Translations under genes and position numbers: made by a program
The notes under the pieces: generated by a model
The model's input: only the letters and a program-made list of their open reading frames with translations
Database searches by the model: none
What the model was told of the DNA's origin: nothing
Shown here: piece after piece, positions 1 through 64,000 of the stretch
Layout: the number at the start of each line of letters is the position of its first letter
How positions within the stretch are numbered: the stretch's first letter is position 1
Assembly (NCBI RefSeq): GCF_036172515.1
Contig: NZ_JAXKVW010000006.1
Coordinates: 1 to 64,000, forward strand
Source of the DNA: Flexistipes sp.
Lineage (GTDB): Bacteria > Chrysiogenota > Deferribacteres > Deferribacterales > Flexistipitaceae
Length of the DNA: 64,000 nt
Reading direction: 5' to 3'

Positions 1-1
1 A

Positions 2-103
2 GCGAACAAGTTGATAAGGCAGGCATTTGGTGTATTGAAAAGTGGCAAACCGTATGATCCGGATCATGCAAATAATTTAACTTTGGTTGCAAAAAATGCT
101 TGA
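2..103 (+). CDS. C-terminal tail of a transposase-like protein (cut by window edge)
   Basis: An open frame enters from the left edge and stops at TGA 101-103. The last 33 residues include the stretch RQAFGVLKSGKPYDPDHA, which resembles the C-terminus of IS110/IS116-type transposases as I remember them. Only the tail is visible, so neither the family nor intactness can be judged. A dispersed repeat follows directly, as is common at insertion-sequence edges. It could be another helical DNA-binding protein. Confidence 0.4.
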   Translation, partial: ANKLIRQAFGVLKSGKPYDPDHANNLTLVAKNA

Positions 104-113
104 CTTTTAACAC

Positions 114-172
114 GGAACATCCCGAGCGAAGCCGAGGGATCTCTATCTATGTACTAACAATATCTGTGTATT
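114..172. repeat. dispersed repeat fragment (GAGCGAAGCCGAGG type)
   Basis: The segment with CCCGAGCGAAGCCGAGGGAT followed by CTCTATCTATGTACTAACAA closely matches sequence near 56795-56855, and its first half also occurs near 59463-59490. Repeats of the form 'TCATTCCGAGCGAAGCGAGGAATCT' are widespread in bacterial intergenic DNA. No coding potential is seen. Confidence 0.6.
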
Positions 173-251
173 GTCATAGCTCTAAAAAATGGGGGGGCGC
201 CAAAAATTATTTTGTTGAATCAGCTTATTTAATATTATATGATATTTTTAA

Positions 252-324
252 GCGGGCATAGCTCACCTGGGAGAGCGTCAGCTTCCCAAGCTGAAGGTAG
301 CGGGTTCGAGCCCCGTTGCCCGCT
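252..324 (+). tRNA. tRNA-Gly (anticodon CCC)
   Basis: A full cloverleaf can be drawn: acceptor GCGGGCA/TGCCCGC, D stem GCTC/GAGC, anticodon stem TCAGC/GCTGA around loop TTCCCAA (anticodon CCC, reading GGG glycine codons), and T arm GCGGG-TTCGAGC-CCCGT. The discriminator base is T at 324. CCA is not encoded. The following 290 bases up to the next gene hold nothing recognisable except the ribosome binding site of the RidA gene. Confidence 0.95.
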
Positions 325-614
325 TAATTTTATATAAATCCATATGTACTTCATAAGGTGAGATACATACTTGTAAATCATCTGGATATTTTCACTCGAA
401 ACAATAATAGTGAAGAATCTTGTGAAGTGGTTGAAGCTGAACACCATGAAATAAAAATTTTATGATAAATATAATAATTTTTACTGCTACGGTTTTTTGT
501 ATAGCAAGAAAACTGAGTTCAGAAAATTCAGGACAAATGGGTTGTACAATGTCCGGTTTTCGGCAGTTTTGCGGCACAAAAACGTCATATAAATAGCCAT
601 TACAGGAGGTTAGA

Positions 615-1004
615 ATGAAGGCTAAGAAAGTTAACGTATCTGGTCTTGGACGTCTTTCTGCTTTTTGCCATGCAGTGATTGCAGGGGATTTTATTTATGT
701 TTCCGGTACACTGGGAACAAAATCAAATTCTATGGAACTTGTAGAGGGCGGAACCGGTGCGGAAACCACTCGGGCCCTCCGGAATATTGAAATTATTCTG
801 AATGAATGCGGAGCCTCACTGTCGGATCTTGTGAAAGTTAATGTTTTTCTGGCAGATATAAAGACTTTTCAAGACATGAATGAAGCATACCTTGAAGTTA
901 TGGGCAGTAATCCTCCAGCACGTATCACAGTCGGTGGAGCCGAATTAGCACGCGGAGCTGCAGTTGAGATTGATGTGGTTGCATATAAGCCAAATCCGGA
1001 TTAA
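615..1004 (+). CDS. RidA/YjgF/TdcF-family enamine/imine deaminase-like protein
   Basis: A 129-residue protein of the usual RidA length. Members form trimers and hydrolyse reactive 2-aminoacrylate-type enamines/imines in the cytosol. Visible family features are an N-terminal strand pair leading to FIYVSGTLG, a central TRALRNIEIILNECG helix, KVNVFLADI, and the C-terminal signature NPPARITVGGAELARGAAVEIDVVAY, which carries the active-site Arg. The ATG has a strong AGGAGG site 7 bases upstream. The PhzF-like gene follows after 29 bases, so the two are probably co-transcribed. Some RidA relatives act in specific catabolic pathways rather than in general imine clearance, and the precise substrate cannot be read here. 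Confidence 0.85.
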   Translation: MKAKKVNVSGLGRLSAFCHAVIAGDFIYVSGTLGTKSNSMELVEGGTGAETTRALRNIEIILNECGASLSDLVKVNVFLADIKTFQDMNEAYLEVMGSNPPARITVGGAELARGAAVEIDVVAYKPNPD

Positions 1005-1033
1005 GGTGTGTTAAAACCCAATAAGGAAGTTTA

Positions 1034-1879
1034 ATGAATTTTGGAACACTTTATCGGAAATCAGCTTTTACAGATAATCCCAAAGGAGGTAATCCAGCCG
1101 GAGTTTGGGTTGGTGAGACCTTGCCATCTGGCGATGTTATGCAACGAATTGCAGCTGAAGTGGGTTACTCCGAAACTGCTTTTATGGCACCAACAACCGG
1201 CTATTATCGAACAGTTCGTTACTACAGTCCTGAGATGGAAGTGACGTTTTGTGGTCACGCTACCATCGCTGCAGGTATAGTGCTCGGTGAGACTGAAGGG
1301 GACGGTAAATATCAATTGACAACTGCTGCGGGAGAGGTTTCCGTCATCGTTCAGAATGAGGGTGGGGTGCGTGAAGCCGCGTTGACTTCAGTGGAGCCAA
1401 AGTACACAGGTGCTTCCGATGTGCTTATCAACGAAGTGCTCTCTGCGCTTGGCTGGCAACCGAGTGATTTGGATGGTTCAATTCCTCCAGCCAGAGCATA
1501 TGCCGGTGCATGGCATTTGGTATTGGCTGTCAATGATCAAAATAGACTGGCAAAGTTAAATTATGATTTTGAAAGGTTGAAGACCATTATGCTTAGGGAA
1601 GGACTTACTACGCTACAATTGGTATGGCGGGAGAGTGCAGATGTATTTCACTCTCGCAATCCATTTCCAGTGGGTGGAGTTGTGGAAGATCCTGCCACGG
1701 GGGCGGCAGCCGCAGCGCTTGGGGGGTATCTCCGGGAAGCCGAACTTATTACAGTGCCGGCTACCATATTAATCCGTCAAGGGGAGGCAATGGGCCGTCC
1801 GAGCCGCCTGACAGTCGAAATACCCGCTACAGGAGGAATCGTGGTAAAAGGTACTGCAGTTCCTATTGAAACAGAGTAA
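1034..1879 (+). CDS. PhzF-like isomerase/epimerase family protein
   Basis: A 281-residue protein with the two-domain PhzF fold. GGNPAGVW lies near residue 18-25 and GYSETAFM near 44-51 (the catalytic Glu is expected in the SET motif). CGHATIAAG near 73-81 and the C-terminal EDPATGAAAAALGGYL near 218-233 are the matching half-site motifs. Family members isomerise small hydroxy or amino acids, PhzF of phenazine synthesis being the best known. No phenazine genes are nearby, so the substrate is unknown. The pairing with a RidA homologue suggests a small-molecule or amino-acid salvage step (inference). The gene seems richer in G and C than its neighbours, a possible sign of transfer. Confidence 0.8.
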   Translation: MNFGTLYRKSAFTDNPKGGNPAGVWVGETLPSGDVMQRIAAEVGYSETAFMAPTTGYYRTVRYYSPEMEVTFCGHATIAAGIVLGETEGDGKYQLTTAAGEVSVIVQNEGGVREAALTSVEPKYTGASDVLINEVLSALGWQPSDLDGSIPPARAYAGAWHLVLAVNDQNRLAKLNYDFERLKTIMLREGLTTLQLVWRESADVFHSRNPFPVGGVVEDPATGAAAAALGGYLREAELITVPATILIRQGEAMGRPSRLTVEIPATGGIVVKGTAVPIETE

Positions 1880-1962
1880 AGTTTAAAATAAGTTTTTGAA
1901 AAGATTAACCGGATTAGTGAAACTTTATTGATAATAAATTTACTTTGCTTTATCTTATTTTA

Positions 1963-2334
1963 ATGAAAATATTTTTACTTGGCTGTGGCTTTGCGAGTTT
2001 ATCGGCGGGTTTTTTGGGGATTTTTCTTCCAGTTTTGCCAACTGTTCCATTGCTTTTGCTGGCGGCTTTTTGTTTCAGCAAAAGTTCCGAAAGGTTTCAC
2101 AACTGGCTTATTAATCACAGGTTATTAGGAAGTTACATCAGGGATTACCGCTCAGGAGAAGGAATTCCTGCAAAATCGAAAATAAAAGCAATTCTTCTTT
2201 TGTGGCTAACTATTGGAATTTCATTTTATCTAGTCCCATTTTCACTTATCAGAATAATTCTTTTTCTGATTGCAGCCGGTGTGACATACTATCTTATTAC
2301 ACTTCCCACAAAAAGTTTAAAAGAAGAATATTAG
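1963..2334 (+). CDS. DUF454 (YbaN-like) inner-membrane protein
   Basis: Starting at the internal ATG 1963 gives 123 residues, normal for the family; an in-frame TTG at 1945 would add six. Features are an N-terminal hydrophobic helix ending in a proline-rich turn (GIFLPVLPTVPLLLLAAFCF), the family motif FCFSKSSERFHNWLINHRLLGSYIRDYR, and two closely spaced membrane helices near the C-terminus. The function of the family is not established. No clear ribosome binding site precedes the start. It is followed by a repeat-rich gap. Confidence 0.8.
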   Translation: MKIFLLGCGFASLSAGFLGIFLPVLPTVPLLLLAAFCFSKSSERFHNWLINHRLLGSYIRDYRSGEGIPAKSKIKAILLLWLTIGISFYLVPFSLIRIILFLIAAGVTYYLITLPTKSLKEEY

Positions 2335-2443
2335 TTTTACTGTCAAGTTGCAACATAGCCTCGTATATATCATGAGTTCAGTTTATCTTTGCATCCGGGC
2401 AATATCCGGCATCATTTAAAGATCCATTTTTAAAAGTATAAGT

Positions 2444-2633
2444 CAAGTTTCGCACTTCTTTCGGTCATTGCGAAACCCTGTGGAGACAGGGTTGTGGCAA
2501 TATCAAAATGATATAAAAAGAGAGATTGTTTCGTTGTATCACTCCCTGCCCTGTTAAATGCCACAGGCAATCAGCGAAGCTGATATTTAACAGGGTGAAC
2601 AAAGACGTGCAATAAATGCAAGTGCGAAATTTG
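2444..2633. repeat. MITE-like repeat, copy A
   Basis: A 190-bp non-coding element bounded by near-perfect 14-bp inverted ends, CAAGTTTCGCACTT on the left and AAGTGCGAAATTTG on the right. Inside are the landmarks CATTGCGAAACCCTGTGG and a hairpin built on CCCTGTTAAAT/ATTTAACAGGG. Copies lie at 53230-53414 and, diverged, at 35902-36083. Confidence 0.8.
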
Positions 2634-2640
2634 TGGTATA

Positions 2641-2687
2641 AAAAATACTCTCTCAGAGAAACTCGGGTATTAACAGTAATTGAAAAA
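2641..2687 (+). promoter_or_regulatory. short leader motif shared with the liv operon
   Basis: AATAC...CTCAGAGAAACTCGGGTATT followed by ATTGAAAAA. A very similar stretch (CTCAGAGAAACATCGGATATT...ATTGAAAAA) lies at 36499-36541 ahead of livK. In both, the flanks can pair (AATAC/GTATT here, ATATCC/GGATAT there) around the conserved CAGAGAAAC. The function is unknown: it could be a shared regulatory site, a structured RNA, or another dispersed repeat. Confidence 0.35.
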
Positions 2688-2691
2688 GTTT

Positions 2692-2712
2692 ATGAATGGT
2701 ACTACCATTCAT
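2692..2712. promoter_or_regulatory. upstream operator of the choline operon
   Basis: A perfect palindrome, ATGAATGGT-ACT-ACCATTCAT. Its core TGGTNNNACCA is the shape expected of operators bound by FadR-subfamily GntR regulators, and a second copy of the core lies at 2833-2847. The adjacent gene encodes such a regulator, so autoregulation is likely (inference). Confidence 0.7.
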
Positions 2713-2805
2713 AAAGCGAATGTAGTTATATGTGATTCGGGTTAAACTTATAGTACTCGTAATAAATAATAAAACGTTATAAAATTAATTCTTTATGAAA
2801 TGTTG

Positions 2806-2834
2806 TTGACAGAAATAGTATTTGTATGTACTAA
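2806..2834 (+). promoter_or_regulatory. sigma-70-type promoter for the regulator/bet operon
   Basis: A perfect -35 hexamer TTGACA at 2806-2811 is followed by a 17-bp spacer and TACTAA at 2829-2834. The -10 element runs into the second operator, so a bound repressor would block RNA polymerase. The remainder of the 2335-2866 gap holds only the MITE-like repeat and the motif at 2641. Confidence 0.6.
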
Positions 2835-2847
2835 TGGTACTACCATT
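2833..2847. promoter_or_regulatory. promoter-proximal operator
   Basis: AATGGT-ACT-ACCATT repeats the core of the palindrome at 2692-2712 and sits over the expected transcription start, 20 bases before the regulator's ATG. Two identical half-site pairs about 140 bp apart would allow looping or cooperative repression. Confidence 0.7.
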
Positions 2848-2866
2848 TGAATGTGGGGAAGATTAT

Positions 2867-3574
2867 ATGGAAAGTATTTTTGAAAAAGCAGATTCCGTAA
2901 GATCTGTTGAAGATATATGCCTGCAGATTGAAGCAGTAATTCTTGATGGTAGATTAAAACCGGGCGACAAACTTCCCAGTGAGAGAGAATTACAGACACA
3001 GTTCGGAAGAGGGCGAGGCTTGATCAGAGAAGCTTTAAGAATGCTGAAACAAAAAGATTTAATTGAAATCAGAAAGGGGGCCAAAGGCGGAGCTTATATT
3101 AAGAATGTGGGTTTATCTAATATCAGTGACTCTTTGTCTCTGTTCCTCAAACAAAAAGACATTGAACCCGATAAGATAATTGAGTTTAGAGAAAGCTTAG
3201 ACAGAACAATTACAACGCTTGCAATCAGCAAAGGGAGCAGGGAACAAAAGTCAGACTTGTACAAAGAGGCTCTTTCCTTTTATGAAAAGATTAAAAACGG
3301 TATGGCTGATATGAACATCATAGGAGAAACTGACAGGAGGCTCAATATTACACTGGCAAAGATGGCTGCCAATCCGCTTTTTTTATGGGTTGTAGAAGCT
3401 ATCCAGCAGGGGTTTTCTTCATATGATTATGCTTTGTATGAAGAAGAAAAGTTTCGTATAGCAACGGCTAAAAACTGGCATGACACGGCAAGAGAGATAA
3501 TGAATGAAGACCCTGTTAAAGCACATCTTTATATCAGTAACCACTATTGTCTTTTAATGGAATGTCTTGATTAG
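2867..3574 (+). CDS. GntR/FadR-family transcriptional regulator of the choline operon
   Basis: Starting at ATG 2867 behind GGGGAAG gives 235 residues. An in-frame TTG at 2822 would place the start codon upstream of the operator and is less likely. The N-terminal 70 residues are a winged helix typical of GntR (LKPGDKLPSERELQTQFGRGRGLIREALRMLKQ, then the wing EIRKGAKGGAYI). The rest is a helical FCD-type ligand domain. Two TGGTNNNACCA palindromes sit just upstream. It precedes betA by 27 bases and is probably co-transcribed. Choline operons in enterics use the TetR-type BetI instead, so a FadR-type regulator here is a variation. The ligand could be choline or betaine aldehyde (inference). Confidence 0.85.
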   Translation: MESIFEKADSVRSVEDICLQIEAVILDGRLKPGDKLPSERELQTQFGRGRGLIREALRMLKQKDLIEIRKGAKGGAYIKNVGLSNISDSLSLFLKQKDIEPDKIIEFRESLDRTITTLAISKGSREQKSDLYKEALSFYEKIKNGMADMNIIGETDRRLNITLAKMAANPLFLWVVEAIQQGFSSYDYALYEEEKFRIATAKNWHDTAREIMNEDPVKAHLYISNHYCLLMECLD

Positions 3575-3601
3575 AAATACAAAAATATTCGGAGGTGAAC
3601 T

Positions 3602-5245
3602 GTGGGAACTTCAAAACAGTATGATTATATTATAGTCGGAGGAGGATCAGCCGGTTCTGTATTGGCTAACAGGCTTAGTGAAGATAACAGTGTGTTTGTT
3701 GTTGAAGCGGGTAAACCTGATTACAGGCTGGATTTCAGAATTCACATGCCGGCTGCTCTAACTTATCCGTTACAAAGTAAGACTTATAACTGGTGGTATG
3801 AATCAGAGCCTGAGCCTTATATGAACAACAGAAGGATTTACCATCCAAGAGGAAAGGTTCTTGGGGGTTCCAGTTGTATTAACGGGATGATATACATCAG
3901 AGGCAACCCTATGGATTATGAAAAATGGGCTAAGGAAGAAGGACTGGAAGATTGGGACTATGCTCATTGTCTTCCATATTTCAAAAAATTTGAAACACGT
4001 CTTAAAGGTGCTGATCCTTATCATGGTGATAGGGGACCCTTGAAAATTACTACTCCTGATTGCGATAATCCTCTTTTTGATGCTTTTTTTAAAGCTGTTC
4101 AGGAAGCAGGACACGATTTGACTGAAGATGTGAACGGCTACAAACAGGAGGGTTTTTCACCATTTGACCAGAATATTTACAGAGGAAGGAGGCATAATGC
4201 TGCCAGAGCTTATGTACATCCTATAAAAGACCGTGAGAACCTTACAATAAAACTTCATTCTCAGGCGACCAAGATACTTTTTGAGGGCAAAAAGGCTGTT
4301 GGTGTAGAGTATATTACAAAAGACGGAACAAGAGAAACCGTTTATGGCGGTGAGATTATAAGCTGCGGAGGAGCAATCAATTCTCCTCAGTTACTGCAGC
4401 TTTCAGGTATAGGAAATGCCGATGAACTTAAAAATTTAGGTATTGAGCCTGTTGCGGATTTAAAAGGTGTGGGTGAAAATCTGCAGGATCATCTTGAGCT
4501 GTATGTGCAGTATGCATGCAAAAAACCTGTCAGTATGTATCCTTCTTTGAAATGGTACAGACAGCCGTTTATAGGTGCCAATTGGTTGTTTTTCAGAAAG
4601 GGTGCCGGTGCTACCAATCATTTTGAAGCCGGCGGATTTATCAGAGGTAATGACGAAGTTGATTATCCTAATCTGCAGTTTCACTTTTTACCTATTGCAA
4701 TAAGATATGACGGAAGTGCACCGGCTGAAGGGCACGGTTTCCAACTGCATGTCGGGCCGATGAATTCGGATGTAAGGGGTCATATAAAAATCAAATCAGA
4801 CAATCCTCTGGAATATCCGTCCATATTGTTTAACTATCTTTCAACCGAAAAGGAAAGGAAAGAATGGGTGGAAGCAATTCGCAGGTCAAGAGAGATTATA
4901 AGCCAGCCAGCTTTTGATGATTTAAGGGGTAAGGAGCTGTCTCCCGGAGAAGATGCAAGAACAGATGAGGAAATTCTCGATTTTATTGCAAAAGAAGGGG
5001 AGAGTGCCTATCACCCGAGCTGTACCTGTAAAATGGGCTATGATGAAATGTCCGTTGTGGATTCTGAGTTGAAAGTGCACGGTGTGGAGAATCTCAGAGT
5101 AGTGGATGCTTCTGTAATGCCTTACATAACAAATGGAAATATATATGCTCCGGTAATGATGATAGCTGAGAAGGCTGCTGATAAAATTCTCGGAAACACT
5201 CCTGAGAAACCGGCTGATGTGGATTGGTATAAATATGAAAAATAG
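3602..5245 (+). CDS. betA: choline dehydrogenase (GMC oxidoreductase)
   Basis: A 547-residue flavoprotein that oxidises choline to betaine aldehyde. The FAD-binding motif [16 protein letters not shown] is at the N-terminus, with the adenine-contacting E in VVEAG. The GMC signatures [21 protein letters not shown] (about 80-100) and [16 protein letters not shown] (about 255-270) are present, as is the catalytic-histidine region [10 protein letters not shown] near 475. The C-terminal [17 protein letters not shown] is characteristic. The start is GTG 3602 after CGGAGGTGAAC. betB follows in 15 bases. Other GMC alcohol dehydrogenases share these motifs; the neighbours point to choline. Confidence 0.9.
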
Positions 5246-5260
5246 TTCGGAGGATGTTCG

Positions 5261-6733
5261 ATGATTTATGGAAAAATGTATATCAACGGCTCCTGGACTT
5301 CTTCTGTAAATGGGCTAATAAGGGATATAATTAACCCATACAACTCTGAGGTTGTTGCAAATGTTTCTGAAGGCTGCAGAGAAGACGCTGAATTGGCGGT
5401 AAGTGCGGCCAGAGACGCATTTGATAATGGAGAGTGGCCGGGCTTAACCGGGGATCAGAGAGGCGAATACCTTTATCGTCTGTACGAGCTCATAAAAAGA
5501 GACAGAGAAGAGCTTGCGGAGCTTGAAAGCTTAGATACGGGAAAAACCGTCGAGGAAAGCCGCTGGGATATGGACGGAATTGCTGATACGTTTAAATATT
5601 ATGCTGAACGGGCTTCAGAAGAGAGAGGCTACATTGTAGATTCCCCGATACCGGATACTTCGAGTATTGTTGTTAAAGAACCTGTAGGGGTTTGCGGCCA
5701 GATTTCCCCATGGAATTATCCATTGCTTCAGGCAAGCTGGAAGATAGCACCTGCATTGGCTGCAGGCTGTACAGTTGTTGCTAAACCAAGTGAAATTACC
5801 CCTTTAACAACCCTTAAAATTACTGAGCTGATTGAGGAAGCAGGAATACCGGCAGGTGTTTTCAATCTTGTGCTGGGTAAAGGCGATGAAGTCGGCGCTC
5901 TTTTGTCTGAATCGGAAAATGTTGACTTGATTTCTTTTACCGGCGGTATCGAAACGGGAAGAAAGATTATTAAATCAGCCAGCTCCAATATAAAAAAGAT
6001 TGCACTGGAGTTGGGGGGGAAGAATCCCAATATTGTTTTTGCAGATGCAGATTTTGATTTGGCTGTTGACTTTGCGCTGAATGCGGTTTTTTTCCATGCG
6101 GGTCAGATTTGTTCGGCAGGCACAAGATTAATGATAGAAGATAAAATTCACGATGAGTTTGTTGAGGCCTTGAAATTAAAGATGAGTAAAATAAAGCTTG
6201 GCAGTGGATTTGACAAAGATACACAGATGGGGCCACTGATATCCGAAGAGCACAGACAGAAAATTGAAAGATATGTTGAAACGGGAATAACTGAAGGAGC
6301 TGATCTGGTTCTCGGCGGTAAAAGGCCGGAGGGAGAAAAGTATAAAAAAGGATTTTTTTATGAGCCCACTCTTTTCCTGAACTGCAATGAAAATATGCAG
6401 ATAGTTCAGCAGGAAAGTTTTGGCCCGATTATCACTGTCGAGCGTTTTTACAGTGAGGATGAGGCTGTTAAAAAGGCTAATAATACTAAATACGGTCTAT
6501 CGGCCGGTTTCTGGACTACGGATAATTCCAGAATAAACAGAGTATCTTCAAAACTTAAATTTGGAACAGTTTGGGTCAATGATTTTAATATATATTTCCC
6601 CAAAGCCCCCTGGGGAGGCTATAAACAGTCGGGAATCGGCAGGGAGCTTGGATTTGCAGGTTTGGATGAATATTGCGAAACAAAACATATTTATCAGAAT
6701 TTTAACAACTCACCGTTTAAATGGTTCGGCTAA
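5261..6733 (+). CDS. betB: betaine aldehyde dehydrogenase
   Basis: A 490-residue NAD(P)-dependent aldehyde dehydrogenase of normal length that would convert betaine aldehyde to glycine betaine. Family motifs in order are the substrate/NAD region GVCGQISPWNYPL (about 147-159), FTGGIETGRKI (about 226-236), the catalytic Glu in LELGGKNPNIVF, the catalytic Cys in HAGQICSAGTR, and the C-terminal PWGGYKQSGIGRELG. The ATG lies behind TCGGAGG. It sits between betA and a choline-binding protein, which strengthens the assignment over other ALDHs. The product is the main compatible solute of many halophiles. Confidence 0.9.
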   Translation: MIYGKMYINGSWTSSVNGLIRDIINPYNSEVVANVSEGCREDAELAVSAARDAFDNGEWPGLTGDQRGEYLYRLYELIKRDREELAELESLDTGKTVEESRWDMDGIADTFKYYAERASEERGYIVDSPIPDTSSIVVKEPVGVCGQISPWNYPLLQASWKIAPALAAGCTVVAKPSEITPLTTLKITELIEEAGIPAGVFNLVLGKGDEVGALLSESENVDLISFTGGIETGRKIIKSASSNIKKIALELGGKNPNIVFADADFDLAVDFALNAVFFHAGQICSAGTRLMIEDKIHDEFVEALKLKMSKIKLGSGFDKDTQMGPLISEEHRQKIERYVETGITEGADLVLGGKRPEGEKYKKGFFYEPTLFLNCNENMQIVQQESFGPIITVERFYSEDEAVKKANNTKYGLSAGFWTTDNSRINRVSSKLKFGTVWVNDFNIYFPKAPWGGYKQSGIGRELGFAGLDEYCETKHIYQNFNNSPFKWFG

Positions 6734-6770
6734 TCATAACTATAAACAGTAATAAAGTAAAAAGCATATA

Positions 6771-6799
6771 GCGGAGCGGCTTAAACCAGAGCCGTCCGC
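6771..6799 (+). promoter_or_regulatory. intercistronic hairpin between betB and the binding-protein gene
   Basis: GCGGAGCGGCT pairs with AGCCGTCCGC with one bulged base. There is no T-run after it, so it is more likely an mRNA-stabilising or processing hairpin than a terminator. Such hairpins often precede highly expressed binding-protein genes. Confidence 0.45.
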
Positions 6800-6829
6800 A
6801 CCTGAAAAACACAATCAAAAGGAGGAAGC

Positions 6830-7792
6830 ATGAGTTATCTATTAAGAAACAGTATTATTGCAATTTGCATTGCCGTTATTTTTACCATTGCAGGTTTCTC
6901 TCCTGCAGGAGCCAAAGAGAAGGAAGTGCGTTTTGTGCACGTATCCTGGACGGGAGTGACAGTGAAAACTGAGCTGGCTTCCAAAATACTTGAAAGCCTG
7001 GGATACGAGGTAACCAGAAATATGGTTTCCGTGCCGATATGTTATAAAGCGATGGCTACAAATGAGGCGGATATTTTCCTTGGGAACTGGATGCCTTCAA
7101 TGAAGAGCATAGCAAACCCTTATTTTGAAAAAGGTACCGTAGTAAAATATGTGGCTAATATGGAAAACGCCAAGTATACCTTAGCTGTTCCTGAGTTCGT
7201 TTATGAGGCCGGATTGAAGGATTTCTCCGATATAGCAAAGTATGGGGAACAACTGGATTGGAAAATATACGGAATAGAAGAGGGCAATGACGGAAATAAG
7301 ATCATTCAGAAAATGATTGATAAAAACATGTTCGGCTTGGGGAAATTTGAGCTGGTTCCTTCAAGTTCAGCGGCTATGCTGTCTCAGGTTAAGTCGTTTG
7401 TTAAGAAAGGCAAATGGATTGTTTTTCTGGGATGGGCTCCACATTATATGAATGAAATAATCGATATGAAATACCTTTCAGGATCTACCCCCGAAACATT
7501 TGGACCCAACAATGGTTCAGCGACTGTTTACACAAATATAAGGAAAGGATTTGACAAAGAATCCCCAAATGTGTCTAAACTGCTTAGAAATATGAAGTTT
7601 CCTGTTTCAATGATGAATCAGATTATGAAGATGCTTTATACAAATTCGGATTTAACAACTATGGAAGCAGGACTTATGTGGATCAAAGATCATCCTGAAA
7701 TGTATAAAAAATGGCTTGCAGGAGTAAAAACTCTGGACGGAAAGCCTGCCTTACCGGCTTTTGAAAATTATTTAGATTCTGTGGAGCTTTGA
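6830..7792 (+). CDS. choline/betaine ABC-transporter substrate-binding protein (ChoX/OpuAC type)
   Basis: A 320-residue secreted protein: basic start, hydrophobic core to about residue 27 and a cleavage-like site SPAGAKE. The mature part has the quaternary-amine binding fold signatures VSWTGVTVKTELASKILESLGY, an aromatic-rich FLGNWMPSM near 83-91 and the hinge segment GKWIVFLGWAPHYMN, including Trp residues suited to a cation-pi box. It lies 96 bases after betB with a perfect AGGAGG site and is probably the last gene of the choline operon. No permease or ATPase gene follows, so it must work with a transporter encoded elsewhere. Choline and glycine betaine cannot be separated from sequence alone. 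Confidence 0.8.
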   Translation: MSYLLRNSIIAICIAVIFTIAGFSPAGAKEKEVRFVHVSWTGVTVKTELASKILESLGYEVTRNMVSVPICYKAMATNEADIFLGNWMPSMKSIANPYFEKGTVVKYVANMENAKYTLAVPEFVYEAGLKDFSDIAKYGEQLDWKIYGIEEGNDGNKIIQKMIDKNMFGLGKFELVPSSSAAMLSQVKSFVKKGKWIVFLGWAPHYMNEIIDMKYLSGSTPETFGPNNGSATVYTNIRKGFDKESPNVSKLLRNMKFPVSMMNQIMKMLYTNSDLTTMEAGLMWIKDHPEMYKKWLAGVKTLDGKPALPAFENYLDSVEL

Positions 7793-7814
7793 AATCTGAA
7801 CTAAAATTATGTAA

Positions 7815-7855
7815 TCGGAAGGGCGGCTATATCCGTCCTTCCGAAATATTTTTGT
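7815..7855 (+). terminator. rho-independent terminator of the choline operon
   Basis: TCGGAAGGGCGG pairs with CCGTCCTTCCGA (one G-U pair) around a 6-base loop, followed by AATATTTTTG. It separates the plus-strand choline operon from the convergent nrdG gene. Confidence 0.8.
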
Positions 7856-7894
7856 ATATTATTTTTCAGCTAAACTCCAATAGAATATTTAATT

Positions 7895-8632
7895 TCAAGT
7901 TACAGATCTGAATGAGAAATGAGGCAGTTTTTCCAAATCCTGCTGAATTTTTTTCAAATACGTTTTTGAAATAGCTTTCCGGACTAAGTCATTGTTTTTA
8001 AATCGTTTGTCTAATATTTTTCCGTTGGTATTGATTTTTTGTATTATTATCTTTTGGTCGTTTTTCAAGTGGATATCTTTTTGTTTTAGAAGATTCAGAA
8101 ATTTGAGAAAATCTGCTGCAGAGTAGGTTTTCCAAAGTGTGTGTCTTATTTCAAAATTTACTGAACTGCCTTTATGGATTTCGTAACTTTTTATCTCATT
8201 TAATGTCTCTAAAAAGATATCAAGTGTATAGTTTCTATTTCTTGTAACATATTGGATGTCTTCAGTATTCAACCCTTTCAGATCAAGGGCTATATAATCC
8301 AGATGACCGTTTCGTAAAAGTGTTTTTAATTTTTGCGGAAAGCTTCCGTTTGTATCCAGCTTAATGGATATTTTCATATCTTTTAATTTTTCAGTTATCT
8401 CAGCAATACGCGGATCCATTAACGGTTCACCGCCTGTAATAGTTACAGCATTTATGTTATTTTTTTTAATATAGTCAAAAAATTCATTGCTCACATTGTA
8501 GACTGATAATGGTAAGACCAATTCAGGGTTATGGCAAAAGCGACATCTTAAATTACAGCCATATATAAAAGCTGTTGAGGAAACTTTGCCGGGAAAATCA
8601 ATCAAAGAAACCGGCGTAAAATCCACTATCAT
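7895..8632 (-). CDS. nrdG: anaerobic ribonucleotide reductase activating protein (radical SAM)
   Basis: A 245-residue radical-SAM activase that installs the glycyl radical in NrdD. The cluster motif is C26-x3-C30-x2-C33 (YGCNLRCRFCHN), followed by the SAM-contacting TITGGEPLMDP and LDTNGSFP. The N-terminus MIVDFTPVSLIDFPGK is typical of the NrdG2 subgroup, which is longer than E. coli NrdG (about 154 residues). It is the last gene of the minus-strand nrd cluster: nrdD, the glycyl-radical peptide, then this. About 165 bases of repeat-derived sequence separate it from the peptide gene, so it may have its own promoter. Confidence 0.88.
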   Translation of the reverse strand: MIVDFTPVSLIDFPGKVSSTAFIYGCNLRCRFCHNPELVLPLSVYNVSNEFFDYIKKNNINAVTITGGEPLMDPRIAEITEKLKDMKISIKLDTNGSFPQKLKTLLRNGHLDYIALDLKGLNTEDIQYVTRNRNYTLDIFLETLNEIKSYEIHKGSSVNFEIRHTLWKTYSAADFLKFLNLLKQKDIHLKNDQKIIIQKINTNGKILDKRFKNNDLVRKAISKTYLKKIQQDLEKLPHFSFRSVT

Positions 8633-8640
8633 CAGCTATA

Positions 8641-8667
8641 GGCCGATAAATTTGTGTATACAATAAT
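8641..8667. repeat. small hairpin repeat R2, truncated copy
   Basis: GGCCGATAAATTTGTGTATACAATAA is shared, with one or two changes, with 9095-9134 (inverted) and 11470-11510. The TTGTGTAYACAA part is itself near-palindromic. It lies just upstream of nrdG. Confidence 0.7.
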
Positions 8668-8783
8668 GTCCATTAGCATTTTTTTCATCCCTAACAATGT
8701 TATCTTTTATTTTTAAAACTAAATGCCGTAGGCAATCAACCTCTTTCAATTTCCTTACCCACCTCAACTACCTCTAACTACCC

Positions 8784-8810
8784 CCGAGCACATAAATTTT
8801 ATGTGCTCGG
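8784..8810. terminator. perfect hairpin at the end of the glycyl-radical gene
   Basis: CCGAGCACATAAA-T-TTTATGTGCTCGG forms a 13-bp perfect stem overlapping the stop codon of the small nrd gene. A hairpin of the same design (GGTCACATAAA..TTTATGTGACC) occurs at 59409-59434, so this is a repeat type. It may also act as a weak terminator or RNA 3'-end stabiliser. Simple-sequence CTAACTACCTC tracts lie on both sides. Confidence 0.55.
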
Positions 8811-9023
8811 TGCTCGGCCTCTAACTACCTCTTTTTTGTAGTCTTGCCTATGGTAAAATTCGTCTTTTTTGCCATCGTTCCAGTTTTCAACCGGTCTGTG
8901 ATATCCGACTATCCTGCTGTATACTTCACACTTAGTACCCTCAGTGTTTTCAATTTCTTTTTCCAGTTCTTTGATACGTAACTCCAGCTCCTTTTTTGTT
9001 CCGTATTTTTTTTCTGCGATCAT
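8799..9023 (-). CDS. glycyl-radical domain peptide of class III ribonucleotide reductase (separate gene)
   Basis: A 74-residue protein with its own AGGAGG site. Residues 1-29 are a charged helix, likely a coiled coil (KKELELRIKELEKEIEN). Residues 32-60 match the C-terminal glycyl-radical tail of NrdD: TKCEVYSRIVGYHRPVENWN, with the radical Gly in RIVGY, then GKKDEFYHR. The upstream NrdD lacks this tail, so the two must act together and the radical is presumably made on this peptide by NrdG. Separate glycyl-radical subunits are known for some class III reductases, but I cannot say how common this layout is. The last dozen residues (KEVVRGRAPST) run into repeat sequence and are probably not conserved. 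Confidence 0.8.
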   Translation of the reverse strand: MIAEKKYGTKKELELRIKELEKEIENTEGTKCEVYSRIVGYHRPVENWNDGKKDEFYHRQDYKKEVVRGRAPST

Positions 9024-9047
9024 GTTGCCTCCTTTTTAATATATTCT

Positions 9048-9072
9048 ACATATTTACCAGTCTTTCAGACTG
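9048..9072. repeat. small hairpin repeat R3
   Basis: ACATATTTACCAGTCTTTCA followed by GACTG is identical over 25 bases to 35861-35885. It contains the inverted pair CAGTC/GACTG. It lies between nrdD and the glycyl-radical gene, next to repeat R2. Confidence 0.7.
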
Positions 9073-9094
9073 ATATTAAGTGTTTATTTATAAA

Positions 9095-9134
9095 TATTGT
9101 ATACACAAGTTTATCGGCTTTCAGCCGATGCTAC
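9095..9134. repeat. small hairpin repeat R2 forming the 3' end of nrdD
   Basis: This copy (inverted relative to 8641 and 11470) holds a hairpin ATCGGCT-TTC-AGCCGAT and TATTGTATACACAA. It spans the nrdD stop codon (9111-9113) and supplies the last seven codons of nrdD. Confidence 0.75.
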
Positions 9135-11159
9135 ATGCATTTGCAATTCTTTAAGCTCTTTCATAAGCTTTTCCTGAGCTTCCTGTCTGCAAAGCGGGCA
9201 GTTTCCGTACTCACCTTTGATATACCCGTGTACCGGGCAGATTGAAAAAGTTGGTGTTATTGTGAAGTAGGGGAGTTTATATCCATTTGAGACTTTTCTG
9301 ATTAGTTCTTTTACAGATGAAGTGTCGTCCACAGATTCACCGACGAATATATGAAAGACTGTTCCCCCGGTATATTTCGTTTGCAATTTCTCCTGATGGT
9401 TCAAAGCCTTGAAAAGATCAAGTTTGCAGTTTACCGGCAGTTGGGTTGAATTAGTATAATAAGGTTTGCTTGTTCCGGCTGTTATAATATCGGGATATTC
9501 TTCTTTGTCTTTTTGGGCTAGTCTGTAACTGGTACCCTCAGCCGGTGTTGCTTCCAGATTGAACAATATATCATCTTCATCCTGAAATTCCTGCATTTTT
9601 TCGTTCATAAAATTCATCACTTTGTCTGTAAATTCCAGTCCCTCATCATGAGTGATATCCACTCCAATAAAATTCATAAGGGCTTCATTCATACCTATAA
9701 TTCCAATTGTGTTAAAATGATTACTCCAGTATTCACCGAATCTTTCTTTTATATTCGAAAGATAATATTTTGCATAAGGATACAAATTTTCCTCGGTCAG
9801 TTTCTCTAATGTTTTTCTTTTTATGTTTAAACTGTTCTTTGCTGTTTCCATAAGTTTTTCAAGATTGCTGAAAAAATCATCTTCACTGTCTGAGGTGTAC
9901 CCAAGTCTAGGTAGGTTGATAGTTACGACTCCTATTGACCCTGTTAATGGATTTGCACCGAAAAGACCCCCGCCTCTTTTTCTAAGCTGCCTGTTATCCA
10001 ACCTCAGCCTGCAGCACATGCTTCTCGCATCTTCAGGATCCATGTCGGAGTTTACAAAATTTGCAAAATAAGGCAGTCCATATTTTCCCGTCATTTTCAT
10101 TAAGTCATCCAGTATTTCTCTGTCCCAGTCGAAGTCTTTGCTTATATTGTATGTTGGAATGGGAAAAGTAAAAATTCTACCTTTGGCGTCTCCTTCTGTC
10201 ATTACTTCGATGAATGCTTTATTAATAAGATCCATTTCGTTTTGAAACTCGCCGTATGTGTTTTCAATAAGTTTTCCGCCGTATACAACACTTTCGTTTT
10301 TCATCATGGATGGCACTTCCAGATCAAAAGTGAGATTTGTGAAAGGGGTCTGAAATCCCACACGGGTTGGAACGTTCAGGTTAAAAATAAATTCCTGGAC
10401 TCCCTGTTTCACCTCCTTGTAAGTTAATTTGTCAAATTTAACATAAGGAGCCAGATATGTGTCGAAGCTTGCCAGAGCCTGAGCTCCTGCTGCTTCTCCC
10501 TGGAGGGTATAGAAAAAGTTTACAATTTGTCCCAATGCACTTCTGAAATGTTTCGGGGGTTTACTTTCCACTTTTCCATGGACGCCCCTGAATCCTTTTA
10601 AAAGCAAATCCCTTAAGTCCCAGCCGCAGCAATATACTGACAGAAGCCCCAAATCGTGTATATGAAAATCACCATTGGTGTGGGCTTCTCTTATTTCCGC
10701 AGGATATACTTTATTCAGCCAATATTTTGCAGTGATGGTGGAGGAGATGAAATTATTTAGCCCCTGAAGTGAAAATGTGGTGTTACTGTTTTCTTTAACT
10801 CTCCAGTCTGCACCTTTTATGTAATTTTCTATTAACTGCTCCATTTCATCAAAAGAGGCTTTCAAGTCGCGTATATCGGAACGCTGCTTTCTATAGAGTA
10901 TATATGCTTTCGCCGTTTTTGCATGGCCTTCTTCAATTAGTATTTTTTCGACTTCATCCTGCAATTCTTCCACAGTTATCACACCGATATCAGCATATTT
11001 TTCATTAACAAATTTAACTGTTTGCAGGGCAAGTTTATTGGCTGTTTTTCTGTCTTCACCACCAACTGCTTTTGCAGCTTTGAAAATGGCATTTGCAATT
11101 CGCTCATAATCAAAAGGAACAACTCTTCCGTCTCTTTTAATTATTTTTTCAAGATTCAT
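9111..11159 (-). CDS. nrdD: anaerobic ribonucleoside-triphosphate reductase, catalytic subunit without glycyl-radical tail
   Basis: A 682-residue class III reductase. An N-terminal ATP-cone (IKRDGRVVPFDYERIANAIF...EVEKILIEEG, about 5-75) provides allosteric control. The catalytic barrel follows, with HIHDLGLLSVYCCGWDL (about 168-184), the Cys-rich SMCCRLRLDNR and a Gly-rich loop near 395. The C-terminal zinc site is CPVHGY...CPLC (about 648-665). The protein ends soon after the zinc site in a helix and VASAESR, so the usual glycyl-radical tail is missing and is found on the next gene. Expression is probably controlled by the cobalamin riboswitch in its leader. The ATG has GAGGGGG upstream. 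Confidence 0.9.
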   Translation of the reverse strand: MNLEKIIKRDGRVVPFDYERIANAIFKAAKAVGGEDRKTANKLALQTVKFVNEKYADIGVITVEELQDEVEKILIEEGHAKTAKAYILYRKQRSDIRDLKASFDEMEQLIENYIKGADWRVKENSNTTFSLQGLNNFISSTITAKYWLNKVYPAEIREAHTNGDFHIHDLGLLSVYCCGWDLRDLLLKGFRGVHGKVESKPPKHFRSALGQIVNFFYTLQGEAAGAQALASFDTYLAPYVKFDKLTYKEVKQGVQEFIFNLNVPTRVGFQTPFTNLTFDLEVPSMMKNESVVYGGKLIENTYGEFQNEMDLINKAFIEVMTEGDAKGRIFTFPIPTYNISKDFDWDREILDDLMKMTGKYGLPYFANFVNSDMDPEDARSMCCRLRLDNRQLRKRGGGLFGANPLTGSIGVVTINLPRLGYTSDSEDDFFSNLEKLMETAKNSLNIKRKTLEKLTEENLYPYAKYYLSNIKERFGEYWSNHFNTIGIIGMNEALMNFIGVDITHDEGLEFTDKVMNFMNEKMQEFQDEDDILFNLEATPAEGTSYRLAQKDKEEYPDIITAGTSKPYYTNSTQLPVNCKLDLFKALNHQEKLQTKYTGGTVFHIFVGESVDDTSSVKELIRKVSNGYKLPYFTITPTFSICPVHGYIKGEYGNCPLCRQEAQEKLMKELKELQMHVASAESR

Positions 11160-11428
11160 GTTTCCCCCTCTGACAATTTTTTCATTTGAGCAACTATTTT
11201 AAAAGATAGGGCAATTACAACAGAAAAGAATTCGGTTTAGCTGCATTTACTCAGGCAGAAACCTTCTGCTTTGCATGGCCCATACTTAGCCGGTATCAGA
11301 CTGATGCTGAAAACAAATGGAAGCTTTAAATCGTAAGACTAAATGAAAAAAAGATTTTAGATATGTTGATAAGAGCAATAATGGAAAATTATTCATTCCA
11401 CCCTCCGTAGATTTTACCGTTATGACGG

Positions 11429-11663
11429 TCAGGTTAGATATCCTGGCTTGCCATCTCTTCTGTCTGCCTGTAGCATCGGCCAAAGGCCGATAAATTTGTG
11501 TACACAATAAGTCAGGCAGACAGAAAACCTACTAACCGGCCTTCCCACCCCGCCCCAAAATTAATTTAGGTAATTTTGGGGCGAGACAGTGGCCAAAAAA
11601 AGCTTTCGTCCGGCTTACAGTTGCGGGGGCAGCACCGGCCTTTCACCGGTTTCCCTAACCTGA
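11429..11663 (-). ncRNA. cobalamin riboswitch upstream of nrdD
   Basis: Read on the minus strand, the conserved core is clear: GGGAAACCGGTGAAAGGCCG, GGTGCTGCCCCCGCAACTG, then CCACTG...GTGGGAAGG around an A/T-rich hairpin, and a B12-box-like AAGCCAGGATATC near the end. Closing helix CAGGTTAG/CTAACCTG joins the two ends (11655-11663 with 11429-11437). A peripheral 13-bp helix (11458-11470 with 11513-11525) encloses a copy of repeat R2. The aptamer lies about 270 bases before the nrdD start. The expression platform is not obvious; a CCGT/ACGG hairpin directly follows the aptamer. Cobalamin would be expected to lower nrdD expression. Confidence 0.9.
11470..11510. repeat. small hairpin repeat R2 inside the riboswitch arm
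   Basis: GTAGCATCGGCCAAAGGCCG then ATAAATTTGTGTACACAATAA matches 9095-9134 (inverted) and 8641-8667. It occupies almost exactly the loop of the 13-bp peripheral riboswitch helix. Confidence 0.75.
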
Positions 11664-11710
11664 TTAAAGAGTACCAAACTTATACTCGCCTTTCAACAAA
11701 AAAGACAAAA

Positions 11711-11739
11711 AAATTTAGAAAACCAATCCCAGCTTTTCA
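11711..11739 (-). promoter_or_regulatory. promoter for the riboswitch-nrdD transcript
   Basis: On the minus strand, TTGAAA (11739-11734), a 17-bp spacer and TAAATT (11716-11711) place a start about 40 bases before the aptamer. The rest of 11740-11960 shows only T/C-rich simple sequence. Confidence 0.5.
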
Positions 11740-11963
11740 ATAATTTTAGGAAATACGGCAAAAATATAGTTTAAGGTTAAATGTTGTGTATGATTACGGG
11801 ATGATTTAAGTTTCACCTGTTTGGATAAACATTTACCATTTTGCAATCCTTCTATTTCCCTATTTCACAATTCACTATCTTCCTACCTTCTTATTTTCTC
11901 GATAAAGCCAATTAAAAAGTTTATCTGTTTTAACGTGTTTTTTGAAGACAGGGTTTTAATATA

Positions 11964-11992
11964 TTGACATAGTTTAAGACATAATATATATG
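11964..11992 (+). promoter_or_regulatory. promoter for rlmH and the following genes
   Basis: TTGACA at 11964-11969 is followed after 15-17 bp by TATATA/TATATG at 11985-11992. The start would lie about 55-60 bases before the rlmH ATG. Confidence 0.5.
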
Positions 11993-12058
11993 TAAGCCCA
12001 CTTGTATACCGGCTTAAGTTTTGTGATTTTAAACAGCCGGAAATATTGGACAGTGTTG

Positions 12059-12523
12059 ATGAAAATTCGTGTAATACTTGCTTCCAAGTTCAGAGATAAA
12101 AGTTATGAAAATATTGTTAACGAGTATATAAAAAGAATTTCTGGTTTTGGAGAAGCGGAGCTCATTGAGTTGCCGGATAACAAAATTGGCAGTTTAGATA
12201 ATGACAGTACTATGTCGGACCGGGGTGTTGAAAAAATCTTAAAACAGGCGGAAAATCATTATCTGATTTCCTTGGATTTTACTGGAAAGCACTTTACCAG
12301 TGAAAATTTTGCTTCGTGGTTCAAGGGACGGATTGAATTACACAGGAAGCTGGCTTTTTTGATAGGGCCGTCAGGGGGATTGTCAAAAAGCTTGACAGAA
12401 AAGTCTAATGAGTTAATTTCCTTATCAAAGCTGACATTTGCCCATAAAATTGCAGCAGTTGTTTTGTTCGAGCAGATTTACAGGGCGATATGTATAAATA
12501 CGAACCATCCATACCATAAGTAG
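12059..12523 (+). CDS. rlmH: 23S rRNA (pseudouridine1915-N3)-methyltransferase RlmH
   Basis: Starting at ATG 12059 gives 154 residues, the normal RlmH length; an in-frame upstream start at 12002 would add 19 unrelated residues. It is a SPOUT-class methyltransferase acting on the 70S ribosome. Visible are the N-terminal MKIRVILASKF, the SAM-knot LAFLIGPSGGLS (about 103-114), the helix LISLSKLTFAHKIAAVVLFEQIYRAI and the C-terminal NHPYHK, which matches the family's PYH ending. dksA-like follows after 10 bases. Confidence 0.9.
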   Translation: MKIRVILASKFRDKSYENIVNEYIKRISGFGEAELIELPDNKIGSLDNDSTMSDRGVEKILKQAENHYLISLDFTGKHFTSENFASWFKGRIELHRKLAFLIGPSGGLSKSLTEKSNELISLSKLTFAHKIAAVVLFEQIYRAICINTNHPYHK

Positions 12524-12533
12524 GAGGACTTTT

Positions 12534-12896
12534 ATGGAAGACGCAAAACTCCAGTACTTTAAAACGAAACTGCAGGAGCTGCGCAAGCAACTACTGGAAG
12601 ATTTAAAAAACAGATATGATGAAGCAATAAATATAGGCAAGGATTCAGGTAAAGATTCTGCTGACGAAGCTTACAATATCTACAGCAGAAATTTGATGCT
12701 TGGCAGAGTGGAAACGGATGCGCTGAAACTCAGACTGGTAGAACAGGCTATAAGCAGAATCAAAGACGGCAGCTACGGTGTGTGCCTGGAGTGCGGTGAA
12801 GATATTGAAGAAAAAAGGCTGGAATATGTTCCTTTTGCCAGATACTGCACTGAGTGTAAAAGCGAGCTTGAAAAAAAAGGTGTAATTAAAATGTAA
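12534..12896 (+). CDS. DksA/TraR C4-type zinc finger protein
   Basis: A 120-residue protein. The N-terminal coiled-coil (LQYFKTKLQELRKQLLEDLKN) reaches into the RNA polymerase secondary channel in the family. The middle KDSADEAYNIYSRNLMLGRVETDALKLRLVEQAISRI resembles the DksA/TraR linker, and the C4 zinc finger is CLEC...CTEC (about 83-109). It is shorter than E. coli DksA (151 residues), nearer to general stress-type homologues. The coiled-coil-tip acidic pair is not clearly visible, so DksA-like ppGpp activity is not certain. AGGAGG precedes the ATG, and it sits in a tight rlmH-dksA-gpmI-comF run. Confidence 0.85.
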   Translation: MEDAKLQYFKTKLQELRKQLLEDLKNRYDEAINIGKDSGKDSADEAYNIYSRNLMLGRVETDALKLRLVEQAISRIKDGSYGVCLECGEDIEEKRLEYVPFARYCTECKSELEKKGVIKM

Positions 12897-12933
12897 CCTT
12901 AATCCTTATTTATAATACAAAGGAAGGTTCTTT

Positions 12934-14463
12934 ATGACCGGAAAGAAGAAATTGATTCTTTTAATATTGGATGGTTGGGGGTTCCGGGAGAGTAAAGATC
13001 ATAACGCTGTACAACTGAGCAACCCCGTTAACTTTAACAGACTTTGGAATAATGAGCCGCATATGCTGCTAAATGCCAGTGAAGAATATGTCGGACTGCC
13101 GTCCGGGCAGATGGGTAATTCTGAAGTCGGGCATATGAACATCGGTGCAGGCAGAGTTGTTTATCAGGATTTTCTCAGGATAAACAAAGCAATTGATTCC
13201 GGGAAAATTTTAGAAAATGATAATATCTCCTCCTTTTTTGCCAAAACCAGGAATTCCGGCGGGACACTTCATTTTTTCGGTCTTGTCAGTGACGGAGGGG
13301 TACACAGTCACATAAATCATCTCAAAGGACTTGTTAAAGCTGCAAAAGATTCAGGCATAGAGAGAGTCTGTATTCATGCTTTTATGGATGGGCGGGATAC
13401 ACCTCCGAAAAGCGGTATAAATTATATAAAAGAGCTGGATGAATATCTGAGTATAAACGGTTACGGAAAAATTGCCACTATTTCCGGACGTTATTATGCG
13501 ATGGACCGGGATAAGCGGTGGGACAGAATAGAGAAAGCCTATAATGCAATTGTAAGAGGAAAAGGCAGGATAGCTGACTCTCCTGAAAAAGCAGTAAAGT
13601 ATGCTTATGAGGTCGGAGAAACGGATGAGTTTATCACCCCAACTGTTATCGATGACGATTTTGTCAGAATGGAAAAGGGTGATGGTATATTTTTCTTTAA
13701 TTTTAGAGCTGACAGAGCAAGACAGCTTACGACAGTATTTACCGATAAGAATTTTAATCAGTTTAAAACAGAGCCCGTAAATCCTTATTATATGACAATG
13801 ACCAGTTATGACAAAACTTTTGATGTTCCTGTGGCTTTTCCGCCATTGTCTCTGGAAAATATTTTCGGTGAAGTGTTGAGTGTAAACAAATTTACCCAGA
13901 TGAGAATTGCCGAAACGGAAAAATATGCCCATGTAACCTTCTTTTTTAACGGCGGCAGAGAAGTTGAGTTTAAGGGAGAGATACGTGAGCTTATACCTTC
14001 TCCCAGAGAAGTGGCCACTTATGATGAAAAACCGGAAATGAGCGTTAAGGAAGTTTGTGACAGGTTTGAGGAAAGATTTTTAAGCAAGGATATAGATTTT
14101 ACCGTAATGAATTTTGCAAATCCTGATATGGTGGGACATACCGGTGTTGAAGAAGCTGCGGTCAAAGCATGTAAAGCTGTTGATGAGCAGCTGGGCAGAG
14201 TTGTTAAGATTGCCCGCGATACCGATTCAGTACTTGTTGTAACAGCGGACCACGGCAACAGTGAGCGTATGTGGGATGAGGAAAATAACCAGCCTCATAC
14301 TGCCCATACTCTTAACAGGGTTCCCTTTATTATTTTTAATTATGATTGCAAACTCCGCTCATCATCTGATGCTAAACTGGCAGATATTGCACCGACTCTG
14401 CTGGATATTTTAAAAATAAAAAAACCGAAAGAAATGACTGGTGAATCGCTGCTTGTTAAATGA
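12934..14463 (+). CDS. gpmI: 2,3-bisphosphoglycerate-independent phosphoglycerate mutase
   Basis: A 509-residue Mn-dependent glycolytic enzyme (3-phosphoglycerate to 2-phosphoglycerate). The N-terminal metal Asp is in LLILDGWGFRE and the catalytic Ser in QMGNSEVGHMNIGAGR (about 62-77). HAFMDGRDTPP (about 146-156), GRYYAMDRDKRWDR (about 187-200) and the C-terminal metal site VTADHGNSERMWD near 436-448 are present. Length and motif order are normal. The start of comF overlaps its end by 23 bases. gap and pgk lie downstream, giving a glycolysis/gluconeogenesis cluster. Confidence 0.95.
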   Translation: MTGKKKLILLILDGWGFRESKDHNAVQLSNPVNFNRLWNNEPHMLLNASEEYVGLPSGQMGNSEVGHMNIGAGRVVYQDFLRINKAIDSGKILENDNISSFFAKTRNSGGTLHFFGLVSDGGVHSHINHLKGLVKAAKDSGIERVCIHAFMDGRDTPPKSGINYIKELDEYLSINGYGKIATISGRYYAMDRDKRWDRIEKAYNAIVRGKGRIADSPEKAVKYAYEVGETDEFITPTVIDDDFVRMEKGDGIFFFNFRADRARQLTTVFTDKNFNQFKTEPVNPYYMTMTSYDKTFDVPVAFPPLSLENIFGEVLSVNKFTQMRIAETEKYAHVTFFFNGGREVEFKGEIRELIPSPREVATYDEKPEMSVKEVCDRFEERFLSKDIDFTVMNFANPDMVGHTGVEEAAVKACKAVDEQLGRVVKIARDTDSVLVVTADHGNSERMWDEENNQPHTAHTLNRVPFIIFNYDCKLRSSSDAKLADIAPTLLDILKIKKPKEMTGESLLVK

Positions 14464-15121
14464 AATTTTTTATTCAGAATGTGCCGGCTGCAGTACAACA
14501 ATTGAGCCTGGAAAATATCTTTGCAGGCAGTGTCTTGGAACTCTCCCCTTTGTAGCGGAAAGATGTGAATCATGCGGCTATCCCCTCGAGATTTCCGCCT
14601 CGTACTGCAGAAACTGCAGTTCAAATAAATTTTTTGATTATCTGTTTATCCCTTTCTGGTATAAAGGCGAGGTTAAAGAGGCGCTTAAGAATCTGAAATT
14701 CAGATATGGTTTCAGGGAGATAAGTTTTTTTAAATATCTTACCGGTCTTACAGAATGCCGTGCCGGCGATTATGACTTTATAACGCCGGTTCCCTCACAT
14801 TTCCTGAGAAAATTCAGGCGGTTCTGCCACCCTGCTGATATCATTGCATCAACTATTGCTGAAAGATATGACAAGAAAAAGGTGGAAATTTTAAAAAGAA
14901 GAAAGTATACAAAATATCAGTGGCAGCTGAAAAAGAATATGCGTCACGTAAATGTCAAAAAAGCGTTTGAACTCAGAGAAGAAGTAAAAGATTCAAAAAT
15001 TTTGCTTGTTGATGATATAATGACGACAGGAAACACTTTAAATGAATGTGCAAAACTGCTAAAAAGCAATGGAGCTTTCGGAGTGGATTGCTTGGTTTTA
15101 TCGAAGGGTGTTTTTATTTAA
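14441..15121 (+). CDS. ComF-family phosphoribosyltransferase-like protein
   Basis: A 226-residue protein starting at GTG 14441 inside the end of gpmI (23-base overlap); a TTG at 14453 is an alternative. The N-terminus has four paired cysteines (CAGC, CRQC, CESC, CRNC), a double zinc ribbon. The C-terminal half is a type I phosphoribosyltransferase domain with the PRPP-binding motif ILLVDDIMTTGNTLNE (about 187-202). ComF homologues are needed for DNA uptake in competent bacteria and occur widely outside them, where the role is unclear. No competence machinery is visible nearby. Confidence 0.85.
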   Translation: MNRCLLNEIFYSECAGCSTTIEPGKYLCRQCLGTLPFVAERCESCGYPLEISASYCRNCSSNKFFDYLFIPFWYKGEVKEALKNLKFRYGFREISFFKYLTGLTECRAGDYDFITPVPSHFLRKFRRFCHPADIIASTIAERYDKKKVEILKRRKYTKYQWQLKKNMRHVNVKKAFELREEVKDSKILLVDDIMTTGNTLNECAKLLKSNGAFGVDCLVLSKGVFI

Positions 15122-15184
15122 CAAAATGTTCATGCAGTTAAAGGTTTAGCTGCTTTGACAGATAAGTTTATAAAAATCAATTAG

Positions 15185-16201
<1,017 letters not shown>

Positions 16202-16252
16202 AATATTTAGAAGCACCTGAGGTAGTTAGAGGTATTTGAAGTAGTTGAGATT

Positions 16253-16291
16253 CCCCTGTTAAATGCCTGTAAAGGCAGCATTTAACAGGGG
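16253..16291. repeat. perfect 14-bp hairpin between gap and pgk
   Basis: CCCCTGTTAAATGC pairs exactly with GCATTTAACAGGGG around an 11-base loop. The same stem (CCCTGTTAAATGCC...ATTTAACAGGG) is the core hairpin of the MITE-like repeats at 2444 and 53230, so this is a short derivative of that family. It is followed by GATTAAAAG, not a convincing T-run. TAGTTAGAGGT-type simple sequence precedes it. Confidence 0.7.
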
Positions 16292-16415
16292 ATTAAAAGT
16301 GCAGACCGTGCACTCAAATTAATTATTTTACTATTTTACCAATTCACCACTTCTCTACTTTACATTTTACTGCCTCACTGTATTAATTAATGTTTTGACA
16401 TATGGAGGTTTGATA

Positions 16416-17594
16416 ATGCTTGAAGGTGTGAAATTTATAAATGAAATAAACTTAAAATCTAAAAAAGTTTTTATTCGTGTTGATTTTAACGTTCCTGTTA
16501 AAAACGGTGTTATTCAGGATGCCACAAGAATAGACGAAGCTATGGAAACAATTTCATATGCCAAAAATGAAGGGGCAAAGGTTATGCTGGCTTCTCATAT
16601 GGGAAGACCAAAAGGGAGTGTTAAACCTGAATTATCACTAAAGCCTGTCGCAGAGTATATTACCGGTAGATATTTTTACACTTATTTCGCAGAGGATTGC
16701 ATAGGTGAAAGTGTAGAGAAAAATGTTAATAACATGGAAGATGGTGAAGTGCTTCTTTTGGAAAATCTTCGCTTTCACCCGGAAGAAAAGGCCAATGACC
16801 CTGATTTTGCAGCGAAATTGTGTGAATTTTGCGACGTTTATATCAACGATGCATTCGGGTCAAGTCACAGAGCTCACTCATCGGTGGACGGACTGCCCAG
16901 AAAATGCAGTGAAAAAGCTGCCGGTTTTTTAATGAAAAGAGAGCTTGAATATTTTGATATGCTTGTTAATAACCCTGAAAGACCTTTTTATGCTGTCTTG
17001 GGCGGAGCTAAAGCCAGTGATAAGATTGGTGTTATCGAATCGCTTATGGACAAGGTTGATAAGATTCTAATAGGCGGCGCAATGGCTTATACCTTTTTAA
17101 ATGTACTTGGTGTAAAAACTGGGAAGTCACTGGTGGAAAATGGTCTTTTTGATACAGTGGAGAAAATCATCAGGAAGGCAGATAATAAGAATATGAAGAT
17201 AGTCCTTCCTGTGGATCATATTTGTTCCACGGAATTCAACGGCAAGCCTGAATATGTTGATGAAAGAGATATTCCGGATAATCTTATGGGGCTGGATATA
17301 GGTAATAAAACCGCTGAGCTTTATAAAAAGGAATTGAGTGATGCGAAAATAGTTATGTGGAACGGCCCGATGGGTGTCTTTGAATCAAAAGATTTTTGTA
17401 AAGGGACATTCGATATTGCTGAGTATTTAGGCTCATTGGGTGCTGTTACTGTTGTGGGTGGTGGAGATTCTGTAAGTGCTGTTAAAAAAGCCGGAGTGAG
17501 CGGCAGTATAAATCATATATCCACAGGCGGAGGAGCTTCACTTGAGCTGCTGGAGAAGGGGACACTGGCAGGGATTGAAGCACTGAAAACGTGA
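16416..17594 (+). CDS. pgk: phosphoglycerate kinase
   Basis: Starting at ATG 16416, 7 bases after TGGAGG, gives 392 residues, normal for PGK. An in-frame TTG at 16395 is unlikely. Motifs are VFIRVDFNVPVKNG (about 19-32), ASHMGRPKG (substrate site, about 56-64), LLLENLRFHPEEKAND, DAFGSSHRAHSS, AVLGGAKASDKIGVIESL and the C-terminal nucleotide-binding VVGGGDSVSAVKKAG and STGGGASLELLEKG. It transfers phosphate between 1,3-bisphosphoglycerate and ADP. Confidence 0.95.
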   Translation: MLEGVKFINEINLKSKKVFIRVDFNVPVKNGVIQDATRIDEAMETISYAKNEGAKVMLASHMGRPKGSVKPELSLKPVAEYITGRYFYTYFAEDCIGESVEKNVNNMEDGEVLLLENLRFHPEEKANDPDFAAKLCEFCDVYINDAFGSSHRAHSSVDGLPRKCSEKAAGFLMKRELEYFDMLVNNPERPFYAVLGGAKASDKIGVIESLMDKVDKILIGGAMAYTFLNVLGVKTGKSLVENGLFDTVEKIIRKADNKNMKIVLPVDHICSTEFNGKPEYVDERDIPDNLMGLDIGNKTAELYKKELSDAKIVMWNGPMGVFESKDFCKGTFDIAEYLGSLGAVTVVGGGDSVSAVKKAGVSGSINHISTGGGASLELLEKGTLAGIEALKT

Positions 17595-17596
17595 TG

Positions 17597-17760
17597 ATGG
17601 TGAGATAGTGAGGTAGTGAAGTGGTGTATTAGTATATTGGTTTAGTTGTGTATTAGTTTAGTGGGCATTCAACATTGAACATAACCCATTACGCATCACG
17701 CATTACCCATTACCCATTACCCATCACTCCTCACGCATTACGGTTTTACGGCATCACAGC
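17597..17760. repeat. simple-sequence tract between pgk and ileS
   Basis: It begins with G/T-rich GTGAGATAGTGAGGTAGTGA and passes into reiterated C/A-rich CATTACCCATTACCCATTAC and CATCACGCATTACG blocks. Similar CCATCACGCATCACGG sequence occurs at 26532-26548. It is non-coding. No T-box specifier or antiterminator is seen before ileS. Confidence 0.7.
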
Positions 17761-17871
17761 TTTTAAATGCGTAATTTCAGGAGCTGTCCAAACTATTTTG
17801 GTACTTGATTATTGCCCTGTTTAGTGATAAAAGTCACACTTTAAAAGATTCTTGTTATAAAAGGAGTAATC

Positions 17872-20673
17872 ATGGATTACAAGGATACACTCAACCTTCC
17901 TAAAACCGGTTTTCCTATGAAAGCCAGCCTTGCGAACAAGGAGCCTCAAAGGCTTAAAGCATGGTATGACAAGGAGCTTTACCAGCGGATTCTTGAGAAA
18001 AGGCAAGGAGCAGAAAAATATGTGCTGCATGACGGTCCGCCGTATGCAAACGGCCACCTTCATATGGGTCATGCTCTGAATAAAATTCTGAAAGATTTCG
18101 TCGTTAGAATTAAATCAGCAGAGGGATATTTTTCACCTTATGTGCCCGGTTGGGACTGCCATGGTCTGCCTATTGAGCATCAGGTGGATAAGAAGCTCGG
18201 TTCCAAAAAGAAGAATATGAGTGTATCAGATGTGAGAAAAGAATGCAGAAAATATGCAAACAGATTTATAGATATTCAGCGGGATGAATTTAAACGACTG
18301 GGTGTTCTCGGTGACTGGGACAATCCCTATATTACGATGGATTTTGAATATGAAGCTGTTACACTGGCTGAATTATATAAATTTTTTAATAACGGCGGTG
18401 TTTATAAAGGTTTAAAGCCGGTGCATTGGTGTACAAGTTGTGTTACGGCATTGGCAGAAGCTGAAATTGAATATGCACAGCATACTTCTGATTCTATTTT
18501 TGTCAAATTTGGAGTTGATGAGAAAACGGCTAAAGAATTTGGCATTGAGGGAGAAAAAATCAGTGTAATTATCTGGACAACCACCCCGTGGACATTACCT
18601 GCAAACCTGGCGGTGGCTTTTCACCCTGAGCTTGAATATTCTTTTGTCAAGATTAAGTCCTCCGAGAATGGAAATCTTAAAGCCGGTGAGATAGTTGTTG
18701 TTGCGAAGAAGCTGGTTGAGGATTTGATGCAGGAGTTTGGTGTGGATGATTATGAAGAAATCAAGACAGCCTCCGGCATGGATTTTGAGAACAAGTATGC
18801 ACACCATCCTTTTTATGACAGAAAATCCTTAATGATTCTCGGTGAACACGTTACCACCGAGCAGGGCTCCGGTATTGTACATACTGCTCCGGGACATGGT
18901 CAGGAGGACTACGAAGTCGGAAGAGAATACGGACTTGAAGTTCTTAATCCAGTGGATGACTACGGTATTTTTAAAGACAGCCTGCCTGTATTCGGCGGTA
19001 AAAATATTTTCAAAGCGAACCCAGAAATAGTTGAACATATGAGAGAAAACGGTTCACTGATTAAAAGCTCTAAAGTGGAACATTCTTATCCTCACTGCTG
19101 GAGATGCAAAAAACCCGTGGTTTTCCGGGCAACTCCCCAGTGGTTCATATCGATGGAAAATAATAATCTGAGAAAAAACGCTCTGAGCGAAATAAAAAAG
19201 GTCAAATGGATTCCTTCCTGGGGGGAACAGAGAATTACATCCATGATTGAGAACAGGCCTGACTGGTGTATTTCAAGGCAGCGTACATGGGGTGTACCTA
19301 TAGCTGTTTTCACATGCCAGGATTGTGATGAAACAATAATTGATGAGGATATACAGGAGAAAGTACTTGAAGCCTTCAGAAAAGAAGGTGCTGATGCATG
19401 GTTTGATTACTCAGTTGAGGATTTTCTCGGTTCAGATTTTGGATGTCCGAACTGCGGTGGTAAGAAAATCAGAAAAGAAACAGATATCCTTGATGTCTGG
19501 TTTGATTCCGGCACAAGCCATGCGGCTGTCTGTGAAAAAAGGGATGAGCTGACTTGGCCGGCAAATATGTATCTTGAAGGCAGTGACCAGCACAGAGGGT
19601 GGTTTCACAGCTCCTTGCTGGAAAGTGTGGGAAGCCGGGGCAAAATTGCCTATAAAGAGGTGTTGACACACGGTTTTGTTGTTGACGGAGAAGGGAGAAA
19701 AATGTCCAAGTCAGTCGGCAATGTTATAACACCTGATGAGATTGTAAATAAATATGGAGCGGAAATTCTCAGACTGTGGGTCAGTGCGGAAGATTATTCT
19801 GAAGATGTGAGAATTTCCGCTGATATTATTAAGCGTCTTGTAGAATCCTACAGAAAAATACGAAATACTTCCAGATACCTTCTCGGGAATCTTTCCGATT
19901 TCCAGCCGGATGAGGATATGGTCAGCTACGACCAGCTGCTGGATCTGGACAGATATATACTGATTAAGTGGGAGAAAGCCAAAAAACGTATATTGACAGC
20001 TTTTGATAAATATCAGTTTCATACATTTTATCATACCTTTATTAATTTCTGCATAAATACGCTTTCATCCTTTTATCTGGATATTTTAAAGGACAGGCTA
20101 TATACATATAAAGCCGATTCTCATTACAGGAAGTCGGCACAGACAGTCGTTTTTACCCTTATGAAAGAAATGTGTATTATTATGTCCCCCATTTTATCGT
20201 TTACAGCTGATGAAATCTGGGAATATCTTCCCGAATATGAAAGTAAAAGTGAATTTGTGTTTGAGGAAACTTTTCCGAAAATGCAGGAACACAATGAAGC
20301 ACAGCTTGAAGAGAAATGGGACAAAATTACGGCTGTCAGAAAGGAAGTAAATAAAGCTCTCGAACTCGCAAGGGCAGAGAAACTAATCGGCCACCCTCTT
20401 GATGCAAGGGTTACTCTTGGCTCAAAAGAGGATTTAAAGGACGTATTAACAGCTGATGAGGGGATAAACAGAATTTTCATCATTTCTGAGCTGATTATTA
20501 AAGATTATGAGGAAATTTCCGATGGCTTTGAATCAGAAAATATGCCTCTTAAAATTTTTATCGAACAGGCTCCATATGAAAAGTGTGAGCGGTGCTGGGT
20601 GCGTTCGGATTCCATAGGTGAGGATGAAGAGCATCCGGGGATATGCTCAAGATGTGTATCTCAGGTTAAATAA
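17872..20673 (+). CDS. ileS: isoleucyl-tRNA synthetase
   Basis: A 933-residue class I synthetase. The HIGH motif is in PPYANGHLHMGHALNKIL (about 56-73). The editing domain follows, with WTTTPWTLPANLAVAFHP near 233-250. KMSKS is present as GRKMSKSVGNVI near 605-616, preceded by LEGSDQHRGWFHSS. The C-terminal zinc finger is CERCW...CSRC (about 905-928), as in the bacterial IleRS type. The ATG lies behind AAAGGAG. lspA follows after a short terminator-like hairpin. Confidence 0.95.
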   Translation: MDYKDTLNLPKTGFPMKASLANKEPQRLKAWYDKELYQRILEKRQGAEKYVLHDGPPYANGHLHMGHALNKILKDFVVRIKSAEGYFSPYVPGWDCHGLPIEHQVDKKLGSKKKNMSVSDVRKECRKYANRFIDIQRDEFKRLGVLGDWDNPYITMDFEYEAVTLAELYKFFNNGGVYKGLKPVHWCTSCVTALAEAEIEYAQHTSDSIFVKFGVDEKTAKEFGIEGEKISVIIWTTTPWTLPANLAVAFHPELEYSFVKIKSSENGNLKAGEIVVVAKKLVEDLMQEFGVDDYEEIKTASGMDFENKYAHHPFYDRKSLMILGEHVTTEQGSGIVHTAPGHGQEDYEVGREYGLEVLNPVDDYGIFKDSLPVFGGKNIFKANPEIVEHMRENGSLIKSSKVEHSYPHCWRCKKPVVFRATPQWFISMENNNLRKNALSEIKKVKWIPSWGEQRITSMIENRPDWCISRQRTWGVPIAVFTCQDCDETIIDEDIQEKVLEAFRKEGADAWFDYSVEDFLGSDFGCPNCGGKKIRKETDILDVWFDSGTSHAAVCEKRDELTWPANMYLEGSDQHRGWFHSSLLESVGSRGKIAYKEVLTHGFVVDGEGRKMSKSVGNVITPDEIVNKYGAEILRLWVSAEDYSEDVRISADIIKRLVESYRKIRNTSRYLLGNLSDFQPDEDMVSYDQLLDLDRYILIKWEKAKKRILTAFDKYQFHTFYHTFINFCINTLSSFYLDILKDRLYTYKADSHYRKSAQTVVFTLMKEMCIIMSPILSFTADEIWEYLPEYESKSEFVFEETFPKMQEHNEAQLEEKWDKITAVRKEVNKALELARAEKLIGHPLDARVTLGSKEDLKDVLTADEGINRIFIISELIIKDYEEISDGFESENMPLKIFIEQAPYEKCERCWVRSDSIGEDEEHPGICSRCVSQVK

Positions 20674-20680
20674 TCTTTAT

Positions 20681-20704
20681 GAGGGGGATTTGCCCCTCTT
20701 TTTA
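20681..20704 (+). terminator. terminator-like hairpin between ileS and lspA
   Basis: GAGGGG-GATTTG-CCCCTC is followed by TTTTTA. It sits only 14 bases before the lspA start, so it would reduce read-through into lspA-purH rather than end an operon cleanly. Confidence 0.7.
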
Positions 20705-20718
20705 TTCCGGTGGTTCTG

Positions 20719-21195
20719 ATGAAGAAATATATACTGCTTATTGCAGCTGTTGTAGGTTTGGATCAGTTTACAAAATATCTTGTTGTACATAATATGTCCC
20801 TTTATGAAAGCTTTCCTGTGATAGAAGGGTTCTTTAACATTACATTTATATTGAATCCCGGTGCGGCTTTCGGCATGATGGCCGATTTAAATGAGGCTTA
20901 CAGGCAGCTGTTTTTTATAATAATCACGATAATTGCCATAGTTATAATTTCGATTCTGGCATACAGGGAAAAACAACACAAACTACGGTTTTTTTCTTAT
21001 ATGCTAATTATTTCGGGAGCTTTAGGCAATCTTATAGACAGGATATTTGTTGGAAAAGTCGTGGATTTTCTGGACTTTTATATAGGAAAATATCACTGGC
21101 CGGCATTTAATGTGGCCGATTGTGCTATTTCTGTTGGTATTTTTTTTCTGATTGTTGATATAATTTTTGTTAAGGAGGTAAAAAGTGGTGATTAA
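20719..21195 (+). CDS. lspA: lipoprotein signal peptidase (signal peptidase II)
   Basis: Starting at ATG 20719 (an in-frame GTG at 20710 is the alternative) gives 158 residues. It is an inner-membrane aspartyl protease that cleaves prolipoproteins. There are four membrane helices. The first conserved region is GLDQFTKYLVV, then FILNPGAAFGM. The catalytic Asp residues are in GALGNLIDRIFVGKVVDFLDF and WPAFNVADCAISVG. Its end overlaps the purH start by 11 bases. The VolA-like lipoprotein at 51098 would be one of its substrates. Confidence 0.93.
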   Translation: MKKYILLIAAVVGLDQFTKYLVVHNMSLYESFPVIEGFFNITFILNPGAAFGMMADLNEAYRQLFFIIITIIAIVIISILAYREKQHKLRFFSYMLIISGALGNLIDRIFVGKVVDFLDFYIGKYHWPAFNVADCAISVGIFFLIVDIIFVKEVKSGD

Positions 21196-22735
21196 ACCTA
21201 AAAGGGCTCTTTTGAGTCTTTCGGATAAAGAGGGGTTGACTGAGTTTGCTGAAGGCCTGGATAGATGCGGTATTGAGATAGTTTCCACCGGTGGGACTGC
21301 AAAACTTTTAAAAGAAAAGGGTTTCAATATTATTGAAATTTCTGATTTTACCGGTTTCCCTGAAATTCTGGACGGTAGGGTAAAAACACTAAACCCTAAA
21401 GTCCATGCCGGTATATTGAATATAAGAGAAAATGAAGAGCACAGGCAGACAATGGAAAAGCACGGTTTTGTTGATATAGATATTGTAGCTGTGAATCTTT
21501 ACCCTTTTGAGAAAACTATAAGTTCCGCTTCAGTTACAACGAATCAAGCAATAGAAAACATAGACATCGGCGGTCCGACAATGATTAGAAGTGCGGCAAA
21601 GAATTTTAAGTATGTGACTGTTGTAGTGGATAAACGGGATTATGCCGTTATTTTGGATGAAATAAACACAGAAGGTGGTGTAAAATTCGAAACAAGAATG
21701 AATTTGGCGCGTAAAGCGTTTACACATACGGCGATGTATGACAGTATTATTTCAGGATATTTCAATGATTTGATGGGTATAAATTTTCCTGAGGAAATTG
21801 CGCTCCCCATGAGAAAAAAGCAGGACTTGCGCTATGGAGAAAATCCACACCAAAGAGCCTCATTTTATACATCACCGGCTGCTTCTGAGCCGGGTGTGAC
21901 CAATGCGCATCAATTGCACGGCAAGGAACTTTCGTTTAATAATATTATTGATACCAATGCAGCTCTTGAACTGGTTCAGGAGTTTGATACACCAGCCTGT
22001 GTAATTGTAAAACATACCAATCCATGCGGCGTTGCTCTGGCTGATGATATTACAGAAGCTTACAAAAATGCTCTGGAATGCGATCCTCTAAGTGCTTTCG
22101 GGGGTATTGTGGGGTTAAACAGAGAGGTGGATAAAGAGCTGGCTGAAAATTTATCTGAAATTTTTCTGGAAGTTATTGCAGCACCCTCTTTTTCAGAAGA
22201 TGCCATGGATATTTTAACAAAAAAGAAAAATATAAGATTGCTTGAAATTAAAGGTGATTTTTCTGTAAAAAATAAAGAATTGGATATGAAAAAGGTTGTT
22301 GGCGGCTATTTGCTTCAGGAGAAGGATCTTCAGACTTTGCCTGATGACAGGGATTTGGAAATTGTCACCGAAAAGAAACCCACGGGTGATGAGTATAGCG
22401 ATTTAATATTTGCCTGGACTGTTGCAAAACATGTCAAGTCGAACGCTATTGTGTATGCAAAGAATAACAGAACTATTGGGGTGGGTGCAGGGCAGATGAG
22501 CCGTGTGGACTCCAGTAAAATAGCGGCTGAGAAAGCCAGAAACCCACTTGAAGGATCAGTGATGGCATCTGATGCTTTTTTCCCTTTTAGAGACAGTATA
22601 GACGAAGCTGCAGAGAGGGGGATAAAAGCTGTAATCCAACCCGGCGGATCGATCAGGGATGAGGAAGTTATAAAAGCTGCTGATGAGCACGGAATGGCAA
22701 TGGTTTTTACAGGCATGAGGCATTTTAAACATTAA
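21185..22735 (+). CDS. purH: bifunctional AICAR transformylase/IMP cyclohydrolase
   Basis: A 516-residue enzyme for the last two steps of IMP synthesis. The N-terminal MGS-like cyclohydrolase domain has RALLSLSDKEGLTEFAEGL, ISTGGTAKLLKEKG and DGRVKTLNPKVHAGIL. The C-terminal transformylase domain has LRYGENPHQRASFY, CVIVKHTNPCGVAL, DPLSAFGGIVGLN and a closing DEHGMAMVFTGMRHFKH. The start is GTG 21185 (or the adjacent GTG 21188) behind AAGGAGGT. purD and purE follow, forming a purine block. Confidence 0.95.
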   Translation: MVIKPKRALLSLSDKEGLTEFAEGLDRCGIEIVSTGGTAKLLKEKGFNIIEISDFTGFPEILDGRVKTLNPKVHAGILNIRENEEHRQTMEKHGFVDIDIVAVNLYPFEKTISSASVTTNQAIENIDIGGPTMIRSAAKNFKYVTVVVDKRDYAVILDEINTEGGVKFETRMNLARKAFTHTAMYDSIISGYFNDLMGINFPEEIALPMRKKQDLRYGENPHQRASFYTSPAASEPGVTNAHQLHGKELSFNNIIDTNAALELVQEFDTPACVIVKHTNPCGVALADDITEAYKNALECDPLSAFGGIVGLNREVDKELAENLSEIFLEVIAAPSFSEDAMDILTKKKNIRLLEIKGDFSVKNKELDMKKVVGGYLLQEKDLQTLPDDRDLEIVTEKKPTGDEYSDLIFAWTVAKHVKSNAIVYAKNNRTIGVGAGQMSRVDSSKIAAEKARNPLEGSVMASDAFFPFRDSIDEAAERGIKAVIQPGGSIRDEEVIKAADEHGMAMVFTGMRHFKH

Positions 22736-22744
22736 TTTAGTGCT

Positions 22745-22915
22745 AAGTTTTAAGCGCTAAGTGCTAAGTGTTAAGCGAGTTAAGTAGTGAGATGGAGAAG
22801 TGGAGAGACAGAGGTTGAGGAAGTTGAAATGGTTGAGAGAGTTGAAGGGGACAAAGGAAATTAAACACTAAACCCGGAACTTGGAACCTTGAACGTTGAA
22901 CTTTAAACATACACG
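22745..22915. repeat. simple-sequence tract between purH and purD
   Basis: Reiterated GCTAAGTGCTAAGTGTTAAG is followed by GAAGTTGAAATGGTTGAGAG-type purine-rich sequence, ending in GGAACCTTGAACGTTGAACT. The TTGAACGTTGAAC motif recurs inverted at 55888-55915 and 56615-56640. Non-coding. Confidence 0.7.
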
Positions 22916-22925
22916 GGGGTATTGA

Positions 22926-24209
22926 ATGAATGTTATGGTTGTCGGCGGCGGAGGCAGAGAGCATGCCATAGCCTGGAAAGCAGCATGCAGCGGGAAAGTT
23001 GAGAAAGTGTATTGTGCACCTGGTAATGGGGGAACTGCTGCGGAAAATAAATGTGAAAATATAGATATAAAACCTTCAGATTTTGCAAACTTAGCTGACT
23101 TTGCCAAAAAGAACAATATTGAATTAACAATTGTCGGGCCGGAAGATCCCCTTGTGGAGGGGATTGTTGATTTTTTCGAAGCCCGGGGGCTTAAAGTTTT
23201 CGGTCCCGGCAGTGAAGCTGCTCAGATTGAGGCAAGTAAAGCTTTTGCTAAAGATGTGATGGATAAAGCCGGTATTCCCACAGCGGAATATCAGCGTTTT
23301 ACTGATTACAACGAGGCACTTGCATATGTTGATAAAAAAGGTGTACCTATTGTGATAAAAGCTGACGGTCTGGCAGCAGGTAAAGGCGTTACTGTTGCTT
23401 TTGAAAGGCAAGAGGCAAAAGGGGCACTTAAAAATATACTTGTTGATAAAATATTCGGAGAGTCCGGCAGCTCGGTCGTTATTGAAGAATATTTGAGTGG
23501 AGAAGAAGCGTCATATCTTGCTTTTACAGATGGCAATACAATTTTACCTCTTCAATCCAGCCAGGATCATAAACCTGTGTTTGACGGAGATAAAGGGCCA
23601 AATACAGGGGGTATGGGAGCATATTCCCCGGCACCGGTTGTCACCCAGGATATTATGGATTATGTTACTGAAAATGTTGCCAATCCTCTCATAAATGAGC
23701 TTAAAAAGCGCGGTATTATCTACAAAGGAATTATTTATGCCGGATTAATGATAACTGATAACGGAGTTAAGGTTCTTGAATTTAACTGCAGGTTTGGAGA
23801 TCCGGAAACACAGCCCATACTTTACAGAATGGAATCGGATATTACAGATGTGATTAGCAAATGTATTGAAGAAAAACTTGATTCTGTAAATATTGAATGG
23901 AATGAGAAACCATCAGTTTGTGTGGTGATTTCTTCAGGAGGTTATCCCAAAGCTTACAATAAGGGTTGTGAGATTACAGGTATTGAAGACGCAGAGACGA
24001 TTGAAGATGTTAAAGTATTCCATGCAGGAACTGCTGAAGTGAACGGCAAACTGGTTACTTCCGGTGGTCGTGTTCTTGGTGTCACTGCTAAAGGGGGCGG
24101 ACTTCAGAATGCTATAGAGAAGGCTTATAACGCTGTGGAAAAAATACGTTTTTCAAATATGCATTACAGAAAAGATATAGGAAATAAAGCCCTTGGGAGG
24201 ATGAAATGA
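22926..24209 (+). CDS. purD: phosphoribosylamine-glycine ligase
   Basis: A 427-residue ATP-grasp ligase making GAR from phosphoribosylamine and glycine. Visible are the N-terminal VMVVGGGGREHAIAWK, the ATP-grasp core VIKADGLAAGKGVTVA (about 139-154), SGEEASYLAFTDG, DKGPNTGGMGAYSPAP (about 221-236) and the metal-binding VLEFNCRFGDPETQPIL (about 281-297). The ATG has GGGGGT upstream. Its end overlaps purE by 4 bases (ATGA), so the two are translationally coupled. Confidence 0.95.
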   Translation: MNVMVVGGGGREHAIAWKAACSGKVEKVYCAPGNGGTAAENKCENIDIKPSDFANLADFAKKNNIELTIVGPEDPLVEGIVDFFEARGLKVFGPGSEAAQIEASKAFAKDVMDKAGIPTAEYQRFTDYNEALAYVDKKGVPIVIKADGLAAGKGVTVAFERQEAKGALKNILVDKIFGESGSSVVIEEYLSGEEASYLAFTDGNTILPLQSSQDHKPVFDGDKGPNTGGMGAYSPAPVVTQDIMDYVTENVANPLINELKKRGIIYKGIIYAGLMITDNGVKVLEFNCRFGDPETQPILYRMESDITDVISKCIEEKLDSVNIEWNEKPSVCVVISSGGYPKAYNKGCEITGIEDAETIEDVKVFHAGTAEVNGKLVTSGGRVLGVTAKGGGLQNAIEKAYNAVEKIRFSNMHYRKDIGNKALGRMK

Positions 24210-24712
24210 GCAAAGTCGGCATAATTATGGGAAGTAAATCTGACATCGAAATTGCGGAAAAAGTCATGGATACTTTGGACGAGTTTGGTGTGGAATGGGA
24301 AGTTACCGTTTCCAGCGCCCACAGAACTCCTGAAAAAACAGCTGATTGGGTAAAAAATGCTCCACACAGGGGAGTGAAAGTGATTGTTGCTATAGCCGGT
24401 GCAGCAGCTCATCTGGCAGGGGTGGTTGCCAGTGAAACATATATTCCGGTATTGGCAGTACCAGTGGCATCAACATCACTGCAGGGAATGGATGCTCTTT
24501 TATCAATGGTTCAAATGCCCGGAGGCGTACCTGTGGCAACAATGGCTATTGGCAAGGCCGGTGCTAAAAACGCTGCAATATTTTCCGTACAGATTATTAG
24601 TGCCGGTGATGAAATATTGGAGAAAAAACTGCTTGATTATAAAAAAGAGATGGCAGAGAAGGTTTATAAGGATGATGAGGAAATTCAGAGGAGATTGAAA
24701 AATAGAGGCTGA
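24206..24712 (+). CDS. purE: N5-carboxyaminoimidazole ribonucleotide mutase
   Basis: A 168-residue class I PurE that shifts the carboxyl group of N5-CAIR to CAIR. Motifs are the N-terminal GIIMGSKSDIEIAEK, the active-site SSAHRTPEKT (about 37-46), IAGAAAHLAGVVAS and SLLSMVQMPGGVPVATMAIGKAGAKNAA. A class I PurE needs a PurK partner, which is not in the window. The start overlaps the end of purD; a Sua5/YrdC gene follows. Confidence 0.95.
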   Translation: MSKVGIIMGSKSDIEIAEKVMDTLDEFGVEWEVTVSSAHRTPEKTADWVKNAPHRGVKVIVAIAGAAAHLAGVVASETYIPVLAVPVASTSLQGMDALLSMVQMPGGVPVATMAIGKAGAKNAAIFSVQIISAGDEILEKKLLDYKKEMAEKVYKDDEEIQRRLKNRG

Positions 24713-24724
24713 CAGTTGCTTATA

Positions 24725-25324
24725 ATGAAAGCAGATACGGCAGATGCTGTTAAAGTATTTAAAAAAGCAGTGTCGTCTCACTCTCCGGTAATCTTTCCCA
24801 CAGATACCATTTATGGTATAGGTGCTGAGTTTTTTGATGTTTTTGCCAATGAGAAAATAAGCAAAATAAAGGGTAGGGAGGCTAATAAACCTTTTCCTGT
24901 ATTGATATCTGATTTTAAGCAGATGGATGATTTGAAGATTACCCTTACGAATAAAACGAAAAGAATCCTTGATAAGTTATGGCCGGGTCCTTTCACTTTT
25001 ATTTTGGAGACTGAACTTGAGGGCTATTCGTATGCTGTTAATAACGGCAAAATCGCAGTAAGGCTTCCGGATAAAAAATGGCTCAGGGATGCTATCAGTA
25101 TGATGCATACCCCTTTTACAGCTACGAGTGCAAATTTATCCGGGGAGGTTTACAATGGAGAATTCAGAAATATTTTTGAAATTTTTAAAAATGATATAGA
25201 TTATTTTTTATATGAAGAACCTTCATCACGGGGAAATACGCCTTCGACGATTGTGGATGTTTCCGGTGAGGAAATAAATATTTTGAGGAATCCTTTAGCA
25301 ATAAATATGAAGGATTTACAATAG
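24725..25324 (+). CDS. Sua5/YciO/YrdC-family protein, probable threonylcarbamoyl-AMP synthase
   Basis: Starting at ATG 24725 gives 199 residues; an in-frame TTG at 24716 is the alternative. TsaC-type enzymes make threonylcarbamoyl-AMP for the t6A37 modification of tRNA. The family signatures are FPTDTIYGIGAEF (about 24-36), KIKGREANKPFPVLI (about 47-61), KLWPGPFTFILE and TATSANLSGE, with a Ser-rich PSSRGNTPSTIVDV near the C-terminus that contacts ATP. There is no Sua5 C-terminal domain. The YciO branch has a similar look, so the exact role is not settled. Confidence 0.85.
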   Translation: MKADTADAVKVFKKAVSSHSPVIFPTDTIYGIGAEFFDVFANEKISKIKGREANKPFPVLISDFKQMDDLKITLTNKTKRILDKLWPGPFTFILETELEGYSYAVNNGKIAVRLPDKKWLRDAISMMHTPFTATSANLSGEVYNGEFRNIFEIFKNDIDYFLYEEPSSRGNTPSTIVDVSGEEINILRNPLAINMKDLQ

Positions 25325-25330
25325 ATTAAT

Positions 25331-25750
25331 ATGGATATTTTCAACTTTCTGCAGAATGAAACATTTATATTCTATGCTGCGGCTTTCTCTGTTTTGTTTT
25401 TTTTAATAGGTATTATTTTGGTTCCATATGTTATTTTGAAAATTCCACATGATTACTTCAGTTATTCTTCCAAAAAAGAGTATTTTTCACGAAAAAGGGA
25501 TATTGCAGTATATTATGTGAAAATGGCACTTAGGAATGCCGCTGCACTTTTGTTGTTTTTTTTAGGTATTATTCTTCTTGTTGTCCCCGGTCAGGGGCTT
25601 TTGACAATACTGTTAGCTTTTCTTCTTGCCGATATACCAGGTAAATATAAAATAGAAAAATATCTGATAAAAAAAGAAAGAGTTTATAATTTACTCAACA
25701 GGTTCAGACAAAAATACGGTAAAAAGTCCTTCATTCTGCCTGAGGATTAA
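25331..25750 (+). CDS. small inner-membrane protein of unknown function
   Basis: A 139-residue protein beginning 6 bases after the TsaC-like gene. Two hydrophobic regions are seen: residues 13-36 (a single long helix) and 64-97, a helical hairpin around VVPGQGLL. A basic tail follows (KYKIEKYLIKKERVYNLLNRFRQKYGKK). The hairpin recalls the PGPGW-type membrane proteins, but the match is loose. No function can be given. Probably the last gene of the purine/TsaC run, since a terminator follows. Confidence 0.7.
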   Translation: MDIFNFLQNETFIFYAAAFSVLFFLIGIILVPYVILKIPHDYFSYSSKKEYFSRKRDIAVYYVKMALRNAAALLLFFLGIILLVVPGQGLLTILLAFLLADIPGKYKIEKYLIKKERVYNLLNRFRQKYGKKSFILPED

Positions 25751-25753
25751 AGA

Positions 25754-25776
25754 GAGGGGAACTCCCCTCCCTTTTT
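25754..25776. terminator. bidirectional terminator between convergent genes
   Basis: GAGGGG-AACT-CCCCTC is followed by CCTTTTTAC on the plus strand; the minus-strand gene ends at 25775. Confidence 0.75.
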
Positions 25777-26254
25777 ACTGATTGTTGTTGTAAATTGGCA
25801 TAGGTCCTACTACGTACCCGAAAGGGTTTACTCTTATGAGAAAATTGTTTTTATTTTCATCCTGTACTGTGTACTGATACATTGTTCCTCTGGGCATATT
25901 AAACTGTTCCTGATTTACAATTTCAAACCCTTTTAAATTTACTGACAGAAATTCTTCAACCTTTTTTGTCGCCTCTTTCTCGGTAAGCTGATTCACCTGC
26001 TGATTACCATAAAAAGGGCCGGGGCAATTGTATCCGGGCATCATTCCTCTTCCATAACCTGGTCCACCTCTGTGGTAGCCGGGGCCGCCATAAGGCTGTC
26101 CCTGATATCCCATCATGCCGCCTTGATATCCCATCATGCCGCCTTGATATCCCATCATTCCGTTGTGGTAGCCACTTCCCATTCCCGGGCCGTAAGCAAA
26201 TGCCATTGTAGCTCCCAATGCTAAAACACCTAAAATTACAGCTAATTTTTTCAT
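25775..26254 (-). CDS. secreted Met/Gly/Tyr-rich repeat protein with PepSY-like C-terminus
   Basis: Starting at ATG 26254 behind AAAAGGAGG gives 159 residues with a clear signal peptide (MKKLAVILGVLALGATMAFA); an in-frame upstream start would bury it. Residues 21-75 are low complexity, with three near-identical MMGYQGG units (a 21-bp tandem repeat near 26100-26165) and GPGYHRGGPGYGRGMMPGY. Residues 85-155 form a globular domain with EKEATKKVEEFLSV and a beta-rich YQYTVQDENKNNFLIRVNPFGYVVG, resembling PepSY-type domains. Met- and His-rich segments could bind copper or another metal (inference). Function unknown. Confidence 0.8.
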   Translation of the reverse strand: MKKLAVILGVLALGATMAFAYGPGMGSGYHNGMMGYQGGMMGYQGGMMGYQGQPYGGPGYHRGGPGYGRGMMPGYNCPGPFYGNQQVNQLTEKEATKKVEEFLSVNLKGFEIVNQEQFNMPRGTMYQYTVQDENKNNFLIRVNPFGYVVGPMPIYNNNQ

Positions 26255-26552
26255 GATTTCCTCCTTTTTGTTTATTAGCTTCACAGATATAATGGCATAA
26301 AACATGCCAAAAAGTGTCATGTTGAGTAATTGTATGATAATAAAAGATAAATTGCAAAGTAGTCAAAATTAAGGTGTGAAAAAAATGCACAGTGGAGTAT
26401 AGATTTTTCACAATCAGAGGTTATCAATTTGGGTTAAAACTTAAGAGCCCGGTCTAAAGGGAGATGTTTTAAGTGAAATAACAAAATAAAATGTTGTGGG
26501 CGCGGTTAGCACCTTAACTACCTCCCCGTCACCCATCACGCATCACGGTTTT

Positions 26553-27629
26553 TTACAATTCATTCATAATGGAGAGGTAAGTTTCTGCAGCTTTCTCAAC
26601 CTCATTGAAATTAATATATTCCTCTTTTGTATGTGCATATGAAATATCACCCGGACCGAGAATAATAGGCTTAATACCTGACTGCCATAAAATGGGGGCA
26701 TCGGAATCACTTTTAAAAAAGAAGGGCTTATACTCAAATTTATGTTTTTCAAAAACTTGCTTGATAAGCTGAGGCAGCATACCTTTTTCTGTCAGTTCAA
26801 AACCGTGGTGAATTGTTTCAAGGGAGTAATTTACTTCGTTATTTTTAAAGCTTCTGAAAATAAGATCTTCAATTTCGGCGGTCAGCACACCAATGGGATA
26901 TCGTGTGGGTAGGTGCAAATCCAGATATGCTTCACATCTGTCCGGTGTGGCAAAACCGGCCTGGGAGCTGCTCAAGTCTCTTATGTTGTAAATGATATCG
27001 CTTACATCTTTCTCTATGTAATTGATTATAATATTCAAATAATCCATCATTTTTTTCACGGCATTTTTATCGGGTTTGGAAAGAGAGGCGTGAACCTTCT
27101 GCCCGTAAGCGGCAAGTGCAATTTCTACATAACCGAAATGCCCATAACACGGCTGCAGGTTAGTAGGCTCGCCTATGACTGCCCAGCGAAAGGAGTAGTC
27201 TTTTGATAATGCATATGCACCGTCTCCGGATTCCTCTTCACCAACTACCAGTGCTAACCCAGCGGTAAAATCCTTCTTATTATTTTCCTGAAAAGATAGA
27301 AAGCTTTCAATCATGGCGGCGCATCCGCCTTTCATGTCAACGGCTCCCAATCCGTAAATTTCATTTTCATAAATATCCGATTCATAATTTTCATAGTCGA
27401 AAGCCGGAACGGTATCTATGTGCCCAACAAAAATTGTGTCGCATTCTCCTGATTCCGGCATTACAATAATGTTGCCCCTTTCACTTTCAACTTCCTGAAA
27501 TTCATAGGGAAGATTGTGCTTTTTCAGATAAGCCTGAAGAAAATCGGTCAGCTCAGTTTCCTTTCCGGAGGGGCTGTAAATATCTATCATCTCTGTGAGC
27601 AGTTTCTGCAATCTTTCACTGTTTATCAT
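26553..27629 (-). CDS. M20-family metallopeptidase/deacylase (ArgE/DapE type)
   Basis: Starting at ATG 27629 gives 358 residues and overlaps the end of the GNAT gene by 14 bases. Di-zinc motifs are HID in IFVGHIDTVPAF (about 72-83), the bridging Asp in YGLGAVDMKGG (about 98-108), the catalytic Glu pair in VVGEEESGDGAY (about 128-139), and the C-terminal His in GDISYAHTKEEY. The dimerisation domain lies near 165-275. The YAHTKEEY ending and modest length resemble the ArgE/LysK group that removes acyl or carrier groups from amino acids. The substrate is not certain. Confidence 0.8.
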   Translation of the reverse strand: MINSERLQKLLTEMIDIYSPSGKETELTDFLQAYLKKHNLPYEFQEVESERGNIIVMPESGECDTIFVGHIDTVPAFDYENYESDIYENEIYGLGAVDMKGGCAAMIESFLSFQENNKKDFTAGLALVVGEEESGDGAYALSKDYSFRWAVIGEPTNLQPCYGHFGYVEIALAAYGQKVHASLSKPDKNAVKKMMDYLNIIINYIEKDVSDIIYNIRDLSSSQAGFATPDRCEAYLDLHLPTRYPIGVLTAEIEDLIFRSFKNNEVNYSLETIHHGFELTEKGMLPQLIKQVFEKHKFEYKPFFFKSDSDAPILWQSGIKPIILGPGDISYAHTKEEYINFNEVEKAAETYLSIMNEL

Positions 27630-28107
27630 TATCCGGCACCGCCTCATCAAGGTTTAAAGTAAGATATATCTGCTCATTAGGTTTGGCAAAACCTTTTTTC
27701 ATGAAAAATCTCAAAGCCTTTTTGTTATCAGCTTCGGTATCAACGAGAAGAACCTTTACGTCATTTTCCAGCATATATTTTTTAAATTCGTCAAACAGTT
27801 TGGATGCTATCCCTTTGCTTTCAAATTCAGGATCAACACACATCCATACAAGGTATCCATACTTTTTGGGAGATTTATTGACAATATAAGAAAGGATAAA
27901 TCCTGCTATATTTCCATTTATTTCAGCTACGAAGCTGCTCTCAGGATCGTTAGTATAAAAATTTACCACCTCATACTCATCCCAAACTCTGTATAAATTG
28001 GGAAAACTCTGAAGTGTGAAAATTTTTTCTCCCAGATGGTATACTGGCGCCAAATCATCGATAGTTAGACTTCTGACTTTCAATGTTTTTTCGTTTGTTT
28101 TGCCCAT
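27616..28107 (-). CDS. GNAT-family N-acetyltransferase
   Basis: A 163-residue acetyltransferase. The acetyl-CoA-binding motif is VDPEFESKGIASKLFDEFKKYM (about 92-113) and the last motif is ADNKKALRFFMKKGFAKPNEQIYL (about 126-149). It lies directly upstream of, and overlaps, the M20 peptidase gene, so the pair may act on related amino-acid or peptide substrates (inference). The substrate cannot be told from sequence. Confidence 0.8.
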   Translation of the reverse strand: MGKTNEKTLKVRSLTIDDLAPVYHLGEKIFTLQSFPNLYRVWDEYEVVNFYTNDPESSFVAEINGNIAGFILSYIVNKSPKKYGYLVWMCVDPEFESKGIASKLFDEFKKYMLENDVKVLLVDTEADNKKALRFFMKKGFAKPNEQIYLTLNLDEAVPDNDKQ

Positions 28108-28245
28108 TGTACTCCCTCTTAATGTTATTTTATATTACAATATAACACATTCATCTTCAATAGTTTTCATCTAATCCCAAGTTTTGGACTTGCGTAAAAA
28201 GTATTTGACAAATAATAAAATTTATAATATAAGATGCGACTCATT

Positions 28246-28322
<77 letters not shown>

Positions 28323-28364
28323 TTTTCTTCTTTGCTAACAGAAAGTTAGGCAATCGGTTTTTAT

Positions 28365-28386
28365 ATTGTGATAAAATTGTGATAAA
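28365..28386 (+). repeat. integrase arm-type repeat pair, left end
   Basis: Two tandem ATTGTGATAAA units lie just before the integrase stop codon. The same 22 bases occur at 33711-33732, and one unit lies outside the element at 33903-33914. Spacing of 11 bp fits arm-type binding sites. Confidence 0.65.
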
Positions 28387-29502
28387 TCAGGCTATCAGAT
28401 AGTCATCAAACTTCGATTCATAATCCTCATTTTCCATAAAATTTGCATAAACTTTAAAAAGTGTCTCGAAATTCTGATGACCTAACTGCTTAGCCACAAA
28501 TCCTATCCTGTCACCCGCTTCCAATGCCAGTGACGCATAGGTGTGACGTGTCTGATAAATTATCCTGTAGGGAATATTCAATGCTTTCAATGTCGGCAGC
28601 CAATATGACTTTTTGATTTTGGCCGAACTGTGATAAGGCATACCGTATTTGTTGATAAACATGAACTCATTGCCCGATTCAACAAAAGCCTGATAATTTC
28701 TTAACTCTTTTATTACTTTCTTTGAAAGCTTTACATACCGTTTAGACCTCTTGGTTTTAACTGTATCCAGATCACCGCCCGTTATTCTCTCTTTCGTAAA
28801 ATAGTAACCCTTATCCAGATTAAGATATTTCCACTTCATGGCCAGCACTTCGCCTATTCTCATCCCTGTGAAAAACAGTACAACAAACATTGTATAGATG
28901 TGATGTGGGTGGTTTTCTGATAAGTGATCGAGTATCCTGATAACCTCTTCTTTTTCAAACGGATGGATTTCAGGGTTTTCCACCTTTAAATTCTTAATCT
29001 CCTTTTTCAGGTCTTCGGCGATATAGTTTCTTTTTCTGGCATACTCAAGAACACCTCTGAGTATTATCAGATGATTATTTACAGCCTTGTTGCACAATTC
29101 GTATTCTTCCTTGAGAAATAATACGAAATCATCAAGATCGGCCAAATCGATATTGTTGATTTTTCTGCCTTCGAAAAATTCCAATATTTTTTTGGAGTTG
29201 TGTTCATAGCCTTTAAAGGTGGTTCGCTTTAAAAGGGTCTTCTGTCTTTTCATATACATTTCCATTACTTCATGGAAATATTTGGATGCCTTAACCCTTC
29301 TGGTCCTGCTTTTCTTATATTCAGGGAACCACTTTTCCAGGATAAACGTGCCTTCTGATATTTCATGTTTGATGATGGTGTGGTTCGCTTGTTGCAATGC
29401 CCTGTTTTTCTTTGTGTCATCCAATCCAAGCGGAATGCGGTATTGTCTATCGTCATATGTAAAACTCATCCACAGTTTATTATTTCTCGCATATACACCC
29501 AT
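28387..29502 (-). CDS. tyrosine-recombinase integrase of the element
   Basis: A 371-residue phage-type integrase. Residues 1-85 form an arm-binding-like basic region (YARNNKLWMSFTYDDRQYRIPLG), and 85-175 a SAM-like core-binding domain. The catalytic domain has Arg in FTGMRIGEVLAMKWKYL (about 216-232), a Lys in the beta hairpin region VKTKRSKRYVKL, H-x-x-R in YQTRHTYASLALEAG (about 319-333), H in AKQLGHQNFETLFKVY and the nucleophile Tyr in KVYANF. The full set R-K-HxxR-H-Y appears intact. It lies with its 3' end 68 bases from the att core, the usual arrangement, and starts 3 bases after the excisionase-like gene. Confidence 0.92.
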   Translation of the reverse strand: MGVYARNNKLWMSFTYDDRQYRIPLGLDDTKKNRALQQANHTIIKHEISEGTFILEKWFPEYKKSRTRRVKASKYFHEVMEMYMKRQKTLLKRTTFKGYEHNSKKILEFFEGRKINNIDLADLDDFVLFLKEEYELCNKAVNNHLIILRGVLEYARKRNYIAEDLKKEIKNLKVENPEIHPFEKEEVIRILDHLSENHPHHIYTMFVVLFFTGMRIGEVLAMKWKYLNLDKGYYFTKERITGGDLDTVKTKRSKRYVKLSKKVIKELRNYQAFVESGNEFMFINKYGMPYHSSAKIKKSYWLPTLKALNIPYRIIYQTRHTYASLALEAGDRIGFVAKQLGHQNFETLFKVYANFMENEDYESKFDDYLIA

Positions 29503-29505
29503 AAA

Positions 29506-29910
29506 CTACCTCCGTTCACCACGGAGGCCGAAATACTCAAGCATCCTCTCCTTAATAAAACGGACATTTCTGCCTACATAGATGTAATGATAACCTTTCC
29601 TCAGCTTCTTCTTAAACTTGGTGTTTCTCAATGACTGCGGGTTCCACTTGATAATTTCTGCCATTTCATCAGTTGTCAGTAGTGTTTCACCGTCAGTTTC
29701 CGCAGTCACGTGTTCTGATACCACTTTTTGAAGACGCTGAATTTCATCGGTTACATCGATAAGGGCAGTCTTGCCGTTAACAGAGATTTGCCTGAAATAT
29801 CTTTCATTTGCCTCTGCTACCAATCCCTCGGCGCCTATTAAATTTTCAATCAACCTGTTGCCTGTTTCCTTAATACTATATCCATAATTGCTTTTGCAAG
29901 GATTTTTCAT
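29506..29910 (-). CDS. putative excisionase / DNA-binding recombination directionality factor
   Basis: A 134-residue protein directly upstream of the integrase (3-base gap, likely coupled). The C-terminal 55 residues (TTDEMAEIIKWNPQSLRNTK, then KLRKGYHYIYVGRNVRFIKERMLEYFGL) look like a winged-helix MerR/excisionase-type domain, in which a basic helix is followed by a wing and a stabilising helix. The N-terminal half is charged and without recognisable motifs. Its start codon is preceded by a long hairpin that would cover the ribosome binding site. The assignment rests on position and this C-terminal pattern. Confidence 0.65.
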   Translation of the reverse strand: MKNPCKSNYGYSIKETGNRLIENLIGAEGLVAEANERYFRQISVNGKTALIDVTDEIQRLQKVVSEHVTAETDGETLLTTDEMAEIIKWNPQSLRNTKFKKKLRKGYHYIYVGRNVRFIKERMLEYFGLRGERR

Positions 29911-29912
29911 AC

Positions 29913-29948
29913 GATTATCCCCCTCTTTCTCAAGAAAAAGGGATAATC
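29913..29948 (-). promoter_or_regulatory. hairpin covering the ribosome binding site of the excisionase-like gene
   Basis: GATTATCC (29913-29920) pairs with GGATAATC (29941-29948), and inner CCTCTTTCT pairs with AGAAAAAGG with one mismatch. On the transcript the 3' arm holds the only good ribosome binding site (AGAGGGGGAT), two bases before the ATG region. Folding would block translation. Confidence 0.55.
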
Positions 29949-30028
29949 ATCCCTTAAAAATTTATTCTGCGCAGACAGTTATACTCACCGAAATATTTTT
30001 ATTTTTGTATAACCACGCACAAATACTA

Positions 30029-30055
30029 TATTATAAAGTACAGTACTTTATAATA
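30029..30055. promoter_or_regulatory. 27-bp palindrome, probable operator
   Basis: TATTATAAAGTA-CAG-TACTTTATAATA is perfectly symmetric and contains TATAAT on both strands, so a promoter and a dimeric repressor site would coincide. It lies in the gap between the excisionase-like gene and the next gene. A weaker palindrome, CACGAT..ATCGTG, follows at 30110-30127. The rest of the 29949-30273 gap has only a possible 43-codon plus-strand gene relic ending at 30269. Confidence 0.55.
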
Positions 30056-30273
30056 CTTTCTCTGGATAAAGTATGTGAAGCTTTGAGCTTGGTTTGTAGA
30101 TTGGCTTTACACGATTTAAATATCGTGAAAAATTTAATCCAAAAGAGAAAAATATCCGTTTTTGGACACACTAATATTATTTGATTTGATCTTAGAAGTA
30201 GAAGGTGTTACTTTAAAACAAGTTATGACATGTTTTGAAAGAGTCAAGAAGAAATTTATGGCAGCATAAATAT

Positions 30274-30681
30274 TTACTCGGGAGGCAAGACTTCCCCATA
30301 TTTTCTGCGCCATTTTTTTATACTTTCATACTCATTTTTTGTTACATATATTTTTTTCTTGCCATCGATTGATCCTATTATCTTTGTCACATTATAACAT
30401 AATTCCCGTCTTTCAATCGCTTTGAAAAACTTGTTCATATCATAAAGATTTTGTTGCAGATAATACTTAGACAGAGACCCCTGCTGACACTTACTTATTA
30501 GGTACTTGTAATAAGCGTTTTTGTGATCGTAGTTTATGCTTTCCAGATCTGTAACTTCAAAATAATTCTTCTGTATAAATACAAAAAATTCTTTTATAAG
30601 CCGTCTTGCCTGCTCTACAGAAGATTTCGTTCCCTTCAGTTTACACTTTCTTTCAAACTCACTTTCCAATGTTTTTTTCAT
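30274..30681 (-). CDS. recombinase-like protein with core-binding domain only
   Basis: A 135-residue basic protein. The helical layout (SSVEQARRLIKEFFVFIQKNY, then YYKYLISKCQQGSLSKYYLQQNLYDMNKFFKAI) resembles the SAM-like core-binding domain of tyrosine recombinases. It ends just where a catalytic domain would begin (KKKIYVTKNEYESIKKWRRKYGE), and no catalytic continuation is seen downstream in any frame. It starts 29 bases after the larger recombinase gene. It could be a degraded recombinase or a dedicated partner or inhibitor that binds the core site. Confidence 0.55.
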   Translation of the reverse strand: MKKTLESEFERKCKLKGTKSSVEQARRLIKEFFVFIQKNYFEVTDLESINYDHKNAYYKYLISKCQQGSLSKYYLQQNLYDMNKFFKAIERRELCYNVTKIIGSIDGKKKIYVTKNEYESIKKWRRKYGEVLPPE

Positions 30682-30710
30682 AATTATTTCCCCCTTTTAT
30701 TCTTATGTAT

Positions 30711-31673
30711 TTATTTGCCAAGATAATAACTGGTAATATCTACGCGATGATGACCCAATTCTTCGCTGATTTGTAGCCTAACCTCTAAATCTTTTTCCTT
30801 TTTAACGGGATTTTCCTCAAAAGCGTCACGTTTAACAGGCGGCTCATGTCCTGTGAGCTCTATATACCTTGTTTGTGCATAATGATGCCTTTCCCCGTGG
30901 AAGTTGTATTTTATACCTGTCTCTTCCCTGAAGTTTCTTATCACATTATATGAAAATGCTTTCCAGTCCTTATATCTGTAGTTATCAGGAATTAAAGAAT
31001 TATTAAGCCGAAATTCTTTGCGGAATGCTCTTACTGAGTTTATTAATTCTTTCTGTTTCTCGAAAGCTCTTAATGTTCTTAACTGGCCACCTTTTGTTCC
31101 CCTCAGTATATCTATAGTACCGTTTTTATGCAGTTCTTTGCCAGTAAAGAGGGCCGATTCCTTAAATCTAAGCCCCAACTGTCTTTGCAGCTCAGTTTGG
31201 ATTCGTAGAGCTTCATATTTTATATCACCAGTTGATAAATATTTATCTGTTAAAAATTCTGATAATTTTTGATGCGTATAATCAGTAATACTCTTATCGA
31301 CATTATCAAATCTTGAGCCTCTGTTTAACCCATATTCTTTAGCTGAAATATTGAGATCGGTACGGTAATAATATGTAAAAATTGTGTTTAATGATGAAAT
31401 AATATTTGTAGCGTGCCCCGCAGATATTTCATTGTTGTCCAACCTTTCCTGAATATAATTTGCAAAATCAGACATCTGTTCAGAATCAAGCTTTGCAAGA
31501 TTTTTCAAACCGTATTCTTCCTTGGCAAAATCGGCTAACAAGCGAATAGCTTGTGCTGATTTTTGCATTGTTTCTTCATTCTTTGACTTTACAACTTCCA
31601 TTGCCATGCGGAAACTTGCAGCTTTCCGTGATAAATCCTTTTCCCCGTTGAAATTACGCCTTGTTTTTGACAT
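30711..31673 (-). CDS. second tyrosine recombinase (integrase-domain protein)
   Basis: A 320-residue protein. The N-terminal helical core-binding part spans about 1-125. The catalytic part has the first Arg in RQLGLRFKESALF (about 168-180), a Lys in LRGTKGGQLRTLRAF, H-x-x-R-type FHGERHHYAQTRYIEL (about 261-276), and EELGHHRVDITSYYLGK at the C-terminus, with the second His and a nucleophile Tyr near the end. The short LGHHRVDITSYYLG ending is typical of the integrase-domain proteins found in conjugative elements of the SXT type. It may act in excision, dimer resolution or inversion. An upstream terminator-like hairpin may control it. Confidence 0.75.
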   Translation of the reverse strand: MSKTRRNFNGEKDLSRKAASFRMAMEVVKSKNEETMQKSAQAIRLLADFAKEEYGLKNLAKLDSEQMSDFANYIQERLDNNEISAGHATNIISSLNTIFTYYYRTDLNISAKEYGLNRGSRFDNVDKSITDYTHQKLSEFLTDKYLSTGDIKYEALRIQTELQRQLGLRFKESALFTGKELHKNGTIDILRGTKGGQLRTLRAFEKQKELINSVRAFRKEFRLNNSLIPDNYRYKDWKAFSYNVIRNFREETGIKYNFHGERHHYAQTRYIELTGHEPPVKRDAFEENPVKKEKDLEVRLQISEELGHHRVDITSYYLGK

Positions 31674-31703
31674 ACTTCACCTCTCTCTTTAATTAATACG
31701 TAA

Positions 31704-31733
31704 CAAATAAAAATTTGAGCTCATCAGCTCAAA
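31704..31733 (-). terminator. terminator-like hairpin upstream of the second recombinase
   Basis: On the minus strand TTTGAGCT-GATG-AGCTCAAA is followed by TTTTTATTT. It would end a leftward transcript made in the 31.75-32.3 kb region about 30 bases before the recombinase start, either finishing a small RNA or acting as an attenuator. Confidence 0.6.
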
Positions 31734-32023
31734 AGAGATTTTCTTGTGTGAGTTTTTACAGATAATACGCTACAAGGAATGTATGTTAGCGAATCCTCCT
31801 GGTTTCAGGCACCAAGAAGCCTTGTATCATCTATATTAACTCACTTCTCCGATAGTGAGATTTAAAGGATTTAGACACAGTCATGAATGGCGTAGCAACC
31901 GACTGGCATTATATCGGGACACTTTGTAAGGCCTGATACAATGACATAACTGTGAATTTTATGTTTTTTATGTAGATAATGGCTTGCTTGTAAAACCCAT
32001 GAATAAAGGCTTAGGCGTATCTT

Positions 32024-32067
32024 ATATTTTTTACATTCACCTTTGGTAAGGTGAACGTAAAAAATAT
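32024..32067. repeat. long hairpin in the divergent region
   Basis: ATATTTTTTAC-A-TTCACCTT pairs with AAGGTGAA-C-GTAAAAAATAT around TGGT: 19 of 20 positions pair. The A/T-rich outer arms would give U-runs in either direction. Confidence 0.7.
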
Positions 32068-32110
32068 GTCTTTGTGTGATTTATTGTTATTGTGATTTAC
32101 AGCTTTGCTG

Positions 32111-32132
32111 TTCATCAACTGTAGTTGATGAA
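32111..32132 (+). terminator. 10-bp hairpin followed by TTTT
   Basis: TTCATCAACT-GT-AGTTGATGAA is followed by TTTTGATTTTT on the plus strand, so it could terminate a rightward transcript before the KAP promoter. Confidence 0.5.
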
Positions 32133-32272
32133 TTTTGATTTTTGATATAACTCCATGGTATGACTTTATCAGAATAGTAGAAACTATAATTAATTTATGG
32201 CACCGTTCGTATAAGTCAAGGGGAAATCCAATTTTGTTTATGATTGTTTTGATGATATCTTTATAATATGGT

Positions 32273-32288
32273 AACATAAGCTTATGTT
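32273..32288. promoter_or_regulatory. operator-like palindrome ahead of the KAP gene
   Basis: AACATAAGCTTATGTT is a perfect 16-bp palindrome. It lies 5 bases after a TATAAT (32262-32267), where a repressor would block transcription of the NTPase gene, and 37 bases before its ATG. Confidence 0.55.
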
Positions 32289-32324
32289 TGTTGGTAATGA
32301 TATTGATTATAGCGAGGTGAGAAA

Positions 32325-33632
32325 ATGGATGATGCAAACCTAACCTTTGAAAGTTATGATAAGCTTGAATTAAAACCATTCGCTGAGAGATTAGAAAAAT
32401 ACATTAAAGTTGAACACCTATTTTTTGATGAAAGTCTTGTAATAAGTCTCAATGCTTCATTTGGTTCAGGAAAGACCACATTTCTTAAAATGTGGAAAAA
32501 GAGAATTGATAAAGAAGAAAGTTGTTTTGGTAATAAACCGACAGTAGTTAAAATTAATGCATGGAAAGATGATTATTGTGGGGATCCATTTATTTCTCTT
32601 GTTTCTTCATTAATCGAAGAATTTGGCGTTAACAGCAAGGAAGGTAACAAATTAAAGAAAGTAATAAAAAAAATTAGTTTAGGAATGGCCAATCAAGCTA
32701 TTAAAAAACATACAGGAATGGATATATCAGAAGTGTTAAAATATCCTGAGGAACTTGCCTTGCCAAGTCCTTTTCAAGTCTATGAACAAAAGAAGAATGC
32801 CCTTGAGGAAATCAAAGAAATCATAAAAGAGTTTATATCTGAGGATAAGCTGAGTATTATATTTTTTATTGATGAATTGGACCGTTGCAGACCTGATTAC
32901 GCCATTTCTTACCTTGAAACCATAAAGCATGTTTTTGATATTAAGGGTATTGCATTTATCTTGGCTGTAGACCGCAATCAATTAGAATGCACTGCTAAAG
33001 TTGCATTTGGTAATGATATGGATTTTCCTGAATATTATAGAAAGTTTGTTCAACGAGAAATTCTATTACCTAAACCCACTGCTGATGCCAACAAAAAACT
33101 AAGCAGAGAACTCACAAAATATTACCTACAGCAAAATCATATACGAAATTGTTGGCGCATAATAGAACATGGTATGAGAATAACTGAATTAATAAATTCT
33201 TTAGAACTTACACCACGCCAAACACATGAGGCATTACGAGTATTAAGCCATTATTTAGGAACTGATGAAGGTGACAAGAGTTTAGAAGAATACCCAGCTG
33301 CAGGAATAATTTTAATGTCAATTGTAAGAACAAAAAAACCCGATATTTATGAAAAGCTTGGTAAAGAAGGAATTGAACCTACAGATGCAAAGATTTTGTT
33401 TAATAATATGATTCAAGATAGTAAAGAATGGTGGTTTAAGATGTGTTTATCTGAAAACTGTATAAAAATAAATGGCAAGAGTTTCAAAGATATATTTGTT
33501 GAGGCTGGAGTACCAGATGTGTGGGAAGCAGGAGATTCTTATCTTCAAGAAGAACAAAGATTAACAAATCATCAAAATCAATTTAAACGTTATTACTCAG
33601 ATATTGAAGATTTATTAAACTTTGAAAACTGA
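32325..33632 (+). CDS. KAP-family P-loop NTPase (cargo of the integrative element)
   Basis: A 435-residue cytosolic protein with no visible membrane helix. Walker A is NASFGSGKTTF with K50-T51. Walker B is IIFFIDELDRCRPDYA with D185-E186 and the LDRCRPDY box typical of KAP NTPases. Next comes FILAVDRNQL with a sensor-like Asp-Arg, then FPEYYRKFVQREI and a helical C-terminus rich in Glu/Lys. KAP proteins include PifA, the F-plasmid T7-exclusion protein, and parts of other phage-defence systems. Many have membrane helices inserted between the Walker boxes; this one does not. Carriage on an integrase element as the only cargo fits a defence role (inference). SD GAGGTGAG. Confidence 0.85.
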   Translation: MDDANLTFESYDKLELKPFAERLEKYIKVEHLFFDESLVISLNASFGSGKTTFLKMWKKRIDKEESCFGNKPTVVKINAWKDDYCGDPFISLVSSLIEEFGVNSKEGNKLKKVIKKISLGMANQAIKKHTGMDISEVLKYPEELALPSPFQVYEQKKNALEEIKEIIKEFISEDKLSIIFFIDELDRCRPDYAISYLETIKHVFDIKGIAFILAVDRNQLECTAKVAFGNDMDFPEYYRKFVQREILLPKPTADANKKLSRELTKYYLQQNHIRNCWRIIEHGMRITELINSLELTPRQTHEALRVLSHYLGTDEGDKSLEEYPAAGIILMSIVRTKKPDIYEKLGKEGIEPTDAKILFNNMIQDSKEWWFKMCLSENCIKINGKSFKDIFVEAGVPDVWEAGDSYLQEEQRLTNHQNQFKRYYSDIEDLLNFEN

Positions 33633-33710
33633 AATTTATATTAATGTAATTTAACTGAAATATTAATATATGGGTATATTTTAGGCCTCCGTGGTGTATT
33701 TGATTTTTTG

Positions 33711-33732
33711 ATTGTGATAAAATTGTGATAAA
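33711..33732 (+). repeat. integrase arm-type repeat pair, right end
   Basis: The same 22 bases (two ATTGTGATAAA units) as 28365-28386, in direct orientation, 105 bases inside the attR core. The remaining 33633-33836 sequence is non-coding; it includes GGCCTCCGTGGTG (33684-33696), an inverted copy of 29517-29529. Confidence 0.65.
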
Positions 33733-33836
33733 AATGGGTTATATAGGATAACCCGAGATTAGAGAGGATTATACCAAAGTCTTATCTGACATATGTTTAA
33801 AGCATCTAAATTACTCTTGTGTAACCATTTATTTGT

Positions 33837-33857
33837 GTTCAAATCCTCTCGCCCCGA
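33837..33857 (+). repeat. attR core
   Basis: 21 bases identical to 28299-28319, ending in CTCGCCCCGA. No further tRNA sequence precedes it, so it is the displaced half of the attachment site. Confidence 0.9.
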
Positions 33858-33914
33858 TTATTTTTCCTTTTACTAACAGTATGTTAGCCATTCGAGTTTC
33901 GGATTGTGATAAAA
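33858..33914 (+). other. left-arm-like sequence outside attR (possible remnant of an earlier element)
   Basis: It has a CTAAC-AGTAT-GTTAG hairpin, GCCATTCGAG and ATTGTGATAAAA in the same order and spacing as 28323-28376 (CTAAC-AGAAA-GTTAG, GCAATCGG, ATTGTGATAAAA). This is the layout of an integrase left arm, not of unrelated chromosome. Confidence 0.55.
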
Positions 33915-33966
33915 AAAATCATTCTAACAACATTTTTGTATCAACCTGTTAAAATTTATAGTTTTC

Positions 33967-34680
33967 TTAATTATTTTTCATTTGTTTCTTTAACATGTTA
34001 TAGGCTTCGCAGCTTTTTTGAAGATTCATGTCGCAGGCCTTTTTGAACAATTTTTTCGCTTTTTCTAAATTTCTTTTAACAGATTTGCCGTTGTAATATA
34101 TTGCAGCCAAATTGTAACATCCTTTTGCATTTTTGCCGTCACAGGTTTTAGTGTATAAATTTATAACTTCAGAGTAATCATTTGCTGCCACTTTTTCAGT
34201 GTCATACATGACGGCTAAATTAAAACATGCGTTTAAAGCTCCCGTATCACATGCTTTTCTGTACAATTTTTCTGCTTCAGCATAATCCTGCTTAACTCCC
34301 TGACTGTTTTCATACATATATGCAAGGTTCAGACATGCGTTTGAAATTCCATTACTGCAGGCCATTTTATAATACTTTGCAGCTTTTTGATTGTTTTGCT
34401 CTATACCTCTGCCTTTGTTATAGATAAGTGCCAGGTTGTAGCAGCTTTCGATAATGCCGCTTTCACACGATTTCTGATACAACTCAACAGCTTTGGCATA
34501 GTTTTGTTTTACTCCCCGGCCGTTTTCATACATATAAGCCAAATTTGCACATGCTTTTGCAAATCCATTACTGCAGGCTTTCTCAAGTTTAAGCATTTTA
34601 TCGTTTGCAGTGACAGTATTTACTGCAATAAAAAACATAAAAATGACGATACAAGGGATGCTTATCTGTTTAAAATTCAT
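33967..34680 (-). CDS. secreted Sel1-repeat protein (Hcp/Slr type)
   Basis: A 237-residue protein with a signal peptide (hydrophobic to about residue 24, ending NTVTA-ND). About six Sel1-like repeats of 36 residues follow, each with the pattern AC-NLA-MYENG-GVKQ-Y-KA--LY-KAC. Two cysteines per repeat, about eight residues apart, are as in the disulfide-bonded Helicobacter cysteine-rich (Hcp) proteins, which sit in the periplasm or are secreted. The partner is unknown. It lies just right of the integrative element and might be cargo of an older element (inference). Confidence 0.8.
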   Translation of the reverse strand: MNFKQISIPCIVIFMFFIAVNTVTANDKMLKLEKACSNGFAKACANLAYMYENGRGVKQNYAKAVELYQKSCESGIIESCYNLALIYNKGRGIEQNNQKAAKYYKMACSNGISNACLNLAYMYENSQGVKQDYAEAEKLYRKACDTGALNACFNLAVMYDTEKVAANDYSEVINLYTKTCDGKNAKGCYNLAAIYYNGKSVKRNLEKAKKLFKKACDMNLQKSCEAYNMLKKQMKNN

Positions 34681-34870
34681 AAATACTCACCCACCTGGAA
34701 ATTATATTATTTATTATACCATTCACATCTGATTGCTGCAAACTATGTTATTTGGATAATAAAAGTGATTCATACTTCTACAAACAGTTTTATTAATGGA
34801 AGTGTTGAATAATTTGTTCTGTTCATTTAAAATTATATAAATATATTATCTCATCTTATCTGGAGATTAA

Positions 34871-35710
34871 ATGCCTGGAAAAATAATTCTGAGTGTATTA
34901 TTGGCCGCTTTACTGTTCTTTTCTGTTTTTGCAATTACAAAGCCTGAGATAAGAAAAACGGTGCTTGTTGAAAGAACCACTGAATATCTTGATACCAATA
35001 TGGAAAGGACAGCTGTTTCCTTTGCCGTATCGAGAGGTGTGAATGCGCTGGTTTCTTTCCTTCAGGATGCTGATTTGGAAATGGGAGTAGGAGTCAGCGC
35101 ACAATTTTCACCGGGTGAATTTCTCGATCCGCTCAATGATATGGTTGAACGTTTTTCCTGGCTGATGCTTTTGTGCTTTACCGTTATCGGGGTGGAGAAA
35201 ATATTGTTTGAGATTTTCCAATCTATCGGTTTTTTTCTGTTGGCTTTTTCCTCTTTATTCTTTTTGTTATGTATATGGTGGAAAAAGGTGTTCAACTACT
35301 CTAATATTTTTCTGAAATTTGCTTTTTTAGGGCTGATACTGATTTGTTGGATACCTGCTCAGGCTGCGATTGGTGATCTGATGCATAATAATTATCTGAA
35401 GCCCGATTACGAACAGGCACAGACTTTTCTTAAACAACACGATAGTAAAAATGAGATTGAATCCTCGGGCTGGTTTGGCGATATGAAAAGCATGTTAAGT
35501 GTTAAGGAAAGAGTGGAAAATCTAAAAAATGCTGCTGAAGAGTATTATGATAAAATAATGAATTTGATAGTGATTTTTACTCTTGAGTCGATCCTTTTGC
35601 CTCTGGTGACTTTATTTGCCGGTTTAAAAATCCTCTCTTTTACATTCGGCAGAAATACGAAAATGAACGAACTCGCAAATCACATCACACGAAAAATTTT
35701 AAAGGGCTGA
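34871..35710 (+). CDS. multi-pass membrane protein of unknown function
   Basis: A 279-residue protein. Hydrophobic segments are at about 4-22 (signal-like or first helix), 95-117, 118-137, 143-163 and 228-252. Between the last two is a charged, probably periplasmic loop (QAQTFLKQHDSKNEIESSGWFGDMKSMLSVKERVENL). I do not recognise a family. It lies between the Sel1 gene (divergent) and a 900-base repeat-rich gap, apparently alone. The ATG has a weak TGGAGAT site. Confidence 0.65.
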   Translation: MPGKIILSVLLAALLFFSVFAITKPEIRKTVLVERTTEYLDTNMERTAVSFAVSRGVNALVSFLQDADLEMGVGVSAQFSPGEFLDPLNDMVERFSWLMLLCFTVIGVEKILFEIFQSIGFFLLAFSSLFFLLCIWWKKVFNYSNIFLKFAFLGLILICWIPAQAAIGDLMHNNYLKPDYEQAQTFLKQHDSKNEIESSGWFGDMKSMLSVKERVENLKNAAEEYYDKIMNLIVIFTLESILLPLVTLFAGLKILSFTFGRNTKMNELANHITRKILKG

Positions 35711-35755
35711 TTTCCTTTATTATCAGGCTTGTTTTTTATTGAAGCACAATTTCAT

Positions 35756-35866
35756 ATATGTTTAGCATATTTAAACAGAAGTAACAGATCTTTCCATTTT
35801 CGGCTGATATGACAGAAAAAAACGTATGTATTCGTCTAAGGCGAATATATAGAATGCTAAACATAT
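35756..35866. repeat. 111-bp inverted-repeat unit
   Basis: ATATGTTTAGCAT at 35756-35768 is exactly inverted as ATGCTAAACATAT at 35854-35866. Inside is a further ATTCG..CGAAT pair. Non-coding and MITE-like; no second copy was noticed in this window. Confidence 0.6.
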
Positions 35867-35885
35867 TTACCAGTCTTTCAGACTG
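35861..35885. repeat. small hairpin repeat R3, second copy
   Basis: Identical over 25 bases to 9048-9072. Confidence 0.7.
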
Positions 35886-35901
35886 GTGCTAGCCATAGGT
35901 A

Positions 35902-36083
35902 TCCTTGCGAAAACCTATTAAGACAGGGTTTTAGCAATCTCAAAACAAGAAAAGTATAGAGGTTGCTTCGCCTCCGCCCAAGGGCAAATTCCCTGCCCTG
36001 TTAAATCCGGCTTTGCCGGGTTGCAGTGCCAGCACTTAACAAGGCGAGCAAAAAACTTGCTGAAGGCGCAAGTGCGAAACTTG
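35902..36083. repeat. MITE-like repeat, copy C (diverged)
   Basis: It shares CTTGCGAAAACC, AGCAATCTCAAAACAAGAAAA, CCCTGCCCTGTTAAAT and the right end AAGTGCGAAACTTG with copies at 2444 and 53230, but has a different middle and a lost left end. The rest of the 35711-36634 gap shows no gene. Confidence 0.65.
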
Positions 36084-36498
36084 AATTATAAATAAAAAAA
36101 CTCCTCTAATGTATAGAAAATAAAAATATCATTTTATGTTATATATCTTTTGCCGAAAAATAAAATTTGGCATCAATTCTGTTTTACACTTTTTTTAAAT
36201 ATAAATGTATGATTGTAATTACATTTGACCTCAGTTAAAAGTCATTCATCCCTTTGTTTCATTTTAATAAGAGTAAATTCATGTTTTTGAGATTCCTTTG
36301 ACCTTGGTTCAAGACTTTTTCTAAAATCTCTTTGATATTTTAGCTTATCTAAAGGTAATTTATCATTCATAAAATATTATATTAGAGATAAATCCTAATA
36401 TCAACCCAGATATGATTTTTTTCAATTTTCCAAAATTTTCAAAGGGCTGAACTCCTGTATGTTAAGGTTTGCCTTTTTATGAATTGATTTGTTAAATG

Positions 36499-36541
36499 AA
36501 ATATCCTCAGAGAAACATCGGATATTTTTAAATTGAAAAAA
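36499..36541 (+). promoter_or_regulatory. short leader motif shared with the choline operon
   Basis: ATATCCTCAGAGAAACATCG followed by GATATT and ATTGAAAAA, paralleling 2641-2687. ATATCC/GGATAT can pair around the conserved CAGAGAAAC. Confidence 0.35.
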
Positions 36542-36552
36542 CAAAATATAGC

Positions 36553-36581
36553 TTGACTGAACAGCATGTTTGCATTAATTA
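36553..36581 (+). promoter_or_regulatory. probable promoter of the liv operon
   Basis: TTGACT at 36553-36558, a 17-bp spacer and TAATTA at 36576-36581, about 55 bases before the livK ATG. Confidence 0.45.
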
Positions 36582-36634
36582 ATTTAAAATAGGAAAGTTT
36601 TAAAATAATGAACAAAAAATTGGGAGGTAATGTT

Positions 36635-37753
36635 ATGAATACTGGTTTTAAAGGTTTTTTGGCAATTATTTTCGTTTTAACAATGTCTATATCCGTTTTT
36701 GCTGCGGATACAATTAAGCTGGGAGTTGCCGGTGCTCATTCAGGGGATTTGGCATCATACGGTATTCCCACTGTAAGAGCAGCACAGTTTGTTGTAGATG
36801 AATATAATAAGAACGGTGGTATCGACGGAAAGAAAATCGAGCTGCTTGTAGAGGATGACGAGTGTAAGCCGGAAAAAGCTGTTAATGCGGCAACTAAGCT
36901 GATGTCACAAGGTGTTGACGCTGTTGTCGGCCATATATGCAGCGGTGCTACAAAAGCCGCACTTTCTATCTATCTTTCACAGATGATTCCAGTTATTTCT
37001 CCTTCTGCAACCAACCCTGCTCTTACACAGAGCGGAAATTATCCTAACTTTTTCAGGACAATTGCTCCTGATGATGCACAGGCCAGACTTGAGGTGGATT
37101 TTGCAGTTGACGAACTGGGGCTTAAAAATATTGCGGTAATACATGATAAAGGTGATTACGGTAAAGGGCTGGCTCAGTTTGCCAAAAAATTTATAGAGGA
37201 AACTGAAGGCGTTAACGTTGCTTTATTTGAAGGTGTAACGCCGGGTGCTCTCGATTATTCAGCCATTGTTCAGAAAATAAAAAATTCTAACGCAGACGGT
37301 GTAATTTTTGGAGGTTATCATCCCGAAGCTTCCAAGATTGTCACACAGATGAGAAAAAAGGAAATGGACATCCCTTTTATCTCCGATGATGGTGTAAAGG
37401 ATGAAACTTTTATAAAAGTCGCCGGTAAATATGCTGAAGGCGTCTATGCAACCGGTCCGAAAGATGTCTCTAGTAATCCGTTGGCAAAAGAAGCGGAAAA
37501 GAAACATATGGAAAAATATGGCGAGCATTCAGGTGCGTTTTATCTTAACGGTTATGCTGCAGCACAAGCTATATTGAATGCTATAGACAATGCTGATTCC
37601 ACAGATCCGCAGAAGGTTATGCAGGCTATGAGAACTAACTATGTGGAAACTCCTCTTGGTAAAATTAAGTTTGATGAAAATGGTGATGCAATTGGTGTCG
37701 GCTTTTCTGTTTATCAGGTACAGGACGGCGAGTACGTAGAGTTAAATTACTAA
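36635..37753 (+). CDS. livK: branched-chain amino acid ABC transporter, substrate-binding protein
   Basis: Starting at ATG 36635, 7 bases after GGGAGG, gives 372 residues; an in-frame ATG at 36608 would lengthen the signal peptide unnaturally. The signal peptide ends near VFAAD. The mature protein has the Leu/Ile/Val-binding fold: TIKLGVAGAHSGDLASYGIP, EDDECKPEKAVNAATKLMSQGVDAVVGHICSGAT, ISPSATNP and FRTIAPDDAQA, which line the amino-acid pocket, and AVIHDKGDYGKGLAQ. It heads a complete five-gene operon. A terminator-like hairpin follows and probably reduces expression of the downstream genes relative to it. Confidence 0.9.
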   Translation: MNTGFKGFLAIIFVLTMSISVFAADTIKLGVAGAHSGDLASYGIPTVRAAQFVVDEYNKNGGIDGKKIELLVEDDECKPEKAVNAATKLMSQGVDAVVGHICSGATKAALSIYLSQMIPVISPSATNPALTQSGNYPNFFRTIAPDDAQARLEVDFAVDELGLKNIAVIHDKGDYGKGLAQFAKKFIEETEGVNVALFEGVTPGALDYSAIVQKIKNSNADGVIFGGYHPEASKIVTQMRKKEMDIPFISDDGVKDETFIKVAGKYAEGVYATGPKDVSSNPLAKEAEKKHMEKYGEHSGAFYLNGYAAAQAILNAIDNADSTDPQKVMQAMRTNYVETPLGKIKFDENGDAIGVGFSVYQVQDGEYVELNY

Positions 37754-37769
37754 AATTCAATAATTTCTG

Positions 37770-37795
37770 CCGGGCTTTTTAGCCCGGTTTTATTT
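37770..37795 (+). terminator. attenuating terminator after livK
   Basis: CCGGGC-TTTTTA-GCCCGG is followed by TTTTATTTT. It sits between livK and livH, consistent with more binding protein than permease being made. Confidence 0.85.
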
Positions 37796-37824
37796 TAGGT
37801 AACTGAATAAAAGGGGATTTCACA

Positions 37825-38727
37825 ATGGAATACTTTCTTCAGCTGTTTTTTGCCGGCCTTACCAAAGGTAGTATTTACGCATTGATAGCTCTCGGATATA
37901 CTATGGTTTACGGCATTATTCAATTAATTAACTTTGCCCATGGGGAAATTTACATGATAGGGGCTTTTACTGCCCTTATTGCGGCTGGAGTTTTATCCGT
38001 TTTTAATTTACCGGTTGTCGCTATCTTTATCATTGTGACTCTTGTGGCCATACTTTATTCTTCAGCCTACGGTTATACTATTGAAAAAATTGCCTACAAG
38101 CCTTTGAGAAATGCTCCGAGGCTTTCAGCACTGATAAGTGCAATCGGCATGTCGATATTTCTGCAGAATTATGTTTTGCTGGCACAGACATCTGATTTCC
38201 TGCCGTTTCCTTCCCTTATAGGACAGTTTAAATTTATGGAACCTTATAATCATATTTTGTCTTCTTCCGGACTTGTTATAATCATATCAACATTTATTGC
38301 TATGTTGCTGCTGTCCTTATACATTAAATTTACCCGTATGGGTAAGGCAATGAGGGCTACCGCTCAGGATAAAAAGATGGCTCTTTTGCTTGGGATAAAT
38401 GTGGACAGAGTAATTTCAACCACGTTTGTTGTCGGATCTGCTCTTGCAGCACTCGGCGGTGTTTTAATTGCCAATCATATAGGTCAGATAAATTTTTATA
38501 TCGGTTTTATTGCAGGAATCAAAGCTTTCACTGCAGCTGTATTAGGTGGTATCGGCAGTGTTCCTGGGGCGGTGTTGGGTGCCCTGATACTTGGATGGAC
38601 GGAGAGTTTTTCCACAGGATATATTTCAAGTGATTATCAGGATGTTTTTGCCTTCATACTGCTTGTGGTGATTCTTATCTTTAAACCCAGCGGAATATTG
38701 GGTAAAAAGACGGATCAGAAGGTGTAA
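37825..38727 (+). CDS. livH: branched-chain amino acid ABC transporter, permease LivH
   Basis: A 300-residue inner-membrane permease with about eight helices. N-terminal GLTKGSIYALIALGYTMVYG and INFAHGEIYMIGAF are the LivH signatures. The EAA-like loop TRMGKAMRATAQDKKMALLLGINVDRVI (about 171-198) couples to the ATPases. AAVLGGIGSVPGAVLGALILG near 241-261 is conserved. A GGGG-type site precedes the ATG. It pairs with LivM, which starts 2 bases after its stop. Confidence 0.93.
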   Translation: MEYFLQLFFAGLTKGSIYALIALGYTMVYGIIQLINFAHGEIYMIGAFTALIAAGVLSVFNLPVVAIFIIVTLVAILYSSAYGYTIEKIAYKPLRNAPRLSALISAIGMSIFLQNYVLLAQTSDFLPFPSLIGQFKFMEPYNHILSSSGLVIIISTFIAMLLLSLYIKFTRMGKAMRATAQDKKMALLLGINVDRVISTTFVVGSALAALGGVLIANHIGQINFYIGFIAGIKAFTAAVLGGIGSVPGAVLGALILGWTESFSTGYISSDYQDVFAFILLVVILIFKPSGILGKKTDQKV

Positions 38728-38729
38728 AA

Positions 38730-39965
38730 ATGTTTTCTGAGATAAAAAAATCGCTGCTTGTTTCCATTTGGTTTATGTTTCTGACTTTTCCTATTATGGT
38801 AATAAAAGTAAACACAATTGAAAATACCATTATATGGAGATGGGAAAATCTTGTTTTGGTAGGTCTCGGATCTTTTTTTCTCTCTTTTCTGTGGAGGTTT
38901 ATGCACAATAAGAAAGCCACAAAAAGAAGACAGGATTATAAGGACGCATTATCAAAACTTTTTTATGATAATTTGATAGAAAATAAAAAGGTTTTTATAC
39001 CTGTAGTTGTAGCTTTAATAATTTTTATTCTGCTGTTTCCGAAGTTATTTTCGGCATATCAGGTCACAATTATGACCACAGCTCTTATTTATGTAATCCT
39101 GGGATTGGGACTCAATGTCGTTGTAGGTTTTGCCGGCCTGCTTGATTTGGGTTATGTGGCTTTTTATGCAGTAGGTGCTTATACCTATGCTCTTCTTAAT
39201 TTTAATTATGACATAAGTTTCTGGATTGCACTTCCTCTTGCCGGTATACTGGGTGCTTTGGCAGGTATTTTACTCGGTTTCCCCGTACTAAGGCTCAGAG
39301 GTGATTATCTGGCCATTGTTACTTTAGGCTTTGGTGAAATAATACGTCTGGTGCTGGAAAACTGGGGTGAGTTTACTCATGGTCCCAGCGGTATTGCCGG
39401 TATAAACAGGCCCAATTTTGGTTTTGATTTAAGTATTATGGGCAGTATAAATGCAATATACTATTTTGTATTTTTCTTTGTCCTTGTGACTATATTTTTT
39501 ACAAATCGATTGCAGAATTCACGGATAGGCAGAGCATGGGTGGCTTTGAGAGAGGATGAAATAGCCTGCCAGGCCATGGGTGTGGATAAAACAAAAACAA
39601 AACTTTCGGCTTTTGCTTTTGGAGCAACATGGGCAGGGTTCATGGGGGCTGTCTTTGCAGCAAAAACCACATTTATTAATCCGGCCAGTTTTACATTTCT
39701 GGAATCAGCCATAATTCTTTCCATAGTTGTTTTAGGTGGTATGGGCAGTATTCCGGGTGTTATTCTCGGTGCACTTATTTTGATACTTCTTCCTGAATAT
39801 CTAAGGGCTTTTTCTGAGTACAGAATGTTGATTTTCGGCGGTGCCATGGTTCTTATGATGGTTTTCAGACCTCAGGGACTGATTAAGAGTAAACGAAGGC
39901 GGTATAACCTTGAGTCTATGTCCAAAAAAGAATTAAAGGAGAGACAAAATGCAGCCTCTTCTTGA
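38730..39965 (+). CDS. livM: branched-chain amino acid ABC transporter, permease LivM
   Basis: A 411-residue permease. An N-terminal region of two extra helices (about 8-60) precedes the conserved core, as in long LivM proteins. The core has LGLNVVVGFAGLLDLGYVAFYAVGAY (about 127-152), FPVLRLRGDYLAIVTLGFGEIIRL, the HGPSGIAGI box, the EAA-like loop SRIGRAWVALREDEIACQAMG (about 262-282) and the closing LGGMGSIPGVILGAL. Its end overlaps livG by 17 bases. Confidence 0.93.
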   Translation: MFSEIKKSLLVSIWFMFLTFPIMVIKVNTIENTIIWRWENLVLVGLGSFFLSFLWRFMHNKKATKRRQDYKDALSKLFYDNLIENKKVFIPVVVALIIFILLFPKLFSAYQVTIMTTALIYVILGLGLNVVVGFAGLLDLGYVAFYAVGAYTYALLNFNYDISFWIALPLAGILGALAGILLGFPVLRLRGDYLAIVTLGFGEIIRLVLENWGEFTHGPSGIAGINRPNFGFDLSIMGSINAIYYFVFFFVLVTIFFTNRLQNSRIGRAWVALREDEIACQAMGVDKTKTKLSAFAFGATWAGFMGAVFAAKTTFINPASFTFLESAIILSIVVLGGMGSIPGVILGALILILLPEYLRAFSEYRMLIFGGAMVLMMVFRPQGLIKSKRRRYNLESMSKKELKERQNAASS

Positions 39966-40743
39966 GATAAACGGTTTAACGATGGATTTCGGAGGCTTAA
40001 GAGCGGTTGACAATATTGATTTTAATATCTACTCAAAAGAAATTGTTGCTCTCATAGGCCCGAACGGTGCAGGCAAGACTACGTTCTTTAACTGTGTGAC
40101 CGGTATGTACAAACCCACCGGTGGGGACATCTATGTATATACTGACGGAGATAATAGAAAACGTATAAATGGTCTTAAGCCTAATAAGGTTACCGAATTG
40201 GGTCTTGCCAGAACATTTCAGAATATCAGGCTTTTTAAAGGGATGACGGTTCTTGAAAATGTCATGATAGGCAGACACTGCAGAACCCATGCAAATATTT
40301 TCTCTGCTCTGATGAGAAACAAACGTATAATCCGGGAAGAGTATGAGTCAGCCTCTTATAGCTATCATATTCTTGAAAGAGTTGGTCTGGACGTGTTTGC
40401 CAATGAAATTGCTGAAAATCTGCCATACGGGGCTCAAAGGAGACTTGAAATTGCGCGGGCTCTTGCAACGGAGCCTAAGGTTTTACTGCTGGATGAGCCT
40501 GCTGCCGGACTTAACCCTCAGGAAACGGACAATTTGATAGAGATTATAAAGATGCTGCGTGATGAAGAAAATATTTCTGTTTTGCTTATAGAGCATGATA
40601 TGGGTATGGTAATGAAAATTTCTGAAAGGATTACAGTAATGGATTACGGCAAAAGGATTGCCGAGGGTCCTCCTGGTGAAATAAAAGAAAATCCTGATGT
40701 GATAAAAGCTTATCTCGGAGAAGACATCGATGCTCAGGCTTAA
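39949..40743 (+). CDS. livG: branched-chain amino acid ABC transporter, ATPase LivG
   Basis: A 264-residue ATPase. Walker A is GPNGAGKTTFFN (about 38-49), then the Q-loop in LARTFQNIRLF. The family-type signature is NLPYGAQRRLEIARAL, a degenerate LSGGQ as usual for LivG. Walker B is KVLLLDEPAAGLNP, with switch His in LLIEHDM. The ending VIKAYLGED is typical. It overlaps livM and livF (14 bases). Confidence 0.93.
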   Translation: MQPLLEINGLTMDFGGLRAVDNIDFNIYSKEIVALIGPNGAGKTTFFNCVTGMYKPTGGDIYVYTDGDNRKRINGLKPNKVTELGLARTFQNIRLFKGMTVLENVMIGRHCRTHANIFSALMRNKRIIREEYESASYSYHILERVGLDVFANEIAENLPYGAQRRLEIARALATEPKVLLLDEPAAGLNPQETDNLIEIIKMLRDEENISVLLIEHDMGMVMKISERITVMDYGKRIAEGPPGEIKENPDVIKAYLGEDIDAQA

Positions 40744-41440
40744 TAATGTCAATACTTTTTACGGAAATATACAGGCTTTGCATGATGTAAGCCTTGAAGT
40801 AAAAGAGGGTGAAATTGTAGCCCTCCTGGGAGCAAACGGTGCCGGGAAAACCACAACACTCATGACAATCAGCGGAATAGTTCCTCCGCAGACAGGTGAA
40901 ATTTTTTATAATAAAACACCCCTTCATTTGATGAAGCCGGATGAGATTGTAAAGCTGGGTGTTTGTCAGGTACCTGAAGGCAGACATATTTTTCCTCATC
41001 TCTCGGTAAGTGAAAATATTGACCTTGGAGCTTTTCTCAGACGCGATAAAGAGCAAATCAGAAAAGATATTGAATATGTGTATGATTTGTTCCCGCAGCT
41101 GGCTGAGCGAAAAAATCAATTGGGAGAAACACTAAGTGGTGGAGAACAGCAAATGTTGGCAATCTCAAGGGCTCTTTTGTCAAAGCCTAAATTACTGCTC
41201 CTTGATGAGCCTTCATTGGGTCTTGCACCTATTATTGTGAGACAGATTTTTGACATTATTAAACAGATTAATCGTGAAAGTAAAACTACAATACTGCTGG
41301 TGGAGCAGAACGCTAACCTTGCTCTTCAGATTGCGGATAAAGGTTATGTTATGGAGACGGGGAAAATCAGGTTGTCAGGTGATGCCAAAGACCTTTTGAA
41401 CAATGATGACATAAAGAAAGCTTATCTCGGCGGTGTCTAA
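40730..41440 (+). CDS. livF: branched-chain amino acid ABC transporter, ATPase LivF
   Basis: A 236-residue ATPase. Walker A is LGANGAGKTTTLM (about 34-46), then VPEGRHIFPHLSVSENI, signature LSGGEQQMLAISRAL (about 136-150), Walker B LLLLDEPSLGLAP and switch His replaced by Gln in LLVEQNAN, which is normal for LivF. It is the last gene of the operon. Its stop overlaps that of the convergent YdjM-like gene, with no terminator between. Confidence 0.93.
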   Translation: MLRLNNVNTFYGNIQALHDVSLEVKEGEIVALLGANGAGKTTTLMTISGIVPPQTGEIFYNKTPLHLMKPDEIVKLGVCQVPEGRHIFPHLSVSENIDLGAFLRRDKEQIRKDIEYVYDLFPQLAERKNQLGETLSGGEQQMLAISRALLSKPKLLLLDEPSLGLAPIIVRQIFDIIKQINRESKTTILLVEQNANLALQIADKGYVMETGKIRLSGDAKDLLNNDDIKKAYLGGV

Positions 41441-42351
41441 TTAAAGCTGTATTCGGTTAATTCCCCATTACCATTTGTTTTAAATTGAAGTGCAAAAGCT
41501 TTATGATTATGTTTACCAAATATATCTTCGTTAAGCATAAACTTCAAATCGAAAATCTCAAAATCGTATTTTCCTCCGCCTTTAACAATAACCGGATAAT
41601 CCACGAACCAGAGATAAGTCTTTAAGAATTTACTGCTGAAATTGTAAGCAGTACTTTCTTTATCAAATTTCCTGTAACTTTTGAACGCTGCCGGATCTAT
41701 CTTCTGGTATGTTTTTACATCTTTTACTTTGTAAGTATCCTTTCCTTCTATTATCACCTTCCAATAAAGAGGTGTTAAAGCTGTCGTGGTTACTATCACC
41801 TTGTTATCCGTTAATTTTGATACCTTAGATTTCACAAAGGATTTAACTCCAAGGTTAGCAACGGGGTAAAATAGAAGAAATGCTGAGGCAATTATTGCTG
41901 TTTTACGGCTTCTTAAAATAAAAGCAAAAATCAATAAAGTTATAAGTGTTAAAGTATAAAATGGATCAATGATGAAAACCGATGATAAAGCAAATCTGTG
42001 TCTGCTGAAAGGGGCAAGCAGTTGGGTGCCGTAGCTGGTAATATAGTCCAGGTATATGTGAGTATACATTATTGAGGCAGCGGTAATTGAAGAAAACAGA
42101 AAACTTTTCTTAAAAATGTATTTTAATAAAAATGCAGTCAAAATACCCAGTATCAATCCGCCCCAGACAGAATGAGTGAAACCTCTGTGATAGAGCAAAT
42201 AATCGGCTTTAGTGCCGAAAAATGATATCGCGTTGTCAATATCAGGCAATAAAGCAAGACTGCCGAAAAGTACAACAGATTTCGTTTTAGCTTTAAAACC
42301 GAGTGTTTTTGACAAAACAACACCGCTGGTAAAATGGGTAACAGGATCCAC
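41437..42351 (-). CDS. YdjM/DUF457-type membrane-bound putative metal-dependent hydrolase
   Basis: A 304-residue protein. The N-terminal MDPVTHFTSGVVLSK, the LLPDIDNAI motif (about 33-41) and YLLYHRGFTHSVW (about 51-63) match the membrane-bound metal-dependent hydrolase family related to YdjM. The conserved His/Asp residues presumably bind a metal. Four to five membrane helices follow to about residue 165. The C-terminal 130 residues are soluble and beta-rich with no recognised motif. The substrate is unknown. Its 3' end meets livF tail to tail. Confidence 0.75.
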   Translation of the reverse strand: MDPVTHFTSGVVLSKTLGFKAKTKSVVLFGSLALLPDIDNAISFFGTKADYLLYHRGFTHSVWGGLILGILTAFLLKYIFKKSFLFSSITAASIMYTHIYLDYITSYGTQLLAPFSRHRFALSSVFIIDPFYTLTLITLLIFAFILRSRKTAIIASAFLLFYPVANLGVKSFVKSKVSKLTDNKVIVTTTALTPLYWKVIIEGKDTYKVKDVKTYQKIDPAAFKSYRKFDKESTAYNFSSKFLKTYLWFVDYPVIVKGGGKYDFEIFDLKFMLNEDIFGKHNHKAFALQFKTNGNGELTEYSFN

Positions 42352-42480
42352 AATCAGCTCCGAATATCATATTAATTATAATTAATATGATTTCTGATAA
42401 TTAATTCAATATATTATGTGTGAGTGAGAGATGTTTAGGTAAAGGTGAAGGTAGAGGTAGAGGAAATGGCAAAAAGTTAT

Positions 42481-43473
42481 TTATAGCCTTTTTTGATCTA
42501 TATCGCTGCTGCCGAATATCTTTGTAAGTAGGCGTTCTTTTACTTTTGTGACAATTTCATCATAATTGTATTCTTTTAAAGGGATTTGACCGCCTGCAGA
42601 TTTCATGTGTCCGCCGCCTGTTCCGATACCTCTGACAAGTCCAAGAGCAATGTGACCGACTTTTCGTTTTGTGGATTTACACCTTAGAGAGAAATAGCAG
42701 ATATTATTGATTTTCCCAATTACAAACGTCCATTTGATGTCTCTCATTCTTAGAAAAAAGTCGGAGGTTTCAGCTATCAGATCGGCATTTCTAACATCAG
42801 ACAAATTACAGAATATAAGATCATTTATGACAACAGCATTCTCTGTGGCTTTTTTCATATTTTTAAAATAATATTTCGGCAGTTCAGGATTTTCTATTTT
42901 TGCCAGCTTGTTGAGAGATATTCCTGGGAGTATGTATCCCATCATTTCGGTATCAACCTTGCTGTTACTTCTACCTGATCCGAGAGTGTCCGTTTTTATT
43001 CCGTAGAATAAAGCAGTGGCCGTATTTGTGTCAGGGGTAATATTCAGTTGTTTATAATATTCCGTTATGATTGTACTTGTACTTCCGTAATTTTTTCGTA
43101 TGTCGTGCAGCTCCACTTTCTTTGTATGGGATCTCAAGTTATGATGATCAATAACTATATCCGGGGAAATCTTTTTCTGTATAAATACGTTACCGGCAGT
43201 GGGCTGCGTATCCACCAGTACAAGACAGTCATATCGGGCGAAATTAAGTTTGGCGGAGAGGTGCATATCTATTTTACATAATTTCACCAGCTCTCTGTTT
43301 TCAGCTCTGCCTATGAGACCGTGATAGGCCAATGTGCATCGTTTTTTCTGAAGAGCACTGAAAAGGGTTTTCAGAGCAAAGGCTGAAGCTATGGTATCCG
43401 GGTCAGGGTTATTATGCATCAGGATTAGTATTTTTCGTTTTGGCTTGATATATTCAAGAATTTTATTGATCAT
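42481..43473 (-). CDS. DHH/DHHA1-family phosphoesterase (NrnA-like)
   Basis: A 330-residue protein. The N-terminal DHH domain has MHNNPDPDTIASAFAL (about 19-34, metal-binding D residues), VLVDTQPTAG and DIVIDHHNLRSH (about 105-116). The DHHA1 domain has a Gly-rich RNA-binding GTGGGHMKSAGGQIPL (about 285-300). Relatives degrade short RNA oligomers, pAp or cyclic dinucleotides. Domain order and length fit NrnA-type enzymes. It is probably co-transcribed with the next gene upstream (3-base gap). No N-terminal PAS/GGDEF, so not the GdpP type. Confidence 0.8.
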   Translation of the reverse strand: MINKILEYIKPKRKILILMHNNPDPDTIASAFALKTLFSALQKKRCTLAYHGLIGRAENRELVKLCKIDMHLSAKLNFARYDCLVLVDTQPTAGNVFIQKKISPDIVIDHHNLRSHTKKVELHDIRKNYGSTSTIITEYYKQLNITPDTNTATALFYGIKTDTLGSGRSNSKVDTEMMGYILPGISLNKLAKIENPELPKYYFKNMKKATENAVVINDLIFCNLSDVRNADLIAETSDFFLRMRDIKWTFVIGKINNICYFSLRCKSTKRKVGHIALGLVRGIGTGGGHMKSAGGQIPLKEYNYDEIVTKVKERLLTKIFGSSDIDQKRL

Positions 43474-43476
43474 AAT

Positions 43477-44499
43477 TCACATCTTTTCCCCGAAGGTGAG
43501 GACAATGTTGTTCATACTAATATCTGTAAGGAAATTGTATTCATCCTTATAAAGGTTAAGCTTATTGATTAAATCTTTTCTGGTAAATTTGCTGAATATT
43601 TCCATCTGCATATCACTTTGGGAATAACTAATCACTTTGAAATCGAGAATTATTCTTTTTTCCTTTAGGTTCTGCATGAGTTTCTGAATTTTGCCGAGTG
43701 AAGGGAAATTTTTAGCAACTATTTGGTATTCCTGAGTCGGCAGGTTTGTCTCAGGTAGTTTTATTAGATTTTTTCTGACATATTTCAGTGTATTGTTAAA
43801 ACTTTTTTCAAAAGCGTCGATAAAAGCTTCCTTTTTTGTGCTTTTCAGAGAAGAAGCTACCGATTTTATTTCCGGGAAACTGTTGTCTTTTTTGTATATG
43901 TTTGTCAGTAAAGTGAGTCTGCATAAGTAATTTTCATCAAGTTTGGTATATTCTGTACTGACTTTCATAAAGAAAAGAAATTTTGCTTTACTCATTCCGA
44001 AAACAGTTATTAAGTCTTTAAAAGAGGAATCTTGAGGTATCTGGAGGCTGAATTCCTGCTGGTGCTTTGTAGTAAAGTTATATTCTTTGAAAATGCCGGA
44101 GATGTTTTCATTTAGGTAGGAGCTACTGACAAAATCGCTTTGCGTTGTATTGTCCTGTATTTTTATATTGTAAACGGCTGAATGCAGAAAGTTGTTAAGA
44201 AAATACTTTAAATCACTTATTGCCACCTCATCAAGATTCAGTTCAACTTCATATTTTATTTCAAAATTATCCACTCCTCTTTTTAAAATTCTGTAATACG
44301 ATATAAACTTGAAAAACTCAGGAGTTATTTCCGGGATGTTTGTCTTGTCAGACTGTTGATAATATTGGGCTATTCCGTTCATCAGGGCATTTTGCAGCGC
44401 CAGATTGTTTGCTTTTTCGACATTCCCACTTTCAATCACTGCACTGCCTTCACTCGTTATAAGAACTGCGTGCGCGTTGAAAGAGATAAGAGTCATCAA
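43477..44499 (-). CDS. secreted envelope protein of unknown function (FlgT-N/LPP20-like start)
   Basis: The first standard start is TTG 44499 followed by ATG 44496, giving about 340 residues, but it cuts into a signal peptide. The frame stays open upstream (KAFSIKKISALIVLMTLISFNAHA), and an AAGGAAGG site at 44555-44562 is spaced for a start at the in-frame ATA 44550. The true start is thus unresolved and may be non-standard. The N-terminal mature part (EGSAVIESGNVEKANNLALQNALMNGIAQYY) resembles FlgT N-terminal and LPP20-type envelope domains. The rest is not recognised. It sits between lptD and a DHH gene, suggesting an outer-envelope role (inference). Confidence 0.65.
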   Translation of the reverse strand: MMTLISFNAHAVLITSEGSAVIESGNVEKANNLALQNALMNGIAQYYQQSDKTNIPEITPEFFKFISYYRILKRGVDNFEIKYEVELNLDEVAISDLKYFLNNFLHSAVYNIKIQDNTTQSDFVSSSYLNENISGIFKEYNFTTKHQQEFSLQIPQDSSFKDLITVFGMSKAKFLFFMKVSTEYTKLDENYLCRLTLLTNIYKKDNSFPEIKSVASSLKSTKKEAFIDAFEKSFNNTLKYVRKNLIKLPETNLPTQEYQIVAKNFPSLGKIQKLMQNLKEKRIILDFKVISYSQSDMQMEIFSKFTRKDLINKLNLYKDEYNFLTDISMNNIVLTFGEKM

Positions 44500-44633
44500 G
44501 ACAATTAAAGCGCTTATTTTTTTTATGGAAAAAGCTTTATAAAATTTTATAAGACCTTCCTTGTTAATAGAGTGTACTTACCTTTTGCAAAGTTGTTATG
44601 ATATAACATGTCACATCCTAATTCAATAAATTT

Positions 44634-46784
44634 TTATTTTCCGCTTAAAATTTCTTTCTGAGCTCCGCCGAGCCCTTTCAGTTTTACAATAAGAAAGAGA
44701 GTTTTTTCTGTGTCAATGTTGGTGCCGCTCTTTGCAATTTCTTCATATTCCTCTTCGGAGTAGCTGAAACCGAGACTCCAGCAGTCCGAATTGTATATTA
44801 TTTTGGCAGTGTATTCCTGGGTTTTGAAGTTTTTGAAATTATAGGAAAATTCATCCATTTTTTTATAAGATTCGTGCACAAAAGCCAGCTCGAAAGGCTG
44901 AATATCGACACCGATACTTGACTGCCAGGTTGTATTCTTTTCCTCTTCTTCCACTGCTTTATCAAAGATAAATTCCGTTTGAGCATAAAACGATTTATAA
45001 TTGATTCTCAAACGGTTTTCCATATATTCGGTTTCATTTTTTTCATAGTTATAATGATTCTCAAAATAAAAATGGGTCAGATCTTTGTAGTTAAAATTAA
45101 TTTTTGTCTCCAGCGGTTCCCATTGGTTTTTTTCTAAAGCCGTATCATATCCCTGCGTGAACGATTGTTTAAGGTTCCAGTCTTTAGAGGTCAGATAGTT
45201 GGTAAGGGTATAGGTATAGCGTTTTTCCTCTTCAATCCTGTCGTCTTCTATAAAATCGGGAATTCCCTGTTGGTTGAGATAAGGTGTCTGTGAATATTCA
45301 ATCGTATTGTAAATGGAGTGTTTAAAGTATTTATAATTTTTATAGATTTCATTAAATGAAATTTTGTAGCCTATGTTGTAAATATATCTTTCTAACTCGT
45401 TGCCTTCCTGATCTAATTTAAGAAGGCTGCCATCATCGGTTTGACTTACATTGAACTGTTCGGAGTAGTCGTACCATCTGGTGTAATACTGCCTGTAATG
45501 GGGAGTAAATGTTAAAATCTTCAGGTTGAAAGGTTTATAAAAGTTCAGATAACCGTTGTTGCGCTTTATTGTTGTCTCTTTGAACGATGTTTCTTCTTCG
45601 TTCTGATAAATCATATCGGTTTTCTTTATACGGTTATAATCGAAATGATAATCTATATACAAAAGCTTTGCGTCCATAAAGTTTTTTTCAAGAGTAACTT
45701 CTGGTTGTTTTATAAGATGGCTTTTGGAAAAGCCTTCCTGACGGTCAAAATATTCCATTTCATCCCTGTATTTTATATACAGATTCCCCAAAGGCTTATA
45801 AATGTTCAGCCGCATTTCGTTTATATAGTAATTTTCGGATTCATCGTCGCTGTTTTCATTCTCAGAGGCAACCATTGAGTATTTGTCGAAATCCCTTTTA
45901 TACCTGAAATCAGAAACATAGTCTGTGTTGAATCTCAACTCAATGTCATCAGTCAGGTAAATATTACTTTTATTAACGATTTTCCATCTTTTGTTTTTGT
46001 TAGCTTCTGAATCTCTATCGTAAATATACTCGCCGTAAAGATAAATGTCTTCTTTTCTGCTTTTATTATATCTGAATTCGGCCAAATACTGCAATCCGCG
46101 GAAAGAATAATAATTCAGCCCGAATGTTGCATCCTTATCCACACTGATATTCCAGAAATACTTAGGTGTGAAGAAGGCTCCCACCTCACTGCTGTATCCT
46201 GCATTGGGAATGAGAAAGCCACTTTCCCTGTCCGTTTTGATAGGCCATATAAAATAGGGGAAATACAGTACAGGTATATTTTTTATATTGGCTGTCGCAT
46301 CGTCTGCAGTAAAATATTCTCCGTAATTGATGCGGGCTTTATCCGATCTGAAAGACCAGTCGGGAACTTCTCCGCTGCAGCTTGAAATCGTACTGTTGTG
46401 CAGTATGTAATTGTTTTCTCCGATTTTCTCAATTTTTTGTGCTGTAAAATAGTGATAAGGTTTGTAAAAACCTTTGCCATCCCTGATTAAACCTTTCCTG
46501 GTGTCAAGGTCAATTTTAATATAGGAAGCGTGTATTATATTGTCTTTATCTCTAAATGTTACATTGTCCCATGCTCGGGCAATATTTTCCTTTCTGTCAA
46601 AACGGACTTTATCCGCAGTTAGTGTCATATCTTTGTATAAAATCAGTACGTTGCCGGCAGCTGTAACTGTATTATTATCTTGTGATGTCACTCTGTCTGC
46701 CTCCAGGGTGACTTTTTCTTCGGCTTTAACCGGTATAGATATTAGAAAAAAAGAAAAAATCAAAAATAATATAATATTTCTCAA
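44634..46784 (-). CDS. lptD: LPS-assembly outer-membrane protein LptD
   Basis: The start is taken as TTG 46784, overlapping the folC stop (TTGA) behind AAAGGTG. It gives 716 residues and a clean signal peptide (IILFLIFSFFLISIPVKA); the ATG at 46820 lies inside folC. The N-terminal OstA-like jellyroll is EKVTLEADRVTSQDNNTVTAAGN...YKDMTLTADKVRFDRKEN (about 22-75). DNVTFRDKDNIIHA and the conserved YFPYFIWPIKTDRESGFLIPNAGYS (about 190-215) lead into a long beta-barrel of alternating aromatic strands. The usual cysteine pairs look reduced: only a CSGE near residue 134 and one near 685 are evident. It implies an LPS-bearing outer membrane. Confidence 0.9.
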   Translation of the reverse strand: MRNIILFLIFSFFLISIPVKAEEKVTLEADRVTSQDNNTVTAAGNVLILYKDMTLTADKVRFDRKENIARAWDNVTFRDKDNIIHASYIKIDLDTRKGLIRDGKGFYKPYHYFTAQKIEKIGENNYILHNSTISSCSGEVPDWSFRSDKARINYGEYFTADDATANIKNIPVLYFPYFIWPIKTDRESGFLIPNAGYSSEVGAFFTPKYFWNISVDKDATFGLNYYSFRGLQYLAEFRYNKSRKEDIYLYGEYIYDRDSEANKNKRWKIVNKSNIYLTDDIELRFNTDYVSDFRYKRDFDKYSMVASENENSDDESENYYINEMRLNIYKPLGNLYIKYRDEMEYFDRQEGFSKSHLIKQPEVTLEKNFMDAKLLYIDYHFDYNRIKKTDMIYQNEEETSFKETTIKRNNGYLNFYKPFNLKILTFTPHYRQYYTRWYDYSEQFNVSQTDDGSLLKLDQEGNELERYIYNIGYKISFNEIYKNYKYFKHSIYNTIEYSQTPYLNQQGIPDFIEDDRIEEEKRYTYTLTNYLTSKDWNLKQSFTQGYDTALEKNQWEPLETKINFNYKDLTHFYFENHYNYEKNETEYMENRLRINYKSFYAQTEFIFDKAVEEEEKNTTWQSSIGVDIQPFELAFVHESYKKMDEFSYNFKNFKTQEYTAKIIYNSDCWSLGFSYSEEEYEEIAKSGTNIDTEKTLFLIVKLKGLGGAQKEILSGK

Positions 46785-47905
46785 ACGGCACCTTTGATAT
46801 ATTTTCTGCACCAGGCACAAAAATACAGTGAGCCTGTTATTAATACCTTTTGCAATTCATTTTGTTTTAAAAAACTGTCTATTATTATCTTTGGGTCTTT
46901 TATCCTGTAAACTGCGTCAATGTCAATATTGGAAATATCTATGCTTCTGTCATTGTCCGGTATTTCGGTCAGATAGATTTTTTTTGCTTTTGTTTTAAGA
47001 ATATTCACAGATGTTTCCACATCCCGTTCGTTTGTACACGAAAATATTACGGCATCATATCTATCTTTTGATTTCTGGATTCTGTAAAGAGCAGCGATAT
47101 TATGAGCGCCGTCCAGTGTGAAATTTCCGATTCTTTCCATTCTGCAGGGCAGAGTTTTTAAATTTACAGCTTTTATCTCAATCTCTTTGTTTGTAATAAA
47201 TTTATAAATTTCAGATGACAGAGAAAAGTTAATATCTGCCGTATCCAGGTTTTCTGAATCTTTTAAAAAATAAAGATTTTTGTCTGGTAGAAGCTTGGAT
47301 ATATGGGTATTAATAAAATTTTTGTTGTCTCCTATGAAGATATCCGAATTATCTTTGCATATGGCAATTTTTTCTTCAATTATTTTGTAAATATTTTTAC
47401 CTAAAAATTTTATGTGATCCTGAGAAATTGTTGTGATAACAGGGATTTTCTTATTTAAAATGTTTGTAGCATCGTATCTGCCGCCGAGACCTGTTTCTAT
47501 GATTGAGATGTGGGGACTTTTGTCCGAGAAAAAATCAAAAGCTATTAATGTAAGTGCCTCAAAAAATGTCAGGGCATGTTTTTTAATTATGTTCAGGTTC
47601 TTATGAAATAAATGCTGAAAATCTTTATAATTTATGTTTTCGAGGTTGTATTGTATACGCTCGGTGATATCATCTATATGAGGAGAAGTGAACATAGCCA
47701 CATTGCAGCCGTCTTTGCGAAGCATCTGTGCCAGATAATAAGCTGTGGAGCCTTTTCCGTTTGTTCCTGCAATATGTACAATTTTTCCTAAGTTTTTTTC
47801 ACTAAAACCGATATCCGTAAGTGCATTACTAATGCGGTCAAGAGTAAGGTCCAATTGCTTGAATTCTTTGCGTGAATTAAAAAAGTCGGATAAAGTTACA
47901 TCCAT
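46781..47905 (-). CDS. folC: folylpolyglutamate synthase/dihydrofolate synthase
   Basis: A 374-residue Mur-ligase-type enzyme. The P-loop is HIAGTNGKGSTAYYLAQML (about 44-62), then TSPHIDDITERIQ (about 74-86), FFEALTLIAFDFF, ETGLGGRYDATN (about 137-148) and DHIKFLGKN. The C-terminal domain has LDGAHN near residue 275. At 374 residues it is shorter than E. coli FolC (422), mainly in the C-terminal domain. accD ends one base upstream, and lptD starts within its stop codon. Confidence 0.9.
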   Translation of the reverse strand: MDVTLSDFFNSRKEFKQLDLTLDRISNALTDIGFSEKNLGKIVHIAGTNGKGSTAYYLAQMLRKDGCNVAMFTSPHIDDITERIQYNLENINYKDFQHLFHKNLNIIKKHALTFFEALTLIAFDFFSDKSPHISIIETGLGGRYDATNILNKKIPVITTISQDHIKFLGKNIYKIIEEKIAICKDNSDIFIGDNKNFINTHISKLLPDKNLYFLKDSENLDTADINFSLSSEIYKFITNKEIEIKAVNLKTLPCRMERIGNFTLDGAHNIAALYRIQKSKDRYDAVIFSCTNERDVETSVNILKTKAKKIYLTEIPDNDRSIDISNIDIDAVYRIKDPKIIIDSFLKQNELQKVLITGSLYFCAWCRKYIKGAV

Positions 47906-48751
47906 TTATCCGAAAAAATCCAGCATTTTTGAAATGGTGGGCTTCCAGTCCTTTCTGTGCAGAACCATGTCAACCATTCCATGCTCAAGCAGAAAATCGG
48001 ATTTCTGAAAATCGTCCGGCAACTTTTGTTTGATTGTTTGTTCTATTACACGCGGGCCGGCAAATCCTATAAGAGCATTGGGTTCGGCTATTATAACATC
48101 ACCGAGCATTGCAAAACTTGCTGTGACACCGCCCGTTGTGGGGTCTGTCAGAATGCTTATATGAGCCAGTCCCGAGCGCTCAAGCTTTTTCAGAGCGGCT
48201 GAAGTTTTGGCCATCTGCATCAGCGAGAGTATGCTTTCCTGCATACGTGCACCGCCGGAACAGCTGATTGTGATAACATGATTTTTATTGACAATTGCAG
48301 ACTCTATCAGGCGGGAAATTTTTTCACCAACGACACTGCCCATACTGCCGCCGAGAAAACTGAATTCAAATGCCCCGATGTTAACACTTCTGCCGTTTAC
48401 ACTGCCTATTCCCGAAATGAATGCATTATTAAGTTTTGTTTTTTTAGTAGCAGATTTAAGTCTGTCAGTATATTTTTTAGAGTCTCTGAATTTTAATGGA
48501 TCCTGGGAAACAAGGTTTTGATCGATTTCAACAAAAGAGTTTTCATCAACAATAATCTGAATTTTTTCCCTTCCGGAAATTTTAAAATGGTTTCCACATG
48601 ACGGGCAGGCGTGAAAGTTCTTCTTTATCTCGTCTTTATAACTTATTTCCTGACATTTATCGCATTTAATCCATAAGTTTTCTTTAATTTCTTTTTTATT
48701 TGCCGTCTTTACTTTTTTTATTTTGTCAAATAAAAGCCCTTTAAGTCCCAT
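47906..48751 (-). CDS. accD: acetyl-CoA carboxylase carboxyltransferase, beta subunit
   Basis: A 281-residue subunit for malonyl-CoA synthesis. The N-terminal C4 zinc finger is WIKCDKCQEI...FHACPSCGNHFK (about 27-57). The crotonase-fold carboxyltransferase has FSFLGGSMGSVVGEKI (about 128-143), ISCSGGARMQESILSLMQMAKT and DPTTGGVTASFAMLGDVIIAEP, then GFAGPRVIEQTIKQKLP. Length is normal. It heads the minus-strand run accD-folC-lptD-unknown-DHH. accA is not in the window. Confidence 0.94.
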   Translation of the reverse strand: MGLKGLLFDKIKKVKTANKKEIKENLWIKCDKCQEISYKDEIKKNFHACPSCGNHFKISGREKIQIIVDENSFVEIDQNLVSQDPLKFRDSKKYTDRLKSATKKTKLNNAFISGIGSVNGRSVNIGAFEFSFLGGSMGSVVGEKISRLIESAIVNKNHVITISCSGGARMQESILSLMQMAKTSAALKKLERSGLAHISILTDPTTGGVTASFAMLGDVIIAEPNALIGFAGPRVIEQTIKQKLPDDFQKSDFLLEHGMVDMVLHRKDWKPTISKMLDFFG

Positions 48752-48972
48752 TGTATACCTCCATAGGTTTGAAATACATATTCTATCGGTTTTAAAACAA
48801 GATGCAAGAAAAAAGTGCGATTATATATTCATATGATTGGATGCAGATAGATGGTGAAGTGGTAAAGTAGTAAAGTAGAGAAATGGTGAGATAGGGAAGT
48901 TGAAAAGCGGGGTATTTTAAAATATCATATTCATGTTATAATAAGAACAGATGAAACCAAGGGAGGCAGTCC

Positions 48973-49263
48973 ATGAAAAATACAATAATTATTTCCGATG
49001 AGGCCGATGAAAAGGACTATCCGGACGCCATTATTTTGAATGAAAGCGACGCATTGAACCTTTATTCGGCTAAAAGCGGTGAGCAGGTTGTATGTGAAAG
49101 TCCTAATGTGGATTATGTGAAAGTGGAGGATGATTTTTTTGAGTTTTTTGGAGAGGATTTCGGGAGTATTAGATTTGACAGGCGTTTTGTGAAACTGGTG
49201 GTTAATAAGTCATATTATGTGGGTCAGAAACTCAGAGCCAACAAACCTTACGATATCCGGTAA
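48973..49263 (+). CDS. small acidic protein of unknown function
   Basis: A 96-residue protein with a good GGGAGG site. It has an acidic N-terminal half (SDEADEKDYPDAIILNESDAL) and a more basic C-terminus (IRFDRRFVKLVVNKSYYVGQKLR), with no signal peptide or membrane helix. The sequence looks coding (regular codon use, clear start), but I do not recognise a family. It stands alone between a simple-sequence tract at 48840-48905 and a MITE-like repeat. Confidence 0.6.
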   Translation: MKNTIIISDEADEKDYPDAIILNESDALNLYSAKSGEQVVCESPNVDYVKVEDDFFEFFGEDFGSIRFDRRFVKLVVNKSYYVGQKLRANKPYDIR

Positions 49264-49334
49264 AGCTTTCAAAATGATTTGATATAAAACATCTACAACC
49301 TCTCCCTGAAAGTCTCGTTATGTTTATAAAATTT

Positions 49335-49479
49335 GAGCTTTGAATAATTCAGTAAGCGCGGCTTCAGCCGTACAAAGTTTATTTCGAAACCCTGTATTAT
49401 CAAGCATGCGGGACTACCAGGGCACTTAATAATTAAGTGCCCTGGCCTAAAACTGAGAAAAACACATTATTCAAAGCTC
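49335..49479. repeat. MITE-like element with GAGCTTTGAATAAT ends
   Basis: A 145-bp element: GAGCTTTGAATAAT at 49335-49348 is exactly inverted at 49466-49479. Nested inside is a perfect 14-bp hairpin CCAGGGCACTTAAT-A-ATTAAGTGCCCTGG (49417-49445) and a GCGGCTTCAGCCG palindrome. The remainder of the 49264-49774 gap is A/T-rich with no gene. Confidence 0.75.
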
Positions 49480-49774
49480 TTAAGCTCTAATAGTGTCTAT
49501 ATTTTTGTTCAAAGTTAAAAATAACAGTGTTCTGATAACACAGGTTGAAATATTCAGAATAATTTCATAGCACAAATATTAATATGCTTGCATCTTTTTT
49601 ATTAGGCAATTATTTCTTTGGTAGCCAATATTTAAAACAATTATAATGAATGTATAAACTGAATGCTTGTTCGCTCAGTAAATATATAACATCTTTTTGT
49701 ATATGATTATAAAAAGCTTGCCATTTAGTAAAAATTAATATATGTTTTAACAATACCAATATAAAGGAGGCTTT

Positions 49775-51067
49775 ATGAGAAAGGCAAAGATAGCGTTTTT
49801 ATACGTATTTATGGCTTTACTATTTCCAACATTTGTTTTTGCTAACGGTTTCCAGATTAATGAACAGGGGGCTAAAGCTCTCGGTATGGGTGGGGCTTTT
49901 GTTGCACAGGCGAATGATCCGTCTGCTCTTTACTTTAACCCTGCAGGAATTACTCAGCTTGAAAGAGCCCACCTTTCTCTCGGTGTTTCACCGATAACAC
50001 CCAGAGCTTCATTTGAGAGTGATGTCACAGGAAAAACCACAGATGCAGATGTAAATACTTTTTTTATTCCAAACTTCTATTACACGATGAAAAATACCGA
50101 AAAAATAAGTACAGGGTTGGCGGTATTTTCAAATTACGGTCTTGCAACAGAATGGCCTGAAAATTGGGAAGGTAGATACGTTACCGGAGGTACGAAGGCC
50201 GAGATTATTACGATGACGATTAATCCGAATATTGCCTATAAAATCAATGACAAAATAAGTGTAGCAGCGGGTGTTGATATCCAAAATATGGATATTACAC
50301 TGAAAAATAAGCTTGCAATGTTGCCTTATAACGGGAGTATTTTAATGCTTAATTCAGACGGTGACTCCAAGCTTACTGCAGATGACTGGGCTTACGGGTG
50401 GAATGCTGCAGTTCATTATAAAATTACAGAAAACTGGAAAGCCGGGATTTCCTACAGAAGCGAAATTAAACATGAAATAAAAGACGGAACTGCTGAATTG
50501 TCACTTCCTTCAGGTTATCTTATTGGAAGCGGCCCGGTGCCTGCCATGAATATTCAGAAAACGGGAAGTGCTGATATAACATTACCTGAAATTCTTTATT
50601 TAGGTACTTCTTACGAAATAGGTAAATTTACTTTTGAACTGGACGGGCAGTGGACAGGTTGGTCATCTTATGATGAATTAAAGATTGAATTTGAAGACGG
50701 AAGCCAGCAAGTAAGCCCCAAAAACTGGGAAGATGTATGGGCAATAAGATTGGGGGCACAGTATAGTGTTAACAAGATGCTTGATTTGAGAGCGGGTATT
50801 ATCAGAGATTATTCACCGATCCCGGATGACACTGTTGATCCTCTTGTACCTTCCGGAGACAGATGGCTGTATGCTGTGGGGCTTGGATTCAATTTTCACC
50901 GGTTAACAATAGACGTTGCGTATAATTATCTTGATGATGAAAACAGAGAATTTGATAATGAAGTGGGTAAGAAAGCTCCGTACGGTTATGTTGCACCGGA
51001 ACTTACAGGGGAATTTAAAGATATAGATGCACATATCTTCGGTGTAAATGTTTCCTATAAATTTTAA
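49775..51067 (+). CDS. fadL: FadL/OmpP1-family outer-membrane long-chain fatty acid transporter
   Basis: A 430-residue outer-membrane barrel. The signal peptide ends at VFA-NGF. The mature N-terminus GFQINEQGAKALGMGGAFVAQANDPSALYFNPAGITQL is the family hallmark: the hatch domain with the NPAG motif. Strands alternate to a C-terminal aromatic ending VSYKF, the usual BAM signal. It would take up long-chain fatty acids or other hydrophobic compounds. The ATG has AAAGGAGG. It is followed after 30 bases by a surface-lipase gene, the same pairing as fadL-volA in Vibrio. Confidence 0.9.
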   Translation: MRKAKIAFLYVFMALLFPTFVFANGFQINEQGAKALGMGGAFVAQANDPSALYFNPAGITQLERAHLSLGVSPITPRASFESDVTGKTTDADVNTFFIPNFYYTMKNTEKISTGLAVFSNYGLATEWPENWEGRYVTGGTKAEIITMTINPNIAYKINDKISVAAGVDIQNMDITLKNKLAMLPYNGSILMLNSDGDSKLTADDWAYGWNAAVHYKITENWKAGISYRSEIKHEIKDGTAELSLPSGYLIGSGPVPAMNIQKTGSADITLPEILYLGTSYEIGKFTFELDGQWTGWSSYDELKIEFEDGSQQVSPKNWEDVWAIRLGAQYSVNKMLDLRAGIIRDYSPIPDDTVDPLVPSGDRWLYAVGLGFNFHRLTIDVAYNYLDDENREFDNEVGKKAPYGYVAPELTGEFKDIDAHIFGVNVSYKF

Positions 51068-51097
51068 ATAAAATGATTTTTTCAGGAGGAGTTTTAT

Positions 51098-53134
51098 ATG
51101 TTTAGAAAAATTACGTATGTTTTGTTTATATTATTTTCCGTTTCTGTTTTGGTTTCATGCGGCGGAGGCGGTTCGGATGATGTGGAGACTGTAAGTTATA
51201 ATCGTCTGAAGTTTGATACTGCTGAATCGAATATGTCCATACCTTTTCCCAATGATGTTATGTGGCAGGAAACAGGTGGCATTGTTAATCTGACAGCACA
51301 GGCAGTGGGTCCTTCTGAAACAGCTCTTTATTCAGCTATCAAAGCACTGAATATTAAGGGTCTCAGCCCCAATACACCGATTGCCATTCCCCTGGCGAGC
51401 GATATTAAGCTGAGTAGCACTTCTCTATACAATAGTATCAGAATATTTGATTTGACAGGTTATCAGGTTAATCCAACTGCCAACAATTTTTTTACTGATA
51501 TCGAAATTAAACAAAACGGTAATATAATCAATGTTTATCCGTTAAACCCTATGGCAGCCGGTCACAAGTATCTTGTAATTATAACCGGGGATCTTAAGGA
51601 TTACCGTGGTTATCCTGTAATGCCTTCTCCAATTTACAAAACATTAAGGGATACGGATAATTGCAGTACTCTCGATTCTCAGGATTTGCAAAATCTTTGC
51701 AGTATTTATGATCCGCTTTGGGATATAGCTGCAAACCTGACGGGTAAGAGAAAAGAAAATCTTCTTGAAATATTCACATTTACCACAGCTGATAAAACGT
51801 TGGGATTGAAGGATTTTGGTGTAATACAGCAAGCATTATTAACCAAAGATTTCTCCATTATCGACAATAGCTCTATCGAAGGATACAGTTATGCTAATGT
51901 GTCTGCGGATAATGCCTCGAATGAATATGTTGAAGTGGATGCTCTGAGTGACTTGCCTTTGTTATGTCAAAACTTGTACGCACAAAATCCAACTTTACTT
52001 CCAGTAGTCAGTGACGGTACAACCTATTTTAAGTCGCCTAATCTTTATGAGCTTGCATCTATTCAGGCTATACTGGAAAATTATAATTTTCCGGATAATC
52101 AGTCGAATTATGGTGCTGTTTGTACTTCTATATTTGACAATTCCTCTCTATATGACAATGTTTCAATGAAAACTGCTGTAAACACTCAAACTCCAAATGG
52201 CATTGTTTTATTTCAGCACGGTCTCGGAGGGAGTAAATCCAATGTCGACTTAATTGCCAATGAGTTCAGCAGTTATATGGTAGTGGGTATGGATCTGCCG
52301 TGGCATGGAGGCAGAGTTTTAAATGCAGATTTGTCTGAGACAATTTGTGATGAAACTCAGTCCGGAAGCTGTTATTTAACGGACAATCCAATATATGACA
52401 GACTTAATATTTACCAGTCACTTCTGGATATGCATACACTCACAAAAATGTTCGGCCTGCAGGCCGTCAGTCAGGGATTACCTCTGTATCTTGCAGGGCA
52501 GTCGATGGGATCTATTACGGGCTCTATGCTTATGAATGTTGATAATATTACCACATCAAATGTTGCTTTGCAGGCTACAGAAGGACAAAAGGCGGGTAAT
52601 TTTATCAATAAAGGCTTGCTGAATGTCGGCGGCGGCAATTATGCGGTGCTGCTCAATGAAGCTACAAACAGTCTGATAACAGATTTGCTTTCGACACTGA
52701 ATCTTGAAAAGCACAGTATCGAATACTATACAACACTCGGTGTGTTTCAGCTGCTTCTTGATCCTGTGGATCCAGCTTATTTTGCTGACAATACAGCGAT
52801 AAGCGGTAAAGTTCTGCTTCAGTCTGCAAACCATGATACGGTTATACCCAATGTATCAAATAAAGTACTTGCGCATGCTTATAATTTTGATCCCGGAGTA
52901 ACAATTACCGGAGATGATACAGCAGCTTCAGGTGCGATAGCTTCTCCTTCTGCCGGCTGGTATATGTTCGGCAGCGGAGATAACTGGGTCAATCATGGAT
53001 TCATGCTTAATACTTCTAATTTAAACGATTTATATCCCGAAGCGTTTGGTTATCTGAACCAGACCTATGTGGAAAATATGCAGGGGCTTGCAATAACACA
53101 GGCTTTGAATTTTTTGAGTGCTCAGCCTCAATAA
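51098..53134 (+). CDS. VolA/Pla-1/cef-type outer-membrane lipoprotein lipase (lysophospholipase-like)
   Basis: A 678-residue lipoprotein: lipobox VLVSC with Cys21, then GGGGS. The N-terminal domain has the family pattern FPNDVMW, LSPNTPIAIPLASDI and YPLNPMAAGHKYLVIITGDL (about 45-165), as in extracellular lipases of the Pla-1/cef group. The alpha/beta-hydrolase domain has an oxyanion region FQHGLGGSK (about 372-380), nucleophile elbow LAGQSMGSITGSML (about 464-477) and a likely catalytic His in VNHGFML near 630. In Vibrio, VolA is encoded next to FadL and cleaves lysophosphatidylcholine outside the cell. The same order is seen here. Confidence 0.82.
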   Translation: MFRKITYVLFILFSVSVLVSCGGGGSDDVETVSYNRLKFDTAESNMSIPFPNDVMWQETGGIVNLTAQAVGPSETALYSAIKALNIKGLSPNTPIAIPLASDIKLSSTSLYNSIRIFDLTGYQVNPTANNFFTDIEIKQNGNIINVYPLNPMAAGHKYLVIITGDLKDYRGYPVMPSPIYKTLRDTDNCSTLDSQDLQNLCSIYDPLWDIAANLTGKRKENLLEIFTFTTADKTLGLKDFGVIQQALLTKDFSIIDNSSIEGYSYANVSADNASNEYVEVDALSDLPLLCQNLYAQNPTLLPVVSDGTTYFKSPNLYELASIQAILENYNFPDNQSNYGAVCTSIFDNSSLYDNVSMKTAVNTQTPNGIVLFQHGLGGSKSNVDLIANEFSSYMVVGMDLPWHGGRVLNADLSETICDETQSGSCYLTDNPIYDRLNIYQSLLDMHTLTKMFGLQAVSQGLPLYLAGQSMGSITGSMLMNVDNITTSNVALQATEGQKAGNFINKGLLNVGGGNYAVLLNEATNSLITDLLSTLNLEKHSIEYYTTLGVFQLLLDPVDPAYFADNTAISGKVLLQSANHDTVIPNVSNKVLAHAYNFDPGVTITGDDTAASGAIASPSAGWYMFGSGDNWVNHGFMLNTSNLNDLYPEAFGYLNQTYVENMQGLAITQALNFLSAQPQ

Positions 53135-53151
53135 GAATAAGCAAAACACTT

Positions 53152-53180
53152 AAAGGCGGCTCAGCTGAGCCGCCTTTTTT
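53152..53180. terminator. terminator after the fadL-lipase pair
   Basis: AAAGGCGGCTCAG-CTGAGCCGCCTTT is a perfect palindrome followed by TTT; it works in both directions. Confidence 0.9.
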
Positions 53181-53229
53181 ATGAATATATTTCCACTATA
53201 TTTAACTTTCCTCCCCATTAATATTATAT

Positions 53230-53414
53230 CAAGTTTCGCACTTCGTTTTGTCATTGCGAAACCCTGTGGAAACAGGCTTGTGGCAATCTCAAAACAAGAA
53301 AAATAGAGAGATTGCTTCGTCGTTTTCACTGCCTGCCCTGTTAAATGCCACAGGCAATCAGCGAAGCTGATATTTAACAGGGTGAACAAAGACGTGTAAA
53401 GAGTGCAAAATTTG
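53230..53414. repeat. MITE-like repeat, copy B
   Basis: It starts CAAGTTTCGCACTT, contains CATTGCGAAACCCTGTGGAA and an 80%-plus match to copy A through the CCCTGTTAAATGCCACAGGC and CAGCGAAGCTGATATTTAAC blocks, and ends GAGTGCAAAATTTG. The rest of the 53181-53594 gap is A/T-rich; no clear ectA promoter could be fixed. Confidence 0.8.
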
Positions 53415-53594
53415 AGATAATATGTTAAAATAAATAAAAAGCATTAATTTATTGTAGCAGATAATTAAAAAAGTTTTGCCGTTGTAAATTTTTTTGAAAA
53501 TATTTGCATTTGAGCTGAGGTTGTGTTATTACACGTATGAAACTTTTAACTTACAAATATGTAATATTGAAAAATACAAGCGGAGGAGAAAGAT

Positions 53595-54098
53595 ATGGAA
53601 GATAATATAATTATAAGAAGACCTGTAGTGAAAGATGCCTTTGGAATTTGGACATTAATAAAAAATTCCAAACCTTTGGATTTAAACTCTAAATATGCTT
53701 ACATGCTGTTCTGTACTCATTTCAGGGACACGTCTGTAGTTGCCATCGATCCGGACCAGGATGATAAGGTTGTTGGTTTTGTCTCTGGATACAGACCTCC
53801 TGTGCAGCCGGATGCACTTTTTGTGTGGCAGGTGGTTGTGGACAGTTCCATGCGCGGCAGAGGGCTGGCTCCGAGAATAATCAGAGATATTTTGGAAAGA
53901 GAGTATAATCAGGATATTAACTATATCCAAGCTACTGTTGGCCCTTCAAATAAGCCTTCAGAGGGGCTCTTCAGGAAACTTGCCAAATATTATGACGCCA
54001 AATGTGAAACATCTGTATTTTTCAGTAAAGAAGATTTTGGAGAAGGTGATCATGAAGAGGAAGTACTGTTTCATATAGGGCCTATTAAGAGGGGGTGA
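53595..54098 (+). CDS. ectA: L-2,4-diaminobutyrate acetyltransferase
   Basis: A 167-residue GNAT enzyme for the second ectoine step. IIRRPVVKDAFGIWTLIKNS and LDLNSKYAYMLFCTHFRDTSVVA are EctA-specific. The CoA motif is VVVDSSMRGRGLAPRIIRDIL (about 78-98), followed by YIQATVGPSNKPSEGLFRKLA, also specific. The ATG has GGAGGAG. It heads the order ectA-ectB-ectC, which makes ectoine from aspartate semialdehyde for osmoprotection. Confidence 0.94.
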   Translation: MEDNIIIRRPVVKDAFGIWTLIKNSKPLDLNSKYAYMLFCTHFRDTSVVAIDPDQDDKVVGFVSGYRPPVQPDALFVWQVVVDSSMRGRGLAPRIIRDILEREYNQDINYIQATVGPSNKPSEGLFRKLAKYYDAKCETSVFFSKEDFGEGDHEEEVLFHIGPIKRG

Positions 54099-54184
54099 TG
54101 AGTAAATTTTGATATAATGTGTTTGTTGATACTGAATACTTAAAGAAAAATTAATATTTATAAATAATCAGGAGGAATTTAATT

Positions 54185-55459
54185 ATGAGAATTTTTGAAA
54201 ATCTTGAATCTGAAGTGAGAGGGTATATACGCTCATTTCCTACAATTTTTGAAAAAGCAAAGGGTGCACTTTTGTATGATGAGCAGGGTGAAAAATATAT
54301 CGATTTTTTTGCCGGAGCCGGTACCCTGAATTATGGACACAATAATGACAAAATATCTGAAGCTCTGATTGAGTATTTAAAGAATGATGGAGTCGTTCAC
54401 GGTCTTGATCTTGCAACAACTGCAAAGAAAAATTTCTTACAGAAATTTTCAGATACAATATTGGCTCCGCGTAATTTGGAATATAAAATTCAATTCACCG
54501 GCCCCACAGGAACAAATGCAGTGGAAACGGCTATTAAAATTGCCCGTATGGTTAAGGGGCGTTCCAATATTGTATCATTTACAAATGGATATCACGGTTT
54601 GACTATGGGGGCCCTTGCTCTTACAGGTAATGCATTTTACAGGGATGAAGCCTACATCAGCCGTAGTAACGTCTCTTTTATGCCTTATGACGGATATTTC
54701 GGTGACGATGTAAATACAATTGATTATTTGCGAAAATTCTTAGACGATCCCAGCAGCGGTCTTGATCTTCCTGCTGCAATTATTCTGGAAACTGTTCAGG
54801 CTGAAGGCGGCGTTAATGTTGCCTCAAGTCAGTGGCTTAGGGATCTTGAACAGCTCTGCCGCGACTACGATATTTTGCTTATAGTTGATGATATCCAGGT
54901 TGGTAATGGCAGAACTGGCGAATTCTTCAGCTTTGAAGAAGCCGGTATTAATCCGGATATTATTACAATGTCCAAGGCTATCGGTGGAGGTTTACCTCTG
55001 GCACTTGTTCTTTTAAAACCGGAGCTTGATCAATGGAAGCCGGGAGAGCACACTGGAACGTTCAGAGGGAATAATCTTGCTTTTGTTGCATCAGCAGTTG
55101 CCCTTGAATACTGGGACAACGATGATCTGAGCCAGGCTGTAAAAAGTAAGTCTGAGGTTTTGAGAAACAGACTGGAAGAGATTGCAGAAAAATACCCTGA
55201 TGCAAACGCTTCTGTGAGAGGCAGAGGCTTGGTTTACGGTCTGGAGCTTCCTGAAAAGAATTTTGCTTCTGAGGTTTCCACAAAATGTTTTGAAAAAGGT
55301 TTGATTATAGAGCTTGCAGGTGCTTTGGACCAGATTGTTAAATTCCTTCCTCCACTTACAATTAAAGAGGATGTTTTAAAAGAGGGTTTGGATATTATTG
55401 ATGAAAGTATAGGTGAAATTTTACAGGAGAAAAAAGAACGTTTAACAGGAGAGTTTTGA
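54185..55459 (+). CDS. ectB: diaminobutyrate-2-oxoglutarate transaminase
   Basis: A 424-residue class III PLP aminotransferase making diaminobutyrate from aspartate semialdehyde. The sequence starts with the EctB-typical [33 protein letters not shown] (about 40-53), the [13 protein letters not shown] phosphate site (about 103-115), [15 protein letters not shown] (about 234-248) and the PLP Lys in [11 protein letters not shown] (about 263-273) are seen. Its TGA overlaps the ectC ATG (TGATG). Confidence 0.95.
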
Positions 55460-55851
55460 TGATTGTGAAGCATTTAAGTGATTTGAAAGGAACCGATGAC
55501 GAAGTCTACGGGGAGAAGGGGACCTGGGTTAGCCGCAGGTTTCTTCTGAAAAAAGACGGCATGGGTTTTTCTTTTCATGAAACAACAATATTTGCAGGAA
55601 CTGAAACATATCTTTGGTATAAAAACCATCTGGAAGCCGTTTACTGTGTCGGCGGAGAAGGTGAAATTGAAGATTTGGGTACGGGGAAGATACACCCTAT
55701 CAAAGACGGGACTATGTACGCACTGAATAATCATGATAAGCATTATCTCAGGTCGAAAAAAGACATGAGGTTAATCTGTGTTTTTAACCCTCCTCTTGTT
55801 GGACGCGAGGACCACGACGAGGACGGAGCCTACCCTCTTTTAGATGAATAA
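55459..55851 (+). CDS. ectC: ectoine synthase
   Basis: A 130-residue cupin that cyclises N-acetyldiaminobutyrate to ectoine. [69 protein letters not shown] (metal ligands in this region) and [40 protein letters not shown] are all EctC hallmarks. It starts at ATG 55459 within the ectB stop. No ectD (hydroxylase) follows. A strong terminator ends the operon. Confidence 0.95.
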
Positions 55852-55855
55852 TACA

Positions 55856-55883
55856 AAAAAGGCGGGGAATTCCCCGCCTTTTT
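55856..55883. terminator. terminator of ectABC
   Basis: AAAAAGGCGGGGAA-TTCCCCGCCTTTTT is a perfect 28-bp palindrome with T- and A-runs at its ends, active in both directions. Confidence 0.92.
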
Positions 55884-55885
55884 CG

Positions 55886-55965
55886 TTCAAGGTTCAACGT
55901 TCAATGTTCAACGTTCTGGGTTTTTCCTCTAACTACCTCAACTACTTCAATTACCTCAATTACCT
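55886..55965. repeat. simple-sequence tract (TTCAACGTTCAATG and TAACTACCTCAAC types)
   Basis: GTTCAAGGTTCAACGTTCAA followed by CTAACTACCTCAACTACTTC. The same blocks occur at 22745-22915 (inverted), 8750-8830, 16210-16250 and 56615-56640. Non-coding. Confidence 0.7.
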
Positions 55966-56586
55966 TTAAATATCTTCCTTCCATGGTTCATAAATTTTAA
56001 ATCCTTCAGCAATCAGATGATTTTGCACTTTTTTCTTAAAAATACTGTCTATTCTTACAGAAACAATGCGGCTGTTATTTTCGGCGTGTACAGTCATTAT
56101 GCTTATTATGTTAATATCCATTTGCTTAAATTGGATTGCCAGTTCCTCCAGCATCCCCGGCTTATCTTCAAGTACAACATCAATCCTGCTTCCCACTTCT
56201 TCCAGACTCATTATTTTTACCATTGCCCTCAAAATATCGTATCTTGCAATTATACCCAGCAGGGAGAAGCTGGAGTCAATTACAGGCAATGCGCCGATCA
56301 TATTCTGATAGATTAACAAAAGGGCATCATCCAGTGTGTCATACTCTGAAATCGTTATGGGAGTATAAGACATGATTTCATCGACACGGATATTTTCCGT
56401 TGAAGCATTTTTGCCGAAAGCTTTTCTTATATCACTGCTTGTGACAATCCCTTTAAGAATATTTTCACTGTTAATCACCGGAAGGTGCTTGATATTCTTT
56501 GTGCTTATGATATCAGCAGCGGTACTTAACAAAGTGTCAGGAAAAACAGTGACAACATTTTCACTCATCCAATTTTTTACAAACAT
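55966..56586 (-). CDS. CBS-domain pair plus ACT domain protein (AcuB-like)
   Basis: Starting at ATG 56586 behind AAAGGAGC gives 206 residues; an in-frame upstream ATG at 56619 adds 11. Two CBS domains come first: VKNWMSENVVTVFPDTLLSTAADIIS...HLPVINSENILKGIVTSSDIRKAF and VDEIMSYTPITISEYDTLDDALLLI...ALPVIDSSFSLLGIIARYDILRAM. An ACT-like domain follows (DVVLEDKPGMLEELAIQFKQMDINIISIMTV, about 137-167). The order matches AcuB of Bacillus, which affects acetoin use. An AcuC-like deacetylase gene lies just upstream. CBS domains bind adenyl nucleotides, so this is probably a sensor. Confidence 0.85.
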   Translation of the reverse strand: MFVKNWMSENVVTVFPDTLLSTAADIISTKNIKHLPVINSENILKGIVTSSDIRKAFGKNASTENIRVDEIMSYTPITISEYDTLDDALLLIYQNMIGALPVIDSSFSLLGIIARYDILRAMVKIMSLEEVGSRIDVVLEDKPGMLEELAIQFKQMDINIISIMTVHAENNSRIVSVRIDSIFKKKVQNHLIAEGFKIYEPWKEDI

Positions 56587-56713
56587 AATTGCTCCTTTAC
56601 TGTAAAGTTCTAAATTCAATGTTCAAGGTTCAGCTTTGAACGACCACCAATACACAAATACACCATTCAACAAATAAGCACAGTTGCATATTTATTCATG
56701 ATATCGTTTCATA

Positions 56714-56850
56714 TGGTAGAGATTTCTCACTTCGTTCGAAATGACAGGACTTTATGTCTAACAGCGATAGCTAAATATGCTGTAGGCATTCTTCCGAGTG
56801 GAACGAAGTGGAATCGAGGAATCTCTATCTATATATTAACAATTTCTGCG
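56714..56850. repeat. dispersed repeat (GAGATTTCTC / GAGGAATCTC ends)
   Basis: It opens with TAGAGATTTCTCACTTCGTTCGAAATGACA and ends with CGAAGTGGAATCGAGGAATC, an inverted arrangement of the GAGCGAAGCCGAGGAATCT family (also 114-172, 59388-59490, 59612-59645). It fills the gap between the AcuB-like and AcuC-like genes. Confidence 0.65.
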
Positions 56851-56860
56851 TATCTGCTTA

Positions 56861-57868
56861 CTAAAATAACCCGAACATATCAGCTGTTGCAAGTGCGTCG
56901 AAGATGTTTATGTCGTAGCCGTCAGTCATTACGTCAAGCGTATTTAAAACACAACTTGCTAAAACCTCGGGCTCATAACCACCTTCCAAAAAAATCATGA
57001 TTCTGTCTTCACAATATTCTGCAGCCAGATATTTCAGAGCGTAAAAAATTCTGCGGAATCCATTTGTGCTCAAAGAAATATCACCCATAATATCATCTTT
57101 ATGACCGTCATAACCTGCTGAAACCAAAATAATTTCCGGTTTAAACTCGCAGACAGCAGGGTACAATTTCTTAAGCAGTTCTTTGAAATAATCATCATCT
57201 CCGCTTTCCGGTTTCATCGGTGAATTTATAGTGAAACCTTTTCCACTGTTCTTACCTGTGTCAAAAAATCTTCCTGTCCCGGGAAAAAGGAAAGTCGGGT
57301 GTTCGTGAATGCTGTAATAGAAAACATTTTTACTGTCATAAAAGATGTTTTGGGTACCGTTTCCGTGGTGTACATCGATATCTATAACCATTATTTTTTG
57401 AAAAACTTTGGAATCCAAAAGATATTTTGCTGTAATCGCTACATTATTGAAAAAGCAAAAACCGTAAGCCCTGCTGTAATCGGCATGATGTCCGGGTGGT
57501 CTTGATGCAACAAAAAGCTGCTTGAAATCTCCGTTTAAAAGGAGATCTGATGCGTACAGTCCGCTAAAGCTGCTCTTTACAGCGGTATCAAAACTTGTTG
57601 AATCAATTACATTTTCTTTATTCTGAAAATAACTGTTTCCTGTATTAGACTCTTTTTTAAAATTCTCAATATAACCCGGTGAATGGATTCGTGCAATTCG
57701 GTTTATATCATAGTTAAATTCAGCTTTTACTGCATTTACACGATCGGTTTTTACCAAATCACTTTCAAAAAGATGATTGTAAACGGACTTTAATCTCGAG
57801 GGATGTTCCGGATGCTTTTCACCGGTGTTATGTCTCAAAAAGTCGTTGTGATAGATAAATCCAAGCAC
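56861..57868 (-). CDS. histone-deacetylase-family protein (AcuC-like)
   Basis: A 335-residue zinc amidohydrolase. N-terminal HNTGEKHPEHPSRLKSVY, the His pair region SRPPGHHADYSRAYGFCFFNNVAI (about 122-145), metal ligands in VIDIDVHHGNGTQNIFYD (about 160-177), YYSIHEHPTFLFPGTG, and VSAGYDGHKDDIMGD (about 248-262) with the second metal Asp. It resembles AcuC and acetylpolyamine amidohydrolases; the substrate is unknown (acetyl-CoA synthetase is the known AcuC target). It starts 3 bases after rnfB, so it is probably the last gene of the rnf transcript. Confidence 0.85.
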   Translation of the reverse strand: MLGFIYHNDFLRHNTGEKHPEHPSRLKSVYNHLFESDLVKTDRVNAVKAEFNYDINRIARIHSPGYIENFKKESNTGNSYFQNKENVIDSTSFDTAVKSSFSGLYASDLLLNGDFKQLFVASRPPGHHADYSRAYGFCFFNNVAITAKYLLDSKVFQKIMVIDIDVHHGNGTQNIFYDSKNVFYYSIHEHPTFLFPGTGRFFDTGKNSGKGFTINSPMKPESGDDDYFKELLKKLYPAVCEFKPEIILVSAGYDGHKDDIMGDISLSTNGFRRIFYALKYLAAEYCEDRIMIFLEGGYEPEVLASCVLNTLDVMTDGYDINIFDALATADMFGLF

Positions 57869-57871
57869 TTG

Positions 57872-58678
57872 TTAACTTTGACTGGCGCAGTGATTACAAT
57901 AATTGTTAATTGTTTTCATTGGGCAGACTTCTTCACATTTTCCGCAGTTTGTGCATATTTCGGGATCGATTTTGGCCAGATTGTTTTCCACTGTAATGGC
58001 ATCAACGGGGCAGTTTTTGGCACACAGTCTGCAGGCAATACATCCCACACTGCATGCTTTTTTAGTTTCCGGTCCTTTATCCTTTGAACAGCAGTTTACA
58101 ACAAATTTATTTTCAATCGGCATTAGTTCAATGATATCTCTTGGGCAGGCTTTTACACACATCCCGCAGGCGGTACATTTATCCTCAAAAATACGGGGGA
58201 TTTTGTCTTCACCCATTTCCATAGCGTTGAAAGCGCATGCCTTCACGCAGCTGCCGCCTCCTACACATCCGTATATACATTCTTTGTTTCCACCGGCAAG
58301 CATGGTTATACTGTGGCAGTCGCCAGGACCGTAATATTTATACTTTTCAGGTGAGTTGTGGCATCCTCCGTTGCACTTTACCCTTGCAACATGTTTAACA
58401 TTGGTTCCTGCTTCAATACCGAGAAGTTCTGCTATTTTACCAACTGACTCATTGTCCGCCACCGGACACGCAGATGGTAAAACATCTCCTTTTACAATAG
58501 CTTCTGCCAGCGATGAGCATCCGGGCAAGCCGCATGCCCCGCAGTTTGCTCCGGGGAGAAGTTCATCAACTTCTTCTATTTTTGGGTCCTTTTTAACAGC
58601 AAACTTTTTGGATGCGATAAAAAGACCCAGTCCTGCAACAAAACCGGTGGAACCGAGTACAATAACAGGTGTAATCAT
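57872..58678 (-). CDS. rnfB: Rnf complex iron-sulfur subunit RnfB
   Basis: A 268-residue subunit. An N-terminal membrane helix (about 4-24) is followed by the ferredoxin-like Fe4S4 domain NCGACGLPGCSSLAEAI...ACP (about 45-71) and several more clusters: GGSCVKACAFNAM, KCTACGMCVKACPRDII, GCIACRLCAKNCPVDAI and ICTNCGKCEEVCPM. It carries electrons from RnfC toward the membrane flavins. It is preceded by rnfA (34-base gap). Confidence 0.93.
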   Translation of the reverse strand: MITPVIVLGSTGFVAGLGLFIASKKFAVKKDPKIEEVDELLPGANCGACGLPGCSSLAEAIVKGDVLPSACPVADNESVGKIAELLGIEAGTNVKHVARVKCNGGCHNSPEKYKYYGPGDCHSITMLAGGNKECIYGCVGGGSCVKACAFNAMEMGEDKIPRIFEDKCTACGMCVKACPRDIIELMPIENKFVVNCCSKDKGPETKKACSVGCIACRLCAKNCPVDAITVENNLAKIDPEICTNCGKCEEVCPMKTINNYCNHCASQS

Positions 58679-58712
58679 ATTTTTAACCTAAAATGATATG
58701 TATTTATTGGTT

Positions 58713-59291
58713 TCATTTAACAAGTCCGCTAAATCCCATAAACGCAAGAGCCAGAATACCTGCTGTAACAAATGCTATCGGTACTCCCCGAAAGTATTTA
58801 GGAACATCGGCCAGCTCAACCCTTTCCCTTATTCCGGAGAAAATGATAAGTGCAAGCCCGAAACCGAGTGCCGATCCGATTGTAAAAACAAGCATCTGGA
58901 TAAAAGAAAAACCTTCCTGTATGTTCAGTATTGCAGCACCTAAAATGGCGCAGTTTGTCGTAATAAGCGGCAGAAATATGCCGAGACTGTTATATAAAGC
59001 GGGGGATATTTTCTCAAGCACAATCTCTACAAACTGAACAAGTGAAGCGATAACCAGTATAAAAACAATTGTCTGCAGATAACCCAACCCGAAAGGATTA
59101 AGTACGCTGTATTGAATAATCCATGTAATAATGCCTGCCACAGTCATGACGAATGTGACTGCAAAGCTCATCCCTATTGCAGTGTCCAGTTTTCTTGAAA
59201 CTCCGAAAAAAGGACAGAGCCCCAAAAACCTGCTGAGCACAAAATTGTTTACCAAAACAGCGCTGATAAAAAGTAATACCAGTTCAGCCAT
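58713..59291 (-). CDS. rnfA: Rnf complex membrane subunit RnfA
   Basis: A 192-residue protein with six membrane helices. The N-terminal [25 protein letters not shown] is diagnostic for RnfA (NqrE in the Nqr complex), with a conserved Cys in [22 protein letters not shown] carries the matching half-site Cys. These cysteines hold the membrane iron cluster shared with RnfE. It is separated from rnfE by 411 bases of repeats. Confidence 0.93.
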
Positions 59292-59702
59292 AATACATCC
59301 TTGTCAAATTACTTTGTTTTCATACCACCCCTAGCTCCTATTATCTTAGAGGGAGAAAAAGAGGGGTATATTTTGTCAAATAACGTTAGAGATTTCTCCG
59401 CTCCACCGGTCACATAAATGTTTATGTGACCGCTTCTGGTCGAAATGACATTGAATGTTTGTCATTCCGAGCGAAGCCGAGGAATCTGCTTGTCAAACAA
59501 CGATTACTTACCCCATCCTAACCTTCCCCTAGGTTAGGGGAAGGAACTTCACTCTCCCTCTACTTTAGGGGGAGATACAGAGGGGGTACATTTGTCAAAT
59601 AACGGTGGAGATCTTTCGACTCCACTTCGTTCCGTTCGAGATGACAACAACTTATGTAATCCCGATTTATATGGTAATAATTTATGCAAACCTGCTTACT
59701 AT
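59292..59702. repeat. repeat-filled gap inside the rnf operon
   Basis: Two related units follow one another: GAGGGGTATATTTTGTCAAA followed by TAACGTTAGAGATTTCTC (near 59360-59400), and GAGGGGGTACATTTGTCAAA followed by TAACGGTGGAGATCTTTC (near 59580-59618). Between lie GGTCACATAAATG/TTTATGTGACC (59409-59434), GAGCGAAGCCGAGGAATCTG, and hairpin CCTTCCCCTA-GGT-TAGGGGAAGG (59522-59544). No gene is seen. Confidence 0.75.
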
Positions 59703-60335
59703 TTAGTCAACTGCACAGTGTTCTTTTGTTTGACTTTCCTGCCCGCCGCTTCTTTTATCTTCAATATAATTATAGCCAACCAAAATAAACCCTAATGCTA
59801 TAAAAGCTCCCGGCGGCAATATCATTGCTATTGCCGGAGAAAAACTTTCCGGAAAAATCGTAAAATTAAGAAGGCTGCCGCTTCCGAGTACCTCTCTTAC
59901 TCCGCCCAGAATGAATAATGCGAATGTAAAACCGAGCCCTACGCCGAGACCATCAACTATTGATTTGAACGGAGTGTTGTTTGATGCGAAACTTTCAGCT
60001 CTGCCCAGAATCATACAGTTTACAACTATAAGGGGGATAAACAGCCCCAGAACCTTATGCAGGTTGTGGACGTAAGCATTCATTAATAAATCCACCATAG
60101 TTACAAAACTTGCAATTATAACAATGTATGACGGTATACGAACCTTTGCAGGGATTATGTCTTTGATAAGAGAGACGACAAAGTTGGAACATAAAAGAAC
60201 GGCTGTGGATGCCAGACCCATAGCGATACCATTTATTGCTGATGTTGTCACAGCCAGGGCAGGGCACAGACCAAGCACCTGCTTGAATACAGCATTGTTC
60301 TTCCAGAAGCCCTCTTTAAAAATCTTGCCTATCAA
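59703..60335 (-). CDS. rnfE: Rnf complex membrane subunit RnfE
   Basis: A 210-residue protein homologous to RnfA, with six membrane helices. N-terminal FKEGFWKNNAVFKQVLGLCPALAVT and the matching LIVVNCMILGRAESFA with its conserved cysteines. The C-terminal tail (EDKRSGGQESQTKEHCAVD) is polar. Its ATG overlaps the rnfG stop by four bases. Confidence 0.93.
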   Translation of the reverse strand: MIGKIFKEGFWKNNAVFKQVLGLCPALAVTTSAINGIAMGLASTAVLLCSNFVVSLIKDIIPAKVRIPSYIVIIASFVTMVDLLMNAYVHNLHKVLGLFIPLIVVNCMILGRAESFASNNTPFKSIVDGLGVGLGFTFALFILGGVREVLGSGSLLNFTIFPESFSPAIAMILPPGAFIALGFILVGYNYIEDKRSGGQESQTKEHCAVD

Positions 60336-60889
60336 TTTTTCCGCTCCAGTACATTTTCGGTTACAAATTTGAGGCCTTTATCAACGGCTTCACAAACAGC
60401 TCTCGGACTTATGGTTGCTCCGCTGAACTGATCTATTATACCACCATCTTTTTTTACTGCAATATCGTCTTTAACTGTCAGGTTATCGAAAGATTTCTGC
60501 CATGATTCTTCTGTTATCTTAGTCCCCAGACCGGGGGTTTCAGCATGTCTTAGAATTTCGATTCCGTTGATCCGCCCGTCGGGTTTGACCCCTATCAAAA
60601 CCACAACATCTCCTCCATAGCCTCTCGGAGAAGTTGATTTTATGGCATAAGCAACAGTTTCATTATCATTTTTTGCCACGTAAACTTTTTTGCCTTTGAC
60701 GTTCAAAATTGTTTTGTCCGGTTCGTTGTCATATTCCGGTAAAACAGCTGTCAAGCCTCTTAAAAATTCCTGACGGTAAGCTTCGGCAATTTTTTCTTTT
60801 GTAGCCATGTTTACCAGTGAAAGGATAAAAGCTGCCACAGCGGCAACAGCACAAAGTATCAGAACCATTTTGAAATTGCTGTCTTTCAT
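60332..60889 (-). CDS. rnfG: Rnf complex FMN-binding subunit RnfG
   Basis: A 185-residue protein with one N-terminal helix (about 9-27) and a periplasmic FMN-binding domain. The covalent flavinylation motif is FSGATISPRAV near 155-165, with the Thr as acceptor. IEILRHAETPGLGTKITEESW is conserved. The start overlaps rnfD by 4 bases. An ApbE flavin transferase would be required; none lies in the window. Confidence 0.93.
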   Translation of the reverse strand: MKDSNFKMVLILCAVAAVAAFILSLVNMATKEKIAEAYRQEFLRGLTAVLPEYDNEPDKTILNVKGKKVYVAKNDNETVAYAIKSTSPRGYGGDVVVLIGVKPDGRINGIEILRHAETPGLGTKITEESWQKSFDNLTVKDDIAVKKDGGIIDQFSGATISPRAVCEAVDKGLKFVTENVLERKN

Positions 60890-61878
60890 ACTTTTTCAGC
60901 CTCTCCCAGACTTTCAGGTCTTATATAATAATCTATCAGCGGTACAAAGGCATTCATTATAAGTATTGCAAAAGATACACCTTCCGGATATCCACCAAAA
61001 AGTCTTATTACTGCTGTTAAAACGCCGCAGCCTACTCCGAAAATTATCTGTCCTTTTTTTGTGATGGGGGAGGTAACCATATCCGTTGCCATAAAAAAGG
61101 CACCCAGCATCAATCCGCCGGTAAAGAGGTGGATAAAAGGACTCAGCGATTTATCGGGAAAAAATAGCCAGTAAGGTATAACGATAATCAGAAATGAGGC
61201 TAAGTAGCTTACAGGTATATGCCATGAGATAATTTTTTTATAAATCAGATATAATCCGCCCAGAATAAGAGCGATGGCGGAAATTTCACCCAGCGAGCCG
61301 CCGATATTTCCCAAAAAGTATGCTGATGCATCTGAAAAGTCGGTTAGAATCTTTCCGTTTGAAATGAGTTCAGTTTTAGCCTGGCTTAGAGGAGTTGCAG
61401 CGCTTACACTGTCAAAATTAAAATTTTCTATTATTGGAGTTGGTTTTATCCATGAAGTCATTTGTGCGGGCCATGAAATTAGAAGAAAAACGCGTGCCAC
61501 TAGTGCCGGATTGAACGGATTTTGCCCGAGACCCCCGAACACCTGTTTCCCCACTACTATTGCGATAAAACTTCCTATCAGTATAAGCCACCACGGTGAT
61601 GCGGGAGGAAGGTTCATAGCAAGGAGAATAGCAGTTACCAGTGCGCTGTTGTCATCCAGGGTGATCCTTCTGCCTCTTATTTTTAAAAACAGAGCTTCAA
61701 AAGCCAGAGTGAAAATAATGGTTAATATGTATGTTTTCAGAGCAAAAAAACCGAAATAATAGATAGATACTGCAATAGCAGGAATGAGTGCATATATTAC
61801 ATTGAGCATTATTTTATCTGTCTGTACGCTGTCTCTGATATGCGGGGAAAAGGTTACCAGCAGTTTATTTTCACTCAT
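60886..61878 (-). CDS. rnfD: Rnf complex membrane flavoprotein subunit RnfD
   Basis: A 330-residue protein with about nine membrane helices. N-terminal LVTFSPHIRDSVQTDKIMLNVIYALIPA, GGLGQNPFNPALVARVFLLISWP (about 115-137), covalent FMN site around SVSAATPLSQAK (about 157-168), and LMLGAFFMATDMVTSPITKKGQIIFGVGCG near 255-285. It overlaps rnfC by 4 bases. Confidence 0.94.
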   Translation of the reverse strand: MSENKLLVTFSPHIRDSVQTDKIMLNVIYALIPAIAVSIYYFGFFALKTYILTIIFTLAFEALFLKIRGRRITLDDNSALVTAILLAMNLPPASPWWLILIGSFIAIVVGKQVFGGLGQNPFNPALVARVFLLISWPAQMTSWIKPTPIIENFNFDSVSAATPLSQAKTELISNGKILTDFSDASAYFLGNIGGSLGEISAIALILGGLYLIYKKIISWHIPVSYLASFLIIVIPYWLFFPDKSLSPFIHLFTGGLMLGAFFMATDMVTSPITKKGQIIFGVGCGVLTAVIRLFGGYPEGVSFAILIMNAFVPLIDYYIRPESLGEAEKV

Positions 61879-63173
61879 TTATTTTCCCTTTCTTTAACGA
61901 TATTCATTACCTGTCTTTTTCCTGTTTTAAAATACCCCACTAAGGGTCTGCGGGCAGGGCATACATAACTGCAGCAGCCGCATTCTATACAATTTAAAAC
62001 GTGCCAGTCCAGAAGCCTTTCATAAAGTTCGCTTATTGCAAACTGCTCCATAATTGCCGGAACCAATCCCATCGGACAAGCGCTTACGCACCTGCCGCAG
62101 CGTATACAGTTTGTCATTTTAAGGCTTGGGAGATCTTCTTTCCTGAAAACAATAACTCCGCTCGTAGCTTTTGAGACAGGCATGTCAGTGGTATTTGCGG
62201 AAAACCCCATCATAGGTCCGCCGATAACAATTTTTTCCGGCTCACCCACATATCCTCCGCAGGCATCAATGAGTTTTGATACCGGGGTTCCTATCTTAAC
62301 AAGCAGGTTTTTTGGTTCTTTAACGGCTCCGGTTACTGTGACCGCTCTTTCCGTAAGGGGTAAACCGTTTTCAACTGCATCGTATAAGGCTTTGCAGGTT
62401 GCCACATTGTGAACTATGACCCCCACTTCCAAAGGAAGTTTTCCTTCCGGGACAATTCTTCCCAAGACTGAGAGGATAAGCTGTTTTTCACCACCCTGGG
62501 GATAAACTGTCGGGAGAGCTTTGACTTCAAAATTGAATCCGTGTATGTATTTATTGAAAGCTTTTATTGCCTCAGGTTTATTATCTTCCACAGCAATAAT
62601 CAGTTTTTCTATTTTCAGCTCATCCTGAATAATCTTTGCGCCTTTTATGATTTCTTCGGTGCTTTCAATCATCAGCCTGTAATCACACGTGAGGAACGGC
62701 TCGCATTCGGCACCGTTAATAATTAAGGTGTCAATTTTTTTTGGAGGAGAAAGCTTAACATGGGTAGGAAAAGTAGCTCCGCCCATTCCCACTATTCCGG
62801 CTTCCAGTATTAAATCCTGAAATTTCTTACCGGTGTCTATTTGTTTTGGAGAATCTTCCGGGTTGGATATTTTAATGTTAATTCCTTTGACTTTTCCGGT
62901 CAATGGACTGTTCAGATTTCCAATGGAAACAACTTCCCCTGTGACAGAACTGTGTATATTAGTGCTTATAAAACCTTTACTGGCACCTATTTTTTGACCG
63001 CATAAAACCTGTTCTTTCTTTTTGACCAGTTCCTGCGCCGGGGCGCCAATATGCTGGCTAAGCGGTACAGAAACAATTTCGTCTTTTTCGTAAGATAACT
63101 TTTCTATCGGCTTATCTGCTGTCAGTGTTTTTTTATAGTCTGGATGAATACCGCCGATAAATCCGTTTGTCAT
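61875..63173 (-). CDS. rnfC: Rnf complex NADH-binding subunit RnfC
   Basis: A 432-residue peripheral subunit that oxidises NADH or the reverse. The NADH/FMN site is EAGIVGMGGATFPTHVKLSPP and LIINGAECEPFLTCDYRLM (about 130-170). Two Fe4S4 motifs are CIRCGRCVSACPMGL (about 357-371) and CIECGCCSYVCPARRPLV (about 396-413). The order rnfCDGE..AB is the one often seen with rnfC first. It starts 14 bases after the dCMP deaminase gene, so the operon begins further upstream. Rnf couples ferredoxin:NAD electron flow to Na+ or H+ pumping. Confidence 0.94.
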   Translation of the reverse strand: MTNGFIGGIHPDYKKTLTADKPIEKLSYEKDEIVSVPLSQHIGAPAQELVKKKEQVLCGQKIGASKGFISTNIHSSVTGEVVSIGNLNSPLTGKVKGINIKISNPEDSPKQIDTGKKFQDLILEAGIVGMGGATFPTHVKLSPPKKIDTLIINGAECEPFLTCDYRLMIESTEEIIKGAKIIQDELKIEKLIIAVEDNKPEAIKAFNKYIHGFNFEVKALPTVYPQGGEKQLILSVLGRIVPEGKLPLEVGVIVHNVATCKALYDAVENGLPLTERAVTVTGAVKEPKNLLVKIGTPVSKLIDACGGYVGEPEKIVIGGPMMGFSANTTDMPVSKATSGVIVFRKEDLPSLKMTNCIRCGRCVSACPMGLVPAIMEQFAISELYERLLDWHVLNCIECGCCSYVCPARRPLVGYFKTGKRQVMNIVKERENK

Positions 63174-63187
63174 TGTGCGAAGTCCCC

Positions 63188-63637
63188 TTATTTGTCAGAA
63201 TTAACGTTAAATAGGATGATATCTGTTTCGCTTAAGATATCATCAGCAAGCTTGTCTTTATAGTATTCTTCAAAAACAATACGCTTTATTCCTGCATTGA
63301 CAATCATTTTGGTGCATATTGAGCAGGGTTTTGTGTTTGTATACAGTGTTGAGTCTTTAATGCTTGTTCCGTGATGGGCTGCCTGAATTATGGCATTCTG
63401 CTCCGCATGCAGTCCGCGGCACAGTTCATGCCTTTCTCCGGAGGGTACATTAAGTTGTTCCCTTAAACAGCCTGTTTCAGAGCAGTGGGTAATTTTTGAC
63501 GGAACTCCGTTATAGCCGGTGGCAAGTATATGATTGTTTTTTACAATCAATGCCCCCACCTGTCTTCTCAGACAGGTGGAACGTTTTTTGACAACATTTG
63601 TTATTTCAAGAAAGTATGAATCCCAGTCAGGTCTCAA
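63188..63637 (-). CDS. dCMP deaminase (ComEB-like)
   Basis: A 149-residue zinc deaminase giving dUMP for thymidylate synthesis. The catalytic motif is [10 protein letters not shown] (about 75-84) with zinc His and proton-shuttle Glu, and the zinc Cys pair [16 protein letters not shown] (about 101-116). The N-terminal [32 protein letters not shown] is typical of dCMP deaminases. It overlaps the glyA stop by 4 bases and precedes rnfC. Confidence 0.9.
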
Positions 63638-64000
63638 TATAAATCACCTTTGTACAGAGGAAATCTGGCACACAGCTCAAGGACATCTTTTTTCACATTT
63701 TCTATAGTTTTTTCCGAATCAATCTCATCCAAAACATCTGCAATCATATTTCCTATTTTTTCCATCTCCGGTTCCTTCATTTTTCTTGTGGTAACAGCAG
63801 GTGTACCTATTCTGATTCCACTTGTTACAAAAGGGCTTTGAGTTTCAAAAGGAACGGTATTTTTGTTTACTGTGATGTTGGCTCTACCCAGCGCTGACTC
63901 AGCATCTTTACCGGTTAACTCTTTGTCAGTGAGGTCAAGGAGCATAAGATGATTATCCGTACCGCCTGAAACAAGTTTGTAGCCCCGTTTGTTCAAAGTT
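63634..64000 (-). CDS. glyA: serine hydroxymethyltransferase, C-terminal part (cut by window edge)
   Basis: The frame is open to the right edge; about 122 residues are visible. [35 protein letters not shown] and the substrate-binding [20 protein letters not shown] are the C-terminal signatures of SHMT, which makes glycine and methylene-THF from serine. Coupling to dCMP deaminase makes sense because both feed thymidylate synthesis. Confidence 0.93.

Follow-up and report, generated by a model that had tools for sequence, protein, structure and literature searches.

A probable transfer origin within the predicted gene of a conserved structured RNA in a small tRNA-integrated element of Flexistipes

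In a 64,000-nt stretch of Flexistipes sp. DNA (contig NZ_JAXKVW010000006.1, positions 1 to 64,000; hereafter the window), a 650-bp region rich in palindromes (31674-32324) separates the two gene blocks of an integrated element. Is this region a structured RNA gene, or is it a cis-acting origin at which the element could be mobilized? An earlier note, made from the letters alone, had offered the two as options. The analysis presented here indicates that the region is most likely both a transfer origin and a gene whose product is a conserved structured RNA. Specifically, we consider it probable that an MpsAB-type mobilization module, of the kind known from Salmonella Genomic Island 1 (SGI1), has its oriT here together with an RNA gene that resembles sgm-sRNA.

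The element itself is a 5.5-kb integrative mobilizable element (IME) inserted in a tRNA-Pro gene, with its own integrase and flanking 21-bp repeats. The attL copy (28299-28319, plus strand) lies at the 3' end of tRNA-Pro (28246-28322) and attR (33837-33857, plus strand) is the same repeat; in a sister genome (G001) the tRNA-Pro site is uninterrupted and its flanks match. The integrase gene (28387-29502, minus strand) is neighbored by a gene for an excisionase-like small protein (29506-29910, minus strand), which has a weak match to PHROG 66 and is conserved beside the integrase. The cargo (32325-33632, plus strand) encodes a KAP P-loop NTPase that is a candidate defence protein (PDC-S20), and related elements carry restriction-modification genes. 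Full or partial copies of TTGTGATAAAATTGTGATAAA recur near both element ends (28360-28390, 33710-33735 and 33904-33915), with a copy also at the empty site of the sister genome; these are probably arm-type binding sites of the integrase.

All of the palindromes previously named in the region were found. The 44-nt hairpin at 32024-32067 (minus strand), which is the candidate oriT core, has arms of 20 nt that are 95% complementary, and it scores 42.5, whereas none of 200 dinucleotide-shuffled sequences exceeds 26.5. A 10-bp stem-loop, TTCATCAAC/GTTGATGAA (32111-32132, minus strand), is conserved with compensatory changes, and a short stem-loop, CAGC-AAA-GCTG (32100-32110, minus strand), is conserved as well. 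The terminator-like hairpin is likewise present, at 31733-31714 on the minus strand. On that strand, 31705-32190 folds with −128.8 kcal/mol and z = −8.15, as compared to z = −3.24 for the plus strand, so that the excess of structure is real both by dinucleotide shuffles and by the minus-strand z-score. The long-range pair that had been proposed between TTGTATCA (31822) and TGATACAA (31934) was rejected, since in the conserved structure the two do not pair with each other and each is one arm of a separate covarying helix.

The fold z-score, covariation, and matches in held-out loci together predict a structured RNA of ~480 nt on the minus strand (31705-32185), its 5' end being placed from the position of the promoter; in position, it resembles the sgm-sRNA of SGI1. 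The promoter, TTGACT-16 nt-TAAATT (32192-32219, minus strand), was located by a promoter scan, and while the number of promoter-like matches around it is not above chance, it is nonetheless kept in register across the loci of the genus. Upstream of all five recombinase homologues in the genus, blocks of 440-600 bp align to the window region with 66-72% identity. RNAalifold on this alignment returns 97-107 pairs, 37-39 of which show compensatory changes. Column-shuffled alignments, a null that ignores relatedness among the loci, give a mean of 6.3 and a maximum of 13 such pairs, and an energy of −7 versus −86 kcal/mol for the real alignment. The terminator hairpin (31714-31733, minus strand) has a T-run and is located 41 nt upstream of the mpsA-like start; around its conserved loop, 6 of the 8 pairs are changed on both sides. 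The earlier note had named a lack of conservation of the palindromes as one ground for refutation; the palindromes are instead conserved and covary among related elements.

The strand of the RNA was also considered. The consensus energy is −85.6 kcal/mol in the sense orientation versus −66.3 kcal/mol in the antisense orientation, and sense-strand cells that are not Watson-Crick comprise 56 G-U and 11 A-C, a count that is biased in that the structure was derived on the sense strand. Since both its fold and its consensus are weaker, an antisense RNA was not adopted as the main reading.

The 3' domain of the RNA (31705-31848, minus strand) includes three helices and the terminator, and its covariance model, R1, spans the final 149 nt and was built from six sequences. 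In four held-out loci, R1 recovers the region in the vicinity of the recombinase: L026 (E 2e-14), L025 (1e-12), L027 (2.5e-6) and L028 (1.3e-5). In the resulting alignment of 11 sequences, 92.3% of cells pair, as compared to 35-46% with slid partners, and 20 of the 31 pairs are changed on both sides, a number reached in none of 500 shuffles; these counts lean toward the model because the alignment was fitted to R1. Relatives of the region were recovered by an alignment-based genome scan, and none by a single-sequence genome scan or an alignment-based viral scan. An Acinetobacter alignment intended for independent covariation gave only −7 kcal/mol with RNAalifold, with boundaries that differ and inserted ORFs in some loci; covariation is therefore shown only within Deferribacterota. 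In L028 (6667-7676), the mpsA-like gene is in fragments and its RNA is found at a greater distance upstream, with other ORFs in between, as in a decaying copy.

The earlier note had stated that the element has no relaxase, which is wrong in light of the gene adjacent to the region. This gene (30711-31673, minus strand; PF12835) encodes a homologue of SGI1 MpsA, an atypical relaxase of the tyrosine-recombinase type. The two proteins are 30% identical across 296 aa (E 2e-33), and the gene product is accordingly a candidate atypical relaxase. Its active-site residues are R168, K193, H258, R261, H262 and Y316, and the R, K, H, R and Y of tyrosine recombinases are invariant in 15 relatives. Two more copies of the PF12835 recombinase are present in the genome of the window and three in two sister genomes, with further homologues in two other families of the same order. 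The next gene (30274-30681, minus strand) encodes a predicted stand-alone core-binding (SAM-like) domain, and we term it mpsB-like on the basis of predicted structure and a weak profile match. Family searches gave no significant match for its product. The predicted structure (pLDDT 83) has its best match in the Cre family (probability 1.00, TM 0.47, E 0.045), and comparison with an MpsB profile is in register and weak (E 0.094); a Cre core-binding-domain-like fold has been reported for SGI1 MpsB. The two genes are 29 nt apart in the window element versus one codon in SGI1.

The mobilization module of SGI1 consists of oriT, sgm-sRNA, MpsA and MpsB; oriT and sgm-sRNA share the interval upstream of mpsA, and mobilization needs both (PMC6414798, PMC9299015). 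The discoverers of sgm-sRNA considered the module seemingly unique and could not state the role of the RNA (PMC9299015). For comparison we used a plasmid-collection record (OX345320.1, L059), in which the SGI1 module was recognized because it contains the published P5 promoter (ttgacg-16-taatat) and, alongside MpsB, an MpsA whose five catalytic residues are those published and occupy the published positions. The predicted layout of the window element follows that of SGI1: a promoter, an oriT-like hairpin within the RNA gene, the 3' domain of the RNA, a terminal hairpin, and then mpsA and mpsB. The mapped 125-bp oriT of SGI1 includes a long hairpin (CCCCGTCTCTGTC ... AACAGAGACGGGG) at −418 from mpsA; that of the window is at −394 from the mpsA-like start, those of eight other Deferribacterota loci are at −399 to −477, and similar hairpins are found at −334 to −404 in pAeme4, pOCEGK01, pPFL, pIEC338SC2 and two other Acinetobacter plasmids. 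A few relatives deviate, in that their long hairpin is positioned elsewhere or was not found, or an ORF intervenes. It is mainly the agreement in position with SGI1 that links the region to oriT. Between the RNA/oriT region of the window and the sgm-sRNA/oriT of SGI1, no sequence similarity was found, and the R1 search did not match SGI1.

The two systems also share the homology of MpsA with all catalytic residues, an IME with its own integrase, and a candidate helper in the form of F-type conjugation genes within the same cell. They differ in phylum, in the RNA (~480 nt and AT-rich in the window, 650-700 nt in SGI1), and in integration site, which is tRNA-Pro in the window and trmE in SGI1. 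In the region of SGI1 itself, fold stability has no bias toward the sense strand. This, the missing sequence similarity, the weak MpsB match, the wider mpsA-mpsB gap and the relatives with deviating hairpins count against the SGI1-type reading. Finally, none of the SGI1-family backbone genes traN, traG, sgaC and rep is found in the window element of only 5.5 kb, which is therefore not a member of the SGI1 family.

One rival explanation casts the RNA as a cis-acting 5' leader or attenuator whose only role is to control expression of the mpsA-like gene, its hairpins having no part in transfer. The RNA does lie directly upstream of this gene on the same strand, with a terminator just before the start codon. 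However, R1 finds two further copies in a related genome (G015) that are remote from any mpsA. They reside in mini-elements at tRNA-Gly genes (L078 4753-9612 and L079 5072-9301), 91% alike over 3.9 kb, each of which has an integrase and lacks mpsA and mpsB by blastp and tblastn. The first contains a 617-bp block that shares 95% identity with the oriT/RNA region at the mpsA locus of the same genome and terminates at the mpsA start. Retention of this block without mpsA argues against a simple mpsA leader and for a cis-acting origin. Moreover, the SGI1 RNA works in trans and is not replaced by a supply of MpsA and MpsB, and Rfam contains no family that matches the region at gathering score, riboswitches and leaders included. 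We therefore regard the leader as unlikely.

The protein retains every catalytic residue of a tyrosine recombinase, and the 44-nt palindrome looks like a core site with inverted arms, so the region might instead be a loxP/res-like site for multimer resolution or rearrangement that has no role in conjugation. We give this little credence: the structure reaches well past one palindrome and comprises imperfect covarying helices along with a promoter and a terminator; conjugal transfer of SGI1 requires the homologue MpsA (PMC6414798); and related genes adjoin coupling-protein genes on small plasmids. It is similarly improbable that the folding strand acts as single-stranded DNA, in the form of an oriT and a single-strand replication start, with no functional RNA. 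Hairpins are common in oriT regions, and covariation and strand asymmetry would suit folded single-stranded DNA equally well, but the structure is flanked on the same strand by a conserved promoter and a covarying terminator, and in SGI1 an RNA from the corresponding place has been seen by Northern blot.

The combined reading, a transfer origin together with an RNA gene, draws on both options of the earlier note. The cis-acting origin is supported by an oriT-like hairpin near the SGI1 distance and by a block that persists in elements devoid of mpsAB, and the leftward small RNA ending near 31.7 kb by the conserved promoter, covarying fold and terminator. By analogy with SGI1, the two probably coexist. 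The origin, marked by the 44-nt hairpin, would lie inside the ~480-nt RNA gene, whose leftward transcription would start at the 32.2-kb promoter and stop at the 31.71-kb terminator. On the SGI1 model, the integrase would excise the element, the MpsA-like tyrosine-recombinase-family protein and its separate core-binding partner MpsB would process oriT with the RNA needed as a transfer factor, and the coupling protein and type IV secretion channel of a helper would export the DNA. For the window element, we infer expression, nicking, the RNA requirement and transfer alike.

A candidate helper is found in the same genome. At ~94-117 kb of contig G000:C4 (L061, L062), genes for TraI_2, a TrwB/TraG-D_C coupling protein, TraG_N, TraH, TraN, TraU and TrbC form an F-type conjugation system. 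The IncC helpers of SGI1 combine a TraI_2 (MOBH) relaxase with an F-type channel. VirB4-type PF03135 is absent from the genus. The cluster adjoins an integrase, and the two probably constitute an ICE.

Genes annotated as 'integrase domain-containing' (PF12834/PF12835) also occur on plasmids typed as non-mobilizable, namely pOCEGK01, pPFL, pAeme4, pIEC338SC2 and pSIO1. These share with the window a homologous protein, the same catalytic residues and a long hairpin in the noncoding upstream gap. The pOCEGK01/pPFL/pAeme4 group also encodes MpsB, whereas members of the Acinetobacter/pSIO1 group have a different small ORF and, in many cases, a coupling-protein gene of their own; the small ORFs that follow the Acinetobacter-type mpsA-like genes proved not to be MpsB. 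Sliding windows across the upstream gaps of proteobacterial relatives reveal a strongly stable stretch, more stable on the sense strand, in pIEC338SC2, pOCEGK01, pYL2, L032 and L031; pPFL is nearly equal on both strands and two Aeromonas plasmids are weak. The idea of a minimal replicon was rejected, as most of the relative plasmids examined have their own Rep. In nine small plasmids typed non-mobilizable (L036, L042, L044, L046, L047, L050, L051, L053 and L054), an MpsA-like gene is accompanied by a small ORF and by a gene for a type IV coupling protein (or a TraG-like one), and from their gene content they are candidates for unrecognized mobilization systems. Three Acinetobacter plasmids of 1.7-3.0 kb with no integrase gene (L056, L057 and L058) have 45-95 nt in common with the 5' part of the pIEC338SC2 upstream region and are possibly oriT mimics.

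Two other tyrosine-recombinase-like relaxases, TcpM of pCW3 and MobK of pIGRK, have been described, and these two and MpsA have no significant sequence similarity to one another according to the MobK paper (PMC8152469). As proposed for the window, each is a tyrosine-recombinase-type relaxase that adjoins its own oriT; in contrast, their descriptions include no MpsB and no transfer RNA.

These results would place an MpsAB-type "recombinase-as-relaxase" system, studied mainly in SGI1, in another phylum. A far-diverged relative with covarying structure makes a consensus fold available for mutation, and the mini-elements that contain only oriT/RNA serve as natural test cases. The data also suggest that many plasmid "integrase" genes on non-mobilizable-typed plasmids are candidate relaxases, and point to a possible route by which small defence-carrying islands and CRISPR arrays spread. 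Tentatively, and as a possibility that we would not yet call probable, an old and widespread RNA-dependent tyrosine-recombinase relaxosome, spanning at least Deferribacterota and Pseudomonadota, may explain the mobility of many non-mobilizable-typed small plasmids and small defence islands, with oriT/RNA-only mini-elements ferrying CRISPR arrays between tRNA sites.

The two mini-elements of G015 contain CRISPR arrays in which a 36-nt repeat occurs 22 and 14 times, respectively, with 4 spacers in common. No cas genes are evident in either, and they are possible mobile CRISPR arrays. Repeats similar to theirs are present elsewhere in G015 and also in G014. In a Pseudomonadales MAG (L032 1826-10305), an MpsA/MpsB pair is followed by what by eye, from the ORFs, resembles a type I CRISPR-Cas operon. 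Elsewhere in the window, a cobalamin riboswitch (Rfam RF00174, 62 bits) is located at 11416-11703 on the minus strand.
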